From: Halopseudomonas xinjiangensis | Lineage (GTDB): Bacteria; Pseudomonadota; Gammaproteobacteria; Pseudomonadales; Pseudomonadaceae | NCBI GenBank assembly: GCA_011050525.1 | Contig: DRFO01000004.1 | Coordinates: 52,550 to 116,549 of the forward strand | Length of the DNA stretch: 64,000 bases | Direction: 5' to 3' | In this document: positions 1-64,000 of the stretch, one piece after another | Layout of the letters: each line of letters starts with the position of its first letter | Numbering within the stretch: the first letter of the stretch is position 1 | Program-made: the position numbers and the translations under genes | The notes under the pieces: model-generated | What the model was told of the DNA's origin: nothing | Database searches by the model: none | What the model saw: only the letters and a program-made list of their open reading frames with translations

Positions 1-51
1 CGTTGTGGCGAACACAGCACATGCCAAGGCCAGCGGGTGGAGTCGTTTCAT
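1..51 (-). CDS. N-terminus of a secreted/periplasmic protein running off the left edge (signal-peptide-like MKRLHPLALACAVFATT...)
   Basis: Minus-strand ATG at 51 preceded by AAGGA-like RBS; translation looks like a signal peptide; truncated by window. Confidence 0.5.
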   Translation of the reverse strand, partial: MKRLHPLALACAVFATT

Positions 52-162
52 TGTAGTTCCTTGCATTAGTCGTCTGGGTACAGGCGGGACTCGGTTGCAT
101 CTGACTATAGACGGAAGCTCGCCTGGCGGCCAAGAAGAGGTTGTTGGGGAGCGCAAGCCGGA

Positions 163-190
163 CAACAAAAGGCCCAGCATAGCTGGGCCC
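163..190 (-). terminator. Rho-independent terminator downstream of rhlE
   Basis: On minus strand GGCCCAGC-tat-GCTGGGCC followed by TTTTGTTGT. Confidence 0.75.
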
Positions 191-210
191 TGGATCGTAC
201 CGACGAGTGA

Positions 211-1695
211 TTATCTACCAAACAATGCTGGCTTCTCACGCTGCGGGCGATTGCTGGACGGACGCGACGAGTTGCCTCGTGGGGCTGGCGCAGCCGCCTT
301 GTTGCCATTGGCCTGATGACGCCTTTCTTCTGCCACTGCATCGTGCCGCTCATTAAGAGCCGGGCGCGCTGCTCGCTGCTCGCCGCGTGGTTTCTCGCCG
401 CGGGGCTTTTCGCTGCGGGGCTTGTCATTGCGACCTTGACCGCGGCCCTGGTTCGCAGCGCCCGCACCGGCGGGCCGTTGACCCCGGCCATTGCCTGGCG
501 CGCCACGAGCACGCTCTGGCCGGTCATTGTTGAGTTCGGCCTGGGCCGGTGGCTCAAAGCCCTTCAGGCTGCCTTCTTCGATCTTCTGCCTGGTCATCCG
601 CTCGATGTCCTTCAGCAGTTTTTCTTCGTCAGGGCTCACCAGTGATACGGCGCCGCCACTGCGGCCAGCGCGACCGGTGCGGCCGATGCGGTGAACATAG
701 TCTTCAGCCACGTTGGGCAACTCGAAGTTGATCACGTGCGGCAACTGGTCGATGTCCAGGCCGCGAGCGGCGATATCGGTGGCAACCAGGATGCGCAGCT
801 TGTTGGCTTTGAAATCGGCCAGCGCTTTGGTGCGCGCGCTCTGGCTCTTGTTGCCATGGATCGCCGCCGCGGGCAGACCGTTCTTGTCCAGGTACTCGGC
901 CAGGCGATTCGCGCCGTGTTTGGTACGAGTGAAGACCAGCACCTGCTCCCAGGCGCCGTCGGTGATCAAATGAGCTACCAGAGCCCGCTTGTGACCGGCG
1001 GATACGCGATAAACGCGCTGTTCGATACGTTCGACCGTCGTATTGGGAGGCGTCACCTGAATGCGCGCCGGATTGTTCAGCAGCTTGTTGGCCAGGTCGG
1101 TAATGTCCTTGGAGAACGTCGCGGAGAACAACAGGCTCTGACGCGCAGACGGCAGCTTGGCGATGACCTTTTTCACGTCATGGACGAAGCCCATGTCGAG
1201 CATGCGGTCGGCTTCGTCGAGTACCAGAATTTCGACCTTTGACAGATCCACGGCGCGTTGGCCGACCAGATCGAGCAAGCGACCGGGGCAGGCAACCAGC
1301 ACATCAAGGCCGGGTGCGATAGCTTTCATCTGCGGATTGGCGCCTACGCCGCCGAAGACGCAGGCCGTTTTCATCGGCAATTCACCGCCGTAGGTCTGGA
1401 AGCTTTCGTGAACCTGCGCCGCCAGTTCACGTGTTGGAGTCAAAACCAGCACCCGAACCTGCTTGGGCACGCGGCGATGGGTAGAGTCTGGGTGCCCCAT
1501 CGGAAACAGTTTTTCCAGAATCGGCAAGGCAAAGCCGGCAGTCTTGCCGGTGCCGGTTTGGGCGGCGACCATCAGGTCGCGACCTTCGAGCACAGCCGGG
1601 ATGGCCTGTGACTGGACGGGAGTAGGAGTGGTGTAACCAGTGGCCGCGACTGCGCGAACGAGCAGGTCGGAGAGACCGAGAGAAGCAAAGGACAT
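211..1695 (-). CDS. rhlE: DEAD-box ATP-dependent RNA helicase RhlE
   Basis: Motifs [31 protein letters not shown]; basic low-complexity C-tail. Confidence 0.93.
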
Positions 1696-1805
1696 TCAGA
1701 TAACCCTGTGATGGCCGTTGCGAACGGGTTGTCCGTGCGGCCTGTGATGAAGGGGCGCGATTATAACAGAAAGCCGACGTAGACGTTGAACAGAGTGCCG
1801 GACGG

Positions 1806-2570
1806 TCAGTGAGCGGCGGCTGGGATGATCTGCCCATCGAGCCCTAGCCCGTATTTGTGTTGAATGCTGGCGTATTCGTCGGTCTGCTTGAAATCGCGCA
1901 GCGCTTGCCCAAACTCCTCGCCCAATCGTTCAAACTCCGGAGCCCGGCGGAAAGCCAGAAAGTAGTCGCCTTTACTCAGGGGCGTGCTGTGGTAGCTGAC
2001 CTGATCATCAATGCCCAGTCTTTTGCTGGTATGAATTCCGGCTGGGCGGCTGATGACGACCATATCGATGCGACCATGAACGAGCTTCAGCAGGTTCGAT
2101 TCGAACGTGGGTGCGGGTTCCCGCGTGAAATAGTCGGCGGTCATGAATTCTTCGTTGTTGTAGTGATAGCCAGGTGAGACGCCTATGGTCAGGCCTCGCA
2201 GGTCCTCCAGGCGTTCAAACGGGAAGGGGCGGCTCGAGACATAGAACAGGACAGTCACATTGGTGGAAAAGGGCTCGTCCGGGAAAATAAAGTGCTCCAG
2301 ACGCTTGGCGTCCGGGCTGATGTCCAATACCGCATCGGCGGCGCCTGTCTGGACCGTGTGCAAGGCGCGGCGCCACGGCATCAATTCCCAGCTTACCTGG
2401 TAGCCGAGCTGCTTCAGCAGAATGTCCGCGACTTCCTTGTCCGACCCCTTTATTTCGCCATCTTTGGCGAAGATATAGGGCGGCCACTCTTCGCTGACGA
2501 TGCGCAGGGGAGCTGCCAGCAGCGGAGTGGTTAGGAATAGACAGAGCAGAGTGCCGATAAGCGTTTTCAT
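1806..2570 (-). CDS. Transporter substrate-binding domain protein (SBP family 3-like), periplasmic
   Basis: Signal peptide MKTLIGTLLCLFLTTPLLAAP; SEEWPPYIF...GSDKEVADILLKQLGY pattern. Confidence 0.8.
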   Translation of the reverse strand: MKTLIGTLLCLFLTTPLLAAPLRIVSEEWPPYIFAKDGEIKGSDKEVADILLKQLGYQVSWELMPWRRALHTVQTGAADAVLDISPDAKRLEHFIFPDEPFSTNVTVLFYVSSRPFPFERLEDLRGLTIGVSPGYHYNNEEFMTADYFTREPAPTFESNLLKLVHGRIDMVVISRPAGIHTSKRLGIDDQVSYHSTPLSKGDYFLAFRRAPEFERLGEEFGQALRDFKQTDEYASIQHKYGLGLDGQIIPAAAH

Positions 2571-2579
2571 CAGATCGGT

Positions 2580-3440
2580 CTAGTTACTGTGACTGCTCGC
2601 ATGCAGGTTTCGCCATACCGCCAGGCTGGGCTCGGCCTGGTTCAGGGTATAGAAGTGCAACCCTGGCGCGCCGCCTTCCAGCAAGCGTTCACACATGCGG
2701 CTTATCACGTCGGTGCCGAAGCTGCTGATGCTGGCGCTATCATCGCCATAGGCTTCCAGCTGCTTGCGAATCCAGCGTGGAATTTCTGCACCACAGGCAT
2801 CCGAGAAACGCGCCAGTTTGCTGTAGTTGGTGATGGGCATGATGCCCGGAATTACCGGTATATCCACACCCGCTTTGCGTACGCGATCGACAAAGTTGAA
2901 ATAACAGTCGGCATTGAAGAAGTATTGGGTAATCGCGCTGTCGGCACCCGCCTGCGCCTTGCGCACAAAATTTTCCAGGTCAGCTTCAAAGTGCCGGGCC
3001 TGCGGGTGCGCTTCAGGATAGGCCGCCACTTCGATGGTGAAGTGATCGCCGGTTTCGTCGCGGATGAATTCCACCAGTTCATTGGCGTAACGCAACTCAC
3101 CGGACGCCTGGCCCATGCCCGATGGCAGATCACCCCGCAGGGCCACAATGCGCTTGATGCCGGAGGCGCGGTATTGCTGGAGCAGGCTGCGCAAATCTGC
3201 CTTGGAATCGCCTACACAGGACAGGTGGGGCGCCGTGGGCACCTTCACTTCCTGGTCGAGTTGCAACACGGTATTCAACGTGCGGTCCCGGGTAGAGCCG
3301 CCCGCGCCATAGGTGACCGAGAAGAATTCGGGCTTTTCCGCGGCCATTACGTGTGCAGCAGCGATGAGCTTTTCATGGCCTGCATCGGTTTTGGTTGGAA
3401 AGAATTCGAAGCTGATGACGGGTTTGTTCGGGTTATTCAT
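2580..3440 (-). CDS. metF: Methylenetetrahydrofolate reductase
   Basis: SFEFFPTKTDAGHEKL, SVTYGAGGSTRDRT, PHLSCVG, ALRGDLP, IPGIMPI motifs; start chosen at MNNPNKPVISFEFFP. Confidence 0.95.
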   Translation of the reverse strand: MNNPNKPVISFEFFPTKTDAGHEKLIAAAHVMAAEKPEFFSVTYGAGGSTRDRTLNTVLQLDQEVKVPTAPHLSCVGDSKADLRSLLQQYRASGIKRIVALRGDLPSGMGQASGELRYANELVEFIRDETGDHFTIEVAAYPEAHPQARHFEADLENFVRKAQAGADSAITQYFFNADCYFNFVDRVRKAGVDIPVIPGIMPITNYSKLARFSDACGAEIPRWIRKQLEAYGDDSASISSFGTDVISRMCERLLEGGAPGLHFYTLNQAEPSLAVWRNLHASSHSN

Positions 3441-3484
3441 GGGGTTTCCGGCCCGTACTACGGGCAAAGTCGTATCTGTGCCTT

Positions 3485-3519
3485 TCCCTGCGGCAGCCGC
3501 AAAACGGCTGCCGCAGGGA
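3485..3519. repeat. Perfect 15-bp inverted repeat in the ahcY-metF intergenic region
   Basis: TCCCTGCGGCAGCCG-caaaa-CGGCTGCCGCAGGGA; no T-tract, so not a standard terminator. Confidence 0.8.
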
Positions 3520-3537
3520 TCCTTGCTCGATGTCGAT

Positions 3538-4943
3538 CAATAGCGGTAGCTGTCCGGCTTGAACGGACCTTCCTGGCTGACGCCAATATAATCGGCCTGC
3601 TGCTGGGTCAGTCGCGTAACGACCCCACCGAAGCCCTTGACCATTTCCAGAGCGACTTCTTCGTCGAGCTTCTTCGGCAGCACCATGACCGTGACATTTG
3701 CGGTTTTTTCGGTTACCGGAAGATCAGCGAATTTCTCGTTATACAGATGGATCTGCGCCAATACCTGGTTGGCGAAGGAGCCATCCATGATCCGGCTCGG
3801 GTGTCCGGTGGCGTTGCCCAGGTTCACCAGGCGGCCTTCGGCGAGCAGGATCAGGTAATCGTCATTCTGCACGTCGATGTCCTTGCCGGTGCGGTGGATC
3901 TTGTGCACCTGCGGCTTGACCTCTTCCCAGCCCCAGTTCTTACGCATGAAAGCGGTATCGATTTCATTGTCGAAGTGGCCGATGTTGCAAACCACCGCGC
4001 GCTTCTTCAGCGCCTTGAGCATGCCGGCGTCACAGACGTTGGCATTGCCGGTAGTGGTGACGATCAGATCGATCTTGCCCAGCAGCGCTGTATCCACGCT
4101 GGCTTCGGTGCCGTCGTTAATGCCGTTTTTGTAGGGCGATACGACTTCGTAGCCGTCCATGCAGGCCTGCATGGCACAAATCGGGTCGACTTCGGTGATC
4201 TTGACGATCATGCCTTCCTGGCGCAGCGAGGCAGCCGAACCCTTGCCCACGTCACCATAACCGACGACCAGCGCCTGTTTGCCGGAGAGCAGGTGGTCGG
4301 TGGCGCGCTTGATGGCGTCGTTCAGGCTGTGACGGCAGCCGTACTTGTTGTCGTTCTTGCTTTTGGTCACCGAGTCATTGACGTTGATGGCCGGAATTTT
4401 CAAAGTGCCTTTCTTCAGCATGTCCTGCAGGCGGTGCACGCCGGTAGTGGTCTCTTCGGTCACGCCATGCACGCGTTCAAGCGCCTGGGGATACTTGTCA
4501 TGCAGGATCTGGGTCAGGTCGCCGCCATCATCCAGGATCATGTTGGCGTCCCATGGCTGGCCGTCCTTGAGAATGGTCTGCTCGATGCACCATTCGTACT
4601 CTTCTTCGGTCTCGCCCTTCCAGGCAAACACCGGGATGCCGGCTGCGGCGATGGCGGCAGCGGCCTGATCCTGGGTGGAAAAGATGTTGCAACTGGACCA
4701 ACGGACTTCAGCGCCCAGGGAGGTCAAGGTTTCGATCAGCACGGCGGTCTGGATAGTCATGTGAATGCAGCCGAGGATTCTGGCGCCCTTCAATGGCTGC
4801 TCACCGGCGTACTTGCGCCGCATCGCCATCAGCGCCGGCATTTCCGACTCGGCGATAATGATTTCACGACGGCCCCAGTCGGCCAGGGTCATGTCAGCTA
4901 CTTTGTAATCGTTGAAATCTTTGGTGTTCATAACAGCACTCAT
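3538..4943 (-). CDS. ahcY: Adenosylhomocysteinase
   Basis: [28 protein letters not shown]..., [11 protein letters not shown]-terminal KPDSYRY; ORF-track start at 5135 is too far upstream. Confidence 0.96.
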
Positions 4944-5038
4944 TTTGGTGTCTCCATTCGTTCGGACGAATGGGCGCGGTTGGTTCTTTGTGTTCCCGGC
5001 CGAGCCTGACGAGTTGGGTGGGACTGGGTCTGTGCAGG

Positions 5039-5132
5039 CGAAGTACTGCGACGGTGGACGCGCCGTGAATACGTCCCTGTAGGCTCGACGGTGGCATCCA
5101 TGCCACCGACGGTCCACCATCGCAGTTCTTCG
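5039..5132. repeat. Large intergenic imperfect inverted repeat (REP-like hairpin element) in the ahcY leader
   Basis: Outer arms cgaagtactgcgacggtggac / gtccaccatcgcagttcttcg (2 mismatches in 21); inner perfect hairpin CGGTGGCAT-CC-ATGCCACCG at 5089-5108. Confidence 0.8.
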
Positions 5133-5134
5133 CA

Positions 5135-5182
5135 AGCATCCTCTAGCCTCGCTTGCCCTCTCGCTGCAGCGCCCCTCGGTCG
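5135..5182 (-). promoter_or_regulatory. Candidate degenerate SAH riboswitch-like segment upstream of ahcY
   Basis: Minus strand CCGAGGGGCGCTGCAGCGAGAGGGCAAGCGAGGCT resembles the SAH aptamer core (CGAGGAGCGCUGC...AGGCUCG); P1 imperfect and the GGCGCUC pseudoknot partner is not at the usual distance. Confidence 0.35.
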
Positions 5183-5206
5183 GGGTCAGTCATGTCGATG
5201 TCGTTG

Positions 5207-6397
5207 CTACAGACCAGCTTCCGCCTTCAACGCCTCGGCGAGGTCGATTTTTTCCCACGGGAAAGTGGTAAAGGTATCGCCTTTTACAGTCATCTCCTGC
5301 GGCGTACGGCCAAAGTGACCATAGGCGGCAGTGGCCCGATACATGGGGTGCAACAGGTCCAGCATGCGAGTGATCGCATAAGGCCGCAGATCGAAATGCG
5401 CACGGACCAGTTGGATGATCTTGTCGTCGCTGATCTTGCCCGTGCCAAAGGTATTGATCGATACGGACGTTGGCAGCGCTACGCCAATGGCATAGGACAC
5501 CTGGATTTCACAGCGCTCGGCCAGGCCTGCGGCCACGATGTTCTTCGCCACGTAGCGACCGGCGTAGGCTGCACTCCGATCAACCTTGGACGGGTCCTTG
5601 CCGGAGAAGGCGCCGCCACCGTGCCGGGCCATCCCGCCGTAGGTATCGACAATGATCTTGCGTCCGGTCAGGCCGCAATCACCCACTGGTCCGCCAATCA
5701 CGAACTTGCCGGTCGGGTTGATGTGATACTGGGTATCGGCGTGCAGCAGCTCGGCGGGAATCACGTGCTTCACTATCACTTCCATCACCGCCTCGCGCAG
5801 ATCGGCCTGGCTGATCTCTGGATTGTGCTGCGTGGACAGCACAATGGCGTCGATGCCGACTACCTTGCCGTTGTCATAACGGCAGGTGACCTGGGACTTG
5901 GCGTCTGGCCGCAGCCAGGACAGTGTGCCGTTCTTGCGCACTTCCGACTGCCGCTCAACCAGGCGATGGGCGAAGGTGATGGGTGCCGGCATCAGCACAT
6001 CGGTTTCGTTGCTGGCATAGCCGAACATCAGGCCCTGATCGCCCGCGCCCTGATCTTCCGGCTTCTGCCGGTCGACGCCCTGGGCTATATCGGGGGACTG
6101 CTTCCCGATGATATTGATCACGCCACAGGTATCGGCGTCGTAGCCGACATCGGAGGAGGTGTAACCCACGTCCTTTATGACGCTGCGTACCAGGTCCTCG
6201 AGGTCGACCCAGGCGGTGGTGGAAATTTCGCCACCGACAATGGCGACCCCGGTTTTCACCATGGTTTCGCAAGCCACACGGGCATACTTGTCTTCGGTGA
6301 TGATCGCATCCAGCACCGCGTCGGAAATCTGGTCGGCCAGCTTGTCGGGATGACCTTCGGAGACCGATTCCGAGGTAAAGATCGAGTAATCGCTCAT
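5207..6397 (-). CDS. metK: S-adenosylmethionine synthetase
   Basis: [65 protein letters not shown]. Confidence 0.97.
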
Positions 6398-6398
6398 G

Positions 6399-7418
6399 TC
6401 ACTGTCCTTTGTTCGGGTTCTGTTGATTGATGTCTGGTTTGGTGAACTGCTGCACCTGGAGCTGGAAGCCATTGCGCAAACCGATGTACAGATTGGCGCG
6501 GGATTCCAGGCCTGCGTTGATGGCCCATCGATTGAGATCTTCCTGGTCGAAGCCGAGCCATAGGTCACCGCAGGTTTCCCTGACCCACACCTGGTCGTGA
6601 CCGCACAATTCCGTCAGGACCAGGCTGCCTCCCGGTTTCAACAGGTCGGCAAAGCGCTGCATTGCCTCGGCCGGTGCGGGCATGTGGTGAAGGACCATAT
6701 TGCTGACCAGGCAGTCGGCCAGCGGCAGCGCTTGCGGTTGCAATGCGTCCGCCAGCAGGCAGTCGACATTCTTCAGGCCTGCCTCGTTAGCCTGCTGCTT
6801 GGCGCGGTCGAGCATGGCCGGAGAACTCTCCAGCGCCGTTACGCGCTCGAAACGGCTGGCGAGGTCCGGGAGAAAGCCTCCTTCCCCAGGGCCGACTTCG
6901 ATGGCCAGATCACGTGCCGGCAAGGTCAGGCTGTCTATCAGGCTGAGCAGCGGCTCGCGATACAGGCCGAAGTGGGCAATCAGATCCTGTTGCGCCGGCG
7001 TGCCGTCCGCAAAGCGGGCGAAAAACTGTCTGGAGAGTTCCGCGCGCTGGCCGTGCACCGTGGCAATGGCGGCCACCAACTGGGCGTCCAGCGGCAGTGC
7101 ATCAAGCCCCTGCAGCAACTGTTCATGCATCGCCCCCCAGGAACTGTCCGTTGCGGGCAGGCTGCGCCGATAGAAAATCGAGTTTCCTTCGCGCCGGGTG
7201 CTGACCAGGCCGGCATTGGACAGAACTTTCAAGTGATGGCTCATGCCCGACTGACGCATGGCGAAAATCTGTGCCAGTTCCAGCACGCCGAAGGAGTCGT
7301 TGCGCAAAACTCGCAGAATATCCAGGCGCAGTACATCACCGGTGGCCTTGCAGAACGTGGCCAGTTGTTCGATGGGGTTGTACCGGGGGCGCGCGCTGAT
7401 CAGCGCTATCTCATTCAT
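6399..7418 (-). CDS. ArsR-family HTH fused to a SAM-dependent methyltransferase
   Basis: N-terminal winged HTH ([42 protein letters not shown]) plus Rossmann MTase ([27 protein letters not shown]). Confidence 0.88.
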
Positions 7419-7640
7419 GCGAGGCAGTGTAGTAGGCCGTCCGGGTCTGCGCAACATCTATATCAAAACTTTTAGATATAGAGTGGCGAGCGTTTTCAGG
7501 AAATAGCTGTAGAAAACCGCCAAATCAGGGTTTTCATTGCCCGATGACGCGGTTTGCGCGAAAATGCCGGCCTCAATTATTGGCCAGCCGGATGCATACT
7601 GGTTGTTGCCGCTTCGCCTTGTCAGCCCCAGGAGTTATTC

Positions 7641-9638
7641 ATGCCCAGCCGTCGTGACCGAGCCAATGCCATTCGTGCCCTCAGCATGGATGCTGTGCAG
7701 AAAGCCAATAGTGGTCATCCGGGTGCCCCGATGGGCATGGCCGATATCGCCGAGGTATTGTGGCGCGATTATATGAAGCACAATCCGGTCAACCCCAACT
7801 GGGCCGACCGGGATCGCTTCGTGCTCTCCAATGGGCACGGCTCGATGCTGATCTATTCGCTGCTGCACCTGACCGGCTATGACCTGTCGATCGATGAACT
7901 GAAAAACTTCCGCCAGTTGCACAGCAAGACGCCAGGCCACCCTGAATACGGCTACACCCCCGGCGTTGAAACTACCACCGGCCCGCTTGGTCAGGGTCTG
8001 GCAAACGCGGTCGGGTTTGCTCTGGCCGAGAAGATCATGGCGGCCCAGTTCAATCGCCCCGGCCATGATCTGGTTGATCACAATACCTACGTGTTCATGG
8101 GCGATGGCTGCCTGATGGAAGGTATTTCCCACGAGGTCTGCTCGCTAGCGGGCACCCTGGGGCTGAACAAGCTGATCGGTTTCTATGATGACAACGGCAT
8201 TTCCATCGATGGGGAAGTGCACGGCTGGTTTACCGACGACACGCCCAAGCGCTTTGAATCCTATGGCTGGTTGGTAATCCGCAACGTCAACGGCCACGAC
8301 GCGGCCGAAATCAAGACCGCCATCGAGACCGCCCGCAAGAGCGACAAGCCTACCCTTATCTGCTGTAAAACCATCATCGGATTTGGCTCGCCGAACAAGC
8401 AGGGTAAGGAAGAATCGCACGGTGCCGCGCTGGGTGATGCTGAAATCGCCCTAACACGTGAAAAGCTCGGTTGGAAACATGGTCCTTTCGAAATTCCTGC
8501 GGACATTTATGCCGAGTGGGATGCGAAGGATGCCGGCGCCAAAGCCGAAGCCGAATGGAGCCAGCGGTTCAGCGCCTATCAGGCAGAATTTCCGGAGCTC
8601 GCGAGCGAGTTTTTGCGTCGTATGGCTGGCGAGTTGCCGGCCGATTTCTCCGAGAAGGCCTCGGCCTTCATCCGCGACGTGGCGACGAAGGGCGAAAACA
8701 TTGCCAGCCGCAAGGCCAGTCAGAACTGCCTGAACGCATTCGGCCCGCTGCTGCCGGAACTGCTCGGCGGTTCGGCGGATCTGGCCGGCTCCAACCTGAC
8801 ACTCTGGAAAGGCTGCAAACCGGTGGTGAAGGAAGACGCATCTGGCAACTACATGTACTACGGGGTGCGTGAATTCGGCATGAGCGCGATCATGAACGGC
8901 GTCGCCTTGCATGGCGGCCTGGTGCCCTACGGCGCAACCTTCCTGATGTTCATGGAATACGCACGCAACGCGGTGCGCATGTCGGCGCTGATGAAGGTTC
9001 GCGTCCTTTATGTGTTCACCCACGATTCGATCGGACTCGGCGAAGACGGCCCGACTCACCAGCCAGTAGAGCAACTGTCGAGCCTGCGCAGCACGCCGAA
9101 CCTGGATACCTGGCGTCCAGCTGACACGGTTGAATCCGCCGTTGCCTGGAAATACGCGGTTGAGCGCAAGGACGGCCCCAGCGCGCTGATCTTCTCGCGC
9201 CAGAACCTGCCGTACCACATTCGCGACAACGAAACCGAAGCGGCTATTGCGCGCGGCGGCTACATCCTTAAAGACTGCCAGGGCGAGCCGCAGTTAATTC
9301 TGATCGCCACGGGGTCGGAGGTCGGCCTTGCCGTCCAGGCTTATGATAAGTTGACCGAGCAAGGCTTCAAGGTGCGCGTGGTTTCCATGCCCTGCACCAG
9401 CGTGTTCGATCAGCAGGACGCCGAGTACAAGCAGGCGGTGCTGCCGCTGGAAGTGGGCGCGCGCATTGCTATCGAAGCTGCCCACGGCGACTTCTGGTAC
9501 AAGTATGTCGGTCTCGATGGCCGCGTTATCGGCATGAACAGTTTCGGTGAGTCGGCTCCGGCTCCGGCCCTGTTTGAAGAGTTCGGTTTCACCGTCGAGA
9601 ATATCCTGCTGGCAGCTGAAGAGCTGCTGGAAGACTGA
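7641..9638 (+). CDS. tktA: Transketolase
   Basis: [76 protein letters not shown]. Confidence 0.97.
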
Positions 9639-9650
9639 AACTGGTCCCAA

Positions 9651-9679
9651 GCTGCAGGCAGGCCTGGCTTGCCTGCAGC
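9651..9679. repeat. Inverted repeat between tktA and epd
   Basis: GCTGCAGGCA ... TGCCTGCAGC, 10-bp perfect arms; no U-tract. Confidence 0.6.
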
Positions 9680-9710
9680 CCGTAGCTCGACGCCAACAGA
9701 GCACTGATTC

Positions 9711-10751
9711 ATGACCGCACGACCTCCTTTTAGAATTGCTCTCAACGGCTATGGTCGGATTGGCCGCTGTGTATTGCGCGCCCTGCATGAGCGCGGCGGA
9801 GACGACTTGCAGATCGTGGCGCTCAACGATCTGGCTGATCTGGCCAGCATCGAATACCTGACCCGTTTTGATTCGACCCATGGCCGTTTTCCTGGCGATG
9901 TCCGACTTGGCGAGAGCTGTCTCGATATCAATGGCGAGAGTGTTCAGGTGCTGCGCCAGTCCGAGCCTGAGGCGATTGACTGGCGGGGGCTGGATATCGA
10001 TCTGCTGCTGGAATGCTCCGGCCACTACACCACCCGTGAGCAGGCACAGCGGTTTCTTCACGCCGGGGTATCCAGAGTTCTGTTTTCCCAGCCAATGGTC
10101 AATGAAGCGGCGGTGGATGCCACCCTGGTTTACGGTGTGAACCATGAGCAGCTCGCCCAGGATGCCCGGCTGGTTTCAAATGCCTCCTGCACTACCAATT
10201 GCGGCGTGCCCCTGCTCAAGCTGCTCAACGAGCAGATCGGTCTGGAGTACGTGTCGATCACCACCATTCATTCGGCAATGAATGACCAGCCGGTAATCGA
10301 CGCCTATCATCATGATGATTTGCGCCGCACGCGCTCTGCGTTCCAGTCGGTAATTCCCGTCTCCACCGGACTGGCGCGGGGCATTGAGCGTTTGCTGCCA
10401 GAACTTGTCGGACGTATTCAGGCCAAGGCCATACGCGTGCCCACCCTGAATGTGTCGGCACTGGATATCACCCTGCAAACCTCGCGAGACACCACCGCTG
10501 ACGAAGTCAACGCCTTGCTGCGCAGTGCAGCCGAGGGCGCCTTCAAGGGCTTGCTTGCCTATACCGAGCTGCCCCATGCCAGCTGTGATTTCAATCATGA
10601 TCCGCACTCGGCCATCGTCGATGGTAGCCAGACCCGTGTCTCTGGTCCCCGGCTGGTCAATCTGCTGGTCTGGTTTGATAACGAATGGGGTTTTGCCAAC
10701 CGGATGCTGGACGTCGCCAGCTACTGGCTGAAGCGCGACGGGGGAACTTGA
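9711..10751 (+). CDS. epd: D-erythrose-4-phosphate dehydrogenase (GAPDH family)
   Basis: RIALNGYGRIGRCVLRAL; SNASCTTNCGVPLL; TTIHSAMNDQPVIDAYHHDDLRRTRSAFQSVIPVST typical of Epd; tktA-epd-pgk-fba order. Confidence 0.88.
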   Translation: MTARPPFRIALNGYGRIGRCVLRALHERGGDDLQIVALNDLADLASIEYLTRFDSTHGRFPGDVRLGESCLDINGESVQVLRQSEPEAIDWRGLDIDLLLECSGHYTTREQAQRFLHAGVSRVLFSQPMVNEAAVDATLVYGVNHEQLAQDARLVSNASCTTNCGVPLLKLLNEQIGLEYVSITTIHSAMNDQPVIDAYHHDDLRRTRSAFQSVIPVSTGLARGIERLLPELVGRIQAKAIRVPTLNVSALDITLQTSRDTTADEVNALLRSAAEGAFKGLLAYTELPHASCDFNHDPHSAIVDGSQTRVSGPRLVNLLVWFDNEWGFANRMLDVASYWLKRDGGT

Positions 10752-10868
10752 GCACACTTTGAGGGTCCGGATACAGCGGTCTGTGGAAAAGCCCTTTGCT
10801 ACTGTTTGTCCGCAGCGGGCCTGAATCAGGGATTGCAGATTGTTTAATTTTTCTACAAGGAGTCATTG

Positions 10869-12041
10869 ATGAGCGTAGTGACCATGGATGAGCTGGACCT
10901 CAAGGGACAGCGTGTGTTGATCCGCGAAGACCTGAACGTGCCCGTTAAGGATGGCCAGATCAAAAGTGATGCGCGCATATTGGCGGCCCTGCCGACCATC
11001 AAGCTGGCGCTGGAGCGGGGCGCAGCGGTTATGGTGTGCTCGCATCTGGGTCGCCCGGAAGAGGGCGTGTTCAGCGAAGAGGACAGTCTGGCTCCCGTGG
11101 CTGCCTACCTGAGCAAAGCTTTGAGTCGTGACGTCCCGCTGGTACGGGATTATCTGGCGGGCGTAACCGTCAAGCCGGGCGATGTCGTTCTGCTGGAAAA
11201 TGTTCGTTTCAACAAGGGCGAGAAGAAAAACGACGACGAACTGGCCCAGGAATACGCTGCGCTGTGCGACGTGTTCGTCATGGATGCCTTTGGCACTGCC
11301 CATCGCGCACAGGGTTCGACCCATGGTGTTGCCAAATTCGCCAGGGTCGCTTGCGCTGGTCCGCTGCTCGCCGCCGAGCTCGATGCGCTGGCTAAAGCAC
11401 TGCTCAAGCCGGCGCGCCCGATGGCGGCGATTGTGGCGGGCTCCAAGGTGTCCACCAAGCTGGACGTGCTGACTGCCCTGGCGGACAAATGCGACCAGTT
11501 GATCGTGGGAGGCGGTATCGCCAATACCTTCCTTGCCGCCGCCGGCTATCCGGTGGGCAAATCGCTGTATGAGGCTGACCTCGTTGATACCGCCAAGGCA
11601 ATAGCCGCGAAGGTAAGCGTGCCATTGCCGGTTGATGTAGTGGTCGCCAAGGAATTCGCCGAATCTGCCACTGCTACGATAAAGCTTGTCGCCGACGTAG
11701 CGGACGACGACATGATTCTGGACATCGGCCCGCAAACCGCCGCACAGTTTGCCGAGCTGTTGAAGTCATCCGGCACCATTCTGTGGAACGGTCCGGTCGG
11801 CGTCTTCGAATTCGATCAGTTTGGTGAAGGCACCAAGGCGCTCGCTCTGGCAATTGCCGAGAGCGCCGCGTTCTCCATTGCTGGTGGCGGGGACACTCTC
11901 GCAGCCATCGATAAATACGGCGTGGCTGCGCAGATATCCTATATTTCTACCGGCGGGGGCGCTTTCCTGGAGTTTGTGGAAGGCAAGGTGCTGCCTGCGG
12001 TCAAGGTGCTCGAAGAGCGCGCCGAGCACGCTACTGTTTAA
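10869..12041 (+). CDS. pgk: Phosphoglycerate kinase
   Basis: [46 protein letters not shown] at 10869. Confidence 0.96.
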
Positions 12042-12116
12042 TTGCATGTCTTGCAGCCCGTCGCCCACTGCGGCAGGCTGAATACGATCTTATAGATACG
12101 ACCTGGAGAAAATTAC

Positions 12117-13181
12117 ATGGCACTTATCAGCTTGCGCCAGATGCTGGATCACGCCGCCGAATATGGCTACGGCGTGCCGGCATTCAACGTCAACAACCTG
12201 GAACAGATGCGCGCCATCATGGAAGCCGCTGACAAGACCGACTCACCGGTGATCGTGCAGGCTTCTGCCGGCGCACGCAAATATGCCGGTGCGCCTTTTC
12301 TGCGTCACCTGATCCTGGCCGCCATTGAAGAGTTTCCGCATATCCCGGTGTGTATGCACCAGGATCACGGCACCAGTCCCGGCGTCTGCCAGCGCTCCAT
12401 TCAGCTGGGCTTTTCCTCGGTAATGATGGACGGCTCGCTGGGCGAAGACGGCAAGACACCAACCGACTACGACTACAATGTCAACGTGACGCGTAAAACC
12501 GTCGACATGGCGCATTCCTGTGGCGTTTCGGTTGAGGGCGAGCTCGGTTGTCTGGGCAGCCTGGAGACCGGGCAGGCCGGTGAAGAAGACGGCATTGGCG
12601 CCGAAGGCATTCTCGACCACAGCCAGATGCTTACCGATCCCGAGGAAGCGGCTGACTTCGTCAACAAGACCCACGTTGACGCGCTGGCCATCGCCATCGG
12701 TACCAGCCATGGCTGCTACAAGTTCACCCGTCCGCCGACGGGCGATACCCTGGCTATCGACCGCATCAAGGCCATCCACAAGCGGATCCCCAACACGCAC
12801 CTGGTGATGCATGGCTCCTCCTCGGTTCCGCAGGAGTGGCTGGCAATCATCAATGAATACGGCGGCGATATCAAAGAGACCTATGGCGTTCCGGTTGAAG
12901 AGATCGTCGAAGGTATCAAGCATGGGGTACGCAAGGTGAATATCGACACCGATCTGCGTCTGGCGTCAACCGGTGCCGTTCGCCGTTTCATGGCGCAGAA
13001 TCCCAGCGAGTTCGATCCGCGCAAGTTTCTGGCCAAGACAGTGGATGCCATGCGGGATATCTGCATCGCCCGTTATGAAGCCTTCGGTACCGCTGGCAAT
13101 GCGTCGCGGATCAAGCCGATTTCACTCGATGACATGTACGCGCGCTACGTCAGCGGTGAGCTGGACCCGAAAATCAACTAA
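12117..13181 (+). CDS. fba: Fructose-bisphosphate aldolase class II (Calvin-cycle subtype)
   Basis: [43 protein letters not shown]. Confidence 0.95.
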
Positions 13182-13192
13182 ACCCGTTCAGG

Positions 13193-13230
13193 GAACAGAA
13201 GGGGCGAGTGATCGCCCCTTCTTTCTGTTC
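13193..13230 (+). terminator. Rho-independent terminator after fba
   Basis: GAAGGGGCGA-gtga-TCGCCCCTTC then TTTCTGTTC; stem extends with a one-base bulge. Confidence 0.8.
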
Positions 13231-13242
13231 AAGGTAATAAAC

Positions 13243-13509
13243 ATGCATGACGTGTCTGATGAAGTCGACGATAGCTTCGCCCACTCAAAGCTGGTGGAAG
13301 CCGTCGAGAATCAGTTGGCCAATGGCGAACCCCCTGCCGCCCAGGCTACCCTCAACAAGTTGACGCTGGTTGGCTACAGCCGTGAAGACAGCCTTGACCT
13401 GATGGCCCAGGTGCTGGCGCACCGAATTGGTGTCATGCTTGATGAAGACCTACCCTTTGACAATGCAGCCTATGAACAGGCCCTGCGGAACCTGCCCGAT
13501 CTGCCGTGA
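13243..13509 (+). CDS. Small conserved hypothetical protein (88 aa)
   Basis: ORF MHDVSDEVDDSFAHSKLVEAVENQLANGEPPAAQATLNKL..., ATG at 13243. Confidence 0.7.
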   Translation: MHDVSDEVDDSFAHSKLVEAVENQLANGEPPAAQATLNKLTLVGYSREDSLDLMAQVLAHRIGVMLDEDLPFDNAAYEQALRNLPDLP

Positions 13510-13551
13510 CTTCATCCAGCTGCTATTAACGACCCACAGGAACTAATAATT

Positions 13552-14025
13552 ATGTCAGTGGTTTCGGCTCTGCGCGTCACCCTTATTTTTCTGCTTGCCG
13601 TTCTGGTGGCCACGATTCTGGCTACCGTTGTACAAACCCAGGTGAATCTGTACGACCTGGAGCAAATTGGTACCGATATATCAACCGCTGACCGCTTGGG
13701 CACGACCGGGAAAGATTTGATCAACTTTTTTCCTCTGATGTGCCTGCTGGTTACGCTAAGTTTTATTTTTGCGCTACCTGCTGCGGAGCTGGTAGGGCGG
13801 ATACTCAAGCCCTGGCGCACGGTGGTTTATCTGCTGGCAGGTGCCGTTGGCATCTGGGTCGCTTTCCAGGCGGTCAACGCCTATGTGCCACCGCCTGTTT
13901 TCATTGCCGCTACCAGGCAGTCACCGGGCACGCTTGCGATGATGGCCGGCGTTGCTATCGGCAGCGGGTTGTTTGCCTTGCTCACCCGCCCCAAGGCCCG
14001 CCGCGGTCTCAGGGTCCTGGGTTAA
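13552..14025 (+). CDS. Inner membrane protein of unknown function
   Basis: Multiple hydrophobic helices; start at MSVVSALRVTLIFLLAVLVATILATVV. Confidence 0.7.
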   Translation: MSVVSALRVTLIFLLAVLVATILATVVQTQVNLYDLEQIGTDISTADRLGTTGKDLINFFPLMCLLVTLSFIFALPAAELVGRILKPWRTVVYLLAGAVGIWVAFQAVNAYVPPPVFIAATRQSPGTLAMMAGVAIGSGLFALLTRPKARRGLRVLG

Positions 14026-14047
14026 CAACACCAAGAATTGGAGAGTC

Positions 14048-15154
14048 ATGCCCATGATCCACAAGCTTAGCTACCTGGCGACAGCGGTCGGCCTGGTTAC
14101 CTGCATCAGCGCCCACGCAGTCGAATACAACGTTGAAACCGTCGCTGAAGGATTGAACCACCCGTGGTCGCTGGCTTTCCTGCCGGATGGACGGATGCTG
14201 GTTACCGAGCGTGCAGGTCGTCTGCGTATTATCGATGCCGAGGGAAATCTTCAGAGCGATCCCGTTGGAGGCGTGCCGGAGGTTTTCAATCAAAGCCAGG
14301 CCGGGCTGTTCGAAGTGGCGCTGGACCCCGAATACAGCGAAACCGGACGATTGTTTATCAGCTATGCCTGCGGTGATGGCGAGGCAAACCATACGTGCCT
14401 GATCAGCGGCCAGTTGGCGGATAATCAACTGACGGAAGTGACCGAGATATTCCGGGCGCAGCCGGCCAAGTCCGGTGGTGCCCACTATGGCGGTCGCATG
14501 GCTTTTCTGCCCGATAACACGCTGGTGATGGGGCTGGGTGATGGTTTTACGTTGCGCGAAGAGGCGCAGGAAACCGATAGTCACATCGGCACCATCGTGC
14601 GGATCAACCGTGATGGATCTGTGCCGGAGGACAATCCCTATGTCGATCAGCCTGGTGCGTTGCCCGAGATTTATACTCTGGGCAACCGCAACGTCCAGGG
14701 AATGATATACGACACTGACAACCAGCGGCTGCTAGCCCATGAGCACGGCCCCAAGGGCGGAGATGAGATCAATCTCATCGAGCCCGGCAATAATTATGGC
14801 TGGCCGAAAATAACCTATGGTGTCGATTACAGCGGAGCGGTAATCAGCCCGCATACCCATGCCAAGGGATTGGAACAACCGATACTCTACTGGGATCCCT
14901 CAATTGCTCCCTCGGGCATGACGCGTTATGACGGCGAGATGTTTCCCGAATGGCAGGGGAGCCTGATGATTTCCGCTCTGGCTGGCCAACAGGTGCGTCG
15001 GGTGGTGCTTGATGGTACGGAAGTGGTCGAACAGGAGCCTCTGTTCGCCGAGCTGAATGAACGTTTTCGCGACGTTCGAACCGGGCCTGATGGTGCTTTA
15101 TACCTGCTTACCGATAGTCCCCAGGGCAAGGTTCTGCGAGTCACCAGCCAATAG
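14048..15154 (+). CDS. PQQ-dependent sugar dehydrogenase (Asd/YliI-like, soluble quinoprotein)
   Basis: Signal peptide; GLNHPWSLAFLPDGRMLVTERAGRLRI; GGAHYGGRMAFLPD; GNRNVQGM; HEHGPKGGDEIN; NNYGWP. Confidence 0.9.
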   Translation: MPMIHKLSYLATAVGLVTCISAHAVEYNVETVAEGLNHPWSLAFLPDGRMLVTERAGRLRIIDAEGNLQSDPVGGVPEVFNQSQAGLFEVALDPEYSETGRLFISYACGDGEANHTCLISGQLADNQLTEVTEIFRAQPAKSGGAHYGGRMAFLPDNTLVMGLGDGFTLREEAQETDSHIGTIVRINRDGSVPEDNPYVDQPGALPEIYTLGNRNVQGMIYDTDNQRLLAHEHGPKGGDEINLIEPGNNYGWPKITYGVDYSGAVISPHTHAKGLEQPILYWDPSIAPSGMTRYDGEMFPEWQGSLMISALAGQQVRRVVLDGTEVVEQEPLFAELNERFRDVRTGPDGALYLLTDSPQGKVLRVTSQ

Positions 15155-15169
15155 ACGCAGGACTGTTGG

Positions 15170-17029
15170 TCATTTGGCTGCCTGGGCAGTAATGACTTCC
15201 TGAAAGAAACTGACCCCATGTCGCCCGCTGCGTTTGCGGGCGTACATGGCGTTATCAGCCTGGCGCAAAAGCAGCGCCATGTCGGGCTGCGCCGAGTGGG
15301 TCAAGGTGATGCCAATGCTCGCGCCCACCGAGATACTCTGCCCCTCCAGCTCGATAGGCATGCTCAGGGCGTCGAGAAAGCGCTCGGCTATATAGTGGGC
15401 TTGCTCCTGGCTGAACATGCTTTCGGCTACCAGAACGAACTCGTCGCCACCCAGTCGCGCGATAAAATCCGATTCGCGCGCGATCAGCTTCAAACGCTCG
15501 GCGATGCAGCGCAGCACTGTGTCACCGGTTTCGTGTCCAAGTTGATCGTTTATCTGCTTGAAATCATCGAGATCCACCAGCATGACGGCCAGGTATTCGT
15601 GCCTGCGCTGGGTGCGGCGCATGGCATGTTCGATATGCCGTTCCAGGGCGGTGCGGTTTGCCAGTCCTGTGAGCGGGTCTTGCAGGGCCATGGATTCGAG
15701 TCTGGCATTGGCCTGCGCCAGTTCGACGGTGCGCTCGCAAACGCGCTGTTCCAGCTCCAGTTCATGTTTGCGCAGGGTTTCCACCAGTTGCGCCTGGGCT
15801 GCCAGCGCGCTGGCCTGGGCTGCCTCTTTCTGCTGCTTGAACGCAATAAGCCGGGCAGCCAGAGCGAAGGCCAGCAACAGCATCTCCAGAGCCGAACCGA
15901 TATGCATCGCATAGGTGGTGAACAGGTTCGAGGGTATCAAGCCGAAATTACGTACGGCCAGAAGCAGGACGCCCCCCAGCATTACACCCCAGGCCACCAG
16001 CAGAATCCGCGCACCGGGAATGGATCTGCGCGCCGCCTGAATGATGCAAGCCATGAGTATCAGACCGCAGCCAATGCCCAGCAGCGACATCGCGCGCAGC
16101 GCCAGATGCACCGGCAGCACCATGCTGAGCACGGTGAGAGCCAGCCAGCCCCCGATAACCAGGCTTGTCACCGAGTGCCAGTTAGGAAGATAGCGTGCCG
16201 TGTCGAGGAAATTGCGCGCAAACAAGGTACCGATGGTGCCCGCCAGACACAGCGCGAAGGGCAATATGCGATTGGCCCATTCCCCTGCTTCCGGCCAGAG
16301 ATATTTGGCACCCACCCCGGTGAACGCCAGGGCTCCCAGGCCGAAGCTCAGGACAAAGCCGATGTAGAGCAGATAGGTGCGCTCGCGCATGACGCTGAGT
16401 AGCAGGACGTTGTAGGCGGCAAGCGCCAACAGCATGCCGAGGTACAAGGCAATCAGTGCGATGCTGCTTTCATTGAAGGCAGAAAAAGCGTCGGGATTCC
16501 ATAGCTGGGCAGTCAAGGTCAGGCTGCCATCCGACAATGCCTTGATGTATATCGTCCTGCTCTGGCCCGGTTCCAGGGTAAGTTCAAATACCGCATCGCG
16601 GTAGCTTGTCGCACGCTGGGACAGCGGCACGGTGTCGCCAGCCAGCTGAACGTCCGACCCAGCCTCGTGAAGTTCCACGCGGTCCAGGGATGAATACGGA
16701 AAGTGCAGCATCCAGCTGGCTTGCTCCGGTGCGGCCGAGGTAATGGTGAGCTTCATCCATACGGCATCGCGATGATATCCGAAGTTCATGTCGCTGCGGT
16801 TGGAGGCGGCAAACCATACCGGGTTGTTCAACTGCATATCCGTAAAAGTCACGGTGCGGCTCTGCGGGCTGAACAACACATGGCGTTGGAGGTTGATCTG
16901 CCGTTCGTCTTCAGTGAGCACAACGGGCTCCACCGCCGCCATGGCCGGAACGCTGGCCAGCATGCACAGGCAGGCAAGGCAGATTGACAGTTGACGGATC
17001 AGGGAAGGGTAGTGTGCTGGGGCGTTCAT
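15170..17029 (-). CDS. 7TMR-DISM membrane diguanylate cyclase (GGDEF)
   Basis: Signal peptide, 7TMR-DISMED2-like ectodomain, 7 TM helices, DPLTGLANR...RESDFIARLGGDEF. Confidence 0.9.
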   Translation of the reverse strand: MNAPAHYPSLIRQLSICLACLCMLASVPAMAAVEPVVLTEDERQINLQRHVLFSPQSRTVTFTDMQLNNPVWFAASNRSDMNFGYHRDAVWMKLTITSAAPEQASWMLHFPYSSLDRVELHEAGSDVQLAGDTVPLSQRATSYRDAVFELTLEPGQSRTIYIKALSDGSLTLTAQLWNPDAFSAFNESSIALIALYLGMLLALAAYNVLLLSVMRERTYLLYIGFVLSFGLGALAFTGVGAKYLWPEAGEWANRILPFALCLAGTIGTLFARNFLDTARYLPNWHSVTSLVIGGWLALTVLSMVLPVHLALRAMSLLGIGCGLILMACIIQAARRSIPGARILLVAWGVMLGGVLLLAVRNFGLIPSNLFTTYAMHIGSALEMLLLAFALAARLIAFKQQKEAAQASALAAQAQLVETLRKHELELEQRVCERTVELAQANARLESMALQDPLTGLANRTALERHIEHAMRRTQRRHEYLAVMLVDLDDFKQINDQLGHETGDTVLRCIAERLKLIARESDFIARLGGDEFVLVAESMFSQEQAHYIAERFLDALSMPIELEGQSISVGASIGITLTHSAQPDMALLLRQADNAMYARKRSGRHGVSFFQEVITAQAAK

Positions 17030-17199
17030 GAGCGAACCGAACGCGTTGCAGAGCCGGCGGCTACCGGAGATGGAGGAGGACTTTCCATAGCATTCTCTTG
17101 AATTATCCGTTATTCAATGCTGAATCCAAGCGTGGAACTATAGGTGCCGTCTCGCTTGGGCGTCAATGATTATCGAGTTGCATCGGCTGTTGCGAGCGC

Positions 17200-18216
17200 C
17201 TATCGCTGTTGCCGGAAAGCCCGTGGTGGCATACCCAGCCAGCGCCGAAAGGTGCGGCTGAAATTGGTCGGGTCCTGATAACCGAGTTTTTCCGCCACAC
17301 TTTCAATGCTCATGTCCGTACGTGACAGCAGCCAGCAAGCCAGGTCGCTGCGCACCTCATCCAGCAGATCCTGATAACGCTGATCCTCATCGGCCAAATG
17401 GCGGATCAGGGTGCGCGGCGCCATATGTTCCCTCTCGGCAACCTGCGCGAGTGTTGGGTAAACGCTTTCACAGGCGAGCAAATGCTGCTTGATCCGCTGG
17501 CTTAGCGAGCCGCCTCGGCTCAACCGCTGCAACTGGTTTTCGCAATCGCGCAAAGCCAGCCGTTCGGCATCCATGTCCGCCGCCAGGCAGGCGGTCTGCA
17601 GATAACCCTCTGGTAGAAGGATGCGCAGTTCTGTGGCTCCGAACCGAATTTCCCGGGCCAGCCCGGTATAGGCTTCGGCCCAGGGTGGCTCGGGCAGGGG
17701 CCAGTGCAGAACAATGTGCTCGGTCAGCGGCTCGCCGGTCAGCGTTTCCATAAGTCTCAGAATGGCCGCGGTGAAGTGCCCGAGCAGGTATTCACGCAGC
17801 TCGGGGATGAGGATCTTTTCATCAAGCACCAGCGCTGGCACAGGCCCATCTACCGGACGAAATGCAGCGATATTCTGCCTCAGGCTGGCATAGCGCTGAA
17901 GCACCCCGACTGCGCTACCTACGTCCGCCGCGGCGATTGCTGCATAGCCGGCCGCACCGTGCGCGGATACGTCGGTATGCCCGCCCACTTCAATTCCCAG
18001 CCAGGGACATTGGCTTAACGTGAGCAAATGGTTTAACAACCGCTGCATCTGATCAAAGCTGAGGAAGTGATTGTCATGGTGCAGGGCTTCCCAGTTCAGG
18101 CGGGTGCCAGCAAGGATATCGAAGGGGAGAAAGCCCCTGCGCTTCATCTCCGCGCATATCAGGCGTGCGTAAACCGGATGAATCGATGGGCCGAGCCAGA
18201 GCTGTCGTGTGAGCAT
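17200..18216 (-). CDS. AraC-family transcriptional regulator (arabinose_bd-type N-domain)
   Basis: C-terminal double HTH ...MSIESVAEKLGYQDPTNFSRTFRRWLGMPPRAFRQ; divergent from alkB. Confidence 0.88.
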   Translation of the reverse strand: MLTRQLWLGPSIHPVYARLICAEMKRRGFLPFDILAGTRLNWEALHHDNHFLSFDQMQRLLNHLLTLSQCPWLGIEVGGHTDVSAHGAAGYAAIAAADVGSAVGVLQRYASLRQNIAAFRPVDGPVPALVLDEKILIPELREYLLGHFTAAILRLMETLTGEPLTEHIVLHWPLPEPPWAEAYTGLAREIRFGATELRILLPEGYLQTACLAADMDAERLALRDCENQLQRLSRGGSLSQRIKQHLLACESVYPTLAQVAEREHMAPRTLIRHLADEDQRYQDLLDEVRSDLACWLLSRTDMSIESVAEKLGYQDPTNFSRTFRRWLGMPPRAFRQQR

Positions 18217-18339
18217 GGGCAGGTCTCGGGGGGGCAAGATTGTCACAATATGACGATTATCTGCCCGTTGCAACGGTGTCCGCGCGGTTCTCCCCGGCGC
18301 AGCATTGGCTGGAGCACATCAGAATAAAAGGATTACATC

Positions 18340-19530
18340 ATGACCGTCACCGTTTCACCCACATTGGCTGCCGAAGCCTATGTTGATCGCAAGCGACACC
18401 TGTGGATGTTTTCGCTTATGGTGCCGGGGCTCGCTCTTGTCGGGCCGTTGATGTACGTGCTGGTGTCGCCCAGCATCGGCTGGCTGTGGATATCCACGAT
18501 TTTCGCCTACGGGGTCATTCCGCTACTGGACGCCCTGATAGGCGAAGACCAGAGCAATCCGCCTGAAGAAGCAGTGCCGGGGCTGGAAGCGGATCCCTAT
18601 TATCGCTACATCACCTATGCATTGGTGCCGCTGCTCTGGCTCAGTTTCCTGGTCAACGTGGTATTCATTGGCCTGTATGACCTGCCGTGGTACGGCACGC
18701 TGGCTATCATTCTGGCCGCAGGCGGCACCCTGGGTTACGGACTCAATCTGGGCCACGAGATGGGTCACAAGAAGACGTCGCTTGAGCGCTGGCTTGCCAA
18801 GATCACGCTGGCCCTGGGTTTCTATGGCCATTTCTTCGTCGAGCATAATCGTGGCCATCACCGTGACGTGGCGACGCCCGCCGATCCAGCTTCATCCAGA
18901 ATGGGGGAAAGCATCTACCGGTTCGTGTTCAGGGAGTTGCCGGGCGCTTTTTTCCGGGCCTGGGATCTGGAGGCAGAACGGCTTGACCGCTGTGGGAAGT
19001 CGACATGGAGCCTGAGTAACGAGATCATCCAGCCAGGCCTGATAAGCGTCGTGCTTTACGCAACGGTCATTTACCTGTTCGGCTTCGACATGATTCCAAT
19101 ATTGCTGCTCATCGCCTTCTGGGGTGCGTTTCAGCTGACCCAGGCGAACTACATCGAGCATTACGGACTGTTGCGCAGAAGGCTACCCAACGGGCGTTAC
19201 GAGCAGTGCCAGCCGCATCACTCATGGAACAGCAATCATCTGTTTTCCAACTGGGCGCTGTTTCACTTGCAGCGACATTCGGACCACCATGCCCATCCTA
19301 CCCGCCGCTACCAGTCGCTGCGTGACTTCCCTGATCTGCCGCGCCTGCCGAACGGTTATTTCGGAATGTACCTGCTGGCCTATTTTCCGCCGCTCTGGTT
19401 CAAGGTGATGGACAGGAAACTGCTCGATTCGGTCCAGCGCGATCCGCGGCGCATCAACTTCGAACCAGCCAAGCGGGCGCGCCTGATGCGCATCTATGGC
19501 CTGGATGAACCCTCGACGGCGGAGGTCTGA
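18340..19530 (+). CDS. alkB: Alkane 1-monooxygenase (AlkB-type membrane di-iron hydroxylase)
   Basis: His motifs NLGHEMGHKK, EHNRGHHRD, NYIEHYGLLRR, LQRHSDHHAHPTRRYQ. Confidence 0.95.
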   Translation: MTVTVSPTLAAEAYVDRKRHLWMFSLMVPGLALVGPLMYVLVSPSIGWLWISTIFAYGVIPLLDALIGEDQSNPPEEAVPGLEADPYYRYITYALVPLLWLSFLVNVVFIGLYDLPWYGTLAIILAAGGTLGYGLNLGHEMGHKKTSLERWLAKITLALGFYGHFFVEHNRGHHRDVATPADPASSRMGESIYRFVFRELPGAFFRAWDLEAERLDRCGKSTWSLSNEIIQPGLISVVLYATVIYLFGFDMIPILLLIAFWGAFQLTQANYIEHYGLLRRRLPNGRYEQCQPHHSWNSNHLFSNWALFHLQRHSDHHAHPTRRYQSLRDFPDLPRLPNGYFGMYLLAYFPPLWFKVMDRKLLDSVQRDPRRINFEPAKRARLMRIYGLDEPSTAEV

Positions 19531-19532
19531 CT

Positions 19533-19700
19533 GTGAGCGTGTTCCGTTGTCCGGAATGTGATTATGAATACGACGAGGAAAAAGGAGACGCTCATCTGGG
19601 TTATCCCCCCGGGACGGCCTGGGGGGAGGTGTCTGAAGATTTCGTATGCCCGGATTGCGCCATAACTTACAAGGATGATTTCAATCCGACGGCGGGCTAG
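19533..19700 (+). CDS. Rubredoxin, GTG start, 2 nt after the alkB stop (55 aa)
   Basis: MSVFRCPECDYEYDEEKGDAHLGYPPGTAWGEVSEDFVCPDCAITYKDDFNPTAG; two CPxC motifs; missing from ORF track because <60 aa. Confidence 0.9.
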   Translation: MSVFRCPECDYEYDEEKGDAHLGYPPGTAWGEVSEDFVCPDCAITYKDDFNPTAG

Positions 19701-21613
19701 AGCGGCCAGACCCAGAGCAGCACCGGAACGCTGACGCCGACTACGACAATTTCAAGCGGCAGGCCCAGACGCCAGTAGTCGCCAAAGCGAAAGCCGCCGG
19801 GCCCCAGAATCAAGGTGTTGTTCTGGTGGCCAATGGGCGTCAGGAAAGCGCAGGACGCGCCTATGGCCACGGCCATGAGAAAACTGTCGGGGTTGGCCTG
19901 CAATTGACTGCTGATGCTCAAGGCGATCGGACACATCACCGCAGCGGTAGCGGCATTGTTCATGAAATCCGACAGCGTCATGGTAGCCACCAGAATCAGA
20001 ATCAGGGCCAGCACCGGATCGCCCTGCGCCACCTGCTGCAGCAGGGTCTGCGCCAGCAGGTCTGCCGCACCGGTTTCGGCCATGGCGGTAGCCAGGGGGA
20101 ACAGGGCGCCGAGCAGTACTATGATCGGCCAGTCCACTGCCTCATAGATCCGGCGCAAGGGGATGACCTTGGTCACCATGTAACCCAGCACTCCCGCCAC
20201 AAAGGCCACCTGGGCAGGTAGCAGGCCAAAGGCCGCGAGAAGCACTGCCGCGGCCATGATGCCCAAGGCGGTAGCAGCCTTCCTTCCATCGGGAATGATG
20301 ATGCTGCGCTGGGCCAGGGGAATGCAATGATGCTCTGCCGCAAAACCGGCAATCGCTTCCGGCAAGCCCTGCATCAACAGCACGTCGCCTGCTTGCAAGT
20401 CGGTCCAGCGCAAGCGGCTGATGGATCTGTGACCCTTGCGTGAAATAGCCAGTAAGTTGATGCCGTAGCGGGTACGTATCTGCAAATCGGACGCGCTGCG
20501 ACCAATCACCGTGGCGCCCGGCTGGGCTACCAGTTCCTGGATGACGATGTCGCTGTTTGGCGCCACCTTTTTCTGCTCGGCTTCCTTGTTTTTCGCCGCG
20601 TCATTGTCACCATCGACCGGGTTCGAGGTTTCAGGCTCCGCTGGGGCAAGGTCGGGTCCGTCGGGCTGTGTTCTTGCGTCGTCCGCCATCACCGGGTCGG
20701 TGGGCTCGGCGGCTCCCTCGGTATCGACTGCTTCTTCAAGTTTCAGACCCAGGCGGGTGAGCGTGGGTCCAAGACCTTCCGGTTCTGCCTCGATCACCAG
20801 AATATCGCCTGCGCGCAGGACGCTGCCGGGATAGGGAGCGGTGACGCGGAAGTCATTGCGCACCATGCCGACTATCTGACCATCCACCTCCTCGAGCCGC
20901 TTTTCAATATCACCCAGTGTTTTGCCTACGGCCTTGGCGCCCTCGGCGATATGCACCTCAGTCAGATAGGTTCCGGTATCAAACGAGTCCATCTCAGCCT
21001 GGATACGGACGGGCACCAACCAGCGTGCAGCACCCACGGCGAACATTATCCCAAGCACTGCGACAACGACGCCAACGGGGGCAAAGTCGAACATGGCGAA
21101 ACCACTGCCGGTGGCTTTCGCGCGGAACCCAGCGACAATCAGGTTGGGCGGCGTGCCGATCAAGGTGGTCATGCCGCCGAGAATGGTTCCAAAGGCCAGC
21201 GGCATCAGCACCTTGCCGGGGGGGATATTTTGCTTGGCCGCCAGTTGCAGGGCGATGGGCATCATCAGGGCCATGGCGCCGACGTTGTTCATGAACGCCG
21301 AGAGTAGTGCGCCGAGCAGTACCAGGGCACTCAGCGCCACGAGAGGGTTGCCTTGCCGGGGCAGGACTTTCTGCGCCATCGCCTCCACCGCGCCGGTAGT
21401 CTGCAAGCCGAAACTTAATATCAATACCGCCCCCACGGTGATCACCGCAGGGTTGGAGAAGCCGGCAAACGCCGCCTCGCCAGGGGTCAGTCCGGCCAGT
21501 ACGCAGGCAAGCAGCGCCGCCACAGCCACCACGTCGTGTCGCCAGCGGCCCCATAAGAACAAGGCAATAGTGATGCCCAGTATGGCGAAGATCAGTCCCT
21601 GGTCAGTAGTCAT
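19697..21613 (-). CDS. SLC13/DASS-type transporter with internal TrkA-C (RCK_C) domains
   Basis: ~10 TM helices; GTPPNLIVAGFRA and PIGHQNNTLILGPGGF motifs; RCK_C-like segments in the middle. Confidence 0.88.
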   Translation of the reverse strand: MTTDQGLIFAILGITIALFLWGRWRHDVVAVAALLACVLAGLTPGEAAFAGFSNPAVITVGAVLILSFGLQTTGAVEAMAQKVLPRQGNPLVALSALVLLGALLSAFMNNVGAMALMMPIALQLAAKQNIPPGKVLMPLAFGTILGGMTTLIGTPPNLIVAGFRAKATGSGFAMFDFAPVGVVVAVLGIMFAVGAARWLVPVRIQAEMDSFDTGTYLTEVHIAEGAKAVGKTLGDIEKRLEEVDGQIVGMVRNDFRVTAPYPGSVLRAGDILVIEAEPEGLGPTLTRLGLKLEEAVDTEGAAEPTDPVMADDARTQPDGPDLAPAEPETSNPVDGDNDAAKNKEAEQKKVAPNSDIVIQELVAQPGATVIGRSASDLQIRTRYGINLLAISRKGHRSISRLRWTDLQAGDVLLMQGLPEAIAGFAAEHHCIPLAQRSIIIPDGRKAATALGIMAAAVLLAAFGLLPAQVAFVAGVLGYMVTKVIPLRRIYEAVDWPIIVLLGALFPLATAMAETGAADLLAQTLLQQVAQGDPVLALILILVATMTLSDFMNNAATAAVMCPIALSISSQLQANPDSFLMAVAIGASCAFLTPIGHQNNTLILGPGGFRFGDYWRLGLPLEIVVVGVSVPVLLWVWPL

Positions 21614-21650
21614 GAAATTTTCTTGTAATGATGGGCTTCGAGGAAGGCAT

Positions 21651-23051
<1,401 letters not shown>

Positions 23052-23109
23052 TTGGCAGAGCAGTGTACCAGAACGGCGATTGTCGAATCCTCAACCCTTG
23101 TCTGGGCGC

Positions 23110-24099
23110 CTACGTTTGCTTGCTGGAATACACTGTGGTGCGGTTGCGTCCGTTCTCCTTGGATTCATACAGTGCCTTGTCGGCATGTTCTACCAGCATG
23201 GCGTGTTCGGTCATCTTGCTATCGATACAGGCCACCCCAAGGCTTACGGTAAACTCCAGCAACTGGCCGCCCTGATCGACCCGCAGACGCTCGATCGACT
23301 GGCGCAAGCGTTCGGCGAACTGCTTCGCCCCGGCCAGATCGGTATCCGGCAACAGCACGACGAATTCCTCGCCACCGTAACGACCGGCGAAATCAGTTCC
23401 GCGGGCCAGTTGTCGAGTGACGCGGGCGACTTCCCGGATGACCTCGTCACCGGCTTGATGCCCATGGGTGTCGTTGACCAATTTGAAGTGGTCGATATCG
23501 AACATGACCAGGCTGGTCGAGGTCTCGTAACGCATATGCCGGGCGAATTCGCGCTCCAGGCAATGTTCCCAGTGGCGGCGATTCAGCAAGCCGGTCAGGC
23601 CGTCGCGCAGGGCGAGTTCCTGCAGCTGGGCATTGGCAGATTCCAGCTGACGCTTGTTCACTGCCACGCCGGTAACGTCATAGATGATCAGGCACACGTG
23701 ATCGGTGTCACCATTGGTGCTGCGCAGGGGCAGGATGGTGACGTTCTGGTACATTTCGTCAGCGAGCCCGGTAATCGGCTGGTAACTCTTGAAGCGGACC
23801 AGGTTGGGACGCTGCTCCCAGATGGTAAACGCCCGTGTGCCGAGCATGACGGCAGTCTCTACCTTGTGGGTGAACCACGACTCGTCAATCTCGGGAAAAA
23901 GCCGGAACAGGGACTGCCGGGAAGCCTCGGTGGCGCTCAGTCCCGAGTGGTTTTCCATGAAGCTGTTCCACACCTCGATCTTGTATTCTCGATCAAACAC
24001 CACGACGCCTACATCTATGCTCTGCACGATATCCAGAAGCCAGTGAAGTTCGTTGATGTCAAAAGAAGCAGGCATACGAAGGGTCCCGTGTTCAATCAT
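23110..24099 (-). CDS. PAS-GGDEF diguanylate cyclase
   Basis: PAS-like N-domain; RDGLTGLLNRRHWE...ARGTDFAGRYGGEEFVVLLP. Confidence 0.9.
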   Translation of the reverse strand: MIEHGTLRMPASFDINELHWLLDIVQSIDVGVVVFDREYKIEVWNSFMENHSGLSATEASRQSLFRLFPEIDESWFTHKVETAVMLGTRAFTIWEQRPNLVRFKSYQPITGLADEMYQNVTILPLRSTNGDTDHVCLIIYDVTGVAVNKRQLESANAQLQELALRDGLTGLLNRRHWEHCLEREFARHMRYETSTSLVMFDIDHFKLVNDTHGHQAGDEVIREVARVTRQLARGTDFAGRYGGEEFVVLLPDTDLAGAKQFAERLRQSIERLRVDQGGQLLEFTVSLGVACIDSKMTEHAMLVEHADKALYESKENGRNRTTVYSSKQT

Positions 24100-25099
24100 T
24101 GATCAGGAAATCGAGCTTTTCACGTAGACGGGGCACTGAATCCTCGGTGAACAGCAGCATCAGATCGAAATGGATGTCCAGGTCCTCCAGAGCGTAGCTG
24201 ATCTCTACGGCCAGGGTACGCTTCCAGCGACGCTGGTTGATTCTTATCAGGTCTTCAATCGGGCAGTGCTGGCCCAGAATCAATGGATGGCTCTGTGACA
24301 AGGTAATATTCAACTGCTCTGAGAGGCCGTTCAGGCAGGCGCCAATTATAATGCTGGCCAGATCAAGCAGCATCTCCAGCTTGGCGCTTTCATCCAGGTG
24401 TGTATTCAGCAGTTTGGCAACGTCGTCGATTTCCGCATCGTGAAAAATCAGCAGTGCCTCGCCCGCCACCCCGCCACCGATATAACCCTGGCAGATAGCG
24501 GACAACCTTTCGCCACGTTGCGCGTCGGCCAGCGCCATATGCAATTCGCCGACTTCAAGGATACTTACGTTGGGAATCGGGAGCTTGATGAACACGCCCA
24601 ACACGCGGGCCAGCAGTTCGGCTGCCCGGCCCATGGCGACGTTGGCGATCTCGCGGAAGGCATCACGGAAAGAGATGCTCGGCATGTCCGATAGAATCAT
24701 GGCCGCTGTTTGCGGCGCAGGCGCCAGAGGCACCTCTACGCCCAACGCGTTAAGTGCCTGAGCCAGCTGCAGTGGATCAGCCGGCTTTTTGATGAAGGCC
24801 TTCGCGCCTAGCGCTTTGGCGCGCCGTACCGCTTCGTCCTGAACGTCCCCGGAGACGACGATGACTTCTGCATGCAACCCCTCTTTGCGTAGCCCCGCCA
24901 GCACGCCAAAGCCGTCCAGCTCGGGCATGGTCAGGTCAAGCAGCACGATCTGCCCGTGACCCTGGCGGATGGCCTGCAAACCTTCAAGACCATTGGTGGC
25001 CTGCGTGATCCGAAACGGCCAACTGGTCGGCAGGGCTCTTATAAGCTGCTTGCGGGCCATGGTGGAGTCATCGCACACCAGAAGGGGGATGGCGCTCAC
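24092..25099 (-). CDS. Response regulator with C-terminal CheC-like phosphatase domain
   Basis: REC domain (VCDDSTMARKQL, VLLDLTMPELDGFGVL, KKPADP) followed by CheC motif DAFREIAN(x22)P. Confidence 0.88.
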   Translation of the reverse strand: MSAIPLLVCDDSTMARKQLIRALPTSWPFRITQATNGLEGLQAIRQGHGQIVLLDLTMPELDGFGVLAGLRKEGLHAEVIVVSGDVQDEAVRRAKALGAKAFIKKPADPLQLAQALNALGVEVPLAPAPQTAAMILSDMPSISFRDAFREIANVAMGRAAELLARVLGVFIKLPIPNVSILEVGELHMALADAQRGERLSAICQGYIGGGVAGEALLIFHDAEIDDVAKLLNTHLDESAKLEMLLDLASIIIGACLNGLSEQLNITLSQSHPLILGQHCPIEDLIRINQRRWKRTLAVEISYALEDLDIHFDLMLLFTEDSVPRLREKLDFLIND

Positions 25100-25334
25100 A
25101 TCAAACGTCCTTATACATGTCGGGCCTGATCAGAAAGAGGCATGATACGGCTTGGGTAACGCTTGCAGGCAAATGGCCAGCAAAATCCGTTCTGCGCAAG
25201 CATGACAACTTATTGACCCTTTGAGAAGTGATAGTCTACATCTGTCAGACATTTTCATCGCCATTTGCGACAATCGGTGTGAACAGATTAGCAAACGGTC
25301 TCATTGCGGCATATGGCCGGCACAAGGATCCCCG

Positions 25335-26384
25335 ATGTCAGCGAGATTGGAGTCAAGTCAGCAGCATAGACGTGCTGTTCTCAAGGCATTGCTTTGGATC
25401 AGCTTGTTCGGCGGTCTTCTGTTTGGCGGAGTCAATGCGGCCCGGGGATTATGGGTGCTGGCCGGCCTGGAAATTGCCTACGCAATTTTCTCCTGCGCGT
25501 TGCTGCGTATTATCGGGACCACCAAGCATCTTCAGGCCTGGACGGTCGCCTATCTGCTGCCGTTCTTCGGCCTGATGATTTTTGCGCTGCTGCTGCCCCG
25601 CACGTCATCCACCGTCTTTGTCTGGATCCAGACAATTCCCATCATCTGCTATCTGTTGCTCGGGTTGCGTGCCGGCTTATGGTTGTCAGGGGTTTTTGTC
25701 TGTCTCGGCGTGCTGGCATTCAACTACCGATACATGACGGATTCGTCATTGATGAACGTCGTCATCGTTGCAAACGTAGGGTTGAGCAGTCTGGCCATGA
25801 TGTTGTTTTCCCATGTGTACGAGCGCAGCCGCGTAGACAACGAACAACGCCTGATTGAACTGGCCAGCACCGATGGTTTGACTGGTCTGGCCAATCGGCT
25901 GAAGCTGGCGGAAGTGTTCGAGCGCGAGCGCGGCCATGCCCGGCGGGACAATCGTCCGTTATCGCTGATCGTTCTCGATCTGGATCACTTCAAGCGCATC
26001 AATGATAAATACGGGCACGATGGCGGTGATCAGGCCCTGCGCCACGTGGCGGATCTGCTGCCCCAGCGGCTGCGTGAAACCGATTTGCTGTGCAGGCTGG
26101 GAGGGGAAGAGTTCGCCATCCTGCTACCGGGAGCTGACCTGGAAAAAGCGGCTTCTGTGGCTGATACGCTTCGCCAGCAGTTGGCCAAATCTCCACTGCA
26201 GCAGGGTGACGGCCAACTGACCATGACGTTCAGTGCAGGCGTTGCTGTTCTGGGCGAAGACGGCAGCGATCTGAACGCCCTGTTGCTGACCGCCGACCGG
26301 CGAATGTACGAAGCCAAGGGCGGCGGTCGAAATCAGGTAGTCGCCGCTGGCCAGCAATATTCGTTGGCATCGGATCCGCGATGA
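25335..26384 (+). CDS. Membrane-anchored diguanylate cyclase (GGDEF)
   Basis: 6 TM-like helices then STDGLTGLANRLKL...RETDLLCRLGGEEFAILLPG; start MSARLESSQ at 25335. Confidence 0.9.
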   Translation: MSARLESSQQHRRAVLKALLWISLFGGLLFGGVNAARGLWVLAGLEIAYAIFSCALLRIIGTTKHLQAWTVAYLLPFFGLMIFALLLPRTSSTVFVWIQTIPIICYLLLGLRAGLWLSGVFVCLGVLAFNYRYMTDSSLMNVVIVANVGLSSLAMMLFSHVYERSRVDNEQRLIELASTDGLTGLANRLKLAEVFERERGHARRDNRPLSLIVLDLDHFKRINDKYGHDGGDQALRHVADLLPQRLRETDLLCRLGGEEFAILLPGADLEKAASVADTLRQQLAKSPLQQGDGQLTMTFSAGVAVLGEDGSDLNALLLTADRRMYEAKGGGRNQVVAAGQQYSLASDPR

Positions 26385-26499
26385 ATGGTCATAGGTCTGG
26401 CGGATGTGTGAAATTTTAAACAAAGCGTAAATTTTAATTGAATGCTTGGGCGGCTCTTCTACACTCAGATCACGGTCTGTTTAACAGAGGAGTTTCGAT

Positions 26500-27621
26500 A
26501 TGCATATTGGTGTGCCCAAGGAAATCAAGAATCACGAGTATCGGGTAGGCTTGACGCCGCAGGCAGTCGCCGAACTGGTTCGCAACGGGCACCGCGTTAC
26601 GGTAGAGCGTGGTGCTGGCGCCGCCATCGGTTTCAGCGATGACGATTACCTGGCTGCGGGGGCGCAATTGGCCGGGACTGCCGAGGCTTTTGCCGCGGAC
26701 ATGATAGTCAAAGTGAAAGAGCCGCAGGCTGAAGAACGTGCTCGGCTGCGTCGTGGGCAGATTCTGTTTACCTATCTGCACCTCGCTCCTGACCCTGCTC
26801 AGACGGAAGATCTTCTGACAAGCGGAGCAACCTGCATCGCCTATGAAACCGTGACCGACGTCAACGGCCGTCTGCCGCTGCTGGCACCGATGTCGGAGGT
26901 GGCGGGACGGATGGCTATTCAAGCCGGCGCCGGTTGCCTGGAGAAGGCGCGGGGCGGCAGGGGCGTACTGCTGGGTGGAGTGCCTGGGGTGCCCCGTGGC
27001 AAGGTGGTCATTCTGGGTGGCGGCGTGGTGGGAGCGAACGCGCTGGCGATGGCGGTGGGTCTGGGGGCCGATGTAACGGTGCTGGACAAGAATCCTGATG
27101 TGCTCCGCCGTCTGGATGCCCAATACGGCAATCGTATCAATACGCTTTACTCAACCGCATCAACCGTCGAGGAGCAGGTTCTGGGTGCCGATCTGGTAAT
27201 TGGAGGGGTGCTTATTCCTGGTGCGGCGGCCCCGAAGCTGATCAGTGCCGAGCTGGTCTCCCGAATGCAGTCGGGAGCGGTTCTGGTGGATGTAGCTATC
27301 GACCAGGGCGGTTGCGCGGAAACGTCACGGCCTACGACCCATGCCGACCCAACCTATATAGTCGACGGTGTGGTGCATTATTGTGTGGCGAATATGCCTG
27401 GAGGGGTTGCGCGGACTTCAACTCAGGCATTGAACAACGCCACGTTGCCGTTTGTGCTGGCGCTGGCGAACAAGGGTGTCAAGCGTGCGCTGACTGACGA
27501 TAAGCACCTGGCTCGCGGCCTGAATGTGGCTGATGGTCAACTGACGAACGCAGAAGTAGGCGAGGCGCTGGGCATGCCAGTGCAGACGCTGGAGACCGCT
27601 ATCGCTGCATTGCCTGATTGA
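26500..27621 (+). CDS. ald: Alanine dehydrogenase
   Basis: [63 protein letters not shown]. Confidence 0.95.
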
Positions 27622-27725
27622 TACGCAGGTGAAGGCAAACCACCCGAAAGGGGGATTGTTGCCAGCGTTCATCAGCCATACTGTCTGGCGAATTGATTTT
27701 CTCGTCTGCGACACGTATCCGGAGG

Positions 27726-29402
27726 ATGAACGAATACATGATTGGGTCTGGCCTGTCATTACTGTCGAGTCCAGCCCAGCCTGACACGCTGGTTAATACC
27801 CTGTCGTTGCCCTGTCGAGTGTTTCTGGCAGCGCTGTCCGGAGTATTGTTGTGCCTGCCCTGGTTGAATCCGGCGTTGTATTGGACCGCATGGATTGGCT
27901 GGGTGCCGCTGCTGTTTGCCCTGGAAAACACGCGTCTGCCCGTCGCCGCTCTGCTCGGATGGGTAACGGGTGTCGTGTGTTTCGCTGGCGCCAGCAACTG
28001 GATGGTTGCGTTCATCGTCAATCTCAAAGGTCTTTCCTACCCCCTGAGCGCCGCCCTGGCCCTGATATTCTGGTGCTACGCCGGCATTGCAATCGGGATC
28101 GCCTGTGCCGGCTACCGCTGGTTGATTCGCTGGCTGCCGGGTTACCAGGTAGTGGCTTTTCCCGTCTGTGTACTGAGCAGCATGGCGCTTTACCCGCTGC
28201 TGTTTGAAACCCATTTCGCTGAAGCCCAGGCGCAATTTCTGTCTGCCATTCAGGGTGTCGCATTGCTCGGAGCGCAGGGGCTGGATGCTGTTATGGCTGT
28301 GGTCAGCGTATTGATCTTTTTGCTGGTGAGGCATCGGACGGTTCGATGTCTATGGCACCCGCTCAACCTCTCAGCTCTGGTGCTGATGCTCGCCTGGTTT
28401 ACCTACGGCGTGGCGAGTCTTGCCTCATGGGACAATGAAATTGCCCATTGGGAGAGCCGAGCCATAGGGTTGGTGCAGCCCAACGATGCGGTGTCGCTGG
28501 AAATCCCCACCCCCGCAGAGGGGTTTAGCCACGAGTTCCCTGAAGAAATGCTGGCGACCCGACGCCTGAGTGAAGCGGGGGCCGAATGGGTGGCCTGGCC
28601 CGAGGCGCGCTACAAGGGATACTTCGACAAATTCAGTGTTCGCGAAGGTTACCGCGAACGTCTCCAGGAAACGGGTGTGTCGTTGATTTTCCATGACGTG
28701 GAAAAGCGCTGGCAGGATAGCGAGCAAGTCAGCTTCAATTCGGTTGTCATGCTGGACGAGCAAGGAAACCTGCAGAACACCTATCGAAAAATTCAGCGCA
28801 TGCCTTTTGGCGAATACCTGCCGGATGTTTTTTCCTTGCCAGGGCTCGACTCGCTGAGCACTTTGTTCCTGGGTGAGTTTCTCAGGCCCCTCGCCGCAGG
28901 AACAGATCATGCCTATTTCCAGATTGGAGATATGCGGGTAGTGCCCAAGGTGTGCTTTGAAACCGCCTTTCCGGCTTTTATTGCCGATTCGATAGGCACA
29001 GACGGGGCTGGCAAGATACTGCTTTTTCTTTCGCAGGACAGCTGGTTCGGCGAGACCACCCAGCCCTTTCAGCATGGCGCGATGTCAATCATCCGTGGGG
29101 TAGAAAACCGGGTCCCCATGATCCATCTGATCAACAACGGCCCATCGCTGGCGACTACGCCCCATGGCCGGGTGATAAGCGCCACCGACGCCTTCTCTCG
29201 CGCTGAGGTGCTGGTTTCCATGCCGTTCTCGAAGGTGTCGGGGGGCAGTTTCTTCAGCCGCTACCCCTGGCTGTCGACCTGGATGACCTTCCTGATCGTG
29301 GGGATATTATTCTCCCTGTCGCTGCTGCGATTATGTCGATACCGGATGCGGCTGCTTCAAACAACCAGCCCGGCGGTGAACCCGGACGACCAGGCCCACT
29401 GA
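27726..29402 (+). CDS. Apolipoprotein N-acyltransferase-like (Lnt paralogue): TM domain plus nitrilase-fold domain
   Basis: N-terminal TM helices; nitrilase-type E/K/C (WPEARYKG; YRKIQRMPFGEYLP; KVCFETAFP) and QDSWFGETTQPFQHGAMSIIRGVENRVP. Confidence 0.82.
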   Translation: MNEYMIGSGLSLLSSPAQPDTLVNTLSLPCRVFLAALSGVLLCLPWLNPALYWTAWIGWVPLLFALENTRLPVAALLGWVTGVVCFAGASNWMVAFIVNLKGLSYPLSAALALIFWCYAGIAIGIACAGYRWLIRWLPGYQVVAFPVCVLSSMALYPLLFETHFAEAQAQFLSAIQGVALLGAQGLDAVMAVVSVLIFLLVRHRTVRCLWHPLNLSALVLMLAWFTYGVASLASWDNEIAHWESRAIGLVQPNDAVSLEIPTPAEGFSHEFPEEMLATRRLSEAGAEWVAWPEARYKGYFDKFSVREGYRERLQETGVSLIFHDVEKRWQDSEQVSFNSVVMLDEQGNLQNTYRKIQRMPFGEYLPDVFSLPGLDSLSTLFLGEFLRPLAAGTDHAYFQIGDMRVVPKVCFETAFPAFIADSIGTDGAGKILLFLSQDSWFGETTQPFQHGAMSIIRGVENRVPMIHLINNGPSLATTPHGRVISATDAFSRAEVLVSMPFSKVSGGSFFSRYPWLSTWMTFLIVGILFSLSLLRLCRYRMRLLQTTSPAVNPDDQAH

Positions 29403-30589
29403 AAGTTGAACCCACCCAGGTGACCGGTCACGTCCAGCACCTCACCGATGAAATACAGGCCCGGCTGTGTTTTCGCCTCCATGGTCTTGGAGCTGATGCT
29501 GTCGGTAGCCACCCCGCCCAGGGTCACTTCAGCGGTGCGGTACCCCTCGGTGGCGGAGGGTTTCAGCAACCATCGGTTGAGCTGCTCGCCTATCACGGAT
29601 AACTTCCTGTCGGTGAACTCCGCCAGCGCGGTATCCTCCTGATCGGCCCACCACAACACCTGCAGTTCCGATACCAGCGCCTTGGCCAGCCGTTGCGTGA
29701 GCACGGTTTTCAGCCGGCTCTTTGGTAGTTGTTGTTTGGTTTGCAGCAACCAGTTCGCGGCATCGACCCCCGGCAGCAGATCGATGGCGACTTCATCGCC
29801 GGGGCCCCAGTAGTTGGATATCTGCAAAATCGCCGGTCCGCTTATGCCGCGATGGGTAAAGAGCATGTTTTCGGTAAAGGCCCGGCCGCCGCAGCTCACT
29901 TCGATCTCCAACGCCAGCCCCGAGAGCCGTTCACAGAATGGTTTCATCGCGTCGCTGAACATGAACGGGACCAGGCCGGCCTGCCGCTCGATCAGTGGCA
30001 AACCGAATTGCCTGGCGATGTCATAGCCAATGCCGCTGCCGCCCAGAGTTGGCACTGACAGTGCACCGGTAGCAACGACCAGCGAACTGCACTCAAGCGT
30101 GCAAGGCTGGCCATTTTGCTGCATTTGAATGCGGTACCGGCTCGCAGAGCCAGTCTGCGTGGCAATGCTCTCGACTTCACAGTGGGTACGAATGTCGGCG
30201 CCGGCCCATTCACACTCTGCCAGTAACATGGCGACGATATCCTTTGCCGAGTCCTTGCAAAACAGCTGGCTGTGTTTGCGTTCCTCATAATCGATGCCGT
30301 GACGCTCGACCAGCTCGATGAAATCCCACTGGGTATAGCGCTTGAGCGCGGATTTGCAGAAATGCGGGTTCTGCGAGATGAAATTGTCAGGCTCAACCAG
30401 ATTGTTGGTGAAGTTGCAACGCCCCCCTCCGGACATCAGAATTTTCTTGCCGACTTTGTTGGCCCTCTCAAGTACCAGAACCCGACGCCCGCGTTGTGCG
30501 GCGGTAAAGGCGCATAACAAACCGGATGCCCCCGCGCCGAGAATGATTACATCATAGTGTTCAGCTTTTGGTGGCACGGAATGATCCAT
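29357..30589 (-). CDS. FAD/NAD(P)-dependent oxidoreductase, HI0933/YhiN family
   Basis: YDVIILGAGASGLLCAFTAAQRGRRVLVLERANKVGKKILMSGGGRCNFTN; GGFNFQWAWSSGFTAG. Confidence 0.92.
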   Translation of the reverse strand: MDHSVPPKAEHYDVIILGAGASGLLCAFTAAQRGRRVLVLERANKVGKKILMSGGGRCNFTNNLVEPDNFISQNPHFCKSALKRYTQWDFIELVERHGIDYEERKHSQLFCKDSAKDIVAMLLAECEWAGADIRTHCEVESIATQTGSASRYRIQMQQNGQPCTLECSSLVVATGALSVPTLGGSGIGYDIARQFGLPLIERQAGLVPFMFSDAMKPFCERLSGLALEIEVSCGGRAFTENMLFTHRGISGPAILQISNYWGPGDEVAIDLLPGVDAANWLLQTKQQLPKSRLKTVLTQRLAKALVSELQVLWWADQEDTALAEFTDRKLSVIGEQLNRWLLKPSATEGYRTAEVTLGGVATDSISSKTMEAKTQPGLYFIGEVLDVTGHLGGFNFQWAWSSGFTAGLVV

Positions 30590-31103
30590 CAGAACGACTG
30601 GGCGTTGTAACTCGGTTGTTGGTGTCGCGGCTGTGTCTGATCAGCTCGTCGCTGCCGGCCGCAGCGCCGGATTTGGCCAGCCGATCGTAGAGGACGACGT
30701 TGACGGTAGCGGCCAGATTCATGCAGCCGACGGTGGGAATATAAACCACCGCATCGGCGCGATCGACCAGAGCCTGGTCCAGGCTGCCATCCTCTGGCCC
30801 GAATACGTAAAGCACCTGGTCGGGATGCTCGAAGGCGGGGAGGGCGATGGCCCCTTCTACTAGCTCGACGCAAACAATCTGGGTCGTGTCCGGCAAGGCG
30901 TCCAGAAGGCAGGTCACGTTGGTCAGCGGAATGCGCAGGCGGGCGCTCTTGGTGTCGGTATGAAAACGCGCTGCCCGATCATAGCGGCTGCCGGTATAGA
31001 GCACCGCATCGACCTGGTAGCAGCCGGCGGCACGCATAACGGCCCCGACATTGGAGGGGCTTTTCGGGTCTATCAGCCCGATGCTGACACTGGTCGCAGG
31101 CAT
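30561..31103 (-). CDS. SpoU/TrmH-family RNA methyltransferase
   Basis: IGLIDPKSPSNVGAVMRAAGCYQVDAV; LYVFGPEDGSLDQ; YIPTVGCMNLAATVNVVLYDRL; start MPATSV at 31103. Confidence 0.88.
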   Translation of the reverse strand: MPATSVSIGLIDPKSPSNVGAVMRAAGCYQVDAVLYTGSRYDRAARFHTDTKSARLRIPLTNVTCLLDALPDTTQIVCVELVEGAIALPAFEHPDQVLYVFGPEDGSLDQALVDRADAVVYIPTVGCMNLAATVNVVLYDRLAKSGAAAGSDELIRHSRDTNNRVTTPSRSDGSFRATKS

Positions 31104-31220
31104 GGTTTCGGATTCGTTGGTTGCAAGTCGTCCGGGAAAGCGCAATCCGTGGCGCTTCCCCGTGAAGGCTTCGTCAGTAGAAGGTATAGTGCGAAGGCTA
31201 AATACTAACATGGTAAACCG

Positions 31221-31469
31221 ATGAAACTGTTGATACGTAATCTTGCCCGCACTACGACCGAAGCCGAGTTGCGGAACCTGTTCGAGGCCCACGGTGTGGT
31301 TCAGTCGTGCAGCCTGGTGATGGACAAGGTGACCGGCGGCTCCAAGGGTTTCGGCTTTATCGAGATGCCCAGGACCAACGACGCGAAGGCCGCGATGAAA
31401 GCCTTGAATGGTCTGGACGTGGCGGGCAGCCGCATCCGCGTCAAGATGGATGAATCCAAGGATGCCTGA
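31221..31469 (+). CDS. Small RRM RNA-binding protein
   Basis: KLLIRNLARTTTEAELRNLF (RNP2) and SKGFGFIEM (RNP1). Confidence 0.93.
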   Translation: MKLLIRNLARTTTEAELRNLFEAHGVVQSCSLVMDKVTGGSKGFGFIEMPRTNDAKAAMKALNGLDVAGSRIRVKMDESKDA

Positions 31470-31695
31470 TCAGCACAGCAATGACCCGTTGCACGGGGTT
31501 ACGCTGAAACAAGTGCTTACTTCACTGGTAGAAACCTTTGGGTGGGAAGAGCTCGGACGACGCATCCCCATCAGGTGTTTCCAGAGCGACCCGGGCCTCA
31601 ACTCGAGCCTGAAATTCCTGCGCATGACGCCCTGGGCGCGGCAGAAGGTTGAAGCTCTTTATCTTCAGTCGCGCGACGATCAACCGCCACGCTGA
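31462..31695 (+). CDS. VF530 family (DUF2132-like) small protein
   Basis: MPDQHSNDPLHGVTLKQVLTSLVETFGWEELGRRIPIRCF...SSLKFLRMTPWARQKVE; overlaps the RRM gene 3' end. Confidence 0.85.
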   Translation: MPDQHSNDPLHGVTLKQVLTSLVETFGWEELGRRIPIRCFQSDPGLNSSLKFLRMTPWARQKVEALYLQSRDDQPPR

Positions 31696-31701
31696 AGGGC
31701 G

Positions 31702-32511
31702 TCAACTGTCGCGGCACAGCTCCAGATCGGTAACCAGCACCTGTGCGAACGCCTGTGCCTGGGATGAGTAGTCCCAGCGTTCCACGGCGCACTGATGCTT
31801 GCCGTTATCCAGGCTATGGCTAATCAGGTTTACCGAATTGGGTATGTCGCCGCGGACGCGGCTGGACAGCGCGGTGCCTGCCTGCGCTGTCCAGCCTTTG
31901 CGACCGGTCTCTCCGGCCTGGCCGTAAATCGGCCATACATAGGGCAGGTGGATATGTCCGCCGACCAACAGATCCAGGCCAGCATCTACCCACGCCGGCA
32001 CGGCGTGCTCGCGGCCGATAAGCAGGTTGGCGGTGTCGGACTCTGCAACGGCCTTGACCGGATGATGCTGCATTATCACGCGTAGCTGTTCCGGCTTTGC
32101 CTGCCGCAGACGCTGAATCACTCGGGCCACCTGTTCTGGAGATACTTCGCCATTCTTGTGGCGTGAAGCGCGGGTCGAGTTTATGCCTATGACCAGAACC
32201 TCGTCGGTTTCGAATTCAGGCTCCAGATTGCTGCCGAATACTCGCTGGAAATTCCCGTAGGGATTGATAAAACGCGCCGCCAGATTATAAAGCGGGATAT
32301 CGTGGTTGCCCGGTACGGCTAGCACCGGGCAGGGGAGCTGTTTGACGAAACGCCCGGCAGCGGCGAACTGGTTACGTCTGGCGCGTTGAGTAATGTCTCC
32401 GCTGAGCAGGACGAGATCCGGCGCCTGTGCTTTAACAAACTCCAGAAGTGCCGTGACGACGGGTAGTTGTTCGGTTCCGAAGTGGGGGTCGGATATCTGC
32501 AGCAATTTCAT
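31702..32511 (-). CDS. Calcineurin-like metallophosphoesterase
   Basis: LLQISDPHFG, LLSGDITQRA, VPGNHDIP, MQHHPV, GGHIHLPY. Confidence 0.92.
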   Translation of the reverse strand: MKLLQISDPHFGTEQLPVVTALLEFVKAQAPDLVLLSGDITQRARRNQFAAAGRFVKQLPCPVLAVPGNHDIPLYNLAARFINPYGNFQRVFGSNLEPEFETDEVLVIGINSTRASRHKNGEVSPEQVARVIQRLRQAKPEQLRVIMQHHPVKAVAESDTANLLIGREHAVPAWVDAGLDLLVGGHIHLPYVWPIYGQAGETGRKGWTAQAGTALSSRVRGDIPNSVNLISHSLDNGKHQCAVERWDYSSQAQAFAQVLVTDLELCRDS

Positions 32512-33566
32512 CCTGGTGATCCTGTTCCAGTGGTTTTGCGCGGCACCAGCAGCTGCAGTCTGTGGGGCGCAACCTTGAATTCCAGCGGTGTGTCGAGTTC
32601 CGACAGCTCGCCGTCCAAAGCGACCTTGGTGTGCTTTTTACGGCCCAGGCGCACTGTCATCCTGTCGAAGCCGAAGCTGATAACGTTGTCGGCCTGGCCC
32701 AGATGGCTGAGCAATCCGCGGATCAGGATGCCGTATTGCGCAAGCGTGCCGACTGGCTTTGACGTAATCGCCACCAGATGATGCCGCTCAAGCTCCTGCT
32801 CCTCGTCCAGCCCCATGTGTTTCAGCTGTAGTGCGTTATTGTCCACTACCATCGTGGGTGTGCGCAGGGTCCGGGTCTTGCCGCCGAATTCGAGTTGAAC
32901 ATGCAACTGCCGGTGGGCATGCATCAGGGTAACAATAGCCGACCATAACGCCACCCAGCGGCTGCGTCCGTAACGTTGCTTATAAGCTTCGCGGTCTTCC
33001 AGCAGCTGCGGATAAAGCCCGAAGCTGGCGTTCACCAGAAAGGGACGGTTATTCAACAGCCCTACCTGCACAGGTTTGATGACTGCATCAAGCAGGCACC
33101 TGGCGGCGGTTTCGGTATCCTGGGATATGCCGTATGCCCTGCCGAAATAATTGAATGTACCCTGCGGAAGGATGCCGAAGGGCAGCCCCGTATCGAGAAC
33201 CACCTGGGCCACCGCATTCAGCGTGCCGTCGCCACCAGCCGCTACCACCACGCCGCCCTGCTCTCTGGCTAGTTGCACCGCGCGCCTGGCGGTGCTTGTC
33301 AGTTGCGACCCATAATCTACCGCCATCAACTCGAACCGGCGATTGCCTTGCGTCAGGACTGCAGAAATCGTGTCTTTGGTTACCTGGGCATCACGGTTGC
33401 CCGACGAGGCGTTCATCACGATAAAGAAGGTTTCGGTGCCTGAAAGGCTCGCAGTCACGTCGGGTTCTTTGCCGCTTTGAGCGTCCATATGGCTCTCATC
33501 CCTTCGGTCGGTTTCGGAACAAATGACTGTGCTATGGGCTGTGCTAGGAGTCGATGGGTTGGACAA
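32508..33566 (-). CDS. Diacylglycerol kinase catalytic-domain (lipid kinase) protein; real start may be internal
   Basis: FFIVMNASSGNRDAQ; GGVVVAAGGDGTLNAVAQVVLDTGLPFGILPQGTFNYF; overlaps the phosphoesterase start. Confidence 0.88.
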   Translation of the reverse strand: MSNPSTPSTAHSTVICSETDRRDESHMDAQSGKEPDVTASLSGTETFFIVMNASSGNRDAQVTKDTISAVLTQGNRRFELMAVDYGSQLTSTARRAVQLAREQGGVVVAAGGDGTLNAVAQVVLDTGLPFGILPQGTFNYFGRAYGISQDTETAARCLLDAVIKPVQVGLLNNRPFLVNASFGLYPQLLEDREAYKQRYGRSRWVALWSAIVTLMHAHRQLHVQLEFGGKTRTLRTPTMVVDNNALQLKHMGLDEEQELERHHLVAITSKPVGTLAQYGILIRGLLSHLGQADNVISFGFDRMTVRLGRKKHTKVALDGELSELDTPLEFKVAPHRLQLLVPRKTTGTGSPG

Positions 33567-33570
33567 GGCG

Positions 33571-33837
33571 TTATCTCAGTTGGCTGTCTTTGCTGCCTCG
33601 CCGGTTGAATCCACCGTTGCGCTGATCTGCCTTGTCGAGCTGCGTCTGGCAGGCTACGCATAGCCGAACTCCCGGGAGGGCCTTGCGCCGAGCCTCTAAA
33701 ATGGGTTGATCGCACTCTTCACAATGGGTCAGGCTCTCGCCCTTGGGCAGCCGGCTGCGCGCGCGTTGCACGGCTTCGTCAACGGTATCGTCAATCTGAT
33801 CCTGCACGGCCCCGTCTTGAGCCCAGCCAGTTGCCAT
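33571..33837 (-). CDS. DksA/TraR-type C4 zinc finger protein
   Basis: CEECDQPILEARRKALPGVRLCVACQ. Confidence 0.9.
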   Translation of the reverse strand: MATGWAQDGAVQDQIDDTVDEAVQRARSRLPKGESLTHCEECDQPILEARRKALPGVRLCVACQTQLDKADQRNGGFNRRGSKDSQLR

Positions 33838-33881
33838 AGCGATCTCTCCCCTGGCTCCATAAGAGCCTGAGCATGGGCGTG

Positions 33882-35534
33882 TCAGATGTTGTAAAGCATT
33901 TCGTAGTATTGATGCGCCATGCGGTCGGAATCGAAAAACGGAACGACATCGGTCATGCCATTTTTCATTACACTCAACCATTCGGCGTGATTGTTGTAAT
34001 AAAGTTCAACCACCTTGTTTTCGATGATGTGCATCAGGTTCTGGTAATCGGTTTCGTCCTGGACGTCTTCGGGCAAGTCGGCATCGGTTACCGGTATCAC
34101 GAAGCAGTTGACACCATCCTTGGCAAATTCCGGTATCCATCCATCGCTGATGGACAGATTGACAGCGCCATTCATCGCTGCGGTCATGCCGCTGGTGCCC
34201 GATGCTTCACGGGGTCTTCGTGGGGTATTCAACCAGACGTCGGCGCCTTGCTTGAGGAGTCTGGACAGTTCGATCTCATACCCGGTCAGCACGGCGAAAT
34301 TGGCTTCCTTGTAGGAGAATTTAACCAGGCTGTCGAACATCTCGATAGCGCCATGATCGAAGGGGTAGGGTTTGCCGGCCCAGATAACCTGAACCGGTTT
34401 GTCGATTCTCTCTATCAGTTGGCTGAAGCGGTAAATGTCACGCGTCAGCAGGTTTGCTCTTTTATAGGAGGCAAAGCGGCGTGCCCAGACTATTGTCAGG
34501 GTGTCCTTGTCGAACAGTTTTCCGGTCTGATCGGCCACAACCTTGAACAGTTGCTCCTTCATCTGTTTCTTTCTGTCTATCAGCAACTGGTCGTCGTTTT
34601 CTTTCAATGCCGTGCGTAGCGTGCTGTCTTGCCAGAATCGTGCGTTCTGCGCGTTGGTGATAGCCTTGATCTCACAGATGCCCTCATTGCCAGCCCACAT
34701 CGCGTTCGAAACCACTCCGTGCAGCTGGGAGACGGCATTCGATACCTTGGCAACCCGTAGCGCCGCCAGCGTGTGGCTGAACACGGGACCGTCCATCCCG
34801 GTCATTCTCACCATGTTGTCAAAGGAGATATTGTTGAAATAGCCCATCTCCTGAAGGAACGAGGTTTCATGTTCCTGATTCCCGGCCAGCTCCGGTGTGT
34901 GGGTAGTGAGCACAACGCGCTTGCTGACCTCGTCGATGTCGCCAATCTGTTCTACCAGTTGGAACGCCATCGGCAGGGCGTGCGCTTCGTTCATGTGATA
35001 AATGTCGGCTCCGCCCAGCGCTTCGACCACCTTCGCCCCGCCGATCCCCAGCACGATGCTTTGCGCCACCCTCGCGGAGTGCTCGGCGTCGTAAAGCCGG
35101 TGGGTGATGGTCTGCGCCAGATAATCGTTTTCGGGAATATCCGTTGTCAGCAAATACATGGGGACGGTGCCGAATACGTGGGCGGGCAGATACATGGCTT
35201 TCACGTATACCGGATGGTGGTTCACCGTCACCTTTACCGTAATGCCGCTGTCGAGCAGGAAGGGATAGAATTTCCGTTGAAAATGCACCCTCAGCGCTTG
35301 ATCTTCATTCCTGACCTGGTCGTAGTAACCGAAGCTCCAGAGCATGCCGATCCCGATCATGTTCTGCCGCAGATCGTGGGCGCTGCGCATATGGGATCCT
35401 GCCAGAAAGCCCAGCCCCCCTGAATAAATCTTGAGGGCCTGGTCTATAGCGAACTCCATGGAAAAGTAGGCTACACGTTTAGCGTACCGCTGATCGATCT
35501 CGTAGGGATGGCCCCACTTGTCGTATGCACTCAT
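33882..35534 (-). CDS. glgP: Alpha-glucan (glycogen) phosphorylase family protein
   Basis: VAYFSMEFAIDQALKIYSGGLGFLAGSHMRSAHDL; WARRFASYKRANLL; NTPRRPREASGTSGMTAAMNGAVNLSISDGWIPE. Confidence 0.88.
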   Translation of the reverse strand: MSAYDKWGHPYEIDQRYAKRVAYFSMEFAIDQALKIYSGGLGFLAGSHMRSAHDLRQNMIGIGMLWSFGYYDQVRNEDQALRVHFQRKFYPFLLDSGITVKVTVNHHPVYVKAMYLPAHVFGTVPMYLLTTDIPENDYLAQTITHRLYDAEHSARVAQSIVLGIGGAKVVEALGGADIYHMNEAHALPMAFQLVEQIGDIDEVSKRVVLTTHTPELAGNQEHETSFLQEMGYFNNISFDNMVRMTGMDGPVFSHTLAALRVAKVSNAVSQLHGVVSNAMWAGNEGICEIKAITNAQNARFWQDSTLRTALKENDDQLLIDRKKQMKEQLFKVVADQTGKLFDKDTLTIVWARRFASYKRANLLTRDIYRFSQLIERIDKPVQVIWAGKPYPFDHGAIEMFDSLVKFSYKEANFAVLTGYEIELSRLLKQGADVWLNTPRRPREASGTSGMTAAMNGAVNLSISDGWIPEFAKDGVNCFVIPVTDADLPEDVQDETDYQNLMHIIENKVVELYYNNHAEWLSVMKNGMTDVVPFFDSDRMAHQYYEMLYNI

Positions 35535-35833
35535 ATATCGAACGTCTCGCTGGATTACGATTTGCGGGAAAGTCTTTACAGATTCTGCAACAAGGCAGAC
35601 AGGGCTGTTGCGCCATTGACGCCCGCGCTTCGGTCTGGCGCTTGGTTTGCTGGGTCAGTGTCTATCAGGGTGTAATGATCAGCAAGCCCCCTGGCCTTGG
35701 CAAATGTGACTAACCCGGCGAATCCGGACATACGGTTGGTTATCAAGCCGAGATGGCCAATAACAGCCGCAGTGGACCGGGAATTTTCTGCTCCTCAGGT
35801 CGTCAACTGATTATGTAAACAGGAGACAAGCCC

Positions 35834-36235
35834 ATGACCAGATCCCCGGAAGACAGACCAGTCCGAAACACTACAGATGCCTTGGAGCCCGAGCAGGAGG
35901 TTAGAGAGCTGGACTTTGAAGAAGACGGCCCGATGGGACCCGTTGGCGGCCTGCCAGCGGATGAGGAACTGGTCGAGCGTGCCGGTGAGGCGGGCTTGAC
36001 GGAAGCCTCCATGCCCGGCGAAGGCCCAACCGCAGACGATGCCTCGCCCGAGACGCTGATACGCGAAGACGGCGCGCGTTCGCCGGATGAGGCGGGTGGC
36101 GGTTTGCCTGCAGACAAGGAACTGACCGCCGTCGAAGGCGACGAGGTAGGTGTGCAGGCAGGTCTTGACGAGGCAGAGCTGGCACGTACCGATCCGCTGG
36201 ATGGCAAGCCTTGGGATGGGGAGCCGGAGCGCTAG
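35834..36235 (+). CDS. Acidic low-complexity protein resembling Pseudomonas proteins annotated as HPr-related / serine kinase-phosphatase
   Basis: 133 aa, strongly acidic; SPETLIREDGARSPDEAGGGLPADKEL...GLDEAELARTDPLDGKPWDGEPE. Confidence 0.75.
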   Translation: MTRSPEDRPVRNTTDALEPEQEVRELDFEEDGPMGPVGGLPADEELVERAGEAGLTEASMPGEGPTADDASPETLIREDGARSPDEAGGGLPADKELTAVEGDEVGVQAGLDEAELARTDPLDGKPWDGEPER

Positions 36236-36362
36236 ATAAGCAAGTCGTCGGAATTACGCCGAAGCGGTGCGTAGAACTCAAGCGCGCTTCGGTAGTCCAA
36301 TGCTTATAACCGGGCAAGTGGACGATTACCATTTCGCAACGCCCGAGCGGCAGGTGTGGCGT

Positions 36363-37187
36363 ATGGATAGCAAAATAGATAGAGCGCTTAATATGGATAT
36401 CATTGCTTTCGGCGCGGCCGTTTTCGATCTTGATTGGGTCATGGCGCGCACTGCCGGATTGCACAGCGCAGCTTGGAAGCAATTATTCGACGATTATCTC
36501 GCCGGTCGCGCGGCCATCCCCGGCGAACCCTTCCATCCATTTGACGCCCATGCCGATATGTTTCGCTATGTAGACGGTCAGTTTCGCGTTGACGCGGTGC
36601 GCCGTTTCCTTGGTTCCCGCGCCATCAATCTGCCCGAAGGCCAGTCTGCCGATGCGCCTGGCCAGGAGACGATCTTCGCTTTGGCGAATCTCAAGCACAC
36701 CCTGTATTGCGAATTGATGGAGCAGACCGGAATCAAGGCCTTCGACAGTACTATTCCGGTGCTGCAACTGTTGAGATTGGCAGGCTTGAAAACGGCGCTG
36801 GTGTCCACCCATGCCTGTGGCGCGGTAATGCTGGATGCTATCGGCCTGAGTGCATTCTTTGACAGCTGCGTGGATGGCGCCGTTTCCGACCGCCAACAGC
36901 TTCGGAGTAAACCCCATCCGGATGCTTTCCTGGCGGCGGCGGAACTGCTTGGGGTGGCGCCGGCCCAGGCAATTGCCGTCGAGGACGGACCGCTGGGAAT
37001 AGCAGCCGCCAAGGCAGCGGGCTATGGGCTGGTTATTGGTATCGATCATACTGGCAAGCAGTCGGTGCATTTGCTGGAGCACGGAGCGGATCGGGTTTTT
37101 GATGACATTGGCGACTGGGCGACGCGATACGAAACGATGGGTCATGCTTCATGCAATAGGCACACCAAAACAGCCCATGGAAGATAA
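36363..37187 (+). CDS. HAD-superfamily hydrolase, beta-phosphoglucomutase-like
   Basis: FDLDWVMARTAGLHSAAWKQLFDDYL; ALVSTHACG; SKPHPDAFLAAAELLGVAPAQAIAVEDGPLGIAAAKAAG. Confidence 0.82.
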   Translation: MDSKIDRALNMDIIAFGAAVFDLDWVMARTAGLHSAAWKQLFDDYLAGRAAIPGEPFHPFDAHADMFRYVDGQFRVDAVRRFLGSRAINLPEGQSADAPGQETIFALANLKHTLYCELMEQTGIKAFDSTIPVLQLLRLAGLKTALVSTHACGAVMLDAIGLSAFFDSCVDGAVSDRQQLRSKPHPDAFLAAAELLGVAPAQAIAVEDGPLGIAAAKAAGYGLVIGIDHTGKQSVHLLEHGADRVFDDIGDWATRYETMGHASCNRHTKTAHGR

Positions 37188-37405
37188 ATATCAAAGTTCT
37201 GGCTGTAGCCCAGAACTTCTTTCGCAGCGGGAAGTCCCACCCGAAGAGCCTGATTCTTCAGCGGCTCGTCAAGACAGCTCAAGTTGTTTCACATCAACTT
37301 TTTCTGATCAGAAGGCCAGCAGGCAGACGTAGGCCAAGCAGTCGACGGAACGATAGGAAACGAGCGGAGCATAGCGACTTTTTCGCAACCCAGAAGGATT
37401 TTGGT

Positions 37406-38176
37406 ATGTTCGACTTTAAAACTGTAGATGCTCAGGTGGTCTGCCGCCTGGCGTCAGATATGGACAAGAATGGCTATGCTGTTTTGCCCAATGCGCTCTC
37501 CCCCGAAGACCTGCAGTCAGCCCGTCACTATATAAATGACCAAGCCAGCCTGCGCGACAACGAATATTTTGCTGTGCACGGAATCGAAGCAATGGAGGAC
37601 AGCCTGTTCGGAAGCCTGGGCGCCTCGCCCGCGTTCAGGCAATTGCTGGCCGAACTGTATGAAATTGTCACTGGCGAAGCTCCAGCTATCGACGAGCGGA
37701 TTTTTCCAGTCATCCGCTGCCTGGAAGGGCAGACTGGCCTCAAGGAATCGCATTTCTACCACTTCGACGCGACTGCGGTAACGGCGCTCGCCCCGGTCGT
37801 CATTCCCGTTGAAGGTGAGCATTGTGGTGATCTGATCATGTTCCCCAATATCCGGAACATACGTTCCAGCGCGATCTACAACATCGTTGAAAAGGCCATT
37901 CTGCACAATTCGATGAGCAAGAAGATCTGCGCCTTTGGGGTTCGGAGGGGCTGGCTGCATCCAATAAGAATCAAGCTGGTTCCGGGGAATCTATATCTGT
38001 TCTGGGGCTACCGGTCACTGCATTGCAACGACCAGTGCGACCCTACAATGAGGCGCGCGACGGGGTTGTATCATTTCGGCAATCCGCATCGTGAAAGTAT
38101 TCTAGCCCGGAAATTTCTGGGTTCGAACAAGCGCAAGGCCAAGCTGGACGAGAACGGCCTACGGCCAGTCGTATAA
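37406..38176 (+). CDS. Putative PhyH-like 2-oxoglutarate/Fe(II) dioxygenase-fold protein
   Basis: KNGYAVLPNALSPEDLQSAR; HFYHFD (HxD) and later H in LYLFWGYRSLHCND...RRATGLYHFG. Confidence 0.55.
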   Translation: MFDFKTVDAQVVCRLASDMDKNGYAVLPNALSPEDLQSARHYINDQASLRDNEYFAVHGIEAMEDSLFGSLGASPAFRQLLAELYEIVTGEAPAIDERIFPVIRCLEGQTGLKESHFYHFDATAVTALAPVVIPVEGEHCGDLIMFPNIRNIRSSAIYNIVEKAILHNSMSKKICAFGVRRGWLHPIRIKLVPGNLYLFWGYRSLHCNDQCDPTMRRATGLYHFGNPHRESILARKFLGSNKRKAKLDENGLRPVV

Positions 38177-38180
38177 CGAA

Positions 38181-38212
38181 TGCAGCCCAGGAACAACCCT
38201 GGGCTGATCGTT
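38181..38212. terminator. Bidirectional hairpin terminator between convergent genes
   Basis: CAGCCCAGG-aacaac-CCTGGGCTG in a convergent intergenic gap. Confidence 0.55.
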
Positions 38213-38902
38213 TCAATGGACCGCTGGCGTGGGCCTGACCAGTATCTCGTTCACGTCCACATGGGATGGCTGCGACAGGGCATAGACTACCGCTCTGGCT
38301 ATGTCTTCAGGATTCAGTGCGTTGGGCGGCGTTTCATCAAAAAAGGCTGTATCGACCATTCCGGGTTCGATCAGCGTGACGCGAATCCCGCTGCCGCGAA
38401 TCTCCTCACGCAAGCCATAGCCTATCGCTGACACGGCCCACTTGGTGGCGCTGTACATGGAGCCTGGAATGGTCACCCGCCCCGCTGCGGAGCCGGTGAT
38501 CAGCACATGTCCCTGGCTTTTGCGCAAGGCGGGCAGACAGGCCTGCACCGTTTGCCCGACGCCCAGTATGTTGGTCAGTATCATGTCCTTCCATACCTCC
38601 GGGCTCGCTTCGCTGAAACCGCCCGGTTCGCCACCGCGACCGGCATTGGCGTACACCGCGTCCAGCTGTCCAAACACGTCCAGACATCGACTGACCATGT
38701 TCGTCTGATCATGCATGTCCTGCACATCGCACGGCACTGCCAGCACGCGCTCGTCACCACCCAGCTCGCCCTGCAGTTTTTGCAGCTTGTCCTGCGAGCG
38801 CGCCGCCAGCACCAGCCTGTATCCAGCCTGGGCCGCTGCCCGGGCGGTCGCCTCGCCGATGCCCGACGATGCGCCGGTAATCAATAGAACAGGATCTGCC
38901 AT
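38213..38902 (-). CDS. Short-chain dehydrogenase/reductase
   Basis: LLITGASSGIGEATARAAAQAG; NAGRGG; YSATKWAV. Confidence 0.93.
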   Translation of the reverse strand: MADPVLLITGASSGIGEATARAAAQAGYRLVLAARSQDKLQKLQGELGGDERVLAVPCDVQDMHDQTNMVSRCLDVFGQLDAVYANAGRGGEPGGFSEASPEVWKDMILTNILGVGQTVQACLPALRKSQGHVLITGSAAGRVTIPGSMYSATKWAVSAIGYGLREEIRGSGIRVTLIEPGMVDTAFFDETPPNALNPEDIARAVVYALSQPSHVDVNEILVRPTPAVH

Positions 38903-38934
38903 AACATATCCTCCAAGTATAGAAGGTTGATGAA

Positions 38935-41900
38935 TCAGGCCAGCGGCCTGGCGACGCGCTGCACCAGCCCCAGCACCACAATCAGGAGTGCTGGCAGGAA
39001 GGTCAGCGTGACCGCCGCTGCACCTACCAGGCCAAACAGCACGATGGCGCCTACACCCCGGTATAATTCCGTGCCCTCCCCAGGGATGAGCACCAGCGGA
39101 GCGAGACCGCAGAGCGTGGTGAGGGTGGTCATCGCAATCGGTCGCAGGCGCGTCTTTACCGCGCTGCGTACCGCCTCGACCAGTGGCATTTTGGCGTCCA
39201 GCAGATTACGCCGTGCCTGGTCCACCACCAGAATGGGGTTGTTCACCACGGTGCCCATCAGGATCAGAAATCCGAGCATGGTGATCATGTCGAACGGCTG
39301 GCTGAGCGGCTGCAACCCTATGTAGGGCAACAAACCACCGACCAGGTTCATTAGTGCCAGTCCCACAATGCCCCCGGCAATGCCGAGCGGAATGGTCGTC
39401 ATGATCAATAACGGATAGCCCCAATGGGCAAAGATGGCGACCAGTAGAAGATAGACAATGGCCACCGCTACTAGAAAATTGCTGCTGAGTGCCTCACGGG
39501 TATCGTTCAGCTGGTCGCTCGCACCAGACAGATCTATCGCCACGTCTGAGGGTAGCTCACCAGCCTCTTCCATCGCGCTGATGAGTTCGGCACGTACCCG
39601 ATCTACCCCCCCTTCCAGAGGAACGTTGGCAGGCGGTATCACGCTCAGGGTTACCGTGCGGCGTCCGTCCACGCGGCGAATGGAACTGGTGTCAACACTC
39701 TCTTCAATGGTGGCGATGGTTTCCAGAGGCAGCGTGGCTCCTTCGGGCGTGCGCAGCAGAAGCCCCGCAACGCTGGCCAATGCGGGTTCTGCGGTTCCTT
39801 CGCCGTACAGATAAATATCGATTTTTTCGTCACCCAGGAAAAAATCGTCTACGTAGGAGCCTTCGGTAAGGGCCGCGATACTGTAGCCAATGGCATCCGG
39901 TGTCAGACCAAGCTCCGCCACCCGGTCCCAGTCGGGGTGAACCTGCACCAGCGGCTGGGCCAGCGTGAGGGTCGAGGGTTGTGCCTGGATGCGCGGGTTG
40001 TCGAAAATCTCCCGCGCGCGGCGGTCGGCAATCTTGGCTGTCTGGTAAACGGCGGCCAGATCCGGGCCGGATATATCGAGATTGATACTGCGGGTCCCAC
40101 CGTCATTACTGGAAATGATCGAGCCCTTTGCGGCAAAGGCGCGCATGCCTGGAAAGCGCTGATAAAAGTCGGTCAGCTCGGTCATCAGCTCATCGATGTG
40201 GGAGGGATCCCTGGTTTCAGTAATGATCCGCAGGGTTTCGGGCTCGACATTCATGCTCATGTAAACCATGGGCGGAATCGAGGTTTCGCCACGTTCATAG
40301 GCGTCGATATCACCGTTCACGTGGGGCAGAAAGTGAGCTTGAACCTCAGTCGCGATGGCTTCCATTGTCTGCAGGCTGTAGCCCGGTGGGGCGTTCATCG
40401 ATGCGAAGGTTTTGGGTTCTTCTCCTTCTGGCAAATATTCAGCCGGAGGCGTCAGAAAAAGGATGATCAGCAGACTGCCGGCAAGGGTGACTGCGATCAC
40501 GGCGCAGCGACGTAGCGGAGTATCCATCAGCCAGTAGATTCCGCCTAGCAGCCGGCTGAAGCGGCCTTTCTGTTCCTTGCGCTCGCCAAAATCGAGCCTG
40601 GCGCTCAAGGTCGGAACCAACGTTGTGGCTGTCAGCATTGAGGCAAGGATCGCGCCGGAAATGGCAATCGCGACGTCGGAATAGAGTTGGCCGGCCTCCT
40701 GCTGAATGAACAGGATCGGCAGAAAGACCAGCACGGTGGTCATGGTCGACGCCAGCACCGCAGGCCATACCTCCCGTACGCCTTGTTGCGCCGCGTCGAA
40801 ACGGTCCAGGCCCTGGCGCCGATAGCGTTCGATGTTCTCCAGAACGACGATGCTGTTGTCAATGGTCATTCCAATGGCGAAGGCTACGCCCGCCAGGGAG
40901 ATGACGTTGATGGTTCGCCCGAATATCGTCAGCCCAAGAAAAGCCGCGATTGCGCAGACCGGGATGCCAATCACGCCGACCAGCGTAGCCTTGGCCGAGC
41001 GCAGAAACAGGAACATCACCAGCGTGGCAAAAACGCCACCAATGGCCAGGTTGGTCCAGACATTTGCTACCGATGCCTCTACGTAGCGGGCATCGTCGGA
41101 ATTGAGTGCCAGGACCAGGCCGGCCGGGTTGAGTAGCTCTGTATTGATCGCCTCGACTTCGTCGAGCATTTGCCGCTTGATGGCGATCACGTTAGAACCG
41201 GTCTGGCGTCGAACCTGCAGTCCGAGCACCGGCTCGCCGTTGAAGGTGTCCAGATTTCGTACCCGCGCGTTGCCGCGACTGACCTCGGCCACATCACTTA
41301 ACCGTATGACGCTGTCACCGTCACGCCGCAGGACCAGTGCCGCCAGATCGGCGGCATTCTCGAATCGCCCTACGGTACGTAGCAGGTAGCGCCTTTTGCC
41401 AGCAGTAACTTCCCCGCCGGACACGTCCTGATTGCGCTCGCGAATGGCGTCCCTAACATCGATGACGCTAAGCCCGCGCTGATTGAGCGCTTCGCTGTCC
41501 AGGTGAACCTGCAACTGCCGATCAACCCCGCCCCCGACTGTCACCTCGGACACGCCAGGCACACTTTCCATGCGAGGCCGCACGCGGTCCTCGACGAAAT
41601 CCTGCATGAGCCTGATATCCAGCTCGCGGGGGTTACCGGGGAGCGTTGCCAGGCGAAAATACATGAAGGCATTGGCGGAAAAGGACGCGGCCACGATGCG
41701 TGGTTCGTCCACGTTACGCGGATAGTCCGATACCTGGCTGAGCGCGTTGTTGACCTCTATGAGCGCTTCGGTGACGTCCGTCCCAAAGGGAAACTCAAGC
41801 TCGATTTCGGCCGAATTGCTGGTCGCGGTGGCCAGCATGCGGGACAGGTTGGGTACGTTGCGCAGGTAACGTTCCTGCTCGATGATAATGTCCTTCTCGA

Positions 41901-42069
41901 TATCCTGCGGCGTCGCGCCCGGCCAGCGGGTTTCCACCGTGATCGTGCGGACTTCGAGGTCAGGGATCATCTGCACCGGGATGCGCAGGGCAGCGGCTAT
42001 TCCCAGAATCGAGATTATCAAGGTGACTACGGCAACGATGATGCCGTGCTGGATGACCTTCGCAAACAT
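38935..42069 (-). CDS. RND efflux permease (AcrB family)
   Basis: 1044 aa; AFAIGMTIDNSIVVLENIERYR; PLVEAVRSAVKTRLRPIAMTTLTTLCGLAPLVL. Confidence 0.95.
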   Translation of the reverse strand: MFAKVIQHGIIVAVVTLIISILGIAAALRIPVQMIPDLEVRTITVETRWPGATPQDIEKDIIIEQERYLRNVPNLSRMLATATSNSAEIELEFPFGTDVTEALIEVNNALSQVSDYPRNVDEPRIVAASFSANAFMYFRLATLPGNPRELDIRLMQDFVEDRVRPRMESVPGVSEVTVGGGVDRQLQVHLDSEALNQRGLSVIDVRDAIRERNQDVSGGEVTAGKRRYLLRTVGRFENAADLAALVLRRDGDSVIRLSDVAEVSRGNARVRNLDTFNGEPVLGLQVRRQTGSNVIAIKRQMLDEVEAINTELLNPAGLVLALNSDDARYVEASVANVWTNLAIGGVFATLVMFLFLRSAKATLVGVIGIPVCAIAAFLGLTIFGRTINVISLAGVAFAIGMTIDNSIVVLENIERYRRQGLDRFDAAQQGVREVWPAVLASTMTTVLVFLPILFIQQEAGQLYSDVAIAISGAILASMLTATTLVPTLSARLDFGERKEQKGRFSRLLGGIYWLMDTPLRRCAVIAVTLAGSLLIILFLTPPAEYLPEGEEPKTFASMNAPPGYSLQTMEAIATEVQAHFLPHVNGDIDAYERGETSIPPMVYMSMNVEPETLRIITETRDPSHIDELMTELTDFYQRFPGMRAFAAKGSIISSNDGGTRSINLDISGPDLAAVYQTAKIADRRAREIFDNPRIQAQPSTLTLAQPLVQVHPDWDRVAELGLTPDAIGYSIAALTEGSYVDDFFLGDEKIDIYLYGEGTAEPALASVAGLLLRTPEGATLPLETIATIEESVDTSSIRRVDGRRTVTLSVIPPANVPLEGGVDRVRAELISAMEEAGELPSDVAIDLSGASDQLNDTREALSSNFLVAVAIVYLLLVAIFAHWGYPLLIMTTIPLGIAGGIVGLALMNLVGGLLPYIGLQPLSQPFDMITMLGFLILMGTVVNNPILVVDQARRNLLDAKMPLVEAVRSAVKTRLRPIAMTTLTTLCGLAPLVLIPGEGTELYRGVGAIVLFGLVGAAAVTLTFLPALLIVVLGLVQRVARPLA

Positions 42070-42071
42070 CG

Positions 42072-43157
42072 CTACTGCTCCTGGCCAGCCAGTACTACCT
42101 CGGCGCCTTCGCGCAGGGATTCATTGCCGCGGGACACGACCAGCTCGGAGCCATTCAGCCCTTCGCTGACAAACACCTGATCGCCCGCCGCGCCCGCGAG
42201 CTGGATGCGTTGTTCGGTGACGGTATACACGCCCTCGTTGTCGGCAGGCCGCGCGACCCACGCCGTGATGCGCCCCTCGGGATACCGGTTCACGGCGTCG
42301 CGGTGCACTGACAACGCCTGCTCGTCCTTCACCAGACGCAGGGTGGCTGAAACCGCCATGCCCGGCACCAGTACAAGATTCTCCGGCGGTTTCGCCCTGA
42401 GCAGGAAGGTTCTTGAGCGATCATCTGTTACCGGTAGCCATACGGCTATGTCTGCAAGGGCTGAAATAGTGTCCGACAGCGAATCTATCGATAGCGTTGA
42501 AGCGGCGTTCAAGGTCGCCAGGGCCCGCTGTGGAACCTGAAAGTCCAGGCGTAGCGCGTCGGTGTCCACCAGGGTTAGGACGGGAACGCCGGGTTCGACC
42601 CATTGGCCCACTTCCACTGATCGAGCGCTGACGATACCGCCGATGGGCGCTTCGATGCTGTGTCGATCCACTCGAGCGCGTTGTAACTGTTGCACCGCCG
42701 TAGCGCGCGCCAGGGCAGCTTCGGCTGCACCTCCTTCGCTCTCGCGGCGGCTGACTTCCGTTGCCGCTATGTTGCGTCCGGCTCCCACCGAGCGGGCTTC
42801 CTCGACCAGTCGCCGCGCCTCCGCAAGGCGACTTTCGGCTTCACGGGTTTCAGCTGCGGCACGGTCATGTTCAAAATGCGCCAGCTCATCATCCAGCCGT
42901 AATAACGGATCGCCCTGTTCAACGCGGTCACCGATCTCCACCATGCGCTCCAGCACCAGCCCGGGAATTGAAACCGACACGTCGGAGCGTCGCAGGGCGG
43001 TTGCGGTGCCGTTAAGGGCGATCTCCTCGATAAACGGGCCCGTGGTGACCTTATCCAGCACCACTCGGGGGCGATCCGCGCTGGCCATGGTCGACACCAG
43101 CGTCAACGTCCATAGTGGCATTTGCCACAGCCGAAGGATGTCGGAAGCAAGCAGCAT
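42072..43157 (-). CDS. RND periplasmic adaptor (MFP)
   Basis: Barrel-sandwich/lipoyl pattern GLVLERMVEIGDRVEQGDPLLRLDD; SIEAPIGGIVSARSVEVGQWVEPGVPVLTL; adjacent to permease. Confidence 0.92.
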   Translation of the reverse strand: MLLASDILRLWQMPLWTLTLVSTMASADRPRVVLDKVTTGPFIEEIALNGTATALRRSDVSVSIPGLVLERMVEIGDRVEQGDPLLRLDDELAHFEHDRAAAETREAESRLAEARRLVEEARSVGAGRNIAATEVSRRESEGGAAEAALARATAVQQLQRARVDRHSIEAPIGGIVSARSVEVGQWVEPGVPVLTLVDTDALRLDFQVPQRALATLNAASTLSIDSLSDTISALADIAVWLPVTDDRSRTFLLRAKPPENLVLVPGMAVSATLRLVKDEQALSVHRDAVNRYPEGRITAWVARPADNEGVYTVTEQRIQLAGAAGDQVFVSEGLNGSELVVSRGNESLREGAEVVLAGQEQ

Positions 43158-43287
43158 GTATTGGTTTCCTGTTATCAGCGACTCGGGACGAAAAGCATAG
43201 CGCGTAAGCGGGCCGATTGACCCGATTCCTGTAGCAGAATCGCCCAGGAGTTGTGAAATGGTGTGTCATCGGGCAGATGTAAAAGGC

Positions 43288-43554
43288 TCAGCCGGCGGTC
43301 GAGCCTGAATCGCTGGTCACCTCGTTCTTCTTCGTGCCCCGCACGTTGAGGACGAACAGGCCTATCTGCAGGGCTATGAGGGCGTATGCGTCGGCGTACA
43401 CGCCCCAGATCACCCAGAGAATATTACTCAGAATGAAGCAGTAGAAGCCCCAGCTGCGCTTTCGCTTGGTTTGCGAGCCGATCAGCCAGGCGGCGACAAG
43501 TGTAGCCGCCATGGCAGGCCATTGAACTGCATTGATGATGCTATCGATATCCAT
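43288..43554 (-). CDS. Small 3-TM membrane protein
   Basis: 88 aa; WPAMAATLVAAWLIGSQTKRKRSWGFYCFILSNILWVIWGVYADAYALIALQIGLFVLNVRG. Confidence 0.75.
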   Translation of the reverse strand: MDIDSIINAVQWPAMAATLVAAWLIGSQTKRKRSWGFYCFILSNILWVIWGVYADAYALIALQIGLFVLNVRGTKKNEVTSDSGSTAG

Positions 43555-43648
43555 GTCTGGTCGGACCGTCGATAGCCACGCGGCGTTCCGTAGGTGCCAG
43601 GATCATTGCTCCGCGAGGCGGGCCTTCAATTCGACAACCGCAAGGCTC

Positions 43649-44524
43649 TTACTCCGGCGCGGCTCTTTTGGACGCGGCTCTTTCGCTCAGAAAGTCATTG
43701 CGTGCAAACACCTCAGACAGAATGGTTTGCTCGATATGGCCCCGCTCGCCGGATCTGGCCGGCACCCGGACGATCAAGTGTATTTCGTTGGCCAGCGGTA
43801 CGTGAATGGTCACCCGGGGGTCGACCGAAGGAGCCTCCAGGCCTCGTTGAGCGCCCACCTTTCTCATGTATTTACGCACTGCCTCCAGATAGGGCGCGCA
43901 TTGCCGAGTGGCGGACTCGAGCAAGGCCTCCTGGGCGGCGCGCCAGTCGTCTTCACGGTTGAACGGCACGGTAAATACGTGGAACTCGAAGGTGTCGGTG
44001 AAGCTTTCGTTGATCACCGGCTCGGAAACGAAGAGCGCATTGGGCAGAACGATCATGCGCCCGGTTCGCTGGTGCATGTGCTTGCCGGGACCTACCTCCA
44101 GAATCGTGGTCGCCAGCAGGCTCTGGTCGATCACGTCCCCGCGAAATTCCTTTACCTGAATGCGGTCGCCCAGATTGAACGAACGTGATCCGCTTTTAAG
44201 CAGCGAACCGGTAAAGCATAGAATCAGTTCCTTGGTCGCCACGACAAAGGCTACGGCAATCGCGACGATCGACAGGGCCAGGGTGCGTAATTCTTCGCCC
44301 CAGATCATTACCAGGCCGAGCAATAGCAGCAGCAGAAAGCCGTTGCGTGAATTCACCAGCCATTTGCCGCGCAGCTCTGCGGACATTACGGTGCGACGGA
44401 TGAACCGGGCCGACAGCGCTCGCAGTACGCCCACCATCAGGATCAACAGCGCCGTGTTGATCAACAACCTGAGCAGGGAGTCAGGGATGGTGATAACAGG
44501 CAGCCAGTCTAGGTTTTCAAACAT
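43649..44524 (-). CDS. MscS-type mechanosensitive ion channel
   Basis: TM helices followed by SRSFNLGDRIQVKEFRGDVIDQSLLATTILEVGP...GRMIVLPNALFVSEPV. Confidence 0.88.
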   Translation of the reverse strand: MFENLDWLPVITIPDSLLRLLINTALLILMVGVLRALSARFIRRTVMSAELRGKWLVNSRNGFLLLLLLGLVMIWGEELRTLALSIVAIAVAFVVATKELILCFTGSLLKSGSRSFNLGDRIQVKEFRGDVIDQSLLATTILEVGPGKHMHQRTGRMIVLPNALFVSEPVINESFTDTFEFHVFTVPFNREDDWRAAQEALLESATRQCAPYLEAVRKYMRKVGAQRGLEAPSVDPRVTIHVPLANEIHLIVRVPARSGERGHIEQTILSEVFARNDFLSERAASKRAAPE

Positions 44525-44663
44525 CAGGGTTTTGCCTTTCGTCGTCGGTTGCGCCAGATGATCGGCTGCTGATGCCTGCTCGTCAATGTGCCAGTTACGA
44601 TTCAGGAAAACGAGGCAGTCGTCCCCGATTGGGTAGGGTCAGGATAAGCTGCTTGTCGCGAGA

Positions 44664-45131
44664 TTAACGAACGACTTGGAACATCCGGTCATCGTAACGG
44701 AAGTCGAAAACATCTTTTATTTTTACATCTCGAATGGCCGGATGGGCCGGGTTGAGCACCACGTTGCGCTCAAGCGGTAACACCACTGAAGGAACAATCA
44801 GCCCCAGGTGTTTGCCTTCGTGTAGCCAGGCCGAGCCGAAGTCGGCACTGGGGCGATCCGCTGGTAACGAGTCCCAACCTTTCGGTAGTTCATCTTTGGT
44901 TGGCTCCCAGTAAAGGCTCGGGTCGTCGGGCAAGGTGAAGCAGCTGATTTTCATGGGGATTTTTGGTACCCCTGCCTGGTGTACAAAGGTTTCCAGACAG
45001 CAGATCGCCGGCGACAAGCCCATATACACAGCGGGAAGCTCTTCCTCATTCCAGCGACTGCCTTCAAGAGCAGCCCCAATGCCGCTCAGGTCTTGAGCGC
45101 GCTTTTCCTTCGCAATCCGCCAAGCTAACAT
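44664..45131 (-). CDS. RES-domain toxin
   Basis: AWRIAKEKRAQDLSGIGAALEGSRWN...AVYMGLSPAICCLETFVH; downstream of Xre partner, TGATG overlap. Confidence 0.88.
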   Translation of the reverse strand: MLAWRIAKEKRAQDLSGIGAALEGSRWNEEELPAVYMGLSPAICCLETFVHQAGVPKIPMKISCFTLPDDPSLYWEPTKDELPKGWDSLPADRPSADFGSAWLHEGKHLGLIVPSVVLPLERNVVLNPAHPAIRDVKIKDVFDFRYDDRMFQVVR

Positions 45132-45598
45132 CAAGCGGCATTGCCCCACTCAATAGCATGAAGTACTCGACGTACCTGCTTTGCTCCCAGCTCGGTATCG
45201 CACAGCGAAAAAGGGCGTTCGCCACCCAAGGAATGGTTAGGTGTAATTAACCATTTGGTAGCCACCTGCGAATCTTCGAATACCTCTTTGGCTAGCAAAG
45301 CCACCTGCAAAAAGCGGTCTATTCTTTCCGAAGCGACCGCGTCGAGACGTTTGCCGTCTTTCACACGACGCTCAATGCTGGAAGAGGAAAGGTTGAGGAT
45401 GGGGCTCAGCTCATGGCGGGGTAATTTAAGCTCTGCCGAGAGCATGGTGATGAAGGCAGAGGGGTAACCCAGCCGAATGACCTTCAAGCGATCAGCGTCA
45501 TTCCAGGCCCCAACTTCTTCGGCTATGTCCCAGAAGTAAAGGTTCGCGTGGCGACGGAGCGCAGCTGTAAATTCGCTGGGGATATCCAAGACCTGCAT
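45131..45598 (-). CDS. Xre/MbcA/ParS-type antitoxin (DUF2384 C-terminus)
   Basis: HTH-like region plus AKEVFEDSQVATKWLITPNHSLGGERPFSLCDTELGAKQVRRVLHAIEWGNAA. Confidence 0.9.
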   Translation of the reverse strand: MQVLDIPSEFTAALRRHANLYFWDIAEEVGAWNDADRLKVIRLGYPSAFITMLSAELKLPRHELSPILNLSSSSIERRVKDGKRLDAVASERIDRFLQVALLAKEVFEDSQVATKWLITPNHSLGGERPFSLCDTELGAKQVRRVLHAIEWGNAA

Positions 45599-45605
45599 AG
45601 TTTTC

Positions 45606-45635
45606 TCATTTGAAAATTTATAACCTGTCAAATGA
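45606..45635. promoter_or_regulatory. Inverted-repeat operator candidate upstream of the RES/Xre operon
   Basis: TCATTTGA (45606-45613) and TCAAATGA (45628-45635): perfect 8-bp arms, 22 bp apart, directly upstream of the antitoxin start. Confidence 0.65.
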
Positions 45636-45686
45636 TAGTTTAAGGAAGGCCTGAACACAATAAAGCGCCATGCCGCCTCCCTGACC

Positions 45687-47696
45687 TTACAGCACCGTTT
45701 CGGCGACCGGCATGCGTCCAACGCCCCAGCTTCGCGTTATGAAACCGATGACTTCATCCAGTTCGTCACGCGTGACCTTGGCCAGTTCGCCATGTTCAAG
45801 GGGGTCGTAGTGGAATATATACAAACGTGACAAGAACTGCTCGAAGGGCAGGGAGGCTTCACCGAAGCGTTCGCCATAGCCGGCCGTGCTGACGGTTACG
45901 CCATCTCCCCAGTTCTGACCGCTGTCGTTGTTGGGATTGAAGAAATACACCCGCATCACATCTTTTGGGTCAAGCGTCACCCGCAAAATGGTAATGGCGT
46001 GCCAGCCGATGAAGCGTGCCGCCGTGTCGGTAACAGCGATGCCGGCAGGTTGCGGATGGATCAGCGGTTGATTGCCGTTATGGTAGGGATGATAGGCCGC
46101 ATAGAAATGCCGGAGAAAATCCTCCAGATCCACCAGGTTTCCGGTCGGCACATCGACATTCAGCCGAAAGCCCCGCCCTGACCACCAGCCATGAAATTCT
46201 GGATTGACCCAGCGATGCGGGTCGCCCTCCCGGTCGCTGCAGCGCCGACCCATTTCGGCATAGATTCTGTCCAGATGGGGCACCACCAGCAGGGAGACCG
46301 CGTCCAGATCTATCGGGAGGCTTGTAGCGACGCCCGACGCGCTTTCTCGGGAGGAGATCGGTTGCCCTTCGAAATGCATGATGATTTCATCATCCCGCGC
46401 CGCCCAGGTAACCATCTGCAACAGGTAGTCGGGGTCGTTGTACGACCACATGGACAACGCCCGTGCCGATTGGCAGGTGGGGTTGTTGCCCTGTCCGACG
46501 CCGAGTGGCAGGCCGAGCATGCACAGCACGCCTTCCAGCAGAAAGGCTTCGGGAGGCACGCCGTTGCCGAATGCAAGGGTAAGGCGTTCCCGCGACCAGG
46601 ATGAAAGCGGCAGTCCGAGTTGACGCCACATGGCCGGGGCGACGGGCAGTTGGTAAAGGATGCCCCGCTCAAGCAGTAGTGCCAGTCCGTAGATCGCCTG
46701 CGGGGTTTCGGGGAACACGCTTTTGTCGATCAGGCTGAGTACCAGTTCCCGGTAGCACAGCAGGCAATCCCTACCGGTCGAGGATAATCCCAGCGCCTCA
46801 GACAATAAATATTCGCCCTGCTTAAGCAGATGGCGCACCAACACCGTGTGATAAGCCGACACCAGCCCCGTATCATGCATTGCTCGCGCAAAGCCGGTCG
46901 CCTCGCGCTGAAGGGCCGCGTTGTCCATGTAGTCCAGACGTTCCTGGTAGATCTCCAGTCCGGGATCTTCGCTACAGGCATGGGTCGGTCCAAACAGACT
47001 GCTGACCAGCCGATAAGCACCCTGGCCGCTGGCGCCCAGGTCAATGTTCGGATCGGCCTGACAAATGGCGATCTGCGTAACCATGCGTTTTACTGCGCCG
47101 ACCTGAATGGGGCGCTGCTGAAGAATTCGCCAGATTTCGTCGATCAATTGATCAATGACCAGCTCATAGCCAATGCAGCTGGCCAGGTAGTCCAGCAGCT
47201 TGCGTGGCAACTCGACCAGTCTGCCCAGCGTTTCGCGCTCCGCCTCGTTTGGTGGCTGGAAGAGCAGGGTGAGATTGCTTGCCAGTACTTGGGTAAGGAA
47301 GCGCTGCGCCTGCTCGGCTGACATCATCCCATGCTGGTAATCCTGCCGCGCCACCGCCAGTAGCCTGAGCTGGCTCAGGGCCTCAATTACCAACAGATTG
47401 GCGTCGGGGCTGCGCAGTGTGGTGGCTGACAGCGAGGGAATCAAGGTGTGGGGGCTGGCCCAGTCGGAGCCGCTAAACACGCCAGCGCCTTCAATGGCCT
47501 GGGCGCGTTGCTCGATAGCTGCACAACCGCCATCCAGCATCAGGACGCGCCTGGCAGTATCGAGCACCCTGCCGAGCTTGCCTGCCTTGGCAAATCCAGG
47601 GGCGGCCTCCAGAATGCTTAATGCTTCGTCGAGCCTCGTCAGCAAGGTAGCCAGCTTGCCCTCGTCGGCAGAGCTGTTTACGTCATCAATTGCCAC
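45687..47696 (-). CDS. Large protein of unknown function with possible C-terminal papain/transglutaminase-like Cys-His-Asn signature
   Basis: 669 aa; NNPTCQSARALSMW ... FIGWHAITILRV...YFFNPNNDSGQNWG; 58 bp downstream of the ATP-grasp gene. Confidence 0.75.
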   Translation of the reverse strand: MAIDDVNSSADEGKLATLLTRLDEALSILEAAPGFAKAGKLGRVLDTARRVLMLDGGCAAIEQRAQAIEGAGVFSGSDWASPHTLIPSLSATTLRSPDANLLVIEALSQLRLLAVARQDYQHGMMSAEQAQRFLTQVLASNLTLLFQPPNEAERETLGRLVELPRKLLDYLASCIGYELVIDQLIDEIWRILQQRPIQVGAVKRMVTQIAICQADPNIDLGASGQGAYRLVSSLFGPTHACSEDPGLEIYQERLDYMDNAALQREATGFARAMHDTGLVSAYHTVLVRHLLKQGEYLLSEALGLSSTGRDCLLCYRELVLSLIDKSVFPETPQAIYGLALLLERGILYQLPVAPAMWRQLGLPLSSWSRERLTLAFGNGVPPEAFLLEGVLCMLGLPLGVGQGNNPTCQSARALSMWSYNDPDYLLQMVTWAARDDEIIMHFEGQPISSRESASGVATSLPIDLDAVSLLVVPHLDRIYAEMGRRCSDREGDPHRWVNPEFHGWWSGRGFRLNVDVPTGNLVDLEDFLRHFYAAYHPYHNGNQPLIHPQPAGIAVTDTAARFIGWHAITILRVTLDPKDVMRVYFFNPNNDSGQNWGDGVTVSTAGYGERFGEASLPFEQFLSRLYIFHYDPLEHGELAKVTRDELDEVIGFITRSWGVGRMPVAETVL

Positions 47697-47754
47697 ACAC
47701 GATCTCCACTTGAGTCTGCAAGCTGCCCATCATAGGTGCCTGAAAAAGGATGTG

Positions 47755-48981
47755 CTAGATGTAAAAATCCAGCTCTTCCTGACGCTTGAGCAGATCATGC
47801 ATGACCGTCGCGTCCTCGCCAACAAAATAGACCAGGCCCCAGTGCGTGCCAAAGGCGGTGCGCTTGGTGACAATTTCTTCTACGGGTGTGGTCAGTTCGT
47901 GCGATTCGAAGTACGGATGTTCTTCGGTCTCTTCGGGAATCGTCAACTGACTCACCACGCGGCGACGGGGATACACGCCGAAACACCCGGCATAGCCCGT
48001 GGCATCTTCGATCTCCCTGGGAAAGTAGGCTTTTACTTCCTCCTCGGTAGCTTTGGGATCAAATACCAGCATGGAGGCGTGATAGGCATTGAAGCCCTTG
48101 TAAACCCGTTCGAGAAGCTCGAACACCTTGAAGCCCGGCGGCCGGTAGGCGACTTCGCCGAAATACATTTCGCCGTCGCTGGTGACAAAGTATTCGGGAT
48201 GAATCATGCCGAAGTCGATCTCGAAGGTTTTGATCAGCTTGTTGATCTGCTCGACAATTTTCGGGCGGTACTTTTCCAGCTCCGGTGAGGCGGGTACATG
48301 TACCGAATAGCCCAGGCGCACGTATTCGGAGATGTTCAGAAAGCAGATCTTGCCCTTGTGAATCCAGGCCTCCACCGCGAACTCCCAGCCGTCCAGGTGG
48401 GATTCCATCAAAGAGGGGAATTCATCATCGGGTATCGCATCCACATCGTCAGGCGTGCGAATTACCCGGTGTCCAAGGCAGCCTGCCTTGTCAAAGGCCT
48501 TGAAATGAATCGGGTCGTTGGGATCACCGTCCAGCTTGAGCAGCGTCTGATTGACGCGCTTGAGGAAGCGAATCACGTCTTCGCGGTCGTGGGCTTCCTC
48601 GAAAATACCCACGCGGATACCACCGAGCTGCGCACGGCGTTTCATTAGTGATTTGTCGCGCATCAGCATCGACTGGCCCAGCAGCCTGGGCTGGTCCAGA
48701 AGCACCGCATTGATGGCGCCGGCCCATTCAACGGTCTCTTCGAATAGTGGAATGGCTACATCTACGCCCATATCCTTCAGGGTCTGAGCGATTTCCATCG
48801 AGCGGTCATTGAGGCGTTCGAAATTCCACGGCACATAGGGTATGTCATGGGCCTGGCAATATTCTTCGGCCCACTCCGGGGCGACTACCACATAGCGTCG
48901 GTCAAAGGTTTCAGCCGCTTCTACGGCATTGGGAGCCCAGCCGAGCAGGGCGATAAAGCCTTTGGCGGGATCTTTTTTCAT
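47755..48981 (-). CDS. ATP-grasp domain protein
   Basis: 408 aa; PIHFKAFDKAGCLGHRVIRTPDDV...ESHLDGWEFAVEAWI...IHPEYFVTSDGEMYFGEVAYRPPG. Confidence 0.8.
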   Translation of the reverse strand: MKKDPAKGFIALLGWAPNAVEAAETFDRRYVVVAPEWAEEYCQAHDIPYVPWNFERLNDRSMEIAQTLKDMGVDVAIPLFEETVEWAGAINAVLLDQPRLLGQSMLMRDKSLMKRRAQLGGIRVGIFEEAHDREDVIRFLKRVNQTLLKLDGDPNDPIHFKAFDKAGCLGHRVIRTPDDVDAIPDDEFPSLMESHLDGWEFAVEAWIHKGKICFLNISEYVRLGYSVHVPASPELEKYRPKIVEQINKLIKTFEIDFGMIHPEYFVTSDGEMYFGEVAYRPPGFKVFELLERVYKGFNAYHASMLVFDPKATEEEVKAYFPREIEDATGYAGCFGVYPRRRVVSQLTIPEETEEHPYFESHELTTPVEEIVTKRTAFGTHWGLVYFVGEDATVMHDLLKRQEELDFYI

Positions 48982-49177
48982 GTGACGTCTCCTTGGGGGT
49001 GCGTGATGAAAGCAGTGTGAAGATAACTTATAGTTCTAAGCATCCTACACGAGGAGTTGCCCGGCGGCTAATCCGCTTCTATAGCATTTAAAAGGGTTTA
49101 AGCGCCCGCTGGTAAAACTGGAAGCTAATATTTAGTTAGAACTCAAATAAAATATGGGTTTCAGCAGTAGTAACCGT

Positions 49178-49510
49178 TTAGAGCTCCGCCACCCTGGAGA
49201 ACACATTCATGATAATCACCCCGGTTACGATCAGCGCCATGCCGACGATAGCCGGCACGTCCAGTTTCTGCCCGAACCATACCCAGGCTGCCACCGTAAT
49301 CAGCACGACGCCCAGACCTGACCAGATAGCATAGGCGATCCCCACCGGGATGGTGCGCAACGTCAGGGACAGCAGATACAGGGCGATGCCATAACCCACC
49401 GCAGCGATCAAGGTAGGCCATAGCCGGGTAAAACCGTCGCTGGCCTTGAGAGCCGAGGTGGCGATAACCTCGGCGACAATCGCAGTCAGAAGAAACAACC
49501 AGTTATGCAT
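49178..49510 (-). CDS. Small multidrug resistance (EmrE/QacE-type) transporter
   Basis: 110 aa, 4 [43 protein letters not shown]. Confidence 0.92.
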
Positions 49511-49539
49511 GTCGATCTCTTATGTCATGGCCTTTTGGC

Positions 49540-51384
49540 TCATTTGGCATTGATCGCCTTTTTCTCACCCGCCTCCTTCTTGGCGGCAAGCTTGGCCTCG
49601 TCCGGTTTGGGCTCGGTCAGGCTGAATAGTTGCCAACCCGGGCCAGGTGTCACATCGCCCTCATGCACAAATACCTCGAGGCGGCCCTTGGGGGAAATGG
49701 CAAACAGCGGGACGACCTTGCCTTGCTGAACGTCGAGGAAGTCGCCATAGCCAAACTCCTCGGTCAACTTGGTCCCGCGTATTTCCCAGCCTTTGCTCAG
49801 CAGGCTGGCAAACTTGCTGTAGCTCATGTCTTCATCGAACAGCGTATAGCCTCGATGGTTAGAGCCTAGCTGGTGCTTTTCTGCGGCGTCGGTTTCAGTG
49901 CTTGAAAGCAGAGTATAGATGTTGCGGGAGCCAAATTCGGTATTGAAGCGCATGCTTGCCACCACGTTGATGCCCAGGCGAGGCGACAGCGCCATCAGCT
50001 TGCCAATACCGACCAGGTCCAGATGCTGATCAGCATAGCTGGACACAGGATTGCCAAAAAATGTTTCCAGGCCTTCCATCCGCGCATCCCGAATATGCTC
50101 CCATTGGGAATCGGTCAGCAGCACCCGAAAACCCTGTTTCTGCAACGCCGACCCGATGGCCCGCGCGACGGTATTGGCGCCCACGATCAAAAAACCCTTC
50201 GGCGCGGGCTCAGCCACGCCAAGCAACCTGGCCAGCCCGCGGGAGGTAGCGCTTTGCAATACCACGGTACCGATGATGATTGAGAAGGTCAGCGGCACCA
50301 GGATAGCCGCTTCGTCCTGCCCGGCCTCCTGTAACCGGATGGCGAAGAGCGCTGACACGGCCGCAGCGACGATCCCCCGGGGCGCTATCCAGGACAACAG
50401 GGATTTTTCCTGCCAGGTCAAAGTGGAGCCTATGGCGGACAGCCAGACGGCCGCGGGCCGGACGATAAACTGCATCAGCAGCAACAGCACCACCGGAGCC
50501 CAGCCCAGCGCCAGAATATCGTCCAGTGTCAGCCTGGCGGCAAGCAGGATGAACAGGCCTGAAATCAGCACGACGCTGAGATTTTCCTTGAAATGCAGGA
50601 TGTCGCCAATGTGCAGGTCTTTCTTGTTGGCGAGCCACATGCCCATCAGCGTGACGGCCAGCAATCCCGACTCATGGGCAAGGAAGTCCGACAGGCTGAA
50701 TATGGCAAAGACCAGCGATAGCGTCGCCAGGTTCTTGAGATAGTCCGGCACCCAGCCACGCTTGAGTATGAAACCGAGAAACCAGCCCCCGGCTATACCC
50801 AGGAAGGTTCCGACCGCGATGATTTCGAGGAAGGCAAAAAAGCCATGTGAAAGGCCGGCGCTCTGGCTCTGTGCTACAACGAACTCGTACACAACTACCA
50901 CCAGCAGTGCGCCGATAGGGTCAATCAGAATCCCTTCCCAGCGCAGAATATTGGCGATATTGCTGTTGGGCCTGACGGTTCGCAGCATGGGCACGATAAC
51001 GGTAGGGCCCGTGACCACGGCGAGGGCGCCAAATAGAACGCTCAGCTCCCAGCTCAGCTCGATCAGAAAATGTGTTGCGACAGCCACCAGCGCCCAGGTC
51101 ACCCCCGCGCCCAGCACGATCAAGCGCCTTACCACCGCCTTCTGGGTTTTGATTTCCTGCAGGTTAAGCGTCAGGCTGCCCTCGAACAGGATGATGGCCA
51201 CCGAGAGGCTGATAAGCGGGAACAGCAGGTCGCCGAACAAGGCATCAGGGTTTACTACACCCATCAGCGGCCCCAGGAGGATGCCGGCGGCCAGCAGGAA
51301 CAGAATCGCCGGCAGCTTGACCCGCCAGGCCAGCCACTGACAGCCAAACGCGATCAGGCCCATCATTGCGATGCTGAGGCTGAC
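49540..51384 (-). CDS. Monovalent cation:proton antiporter with C-terminal TrkA-N/RCK-like region
   Basis: ~12 TM; FEGSLTLNLQEI, GPTVIVPMLRTVRPN, WIAPRGIVAAAVSALFA; GFLIVGANTVARAIGSALQKQGFRVLLTDSQ. Confidence 0.88.
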   Translation of the reverse strand, partial: VSLSIAMMGLIAFGCQWLAWRVKLPAILFLLAAGILLGPLMGVVNPDALFGDLLFPLISLSVAIILFEGSLTLNLQEIKTQKAVVRRLIVLGAGVTWALVAVATHFLIELSWELSVLFGALAVVTGPTVIVPMLRTVRPNSNIANILRWEGILIDPIGALLVVVVYEFVVAQSQSAGLSHGFFAFLEIIAVGTFLGIAGGWFLGFILKRGWVPDYLKNLATLSLVFAIFSLSDFLAHESGLLAVTLMGMWLANKKDLHIGDILHFKENLSVVLISGLFILLAARLTLDDILALGWAPVVLLLLMQFIVRPAAVWLSAIGSTLTWQEKSLLSWIAPRGIVAAAVSALFAIRLQEAGQDEAAILVPLTFSIIIGTVVLQSATSRGLARLLGVAEPAPKGFLIVGANTVARAIGSALQKQGFRVLLTDSQWEHIRDARMEGLETFFGNPVSSYADQHLDLVGIGKLMALSPRLGINVVASMRFNTEFGSRNIYTLLSSTETDAAEKHQLGSNHRGYTLFDEDMSYSKFASLLSKGWEIRGTKLTEEFGYGDFLDVQQGKVVPLFAISPKGRLEVFVHEGDVTPGPGWQLFSLTEPKPDEAKLAAKKEAGEKKAINAK

Positions 51385-51689
51385 GGACATGGGCATAGGT
51401 GTTCCTCGAAAGAAATGCGCATGGTATCAAACGCATGGTTTGAAGCAGGTCGGTACTGCCAAGGCTGGAACTCAGTTCAATAAGGACAGACCGGAGCCGC
51501 CTCAGTTCAAGTTCGAAGCGTAGCATGGTCATTACTTTGCAGGGGCCAGGACAGAAGTCCATATGTATGCCATGTCACAGGTGTCAGGACTAACTGTATT
51601 TAAGGTCGGTGCGGACCAGGCTGGATGATCCGTGGTCACAATGCGTATAGGCTTGACTCGAAAACTGAAAACCAACAACGGGAGCAACT

Positions 51690-52346
51690 ATGAAAACGTT
51701 ACAGATAGACATCGTTTCCGATATCGCCTGCCCCTGGTGCGCCATCGGCTATGCACGTCTGGAACAGGCCATGCGCGAACTGACAGACGAGATTGACTTC
51801 ACCATCGAGTGGCATGCGTTCGAACTGAACCCTGACAAGTCCGCTGAACCCCGGCCCATCCTCGAAGCGCTCAGCCGCAAGTACGGCCGCAGTCGCGAGG
51901 AAATGGAGGCCGCTCAGACCAATATGATGAACATTGCCCAGGACCTTGGTCTGAATTTCACCAAAATGCAGGAGCGTTACACTGCCAATACCTTCGACGC
52001 CCACCGCCTGGTCAAGTGGGCGGGGGAACGGGGACGTCAGACCGAGATGAAGAACGCCTTCTTCGAAGCCTACTTTGGTCGTGCCGAAGACGTCTCGGAT
52101 GCCGACGTGCTGGTTGCCTGCGTTGAAGCGATCGGGCTGGAGGGCGAGGAAGCGAGGACAATACTAGGCTCCGATGATTTCAGCGACGCCGTGCGAGCTG
52201 ACGAGGCGCGCTATCAGCAGGCCGGCGTGTCGGCTGTTCCGGCCTTTATCATCAACCAGCAATACATGATCTCCGGTGCCCAGGAGCCGCAGAGCCTGAT
52301 CGAGGCGTTTCGGGAAATCGCCGGGGCCGGCGCGGTTGATGTTTGA
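51690..52346 (+). CDS. DsbA-family oxidoreductase (FrnE-like)
   Basis: IDIVSDIACPWCAIGYARLEQAM; AHRLVKWAGERG; GVSAVPAFIINQQYMISGAQEPQSL. Confidence 0.93.
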   Translation: MKTLQIDIVSDIACPWCAIGYARLEQAMRELTDEIDFTIEWHAFELNPDKSAEPRPILEALSRKYGRSREEMEAAQTNMMNIAQDLGLNFTKMQERYTANTFDAHRLVKWAGERGRQTEMKNAFFEAYFGRAEDVSDADVLVACVEAIGLEGEEARTILGSDDFSDAVRADEARYQQAGVSAVPAFIINQQYMISGAQEPQSLIEAFREIAGAGAVDV

Positions 52347-52875
52347 AATAAAGCACATGGACCCAGAGGTCTACAGGCGCCAGACCCGCAAGAGCACGCT
52401 GATAGTCACCGTTATCTTCGCCGTCCTGGGGCTGGGGCTGTCGGCGCTCTCGGTGGCGTTGTTTGGCGAGCCCGGAGGCAACAACTTCCGCTGGAACCTG
52501 GTCGGCGTTATCGTCGGGTTGGCCCTTACAGTTTTGCTGGTTCGCATGAAGCTCTGGCACCAGCCGTGGATGTCGGCGGCGGTCTATGGATGGCGTCTGA
52601 AGCGCAGCCTGATGCGCATTACCAATGTGATGCATCAAGTGGAGGCGGGGGTGAACAAGTGTGCTCCGCCAGCGATGAAGCTGCTGCGGTTCTATCATCT
52701 GGGGCTGCTTGAGATGCACCGCCTGGATGGCAATTCCAGCGCTCTCCAGGAGGCGGAAGAAGAAAGCGAGAGGCATAAGCAGAGAATGGATGAGTCCGGT
52801 ATTGATACGGATCAGTTTCGGCTCGATCCTGCCTGGCTGGAGCGAGTCCAAGAGTCGGAGTCTCAACGCGTGTGA
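52339..52875 (+). CDS. DUF3087-like membrane protein
   Basis: MFEIKHMDPEVYRRQTRKSTLIVTVIFAVLGLGLSALSVALFGEPGGNNFRWNLVGVIVGL; overlaps the upstream gene 3' end. Confidence 0.8.
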   Translation: MFEIKHMDPEVYRRQTRKSTLIVTVIFAVLGLGLSALSVALFGEPGGNNFRWNLVGVIVGLALTVLLVRMKLWHQPWMSAAVYGWRLKRSLMRITNVMHQVEAGVNKCAPPAMKLLRFYHLGLLEMHRLDGNSSALQEAEEESERHKQRMDESGIDTDQFRLDPAWLERVQESESQRV

Positions 52876-53112
52876 CTGGCAGTTGTGGCGATGCGCAACT
52901 GAGGCCTCAGAGCCCGGTGCGCCAGATGCAGTTTCACACACCACTCCAGTCGCAGGCGATTTCAGAAATTTCATCACCGACGCGACAGGCTGTTTCTATC
53001 TCACAAAGTTTGGGGAGGCCGCTGCGCTGGAATCCAGCATGGCTGTTATTGGTCTATGCTTACCGCAGGCAACAAGCTGATCTAAAACAATAAAGACAAG
53101 GGAGCTTAGCGC

Positions 53113-54534
53113 ATGAAAACCCCGACTGAAGCAACACGGTTTGAGCGCGTATTGGCGCGCAAAGATGTCCTGGCCCTAGCCTTCGGCGCGATGATTGGCT
53201 GGGGCTGGATTGTGTTGACCGGTAGCTGGATCCAATCTGCTGGCAGTCTGGGTGCCATCACCGCTTTTGTCATCGGCGGCATTGCCATTGTGCTGGTCGG
53301 TCTGACCTATGCGGAACTGGCCTCGGCAATGCCGCAGGTGGGTGGGGAGCATGTCTATAGCTACCGTGCTCTCGGCCATTTCCCTTCTTTTTTATGTACC
53401 TGGAGCATTGTGCTGGGTTACATGAGCGTGGTTTCTTTCGAAGCGGTTGCCTTGCCGACCGTTGTCGAGCACCTCTTTCCCGGCTATGCCGTCGGACACC
53501 TGTGGACAGTCGCTGGTTGGGATGTGCAGGCCACCTGGGTAGCGGTGGGTGTGGCGGGCTCGGTAGTGATGATGTGGATAAACTATATCGGCATCCGCAT
53601 GGCTGCGCTGGTACAAAAGGTCGTGACATTGCTGATACTGGTGGTGGGCGTCATGTTCATTACTGGTTCGCTGTTCACCGGCGAAACCGCCACCATGCAG
53701 CCGTTGTTCAATGTCGAGACGGGCGTCGTGGGCGGCATCATGATCGTCATGATCATGGTGCCGTTTATGTTCGTTGGTTTCGATGTTATTCCGCAGGCCG
53801 CCGAGGAGATCAATCTGCCGTTTCGTGAAATCGGGCGGGTGCTGATGTTTTCAGTGATTCTCGCCGTGTTCTGGTACGCGCTGATTATTCTCGGGACTTC
53901 TTTGATGCTTACCCCCACGGCGCTGGAGCAGAGTTCATTAGCCGTACCCGACGCGATGCAGGCGGTGTTTGGCTCGCCCTGGGCCGGCAAGCTGATGGTT
54001 TTCGCCGGCATCGCGGGCATTATTACCAGCTGGAATGCGTTCTATATTGGCGGCTCCCGGGCTATTTACGCGCTGGCGCATGCCGGCATGTTGCCCGCGT
54101 TTCTCGCCAAGCTGCATCCGCGTTATAAAACACCCGTCAATGCCATTCTCATGATCGGTATCTTATCCAGTATCGCGCCCTTCTTCGGTCGTCCGGCGCT
54201 GGTCTGGCTGGTAGATGCAGGTGGTCTGGGAATCGTCATTGCCTATCTGTTCGTTGCACTGTCTTTCCTGGCGCTGCGCAAGCGCGAGCCAGACCTGGAA
54301 CGCCCCTTCAAGGTACCAAACGGCAAGCTGGTGGGTGGGCTGGCATTGGTCCTGTCAGTTGGCATGATTGGTCTGTATATGCCCGGCAGTCCATCAGCGT
54401 TGTTGCCTGTAGAGTGGGTAGTATTTGGCGGCTGGATGCTGCTGGGCCTGGGCATGTATCTGTGGTCCCGGAACCGCTACGGCGTAGCCCATACTGACGA
54501 GGCCATGCGCCGCGAACTGGGTGGCGGGATATAG
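53113..54534 (+). CDS. APC-family amino acid permease
   Basis: 12 TM; DVLALAFGAMIGWGWIVLTG; FVGFDVIPQAAEEINLPFREIGRV. Confidence 0.9.
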   Translation: MKTPTEATRFERVLARKDVLALAFGAMIGWGWIVLTGSWIQSAGSLGAITAFVIGGIAIVLVGLTYAELASAMPQVGGEHVYSYRALGHFPSFLCTWSIVLGYMSVVSFEAVALPTVVEHLFPGYAVGHLWTVAGWDVQATWVAVGVAGSVVMMWINYIGIRMAALVQKVVTLLILVVGVMFITGSLFTGETATMQPLFNVETGVVGGIMIVMIMVPFMFVGFDVIPQAAEEINLPFREIGRVLMFSVILAVFWYALIILGTSLMLTPTALEQSSLAVPDAMQAVFGSPWAGKLMVFAGIAGIITSWNAFYIGGSRAIYALAHAGMLPAFLAKLHPRYKTPVNAILMIGILSSIAPFFGRPALVWLVDAGGLGIVIAYLFVALSFLALRKREPDLERPFKVPNGKLVGGLALVLSVGMIGLYMPGSPSALLPVEWVVFGGWMLLGLGMYLWSRNRYGVAHTDEAMRRELGGGI

Positions 54535-54601
54535 AACCTGGGACGCACGCCCCCCAGCGGGTGATCAATGAGACATGATCAGACCCGCTGAGCGGCCTTT
54601 T

Positions 54602-56095
54602 TCAGGTACCGCAAAAAGTGCGCAGGACGACCTGTTCCGGCTTGGGTGGCATGGCGTAGCGGGTATCCGCTGCGTCATAACGACAAGGCTCTCCGAGACG
54701 ATCGACCAATTGGTGAAAGGGCTCCAGGTCGTTGTTATCCACCGCTGCGCGTATCACCTCTTCGACCAGGTGGTTGCGTGGGATGAAGGCGGGGTTCAGC
54801 GCGAGCATCTGTCGCTGACGCTCCTCTGCTGTCAGCGTCTCAGCAGCAAGTCGCGCCTCCCACTTCTCAACCCAGGGGGCGAAGCTGTCAGGCAATTCGA
54901 AGAGAGCGGTCACGCTGTCGCCATTACCGTGCCCAATCCCTGCCCCTGCATGCTCGGCGAGCCGGCGGAAGGTAAGAGTGTAATCCGCTTTGGCAGCCGC
55001 CATCAGTTCCAGTAACTCGTCAACCAATGCCTTGCCTCCCGCATCCGAGCGGCAAAATCCGAGTTTGCGCTGCATGATGTCGCTGTAGGCTGCCTCATAC
55101 TGCGGCACAAAATCATCGATTGCCTGCTGCGCTGCTTGGACTGCTGCGTCCTCGTCTTTATCCATTATTGGCAGCAACGCTCGCGCCAGCCACGCCAGAT
55201 TCCATTGCGCGATGGCCGGCTGGTTGACATAGGCGTAGCGCCCGTTGGCATCAATGGAGCTGTAGACCGTGTTGGGGTGATAGCTGTCCATGAAGGCGCA
55301 AGGTCCATAGTCAATGGTCTCGCCAGACACCAGCATGTTGTCGGTATTCATTACTCCGTGGATAAAGCCGAGCTGCTGCCATTGCGCGATCAACTGCGCC
55401 TGGCGCGCAATCACGCCCTGCAATAACGCAACATACGGGCGCGGGTTGTCGGTCGCCTCGGGATAATGACGGGCGATGACGTGATCAGCCAGCGTGCGCA
55501 CTGCCTCCGTATCGTTCTGGCCAGCGAAGTACTGAAAGGTGCCAATGCGGATATGGCTGCGAGAAACGCGGGTAAGGATACCTCCTGGTTGCAGCAGATC
55601 ACGCACCACCGGCTCTCCGGTGGTGACCGCCGCGAGACTGCGGGACGTCGGCACGCCAAGCGCCGCCATGGCCTCGCTGACGACATATTCACGCAGCACC
55701 GGCCCCAACGGCGAACGGCCATCGCCGCCTCGGGCATAGGGCGTCCGGCCTGCACCCTTCAGCTGCATGTCGTAGCGCTGGCCATCTGTTGCTACCAATT
55801 CACCCAGCAGCACCGCACGCCCGTCCCCCAAGCGTGGATTCCAGCCGCCGAACTGATGGCCAGCGTAGGCCGTGGCTATTGGCACGGAGCCTGGCGCCAC
55901 CTGGTTGCCAGCTAATACTTCAAGCCCTTCGGCGGACTCCAGCCATTCGACGGACAGTCCCAGTTGTTCCGCCAGCAGCCGATTGACCCTGATCAATGCG
56001 GGTGCCTTGACCGGCGTCGGGATCTGATGGGAATAGAAACGGTCCGGCAGCAGTACATAGCTGTTATCGAATCGCGGGCTGGTGAGCTGATTCAT
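54602..56095 (-). CDS. selO: SelO/YdiU protein adenylyltransferase
   Basis: YAGHQFGGWNPRLGDGRAVLLGE; KGAGRTPYARGGDGRSPLGPVLREYVVSEAM; GVMNTDNMLVSGETIDYGPCAFMD. Confidence 0.94.
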   Translation of the reverse strand: MNQLTSPRFDNSYVLLPDRFYSHQIPTPVKAPALIRVNRLLAEQLGLSVEWLESAEGLEVLAGNQVAPGSVPIATAYAGHQFGGWNPRLGDGRAVLLGELVATDGQRYDMQLKGAGRTPYARGGDGRSPLGPVLREYVVSEAMAALGVPTSRSLAAVTTGEPVVRDLLQPGGILTRVSRSHIRIGTFQYFAGQNDTEAVRTLADHVIARHYPEATDNPRPYVALLQGVIARQAQLIAQWQQLGFIHGVMNTDNMLVSGETIDYGPCAFMDSYHPNTVYSSIDANGRYAYVNQPAIAQWNLAWLARALLPIMDKDEDAAVQAAQQAIDDFVPQYEAAYSDIMQRKLGFCRSDAGGKALVDELLELMAAAKADYTLTFRRLAEHAGAGIGHGNGDSVTALFELPDSFAPWVEKWEARLAAETLTAEERQRQMLALNPAFIPRNHLVEEVIRAAVDNNDLEPFHQLVDRLGEPCRYDAADTRYAMPPKPEQVVLRTFCGT

Positions 56096-56269
56096 GAGCT
56101 TCTCCCAGTGAAAGGAATTTGCCTATTAGCATACGGCAGCGGCGGTGCGGATGTAGGTTCAGGTTGTATTTATAGCTATCTGAGGGTGGTGGAGGTAGGG
56201 AAGTTCATCATCCATGTGATCGCTGCGGCTTGCTAGGCAGGCGTCAAACCACAGCCACGGGCTTGTCGG

Positions 56270-57448
56270 TCAAACGCCTCGACCAACCGTGGCAGGAGCG
56301 CTGAGCTGCTTGGGAAGCCAAACTCTGAACGTTGTTCCTTCAGTTTCACTGGATGTAACACTGATAGTGCCGTTGTGAGCGGTAACTATTTGCCGAGCTA
56401 CATACAAACCCAGCCCCATGTTCTTGTTGGGGTTGGGCTTGCCGGCTAGACCCTGCTGCAGCAGATCAAAAAACCGCTCCAGATCACTTTCTGCGATAGC
56501 CGGCCCAAGATTATGGACGGTAAAAACGACGTCGGCGGACGTACCTTCGGTGGAAATTATCACTTCGCCCTGCAGGGAACCGTGCTGTAACGCATTCCCG
56601 ATCAGGTTCTGATAAATCTGCCCGACTCGGCCGGCGTCCCATCGGCCAGTGCAGTCTCCGATGACATCATTGCGAATAACGCGGTCGGGATTGGCTGAAC
56701 GGAACTCTTCCACAACCTGACCGGAGATTCTCGCCAGATCCGCTTCAATCAACGAGATTTTCAAGCCGCCCCCAAGGCGGGTTTGGGTGAAGTCCATTAG
56801 GTTGTCCAGCATCTCCTTCATGCGCAGAACGCTGTTGACCATGTGGGAACCGAGCAGGGAAAGCCGGTCGTCGACATTTTGCGCCCGCTTCAGTGATTGG
56901 GCACCGAAGCTGAGAAACTGCAGGGGGGCACGCAAATCGTGGCCTATGATTCCCAGGAACAGATTTTGGTGCCTCGTTACCGTCTCAGCATGGCGGGTGA
57001 CGGATTCTGCCACGGCTTGATCAATGACTTCGTTGAAGTGAATGAGATCGCTGACTTCCTCCGGATTGCATATCTCGTTTTCCTTCAGAAAAAGGCGGAG
57101 GACGGTGGCCCGCAAAAAACCATACTCGGACACCATGACGTCGATGGAGAAGCCGGAGGCCAGGCGGCAGTCTGCGTGGGTTTGTGCCACGGTATCGTCT
57201 CTTTCAGACCCAGGTTGCCTATCGCGGGTGGGGTCGCGTTGCACGGGTTCAACAGGCAGAGACATCATGTCCGCAACGATCATCTCCAGTAATCCTTGCG
57301 CATGATTACGCAGCTCTACTTCGTTCATATTTGCGCCGGTGGGCTGGTTTTTCCGCGCATAATGTTCCCATTCCATGAGGATGGGCTCCATATTCGCCAA
57401 TATGAATTCGTGAAGTCTCATACCCCTCCAAGGAAATGGTCGTTCCAT
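56270..57448 (-). CDS. Cytosolic sensor histidine kinase with RsbRD-like N-terminus
   Basis: H-box FLGIIGHDLRAPLQFLSFGAQSL; N-box IYQNLIGNALQHGS; G-box NMGLGLYVARQIVTAHNG. Confidence 0.9.
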   Translation of the reverse strand: MERPFPWRGMRLHEFILANMEPILMEWEHYARKNQPTGANMNEVELRNHAQGLLEMIVADMMSLPVEPVQRDPTRDRQPGSERDDTVAQTHADCRLASGFSIDVMVSEYGFLRATVLRLFLKENEICNPEEVSDLIHFNEVIDQAVAESVTRHAETVTRHQNLFLGIIGHDLRAPLQFLSFGAQSLKRAQNVDDRLSLLGSHMVNSVLRMKEMLDNLMDFTQTRLGGGLKISLIEADLARISGQVVEEFRSANPDRVIRNDVIGDCTGRWDAGRVGQIYQNLIGNALQHGSLQGEVIISTEGTSADVVFTVHNLGPAIAESDLERFFDLLQQGLAGKPNPNKNMGLGLYVARQIVTAHNGTISVTSSETEGTTFRVWLPKQLSAPATVGRGV

Positions 57449-57750
57449 TATTTAAAGCGTACCGGCAGATAGGTGATTGCGCCAGTTGCGCGCTGAAATT
57501 CTGTCAGAATCTAAAGGGAGGGCGAATAACGACCAAATATTGACGCTCGCCGATGGGGTCGGCCGTAGAGCGGTGGGTAGGCTGACAACAAAAAACCGCG
57601 TAATGCAGGAGCTGGGTAGGGGTCCGGTAGTTAATATACGCGTCAGTGAGGCTGGTGTAGAGTGTAGCGTTTGATACTGGCAGCTACTGCGGAGTAAGGC
57701 TGATTGAAGAGTACGTTGCGATTGCTTGGCTCCTCTGAGGATACGGCCCG

Positions 57751-59283
57751 GTGAGACACAAAGCCCTTTTGCCAATTTTGCTACTGGCGCTGATTGGTCT
57801 CGGAATATCCGTTGCACTGAGTCGCAGTCTGTACCTGGCAGAGTCCAAAACCATATCCATCGAATTTCGGGCCGAAATCGACCAGCTAGCATCTGCCTTC
57901 GAGCGTGAGGTTGTGCTCAACCTGGAAATCCTGCACGCACTGAAAGCGGCAGTGAATGTCATGCCGGAGATGAATGAGACGCGCTTTCGCCTCATGACCC
58001 GCGACATATTGCAGCGCTCCCCCGCGATACAGGCCTTCGCCTGGGCTCCCGTGGTGCCGCGTGAGAACCTGGAAAGTTTCGAGCTTGAACAGCAGGTCTG
58101 GTCGCCTGGCTGGCTACTCACCGAGCGCGAGGAGTCGGGCAGCCTGGTGCCAGTCGTGGATCGTCAGTGGTATGTTCCGGTTCAATACATTGAGCCCCTG
58201 GGTCAGAATCGTCCGGCGCTTGGGTTCGATCTGGCCAGCGAGCAAAGCAGGCTCGCTGCGCTGAGCTTGGCCAGGGATACCGGGCGAATGGTTGCCACGG
58301 CAGGAATAACGCTGGTCCAGGAAGCCGGCAATCAACAGGGCTTTCTGGTCTTTGCGCCGCTATACAGAGGCGAGCCAGAAAATCTCGAACAGCGCCACGA
58401 TAGCCATTACGGTTTTTTAAATGGTGTGTTCAGAGTTGGCGAGCTGGCGACCCAGTCCGTTGGGCTGGCGGTCCACGATAATGTACTGTTTCGGGTGGTA
58501 GACACCACTGGCGAGATCAACCACGTGCTGTACAGCAATGTCGATCCAGACGAGCAACGCTGGCTGAACACAATGGTTTATCAATCGTTTCTGCCTAACA
58601 TAGCAGGACGCAGCTGGATCATCGAAGCGATGCCAGCAGAAGCCTACATAACCCAGCGGCGTGGTTATCTGCCGGGGCTGGTTCTGGTGTTCGGAAGTCT
58701 CTTCGTCGCTTTGCTGGTCATCTACTCGCTGGTCAGCCTGAGTCGGAACAGAGAATTGCAAGAGGCCAAGCAGGAGTTGGAAAAGATGTCGCTTACCGAT
58801 GGCCTGACCGGATTGGCCAACCGGCGGCATTTCGATACTTTTCTTGACCGAGAGTGGCTACTGGCCAGGCGTCAGAAAAAGGCGCTCGCATTGATCATGC
58901 TGGATATCGATTTCTTCAAAGCGTTCAACGACGAATATGGACATCCCGCTGGGGATGCCTGTCTGCAACAGGTGGCACAAGCGCTGCAAGCCGTCATCCA
59001 CCGGCCTACGGATCTGCTTGCCCGTTACGGCGGCGAAGAGTTCGCCATCGTTTTGCCGCAAACCGATAATGCCGAGGCTGTGGCAGAAGCCTGCCGGGCT
59101 GCGGTGGAAGCTATCGGGATCAGGCACGACTTTTCCAGGGTCGCGCCAGTGGTGACCATCAGTGTTGGGGTATGCACCCTGGCAGCGACTACCGCAACGG
59201 ATGTTGACCAGCTCAAGATTCAGGCGGATCAGGCACTTTATCTTGCCAAGGGCGCTGGCAGAAACACAGTGGCAGGCTGCTGA
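57751..59283 (+). CDS. CHASE-domain membrane diguanylate cyclase (GTG start)
   Basis: CHASE-like periplasmic region (RSPAIQAFAWAPVVPRENLESFE) between TM helices; TDGLTGLANRRHFDTF...RPTDLLARYGGEEFAIVLPQ. Confidence 0.9.
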   Translation: MRHKALLPILLLALIGLGISVALSRSLYLAESKTISIEFRAEIDQLASAFEREVVLNLEILHALKAAVNVMPEMNETRFRLMTRDILQRSPAIQAFAWAPVVPRENLESFELEQQVWSPGWLLTEREESGSLVPVVDRQWYVPVQYIEPLGQNRPALGFDLASEQSRLAALSLARDTGRMVATAGITLVQEAGNQQGFLVFAPLYRGEPENLEQRHDSHYGFLNGVFRVGELATQSVGLAVHDNVLFRVVDTTGEINHVLYSNVDPDEQRWLNTMVYQSFLPNIAGRSWIIEAMPAEAYITQRRGYLPGLVLVFGSLFVALLVIYSLVSLSRNRELQEAKQELEKMSLTDGLTGLANRRHFDTFLDREWLLARRQKKALALIMLDIDFFKAFNDEYGHPAGDACLQQVAQALQAVIHRPTDLLARYGGEEFAIVLPQTDNAEAVAEACRAAVEAIGIRHDFSRVAPVVTISVGVCTLAATTATDVDQLKIQADQALYLAKGAGRNTVAGC

Positions 59284-59315
59284 AAAGCAAATGCTGCCGC
59301 GCCGTGGCGTCTGTT

Positions 59316-59612
59316 TTATTCCTGCATGTCAGCGTTGCAGCTGCGCGAGGCCTCGACGAGACGCTGCCGCATTCCATCCGCCATGGGCGACTGTCGACCC
59401 ATGGCCTCCAGCTCTGCTTCGCTGAATTCGCTACTTACCTTGTCGGCAGCGCAGGCACAATAGGATTGGGCCTGGACGGCGCTGTTGTTGGCTTGAGCGC
59501 TGGCGATGCATTCCTGAACAAACCGGTCTTTGGCACCCTCAGGCCAGTCGGCTGCGGCGGGGAGGGCAAAAACCAGTGGCGTTAAAAAAGCGATCAGGTG
59601 ACGGTGGCGCAT
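59316..59612 (-). CDS. Small secreted protein
   Basis: Signal peptide MRHRHLIAFLTPLVFALPAAADWPEG; 98 aa, CACAAD motif. Confidence 0.75.
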   Translation of the reverse strand: MRHRHLIAFLTPLVFALPAAADWPEGAKDRFVQECIASAQANNSAVQAQSYCACAADKVSSEFSEAELEAMGRQSPMADGMRQRLVEASRSCNADMQE

Positions 59613-59783
59613 GGTGAAGTCCTCTCAGGAAAAGGCTCGACGAGTAGTGTCGGGTCTCTATTTCTGAGGCGGGCGGGCGCAGGGAGTTCCATTCTTCTTT
59701 GGATGGGGCGTTACCAAAATGTCCCGAAGGGTTGGAGCAGACGGAGAACCTGTCATTATCCTGCCAGTCTTTTTTAGCGAGAG

Positions 59784-60530
59784 ATGCCGATGAAAGTCAC
59801 CACACCGGAAACCACCAAGGGCGTTGTCTATGGGCTTGGCGCCTATACGATGTGGGGGTGCTTTCCCCTGTTTTTTGCGTTGTTCGACGGTGTGCCGGCA
59901 TACGAGATACTGATTCATCGGATCATCTGGTCGTGCGTTTTTCTTGCTGTGGTCATTTCGGTGCTGCGGCGATGGCGCCCAGTGATCGAGGCCTTGGCGC
60001 ACCCGAAAAGTCTGGTGCGGGTTCTGGCGTGCGCTACGCTGATCGGCATTAACTGGGGGATTTATATCTACGCGGTGGAAACCAGCCACGTGCTGCAAGC
60101 CAGTCTTGGTTATTTTCTGACTCCGTTGATCAATGTGGCGCTGGGCATGCTGGTTCTGCGGGAGCGGATGGCGCGTCTGCAGGGGGTGGCGGTGCTGCTG
60201 GCGGGAAGCGGCATATTGATTCAGGTGGTATTGCTGGGCAGTCTGCCCTGGATTAGCCTGGTCCTGGCGGTAAGCTTTGGTGTCTATGGGCTGCTGCGTA
60301 AACAGATAACGCTGGATGGTTTGTCCGGGTTGTTTGTTGAAACGCTGCTGCTGTTGCCGGTGGGTCTGTTGGCTCTGACTGTCCTGATAGGGCTGGACCT
60401 GTCGCACTTCACCGGCGGCTCCACCAACACCTTCCTGCTACTGGCAAGTGGCATGGTCACCGCGCTGCCATTGCTGGCATTTGCCGGGGCAGCCAGGCGT
60501 TTGCGCTTGGCGACCGTGGGGGATTTTTGA
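59784..60530 (+). CDS. rarD: RarD/EamA-family transporter, N-terminal ~248 aa (ends prematurely at TGA)
   Basis: KGVVYGLGAYTMWGCFPLFFALFDGVPAYEILIHRIIWS...VLACATLIGINWGIYIYAVETSHVLQASLGYFLTPLINV. Confidence 0.85.
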   Translation: MPMKVTTPETTKGVVYGLGAYTMWGCFPLFFALFDGVPAYEILIHRIIWSCVFLAVVISVLRRWRPVIEALAHPKSLVRVLACATLIGINWGIYIYAVETSHVLQASLGYFLTPLINVALGMLVLRERMARLQGVAVLLAGSGILIQVVLLGSLPWISLVLAVSFGVYGLLRKQITLDGLSGLFVETLLLLPVGLLALTVLIGLDLSHFTGGSTNTFLLLASGMVTALPLLAFAGAARRLRLATVGDF

Positions 60531-60691
60531 TGTACATAAACCCCACCTTGCAATTTCTGATCGCGCTTTTTGTTTTCCACGAACCCTTGACCGAGACACA
60601 GCTGACTAGCTTTATCATGATCTGGGCAGCGCTTGCGCTTTATTCATGGTCTGCGTGGCGGGGGAGTCAGACAGGTCATGCGCCAGGTTGA
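60530..60691 (+). CDS. C-terminal fragment of RarD in the -1 frame (53 aa)
   Basis: MYINPTLQFLIALFVFHEPLTETQLTSFIMIWAALALYSWSAWRGSQTGHAPG; continues RarD homology (expected ...GFLQYIxPTLQFL); ATG overlaps the stop as TGATG; below ORF-track threshold. Confidence 0.75.
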   Translation: MYINPTLQFLIALFVFHEPLTETQLTSFIMIWAALALYSWSAWRGSQTGHAPG

Positions 60692-61023
60692 AAACGCAGC
60701 CATGCAATGAGCAACAGTGATGCCGAGACAGCCCAGGCCAGTGTCGCTGACAGCAGCGTGGTTACCAAGCTGTATCGGGTACTGAGAAAAAGTACCGCCA
60801 CAAGGTAAAGCGCGTATGGGATTAGCGACCAGAGGCCGAACAGGGCGGTGGTTCTGAGATCGGCAGGCGAGCGTTCCAGCCCAACAATATAATGAGCGAT
60901 GATCGCGAAGGTTGGAAACAGCGGTACCAGCCCCGCGATGTAGAAACTGCGTGATTTTGACAGCAGCGCAATCGCTAGCACGGCCAGCGCACCAAGCATG
61001 CATTTGAGGAACAAGGACAGCAT
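60676..61023 (-). CDS. glpM: GlpM-family membrane protein
   Basis: SFYIAGLVPLFPTFAIIAHYIVGLERSPADLRTTALFGLWSLIPYALYL. Confidence 0.85.
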   Translation of the reverse strand: MLSLFLKCMLGALAVLAIALLSKSRSFYIAGLVPLFPTFAIIAHYIVGLERSPADLRTTALFGLWSLIPYALYLVAVLFLSTRYSLVTTLLSATLAWAVSASLLLIAWLRFQPGA

Positions 61024-61092
61024 TTTATTTCCTGGTTTAGAGCTATCAAAGGATTCTGATATTCAGGACGAACCCCCCGACAAAGGCGAATC

Positions 61093-61224
61093 TCAAGCAG
61101 CCTCAAAGTCAAGTGGTGTTAATGAACTCAGGTCCGCGGTTTCGCGAGCTAGGCAGAAGTCAAGCCCCTGCTGCATTGGCCGAAACAGCGGGTTGAAGTT
61201 GGCTCGATCAGGCGCATCGAGCAC
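61093..61224 (-). pseudogene. Possible remnant of a truncated coding sequence
   Basis: Open frame VLDAPDRANFNPLFRPMQQGLDFCLARETADLSSLTPLDFEAA* with no upstream coding context. Confidence 0.25.
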
Positions 61225-61225
61225 A

Positions 61226-61780
61226 CTACTTGATACCGATAGCGGCTACAACAATTGCTACAGTTACACCGATGCCTACTCTTCCCCACCAAGTGTCATG
61301 CCAGGAAGGGTCTTTAGTAGTTGCGTTGCTAATAATGACATCTACGGTGGCTGATTCCGGTATGGATTCAATACCAGCGTCCTTACGCATATCGCGCAAG
61401 GCAATTTCTCTTTTAATTTCATGCCTAAGATCTTGAAATTTTTCCTTTAACAAACGGTGTTCAACTATAAACAGCGCGCATACAAATAAAACAGCTATCG
61501 GAGGTGCAATAATTTTAAAGAAAAGAAAGAGATTTTGTCCGTCAAACGGGATTGCAGGAATATTGTTCCAGATCAAATTTATCGGAAAAAAATAGGAATG
61601 AGTAATAGCCCATCCCATCATTATATGGATGTTTTGAACGAGGCTATATGAACTTTCAGACGTTTGAAAATATGCTCCTTTGACGCTTGTCATCAAAAGG
61701 TAACCGAGAGTTAGCAAGGTCATTAAGTAAGCGATTCTGGAATTTCTACCAGTATTTTTCATTTTCTGTTTTAGTTTCAT
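61226..61780 (-). CDS. Orphan inner-membrane protein in AT-rich DNA
   Basis: 184 aa with N-terminal and internal TM helices and a charged coiled segment; local composition clearly more AT-rich than the flanks. Confidence 0.65.
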   Translation of the reverse strand: MKLKQKMKNTGRNSRIAYLMTLLTLGYLLMTSVKGAYFQTSESSYSLVQNIHIMMGWAITHSYFFPINLIWNNIPAIPFDGQNLFLFFKIIAPPIAVLFVCALFIVEHRLLKEKFQDLRHEIKREIALRDMRKDAGIESIPESATVDVIISNATTKDPSWHDTWWGRVGIGVTVAIVVAAIGIK

Positions 61781-62232
61781 ATTTTCTCCTGTTGATTAAC
61801 TTTGCAAAAGATGCGGGGAATGAACGATGCTGATTCGATTTTACGAGAAGCTAAGAGCCGGTGATGTGATCGGTTTCTCCTTGCTCTCCTTTGGGCGCAT
61901 TGTGGGCCTGGCCATGTCTGATTCGATACGGCTCAATAGAGATCTAAGATTTTTCACTTGCGGGGCAACAAACGCCCGTTGAAGCGTATCCGTTGGCGGC
62001 CTGCCTTGATAGAAACCGCTGCATCATTGATTCACGCTCAGGTTTTAATACTGCCTGACCTGGGATGCCGCTAGCTAGCCATTGGGTGATCCATCTCCGC
62101 TGTTTTATTGACGATTCCGCTTGGCTATGCCCCATTCTGCCGACTCTTTCACAGCATCCCCCCGCTCAATTGCCTAGAATTCGCCCCTTCCGGTGCTGGA
62201 AAGCCCCGCTCTGTCACCTCAAGGAACAATGG

Positions 62233-64000
62233 ATGTTCAACCCAGCCAATGAATCGCACTTCAACCTGAGCATTAAAGGCATCAAGCACGACTTCAAGGT
62301 GCTGGCATTCACCGGCGACGAAGCCATCTCCCAGCCCTACAGCTTTACCCTTGAACTGGTCAGCGAATACCCCGATCTGGATATCGAGACCTTTCTGTAC
62401 CAACCCGCTTTTCTGTCCTTTGCCGCAGGCGGCAAGGGCGTACATGGGCTGATCCACAGCATCGCTCAATCCGAAGCCGGCAAGCGCCTGACCCGTTACC
62501 GGATCACCCTGGCGCCGCACCTTGCCTATCTGGCGCACCGCACCAACCATCGGATCTTTCAGCATCTCTCGGTTCCGCAGATCATCGCGCAGGTGCTGCA
62601 AGAGCACGGCATCTTGGGCGATACCCACCGCTTCCAGCTCGGCAGCACCTATCCCGAACGCGACTACTGCACCCAGTACGATGAAACCGACCTGCACTTC
62701 ATTCAACGCCTGTGCGAAGAAGAAGGCATTCACTACCACTTCGAACACACGGTAGACAGCCATGTGCTGGTGTTTGGTGATGACCAGACCGGTTTTCCCA
62801 AACTGGCGCCCACAAGCTTCCAGCAGGGTAATGGGATGGTCGCCGACGAGCCGGTCATCAAGCGCTTCGCCCTGCGCCTTGAGACAAGACCCAGCCGCGT
62901 CACCCGCCGCGATTATGATTTCGAAAAGCCGCACCTGCTGCTGGAAGCCACGCACAAGGCTGAACAGCCAGTCGAAGGCGATCAACCGCTACCACTGCCC
63001 GACCTGGAAGACTACGACTACCCCGGCCGCTTTATCGACCGCAAGCGCGGCAAGCAACTGGCCCAGCGCAGCCTGGAGCGCCACCGTAGCGACTACCGTC
63101 TGGCCGAAGGTGAAAGCGACCAGCCGTTATTGATCAGCGGTCACTTTCTCGCCCTGACCAACCACAGCAGAAAAGACTGGAATGACCTGTGGCTGCTCAC
63201 CGAGATTCACCACGAGGGCAAACAGCCGCAGGTGCTGGAAGAATCCATTACCAGTGACGTCAAGCCAGAAGATGGGTTCACGCGGGGCGGCCTTCCGCAG
63301 GGTTATCGCAACCGCTTCAAAGCGATACCCTGGGATGTGTTCTACCGCCCCGCCTTAAACCACAAGAAACCCAAGGTGCTGGGCAATCAAACCGCGGTGG
63401 TCACCGGCCCCGAAGGCGAAGAGATTCACTGCGACCAGTACGGCCGCATCAAGGTACAGTTCCACTGGGATCGTCACGGCCAGGTCAATGACAAGACCAG
63501 CTGCTGGCTACGTGTATCAAGCAGCTGGGCCGGCGATCGCTACGGCGGCGTCACCATCCCCCGCGTCGGCATGGAAGTGCTGGTTTCCTTTCTGGAAGGC
63601 GACCCGGATCAGCCGCTGGTCACGGGCTGCCTGTATCACCGGGAACACCCGGTTCCCTATGACTTGCCCGCCAATAAAACCCAAAGCGTGTTCAAAACCC
63701 TCAGCACCCCAGGCGGTGAGGGCTTTAACGAACTACGCATCGAAGACAAGAAGGGCCAGGAACAGATCACTATCCACGCCCAGCGCAACTGGGACCAGAA
63801 CATCCAGCACGACCAAAAGATTCGCATCGGCCACGAACGCCACGACCGCGTCGAAGCCAACAGCTACAGCGAGTTTCTGAAAGAAGAACACCGCACCATC
63901 CACGGCGAGCGCAAAATCGAAAGCAAGTCCAACGATCACCTCACGGTCGGCACCAGCCAGCACGTCAGGATCGGCACTGGCCAGTTCATCGAAGCCGGTC
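62233..64000 (+). CDS. vgrG: Type VI secretion VgrG spike protein, truncated at right edge
   Basis: Translated directly: MFNPANESHFNLSIKGIKHDFKVLAFTGDEAISQPYSFTLELVSEYPDLDIETFLYQPAFL...DYCTQYDETDLHFIQRLCEEEGIHYHFEH...DQYGRIKVQFHWDRHGQVNDKTSCWLRVSSSWAGDRYGGVTIPRVGMEVLVSFLEGDPDQPLVTG; absent from ORF track because no stop in window. Confidence 0.95.
   Translation, partial: MFNPANESHFNLSIKGIKHDFKVLAFTGDEAISQPYSFTLELVSEYPDLDIETFLYQPAFLSFAAGGKGVHGLIHSIAQSEAGKRLTRYRITLAPHLAYLAHRTNHRIFQHLSVPQIIAQVLQEHGILGDTHRFQLGSTYPERDYCTQYDETDLHFIQRLCEEEGIHYHFEHTVDSHVLVFGDDQTGFPKLAPTSFQQGNGMVADEPVIKRFALRLETRPSRVTRRDYDFEKPHLLLEATHKAEQPVEGDQPLPLPDLEDYDYPGRFIDRKRGKQLAQRSLERHRSDYRLAEGESDQPLLISGHFLALTNHSRKDWNDLWLLTEIHHEGKQPQVLEESITSDVKPEDGFTRGGLPQGYRNRFKAIPWDVFYRPALNHKKPKVLGNQTAVVTGPEGEEIHCDQYGRIKVQFHWDRHGQVNDKTSCWLRVSSSWAGDRYGGVTIPRVGMEVLVSFLEGDPDQPLVTGCLYHREHPVPYDLPANKTQSVFKTLSTPGGEGFNELRIEDKKGQEQITIHAQRNWDQNIQHDQKIRIGHERHDRVEANSYSEFLKEEHRTIHGERKIESKSNDHLTVGTSQHVRIGTGQFIEAG

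Follow-up and report, generated by a model that had tools for sequence, protein, structure and literature searches.

In the window, the stretch of 64,000 nucleotides from Halopseudomonas xinjiangensis that was analysed here, two neighbouring genes are encoded on the minus strand. The first encodes a predicted ATP-grasp ligase of 408 amino acids (positions 47755-48981), and the second, which has a GTG start codon, encodes a protein of 669 amino acids, hereafter C669 (45687-47696). The two genes are separated by an intergenic gap of 58 bp (47697-47754). A preliminary description of this DNA had reported both open reading frames, their common strand and the gap between them, and all are present as described, with the ATP-grasp gene first. 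The motifs it had quoted were also recovered, namely PEYF and GEVAYRPPG in the ATP-grasp protein and NNPTCQSARALSMW (C408), FIGWHAITILRV (H566) and YFFNPNNDSGQNWG (N587) in C669. An SMR transporter gene and a gene of the Na+/H+-exchanger family are located upstream of the pair. Downstream lies an Xre/RES toxin-antitoxin pair, which was treated as a local neighbour and put aside.

Distribution of the gene pair

A scan of public genomes identified at least 539 relatives, the best 80 of which were inspected for gene order. Among these best 80 loci, which are mainly found in Halomonadaceae as well as in Halopseudomonas, Alcanivorax, Saccharospirillum, Guyparkeria and Ectothiorhodospiraceae, the ATP-grasp gene immediately precedes C669, in the same orientation, in 77 cases. 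The intergenic gap measures 12-94 bp in most homologous loci, and at one of them (L195) the two genes overlap by 8 bp. Searches of 38 genomes around the window's own detected C669 in nine, the window's genome included; the ATP-grasp gene is found in those same nine, adjacent to C669, and in no other of 28 genomes searched. Across 370 gammaproteobacterial genomes, homologues of C669 and full-length homologues of the ATP-grasp protein occur in exactly the same 16 (Fisher 2e-28, uncorrected for relatedness), and thus the preliminary description was right to expect that the two genes co-occur elsewhere. Both are present even where they have been separated, by 55 kb in one genome (G291) and on different contigs in another (G365), and some genomes encode two or three copies of C669. 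Over 89 loci, the pairwise distances of the ATP-grasp protein and those of C669 show a correlation of 0.88, a value that could arise from vertical inheritance alone. The surroundings of the pair vary, except that related groups share synteny, and the ATP-grasp gene and C669 are therefore the constant part of these loci. Since both reading frames are conserved across families, their order is maintained at 77 of the 80 loci and a set of C669 residues is invariant, the association goes beyond chance; the pair is an inherited unit.

This distribution bears on two readings of the locus. Peptide natural-product clusters commonly contain ATP-grasp and papain-like enzymes, and the pair might accordingly belong to a cluster producing a RiPP or a dipeptide antibiotic. 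However, its distribution is widespread and largely vertical over hundreds of loci, the gap between the two genes is too short for a precursor gene, and an exporter or tailoring gene does not recur in the neighbourhood, making a RiPP cluster unlikely and the natural-product reading as a whole highly improbable. A role in anti-phage defence was also considered and rejected as unlikely: searches with C669 yielded zero matches in PADLOC and PHROGs, and no homologue was found in viral contigs and phages. The search of plasmids returned a single match, on a 1.8-Mb Halomonas replicon.

The ATP-grasp protein and the putative active site of C669

The assignment of the first protein to the ATP-grasp superfamily, made in the preliminary description from its motifs, agrees with weak but consistent profile matches. 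In Pfam, the protein matches PF13535 (ATP-grasp_4) with an E-value of 5.8e-5 and 23.2 bits, i.e. below the curated cut-off of 27, and in a profile search of the PDB its family profile retrieves the entries 4dim, 4wd3 and 3vot with E-values of 1.6e-4 to 4.9e-4. Two of these are L-amino acid ligases, 4wd3 and BL00235 of Bacillus licheniformis (3vot), with E-values of about 2e-4 to 5e-4, whereas the single sequence reaches an E-value of only 0.006 against an L-amino acid ligase. The L-amino acid ligases share the ATP-grasp fold by profile over residues ~190-310, are of similar size (413-425 amino acids compared with 408) and possess a Glu-x-Ala-x-Arg motif that aligns with that of the ATP-grasp protein. 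They thus appear to be its nearest, albeit remote, relatives, and the ligase activity is predicted from sequence. No cysteine enzyme is known to us as an obligate partner of L-amino acid ligases. The motif GE[VI]AYRPPG is retained in every aligned homologue of the ATP-grasp protein, which is 72-92% identical across families; its mean pairwise distance is 0.14, as compared to 0.28 for C669, the homologues of which share about 39-92% identity.

C669 itself could not be placed in a family by the preliminary description, and the same holds for the libraries searched here, in which it falls in no described family. It has no credible match in Pfam or NCBIfam in addition to the empty PADLOC and PHROGs searches, 24 diverse homologues have no credible Pfam match either, and a C669 profile searched against the PDB found no papain relative or other relevant match. 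The protein consists of two regions. Residues 1-395 (46512-47696) form an all-helical N-terminal region in AlphaFold model m5737087d7245, with block pLDDT values mostly of 70-96 over residues 11-180 and 241-390, for which Foldseek detected no significant structural neighbour in the PDB. Residues 396-669 (45690-46511), the proposed papain-like catalytic domain, carry all proposed active-site residues and are better conserved, the mean frequency of the majority residue being 0.87 as compared to 0.76 in the N-terminal region.

An ordered cysteine, histidine and asparagine in the C-terminal third of C669 had been noted before, and in an alignment of 115 non-identical homologues none lacks any of them. 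The putative nucleophile, Cys408 (codon 46473-46475), is the only invariant cysteine of C669 and is preceded by six residues by Gln402 (46491-46493), a candidate for the oxyanion hole. His566 (45999-46001), the proposed general base, is directly followed by an invariant alanine, Ala567, and Asn587 (45936-45938), the proposed third residue of the triad, is invariant together with Pro588 and Asn589. The spacing of Gln402, Cys408, His566 and Asn587 is 6/158/21. Gly403, Pro406, Thr407, Gln409, His494, Trp496, Glu500, His536, Gln594 and Gly597 do not vary among the 115 homologues either.

The active site of papain is composed of Gln19, Cys25, His159 and Asn175. C669 shares with papain-like cysteine peptidases (clan CA) the pattern Gln-(5)-Cys ... 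His-Ala ... Asn-Pro in canonical order and spacing, with the oxyanion-hole glutamine ahead of the cysteine in 115 of 115 homologues. Furthermore, the secondary structure predicted by AlphaFold is compatible with papain topology: a helix begins at residue 409 directly after Cys408, a strand (567-575) directly follows His566, and a second strand (580-586) ends just before Asn587. In contrast to these enzymes, C669 possesses a long helical N-terminal region and the additional invariant residues His494, Trp496, Glu500 and His536, and sequence kinship to a known papain-like family, whether solved or in Pfam, was not detectable by profile. Two AlphaFold runs covered the full-length protein, with an alignment of 40 sequences (72-82% identical homologues), and its C-terminal 292 residues, with 56 sequences. 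With these shallow alignments of close relatives, the pLDDT of the catalytic region was mostly 25-50 in both runs, and Foldseek found nothing significant in the PDB for either model. Because the catalytic domain was not modelled confidently, we infer the papain fold from the motif and the predicted topology. The preliminary description had left the choice between papain- and transglutaminase-like enzymes open. The first of these gains from the invariant glutamine six residues before the cysteine and from the fitting topology, whereas a transglutaminase is less likely because of the invariant glutamine and asparagine: a transglutaminase triad is Cys-His-Asp, and at the third position it is Asn587 and Asn589 that do not vary, with Asp591 present in 113 of the 115 homologues.

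Links to a deacetylase and to ectoine synthase

Two associations go beyond the preliminary description, one with a deacetylase and one with ectoine synthase (EctC). A subfamily of the histone-deacetylase family, defined with the protein of locus L124 as query (E-values up to 1e-90), is present in 13 of the 370 gammaproteobacterial genomes, all of which are among the 16 with C669 (Fisher 2e-21, uncorrected for relatedness). The gene order is C669-ATP-grasp-deacetylase in L124, ATP-grasp-C669-deacetylase in L172 and C669-deacetylase-ATP-grasp, followed by ectC, in L127; in L125, C669, the ATP-grasp gene, an egtD-type methyltransferase gene and the deacetylase gene are encoded on one strand, and in L147 the deacetylase gene is convergent with C669. 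The subfamily is absent at this level from ten C669-negative relatives in the window's genus. The window's own genome also lacks it, and the deacetylase is therefore a frequent rather than an obligate partner. The locus in the window consists of the two core genes alone, with neither the deacetylase gene nor ectC close by. Hist_deacetyl genes beside the module at four other loci (L044, L047, L078 and L083) belong to another subfamily (about 36% identical) and were not counted.

Each of the 26 C669-positive genomes that were tested encodes EctC. A class sample of 240 genomes contained 35 with EctC, comprising 8 of 8 C669-positive genomes and 27 of the 232 others (Fisher 1e-7, uncorrected for relatedness). 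EctC is also present in 10 of 10 C669-negative genomes of the window's genus, and the C669 carriers are therefore nested within the ectoine producers. Habitat may be behind part of this association, since ectoine synthase is common in salt-tolerant bacteria. At two loci, which belong to distant lineages, ectC is part of the module operon and closes it: in L195 (genome G026) it starts one base after the stop codon of C669, and in L127 (genome G267) it directly follows the ATP-grasp gene. The identity of both EctC proteins was confirmed by NCBIfam. In both genomes, ectA and ectB follow a MarR-type gene on another contig, with no ectC detected next to them; the contig of G267 ends 243 bp after ectB. 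Both are draft genomes with short contigs, and G026 is only 75% complete; since the two operons are independent and one of them is tightly spaced, an assembly error is unlikely. Most modules, including that of the window, are not adjacent to ect genes. The role of solitary EctC proteins, encoded outside of ectABC, was called unresolved in a 2018 review (Czech et al. 2018, PMC5924519). The two lineages described here likewise have an ectC gene away from ectAB, in the module operon. The review does not mention 'ectoine' and 'ATP-grasp' jointly, and the module is therefore not described there. A literature search found no paper linking ATP-grasp enzymes in this sense with ectoine, or with acetylpolyamine amidohydrolases or histone deacetylases.

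An alternative is that the module acts on proteins: the ATP-grasp enzyme would modify a protein with an amino acid or peptide, C669 would take this tag off, and the deacetylase would act on lysine residues of that protein. Deconjugation by papain-fold enzymes is known, the strong conservation of the ATP-grasp protein (0.14 compared with 0.28 for C669) would be expected of an enzyme recognising a conserved macromolecule, and the deacetylase neighbours, together with a sirtuin in L119 and L121, could point to lysine. However, a tag protein was not recognised in the two-gene operon, the gap of which is usually below 70 bp, the closest solved relatives of the ATP-grasp protein are ligases of free amino acids, and the ectC operons suggest a small-molecule pathway, so that we regard protein modification as unlikely.

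Histone-deacetylase-family enzymes also include acetylpolyamine amidohydrolases. By analogy to glutathionylspermidine synthetase/amidase, the ATP-grasp enzyme might link polyamines to an amino acid or peptide, with C669 hydrolysing the conjugate and the deacetylase freeing polyamines from their acetylated forms. In two Saccharospirillum loci (L028 and L074), a PotA/PotD-like transporter is encoded immediately upstream, which fits this route. Polyamine genes do not recur among the identified neighbours, however, and in the alignment the partner deacetylase subfamily lacks the loop of the acetylpolyamine-type neighbour in L044. Moreover, neither the GSP synthetase domain nor the CHAP domain of glutathionylspermidine synthetase/amidase is matched by the pair in Pfam. 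Polyamine conjugation is thus very unlikely.

The link to ectoine could also reflect the breakdown of ectoine or N-acetyl-diaminobutyrate in parallel to DoeA/DoeB. C669 would then open the ring or cut the amide, the deacetylase would free acetate and the ligase would use the diaminobutyrate. The ectC operons in L195 and L127 are compatible with such a route, a deacetylase is the enzyme expected for acetyl-diaminobutyrate, and in L153 an aldehyde dehydrogenase gene, the product of which scores above the cut-off for L-piperidine-6-carboxylate dehydrogenase, is located ~50 bp before the ATP-grasp gene. Nevertheless, the coupling with ectC suggests synthesis over degradation, an ATP-consuming ligase is unexpected in a simple catabolic route, and no transporter or catabolic gene recurs at the loci examined; we therefore consider breakdown quite unlikely.

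A candidate amide-forming module in ectoine producers

Our preferred reading, which is tentative and to which we give somewhat less than an even chance, is that the two genes encode the central enzymes of a cytoplasmic system in ectoine producers, in which amide bonds on a small, soluble metabolite are formed and trimmed. Acting like an L-amino acid ligase, the ATP-grasp protein would convert a carboxylate to an acyl phosphate and join it to an amine. C669 would be a cysteine amidohydrolase or acyltransferase, in which Gln402, Cys408, His566 and Asn587 cut or transfer an amide as in papain. In many genomes, the histone-deacetylase-family zinc enzyme would contribute to this route by removing an acetyl or other acyl group. 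As substrates, compounds of the ectoine pathway (2,4-diaminobutyrate, N-acetyl-diaminobutyrate or ectoine) or an osmolyte made beside them would be most likely. Conservation, pairing, the invariant residues and the co-occurrence and operons with the deacetylase gene and ectC are observed, whereas the individual reactions and the substrate are, like the papain fold, inferred. A signal peptide is not apparent by eye.

That papain-like enzymes accompany ATP-grasp ligases is well established, and the preliminary description drew on this when it proposed a ligase/hydrolase pair acting on a peptide-like substrate. The pairing holds, and peptide tagging loses ground, as the links to the deacetylase and to ectC point to osmolyte metabolism instead. 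Since the pair is co-inherited and, among the genomes tested, found only together with EctC, it is probably an undescribed part of salt-stress metabolism. The biosynthesis of the osmolyte N-acetylglutaminylglutamine amide (NAGGN) likewise combines an ATP-grasp ligase with amide-acting enzymes in salt-adapted bacteria and offers a functional analogy only. The NAGGN ATP-grasp enzyme is fused to an acetyltransferase domain and acts together with an amidotransferase; unlike that system, the pair is matched by no corresponding NCBIfam model.

It is tempting to go further and speculate that the three enzymes make a new amide derivative of ectoine or (acetyl-)diaminobutyrate, which Halomonas and related halophiles would use as a compatible solute or as a storage form, and that C669 founds a new papain-like family, although we consider this extended version rather unlikely. 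If true, some of the ectC genes outside of ectABC would gain a partner in the module. Research on osmoadaptation and industrial ectoine production both rely on Halomonas and its relatives as standard organisms. An enzyme set that is co-inherited, restricted to EctC-bearing genomes among those tested and twice found in an operon with ectC would represent an overlooked step of ectoine metabolism. The link also makes the task of ectC outside of ectABC a testable question in these lineages, and C669 is a large, strongly conserved enzyme candidate outside any Pfam family. Two single neighbourhoods are loosely in keeping with salt adaptation: an operon for an Mrp antiporter is located behind C669 in L122, and a choline/betaine transporter of the BCCT type is encoded near the module in L073.

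Toxin-antitoxin genes beside C669

Directly downstream of C669, the gene for the 669-aa protein of no described family, lies a gene pair encoding an Xre/MbcA/ParS-type antitoxin and a RES-domain toxin (window 44664-45721, minus strand), and the G+C content of this region is 0.53, which is lower than that of the window (0.58).

Gene arrangement at homologous loci

At the homologous loci L119 and L121, C669 and the gene of its ATP-grasp partner are convergent, and a sirtuin-type (CobB-like) NAD-dependent deacetylase gene is found near the ATP-grasp gene. In L125, an EgtD-type histidine methyltransferase gene (1810-2784, minus strand) is located between the ATP-grasp gene and the histone-deacetylase-family gene, and all three are encoded on the same strand.

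Separated genes and additional copies

In two genomes, an aldehyde dehydrogenase gene is located directly upstream of the ATP-grasp gene (L153, 8031-10953, and L154), and C669 is found elsewhere, where it immediately precedes an Mrp-type Na+/H+ antiporter operon (L122 and L123). Against the NCBIfam model of L-piperidine-6-carboxylate dehydrogenase, the score of the L153 aldehyde dehydrogenase exceeds the cut-off. Additional ATP-grasp copies without an adjoining C669 are present at L146 and L151; these are a second copy in genome G354 and a third copy in G522.

EctC-type matches

Genomes G190, G284, G557, G169 and G272 each contain two to four matches to EctC-type ectoine synthases, some of which are divergent and lie outside the ectoine biosynthesis genes ectABC.
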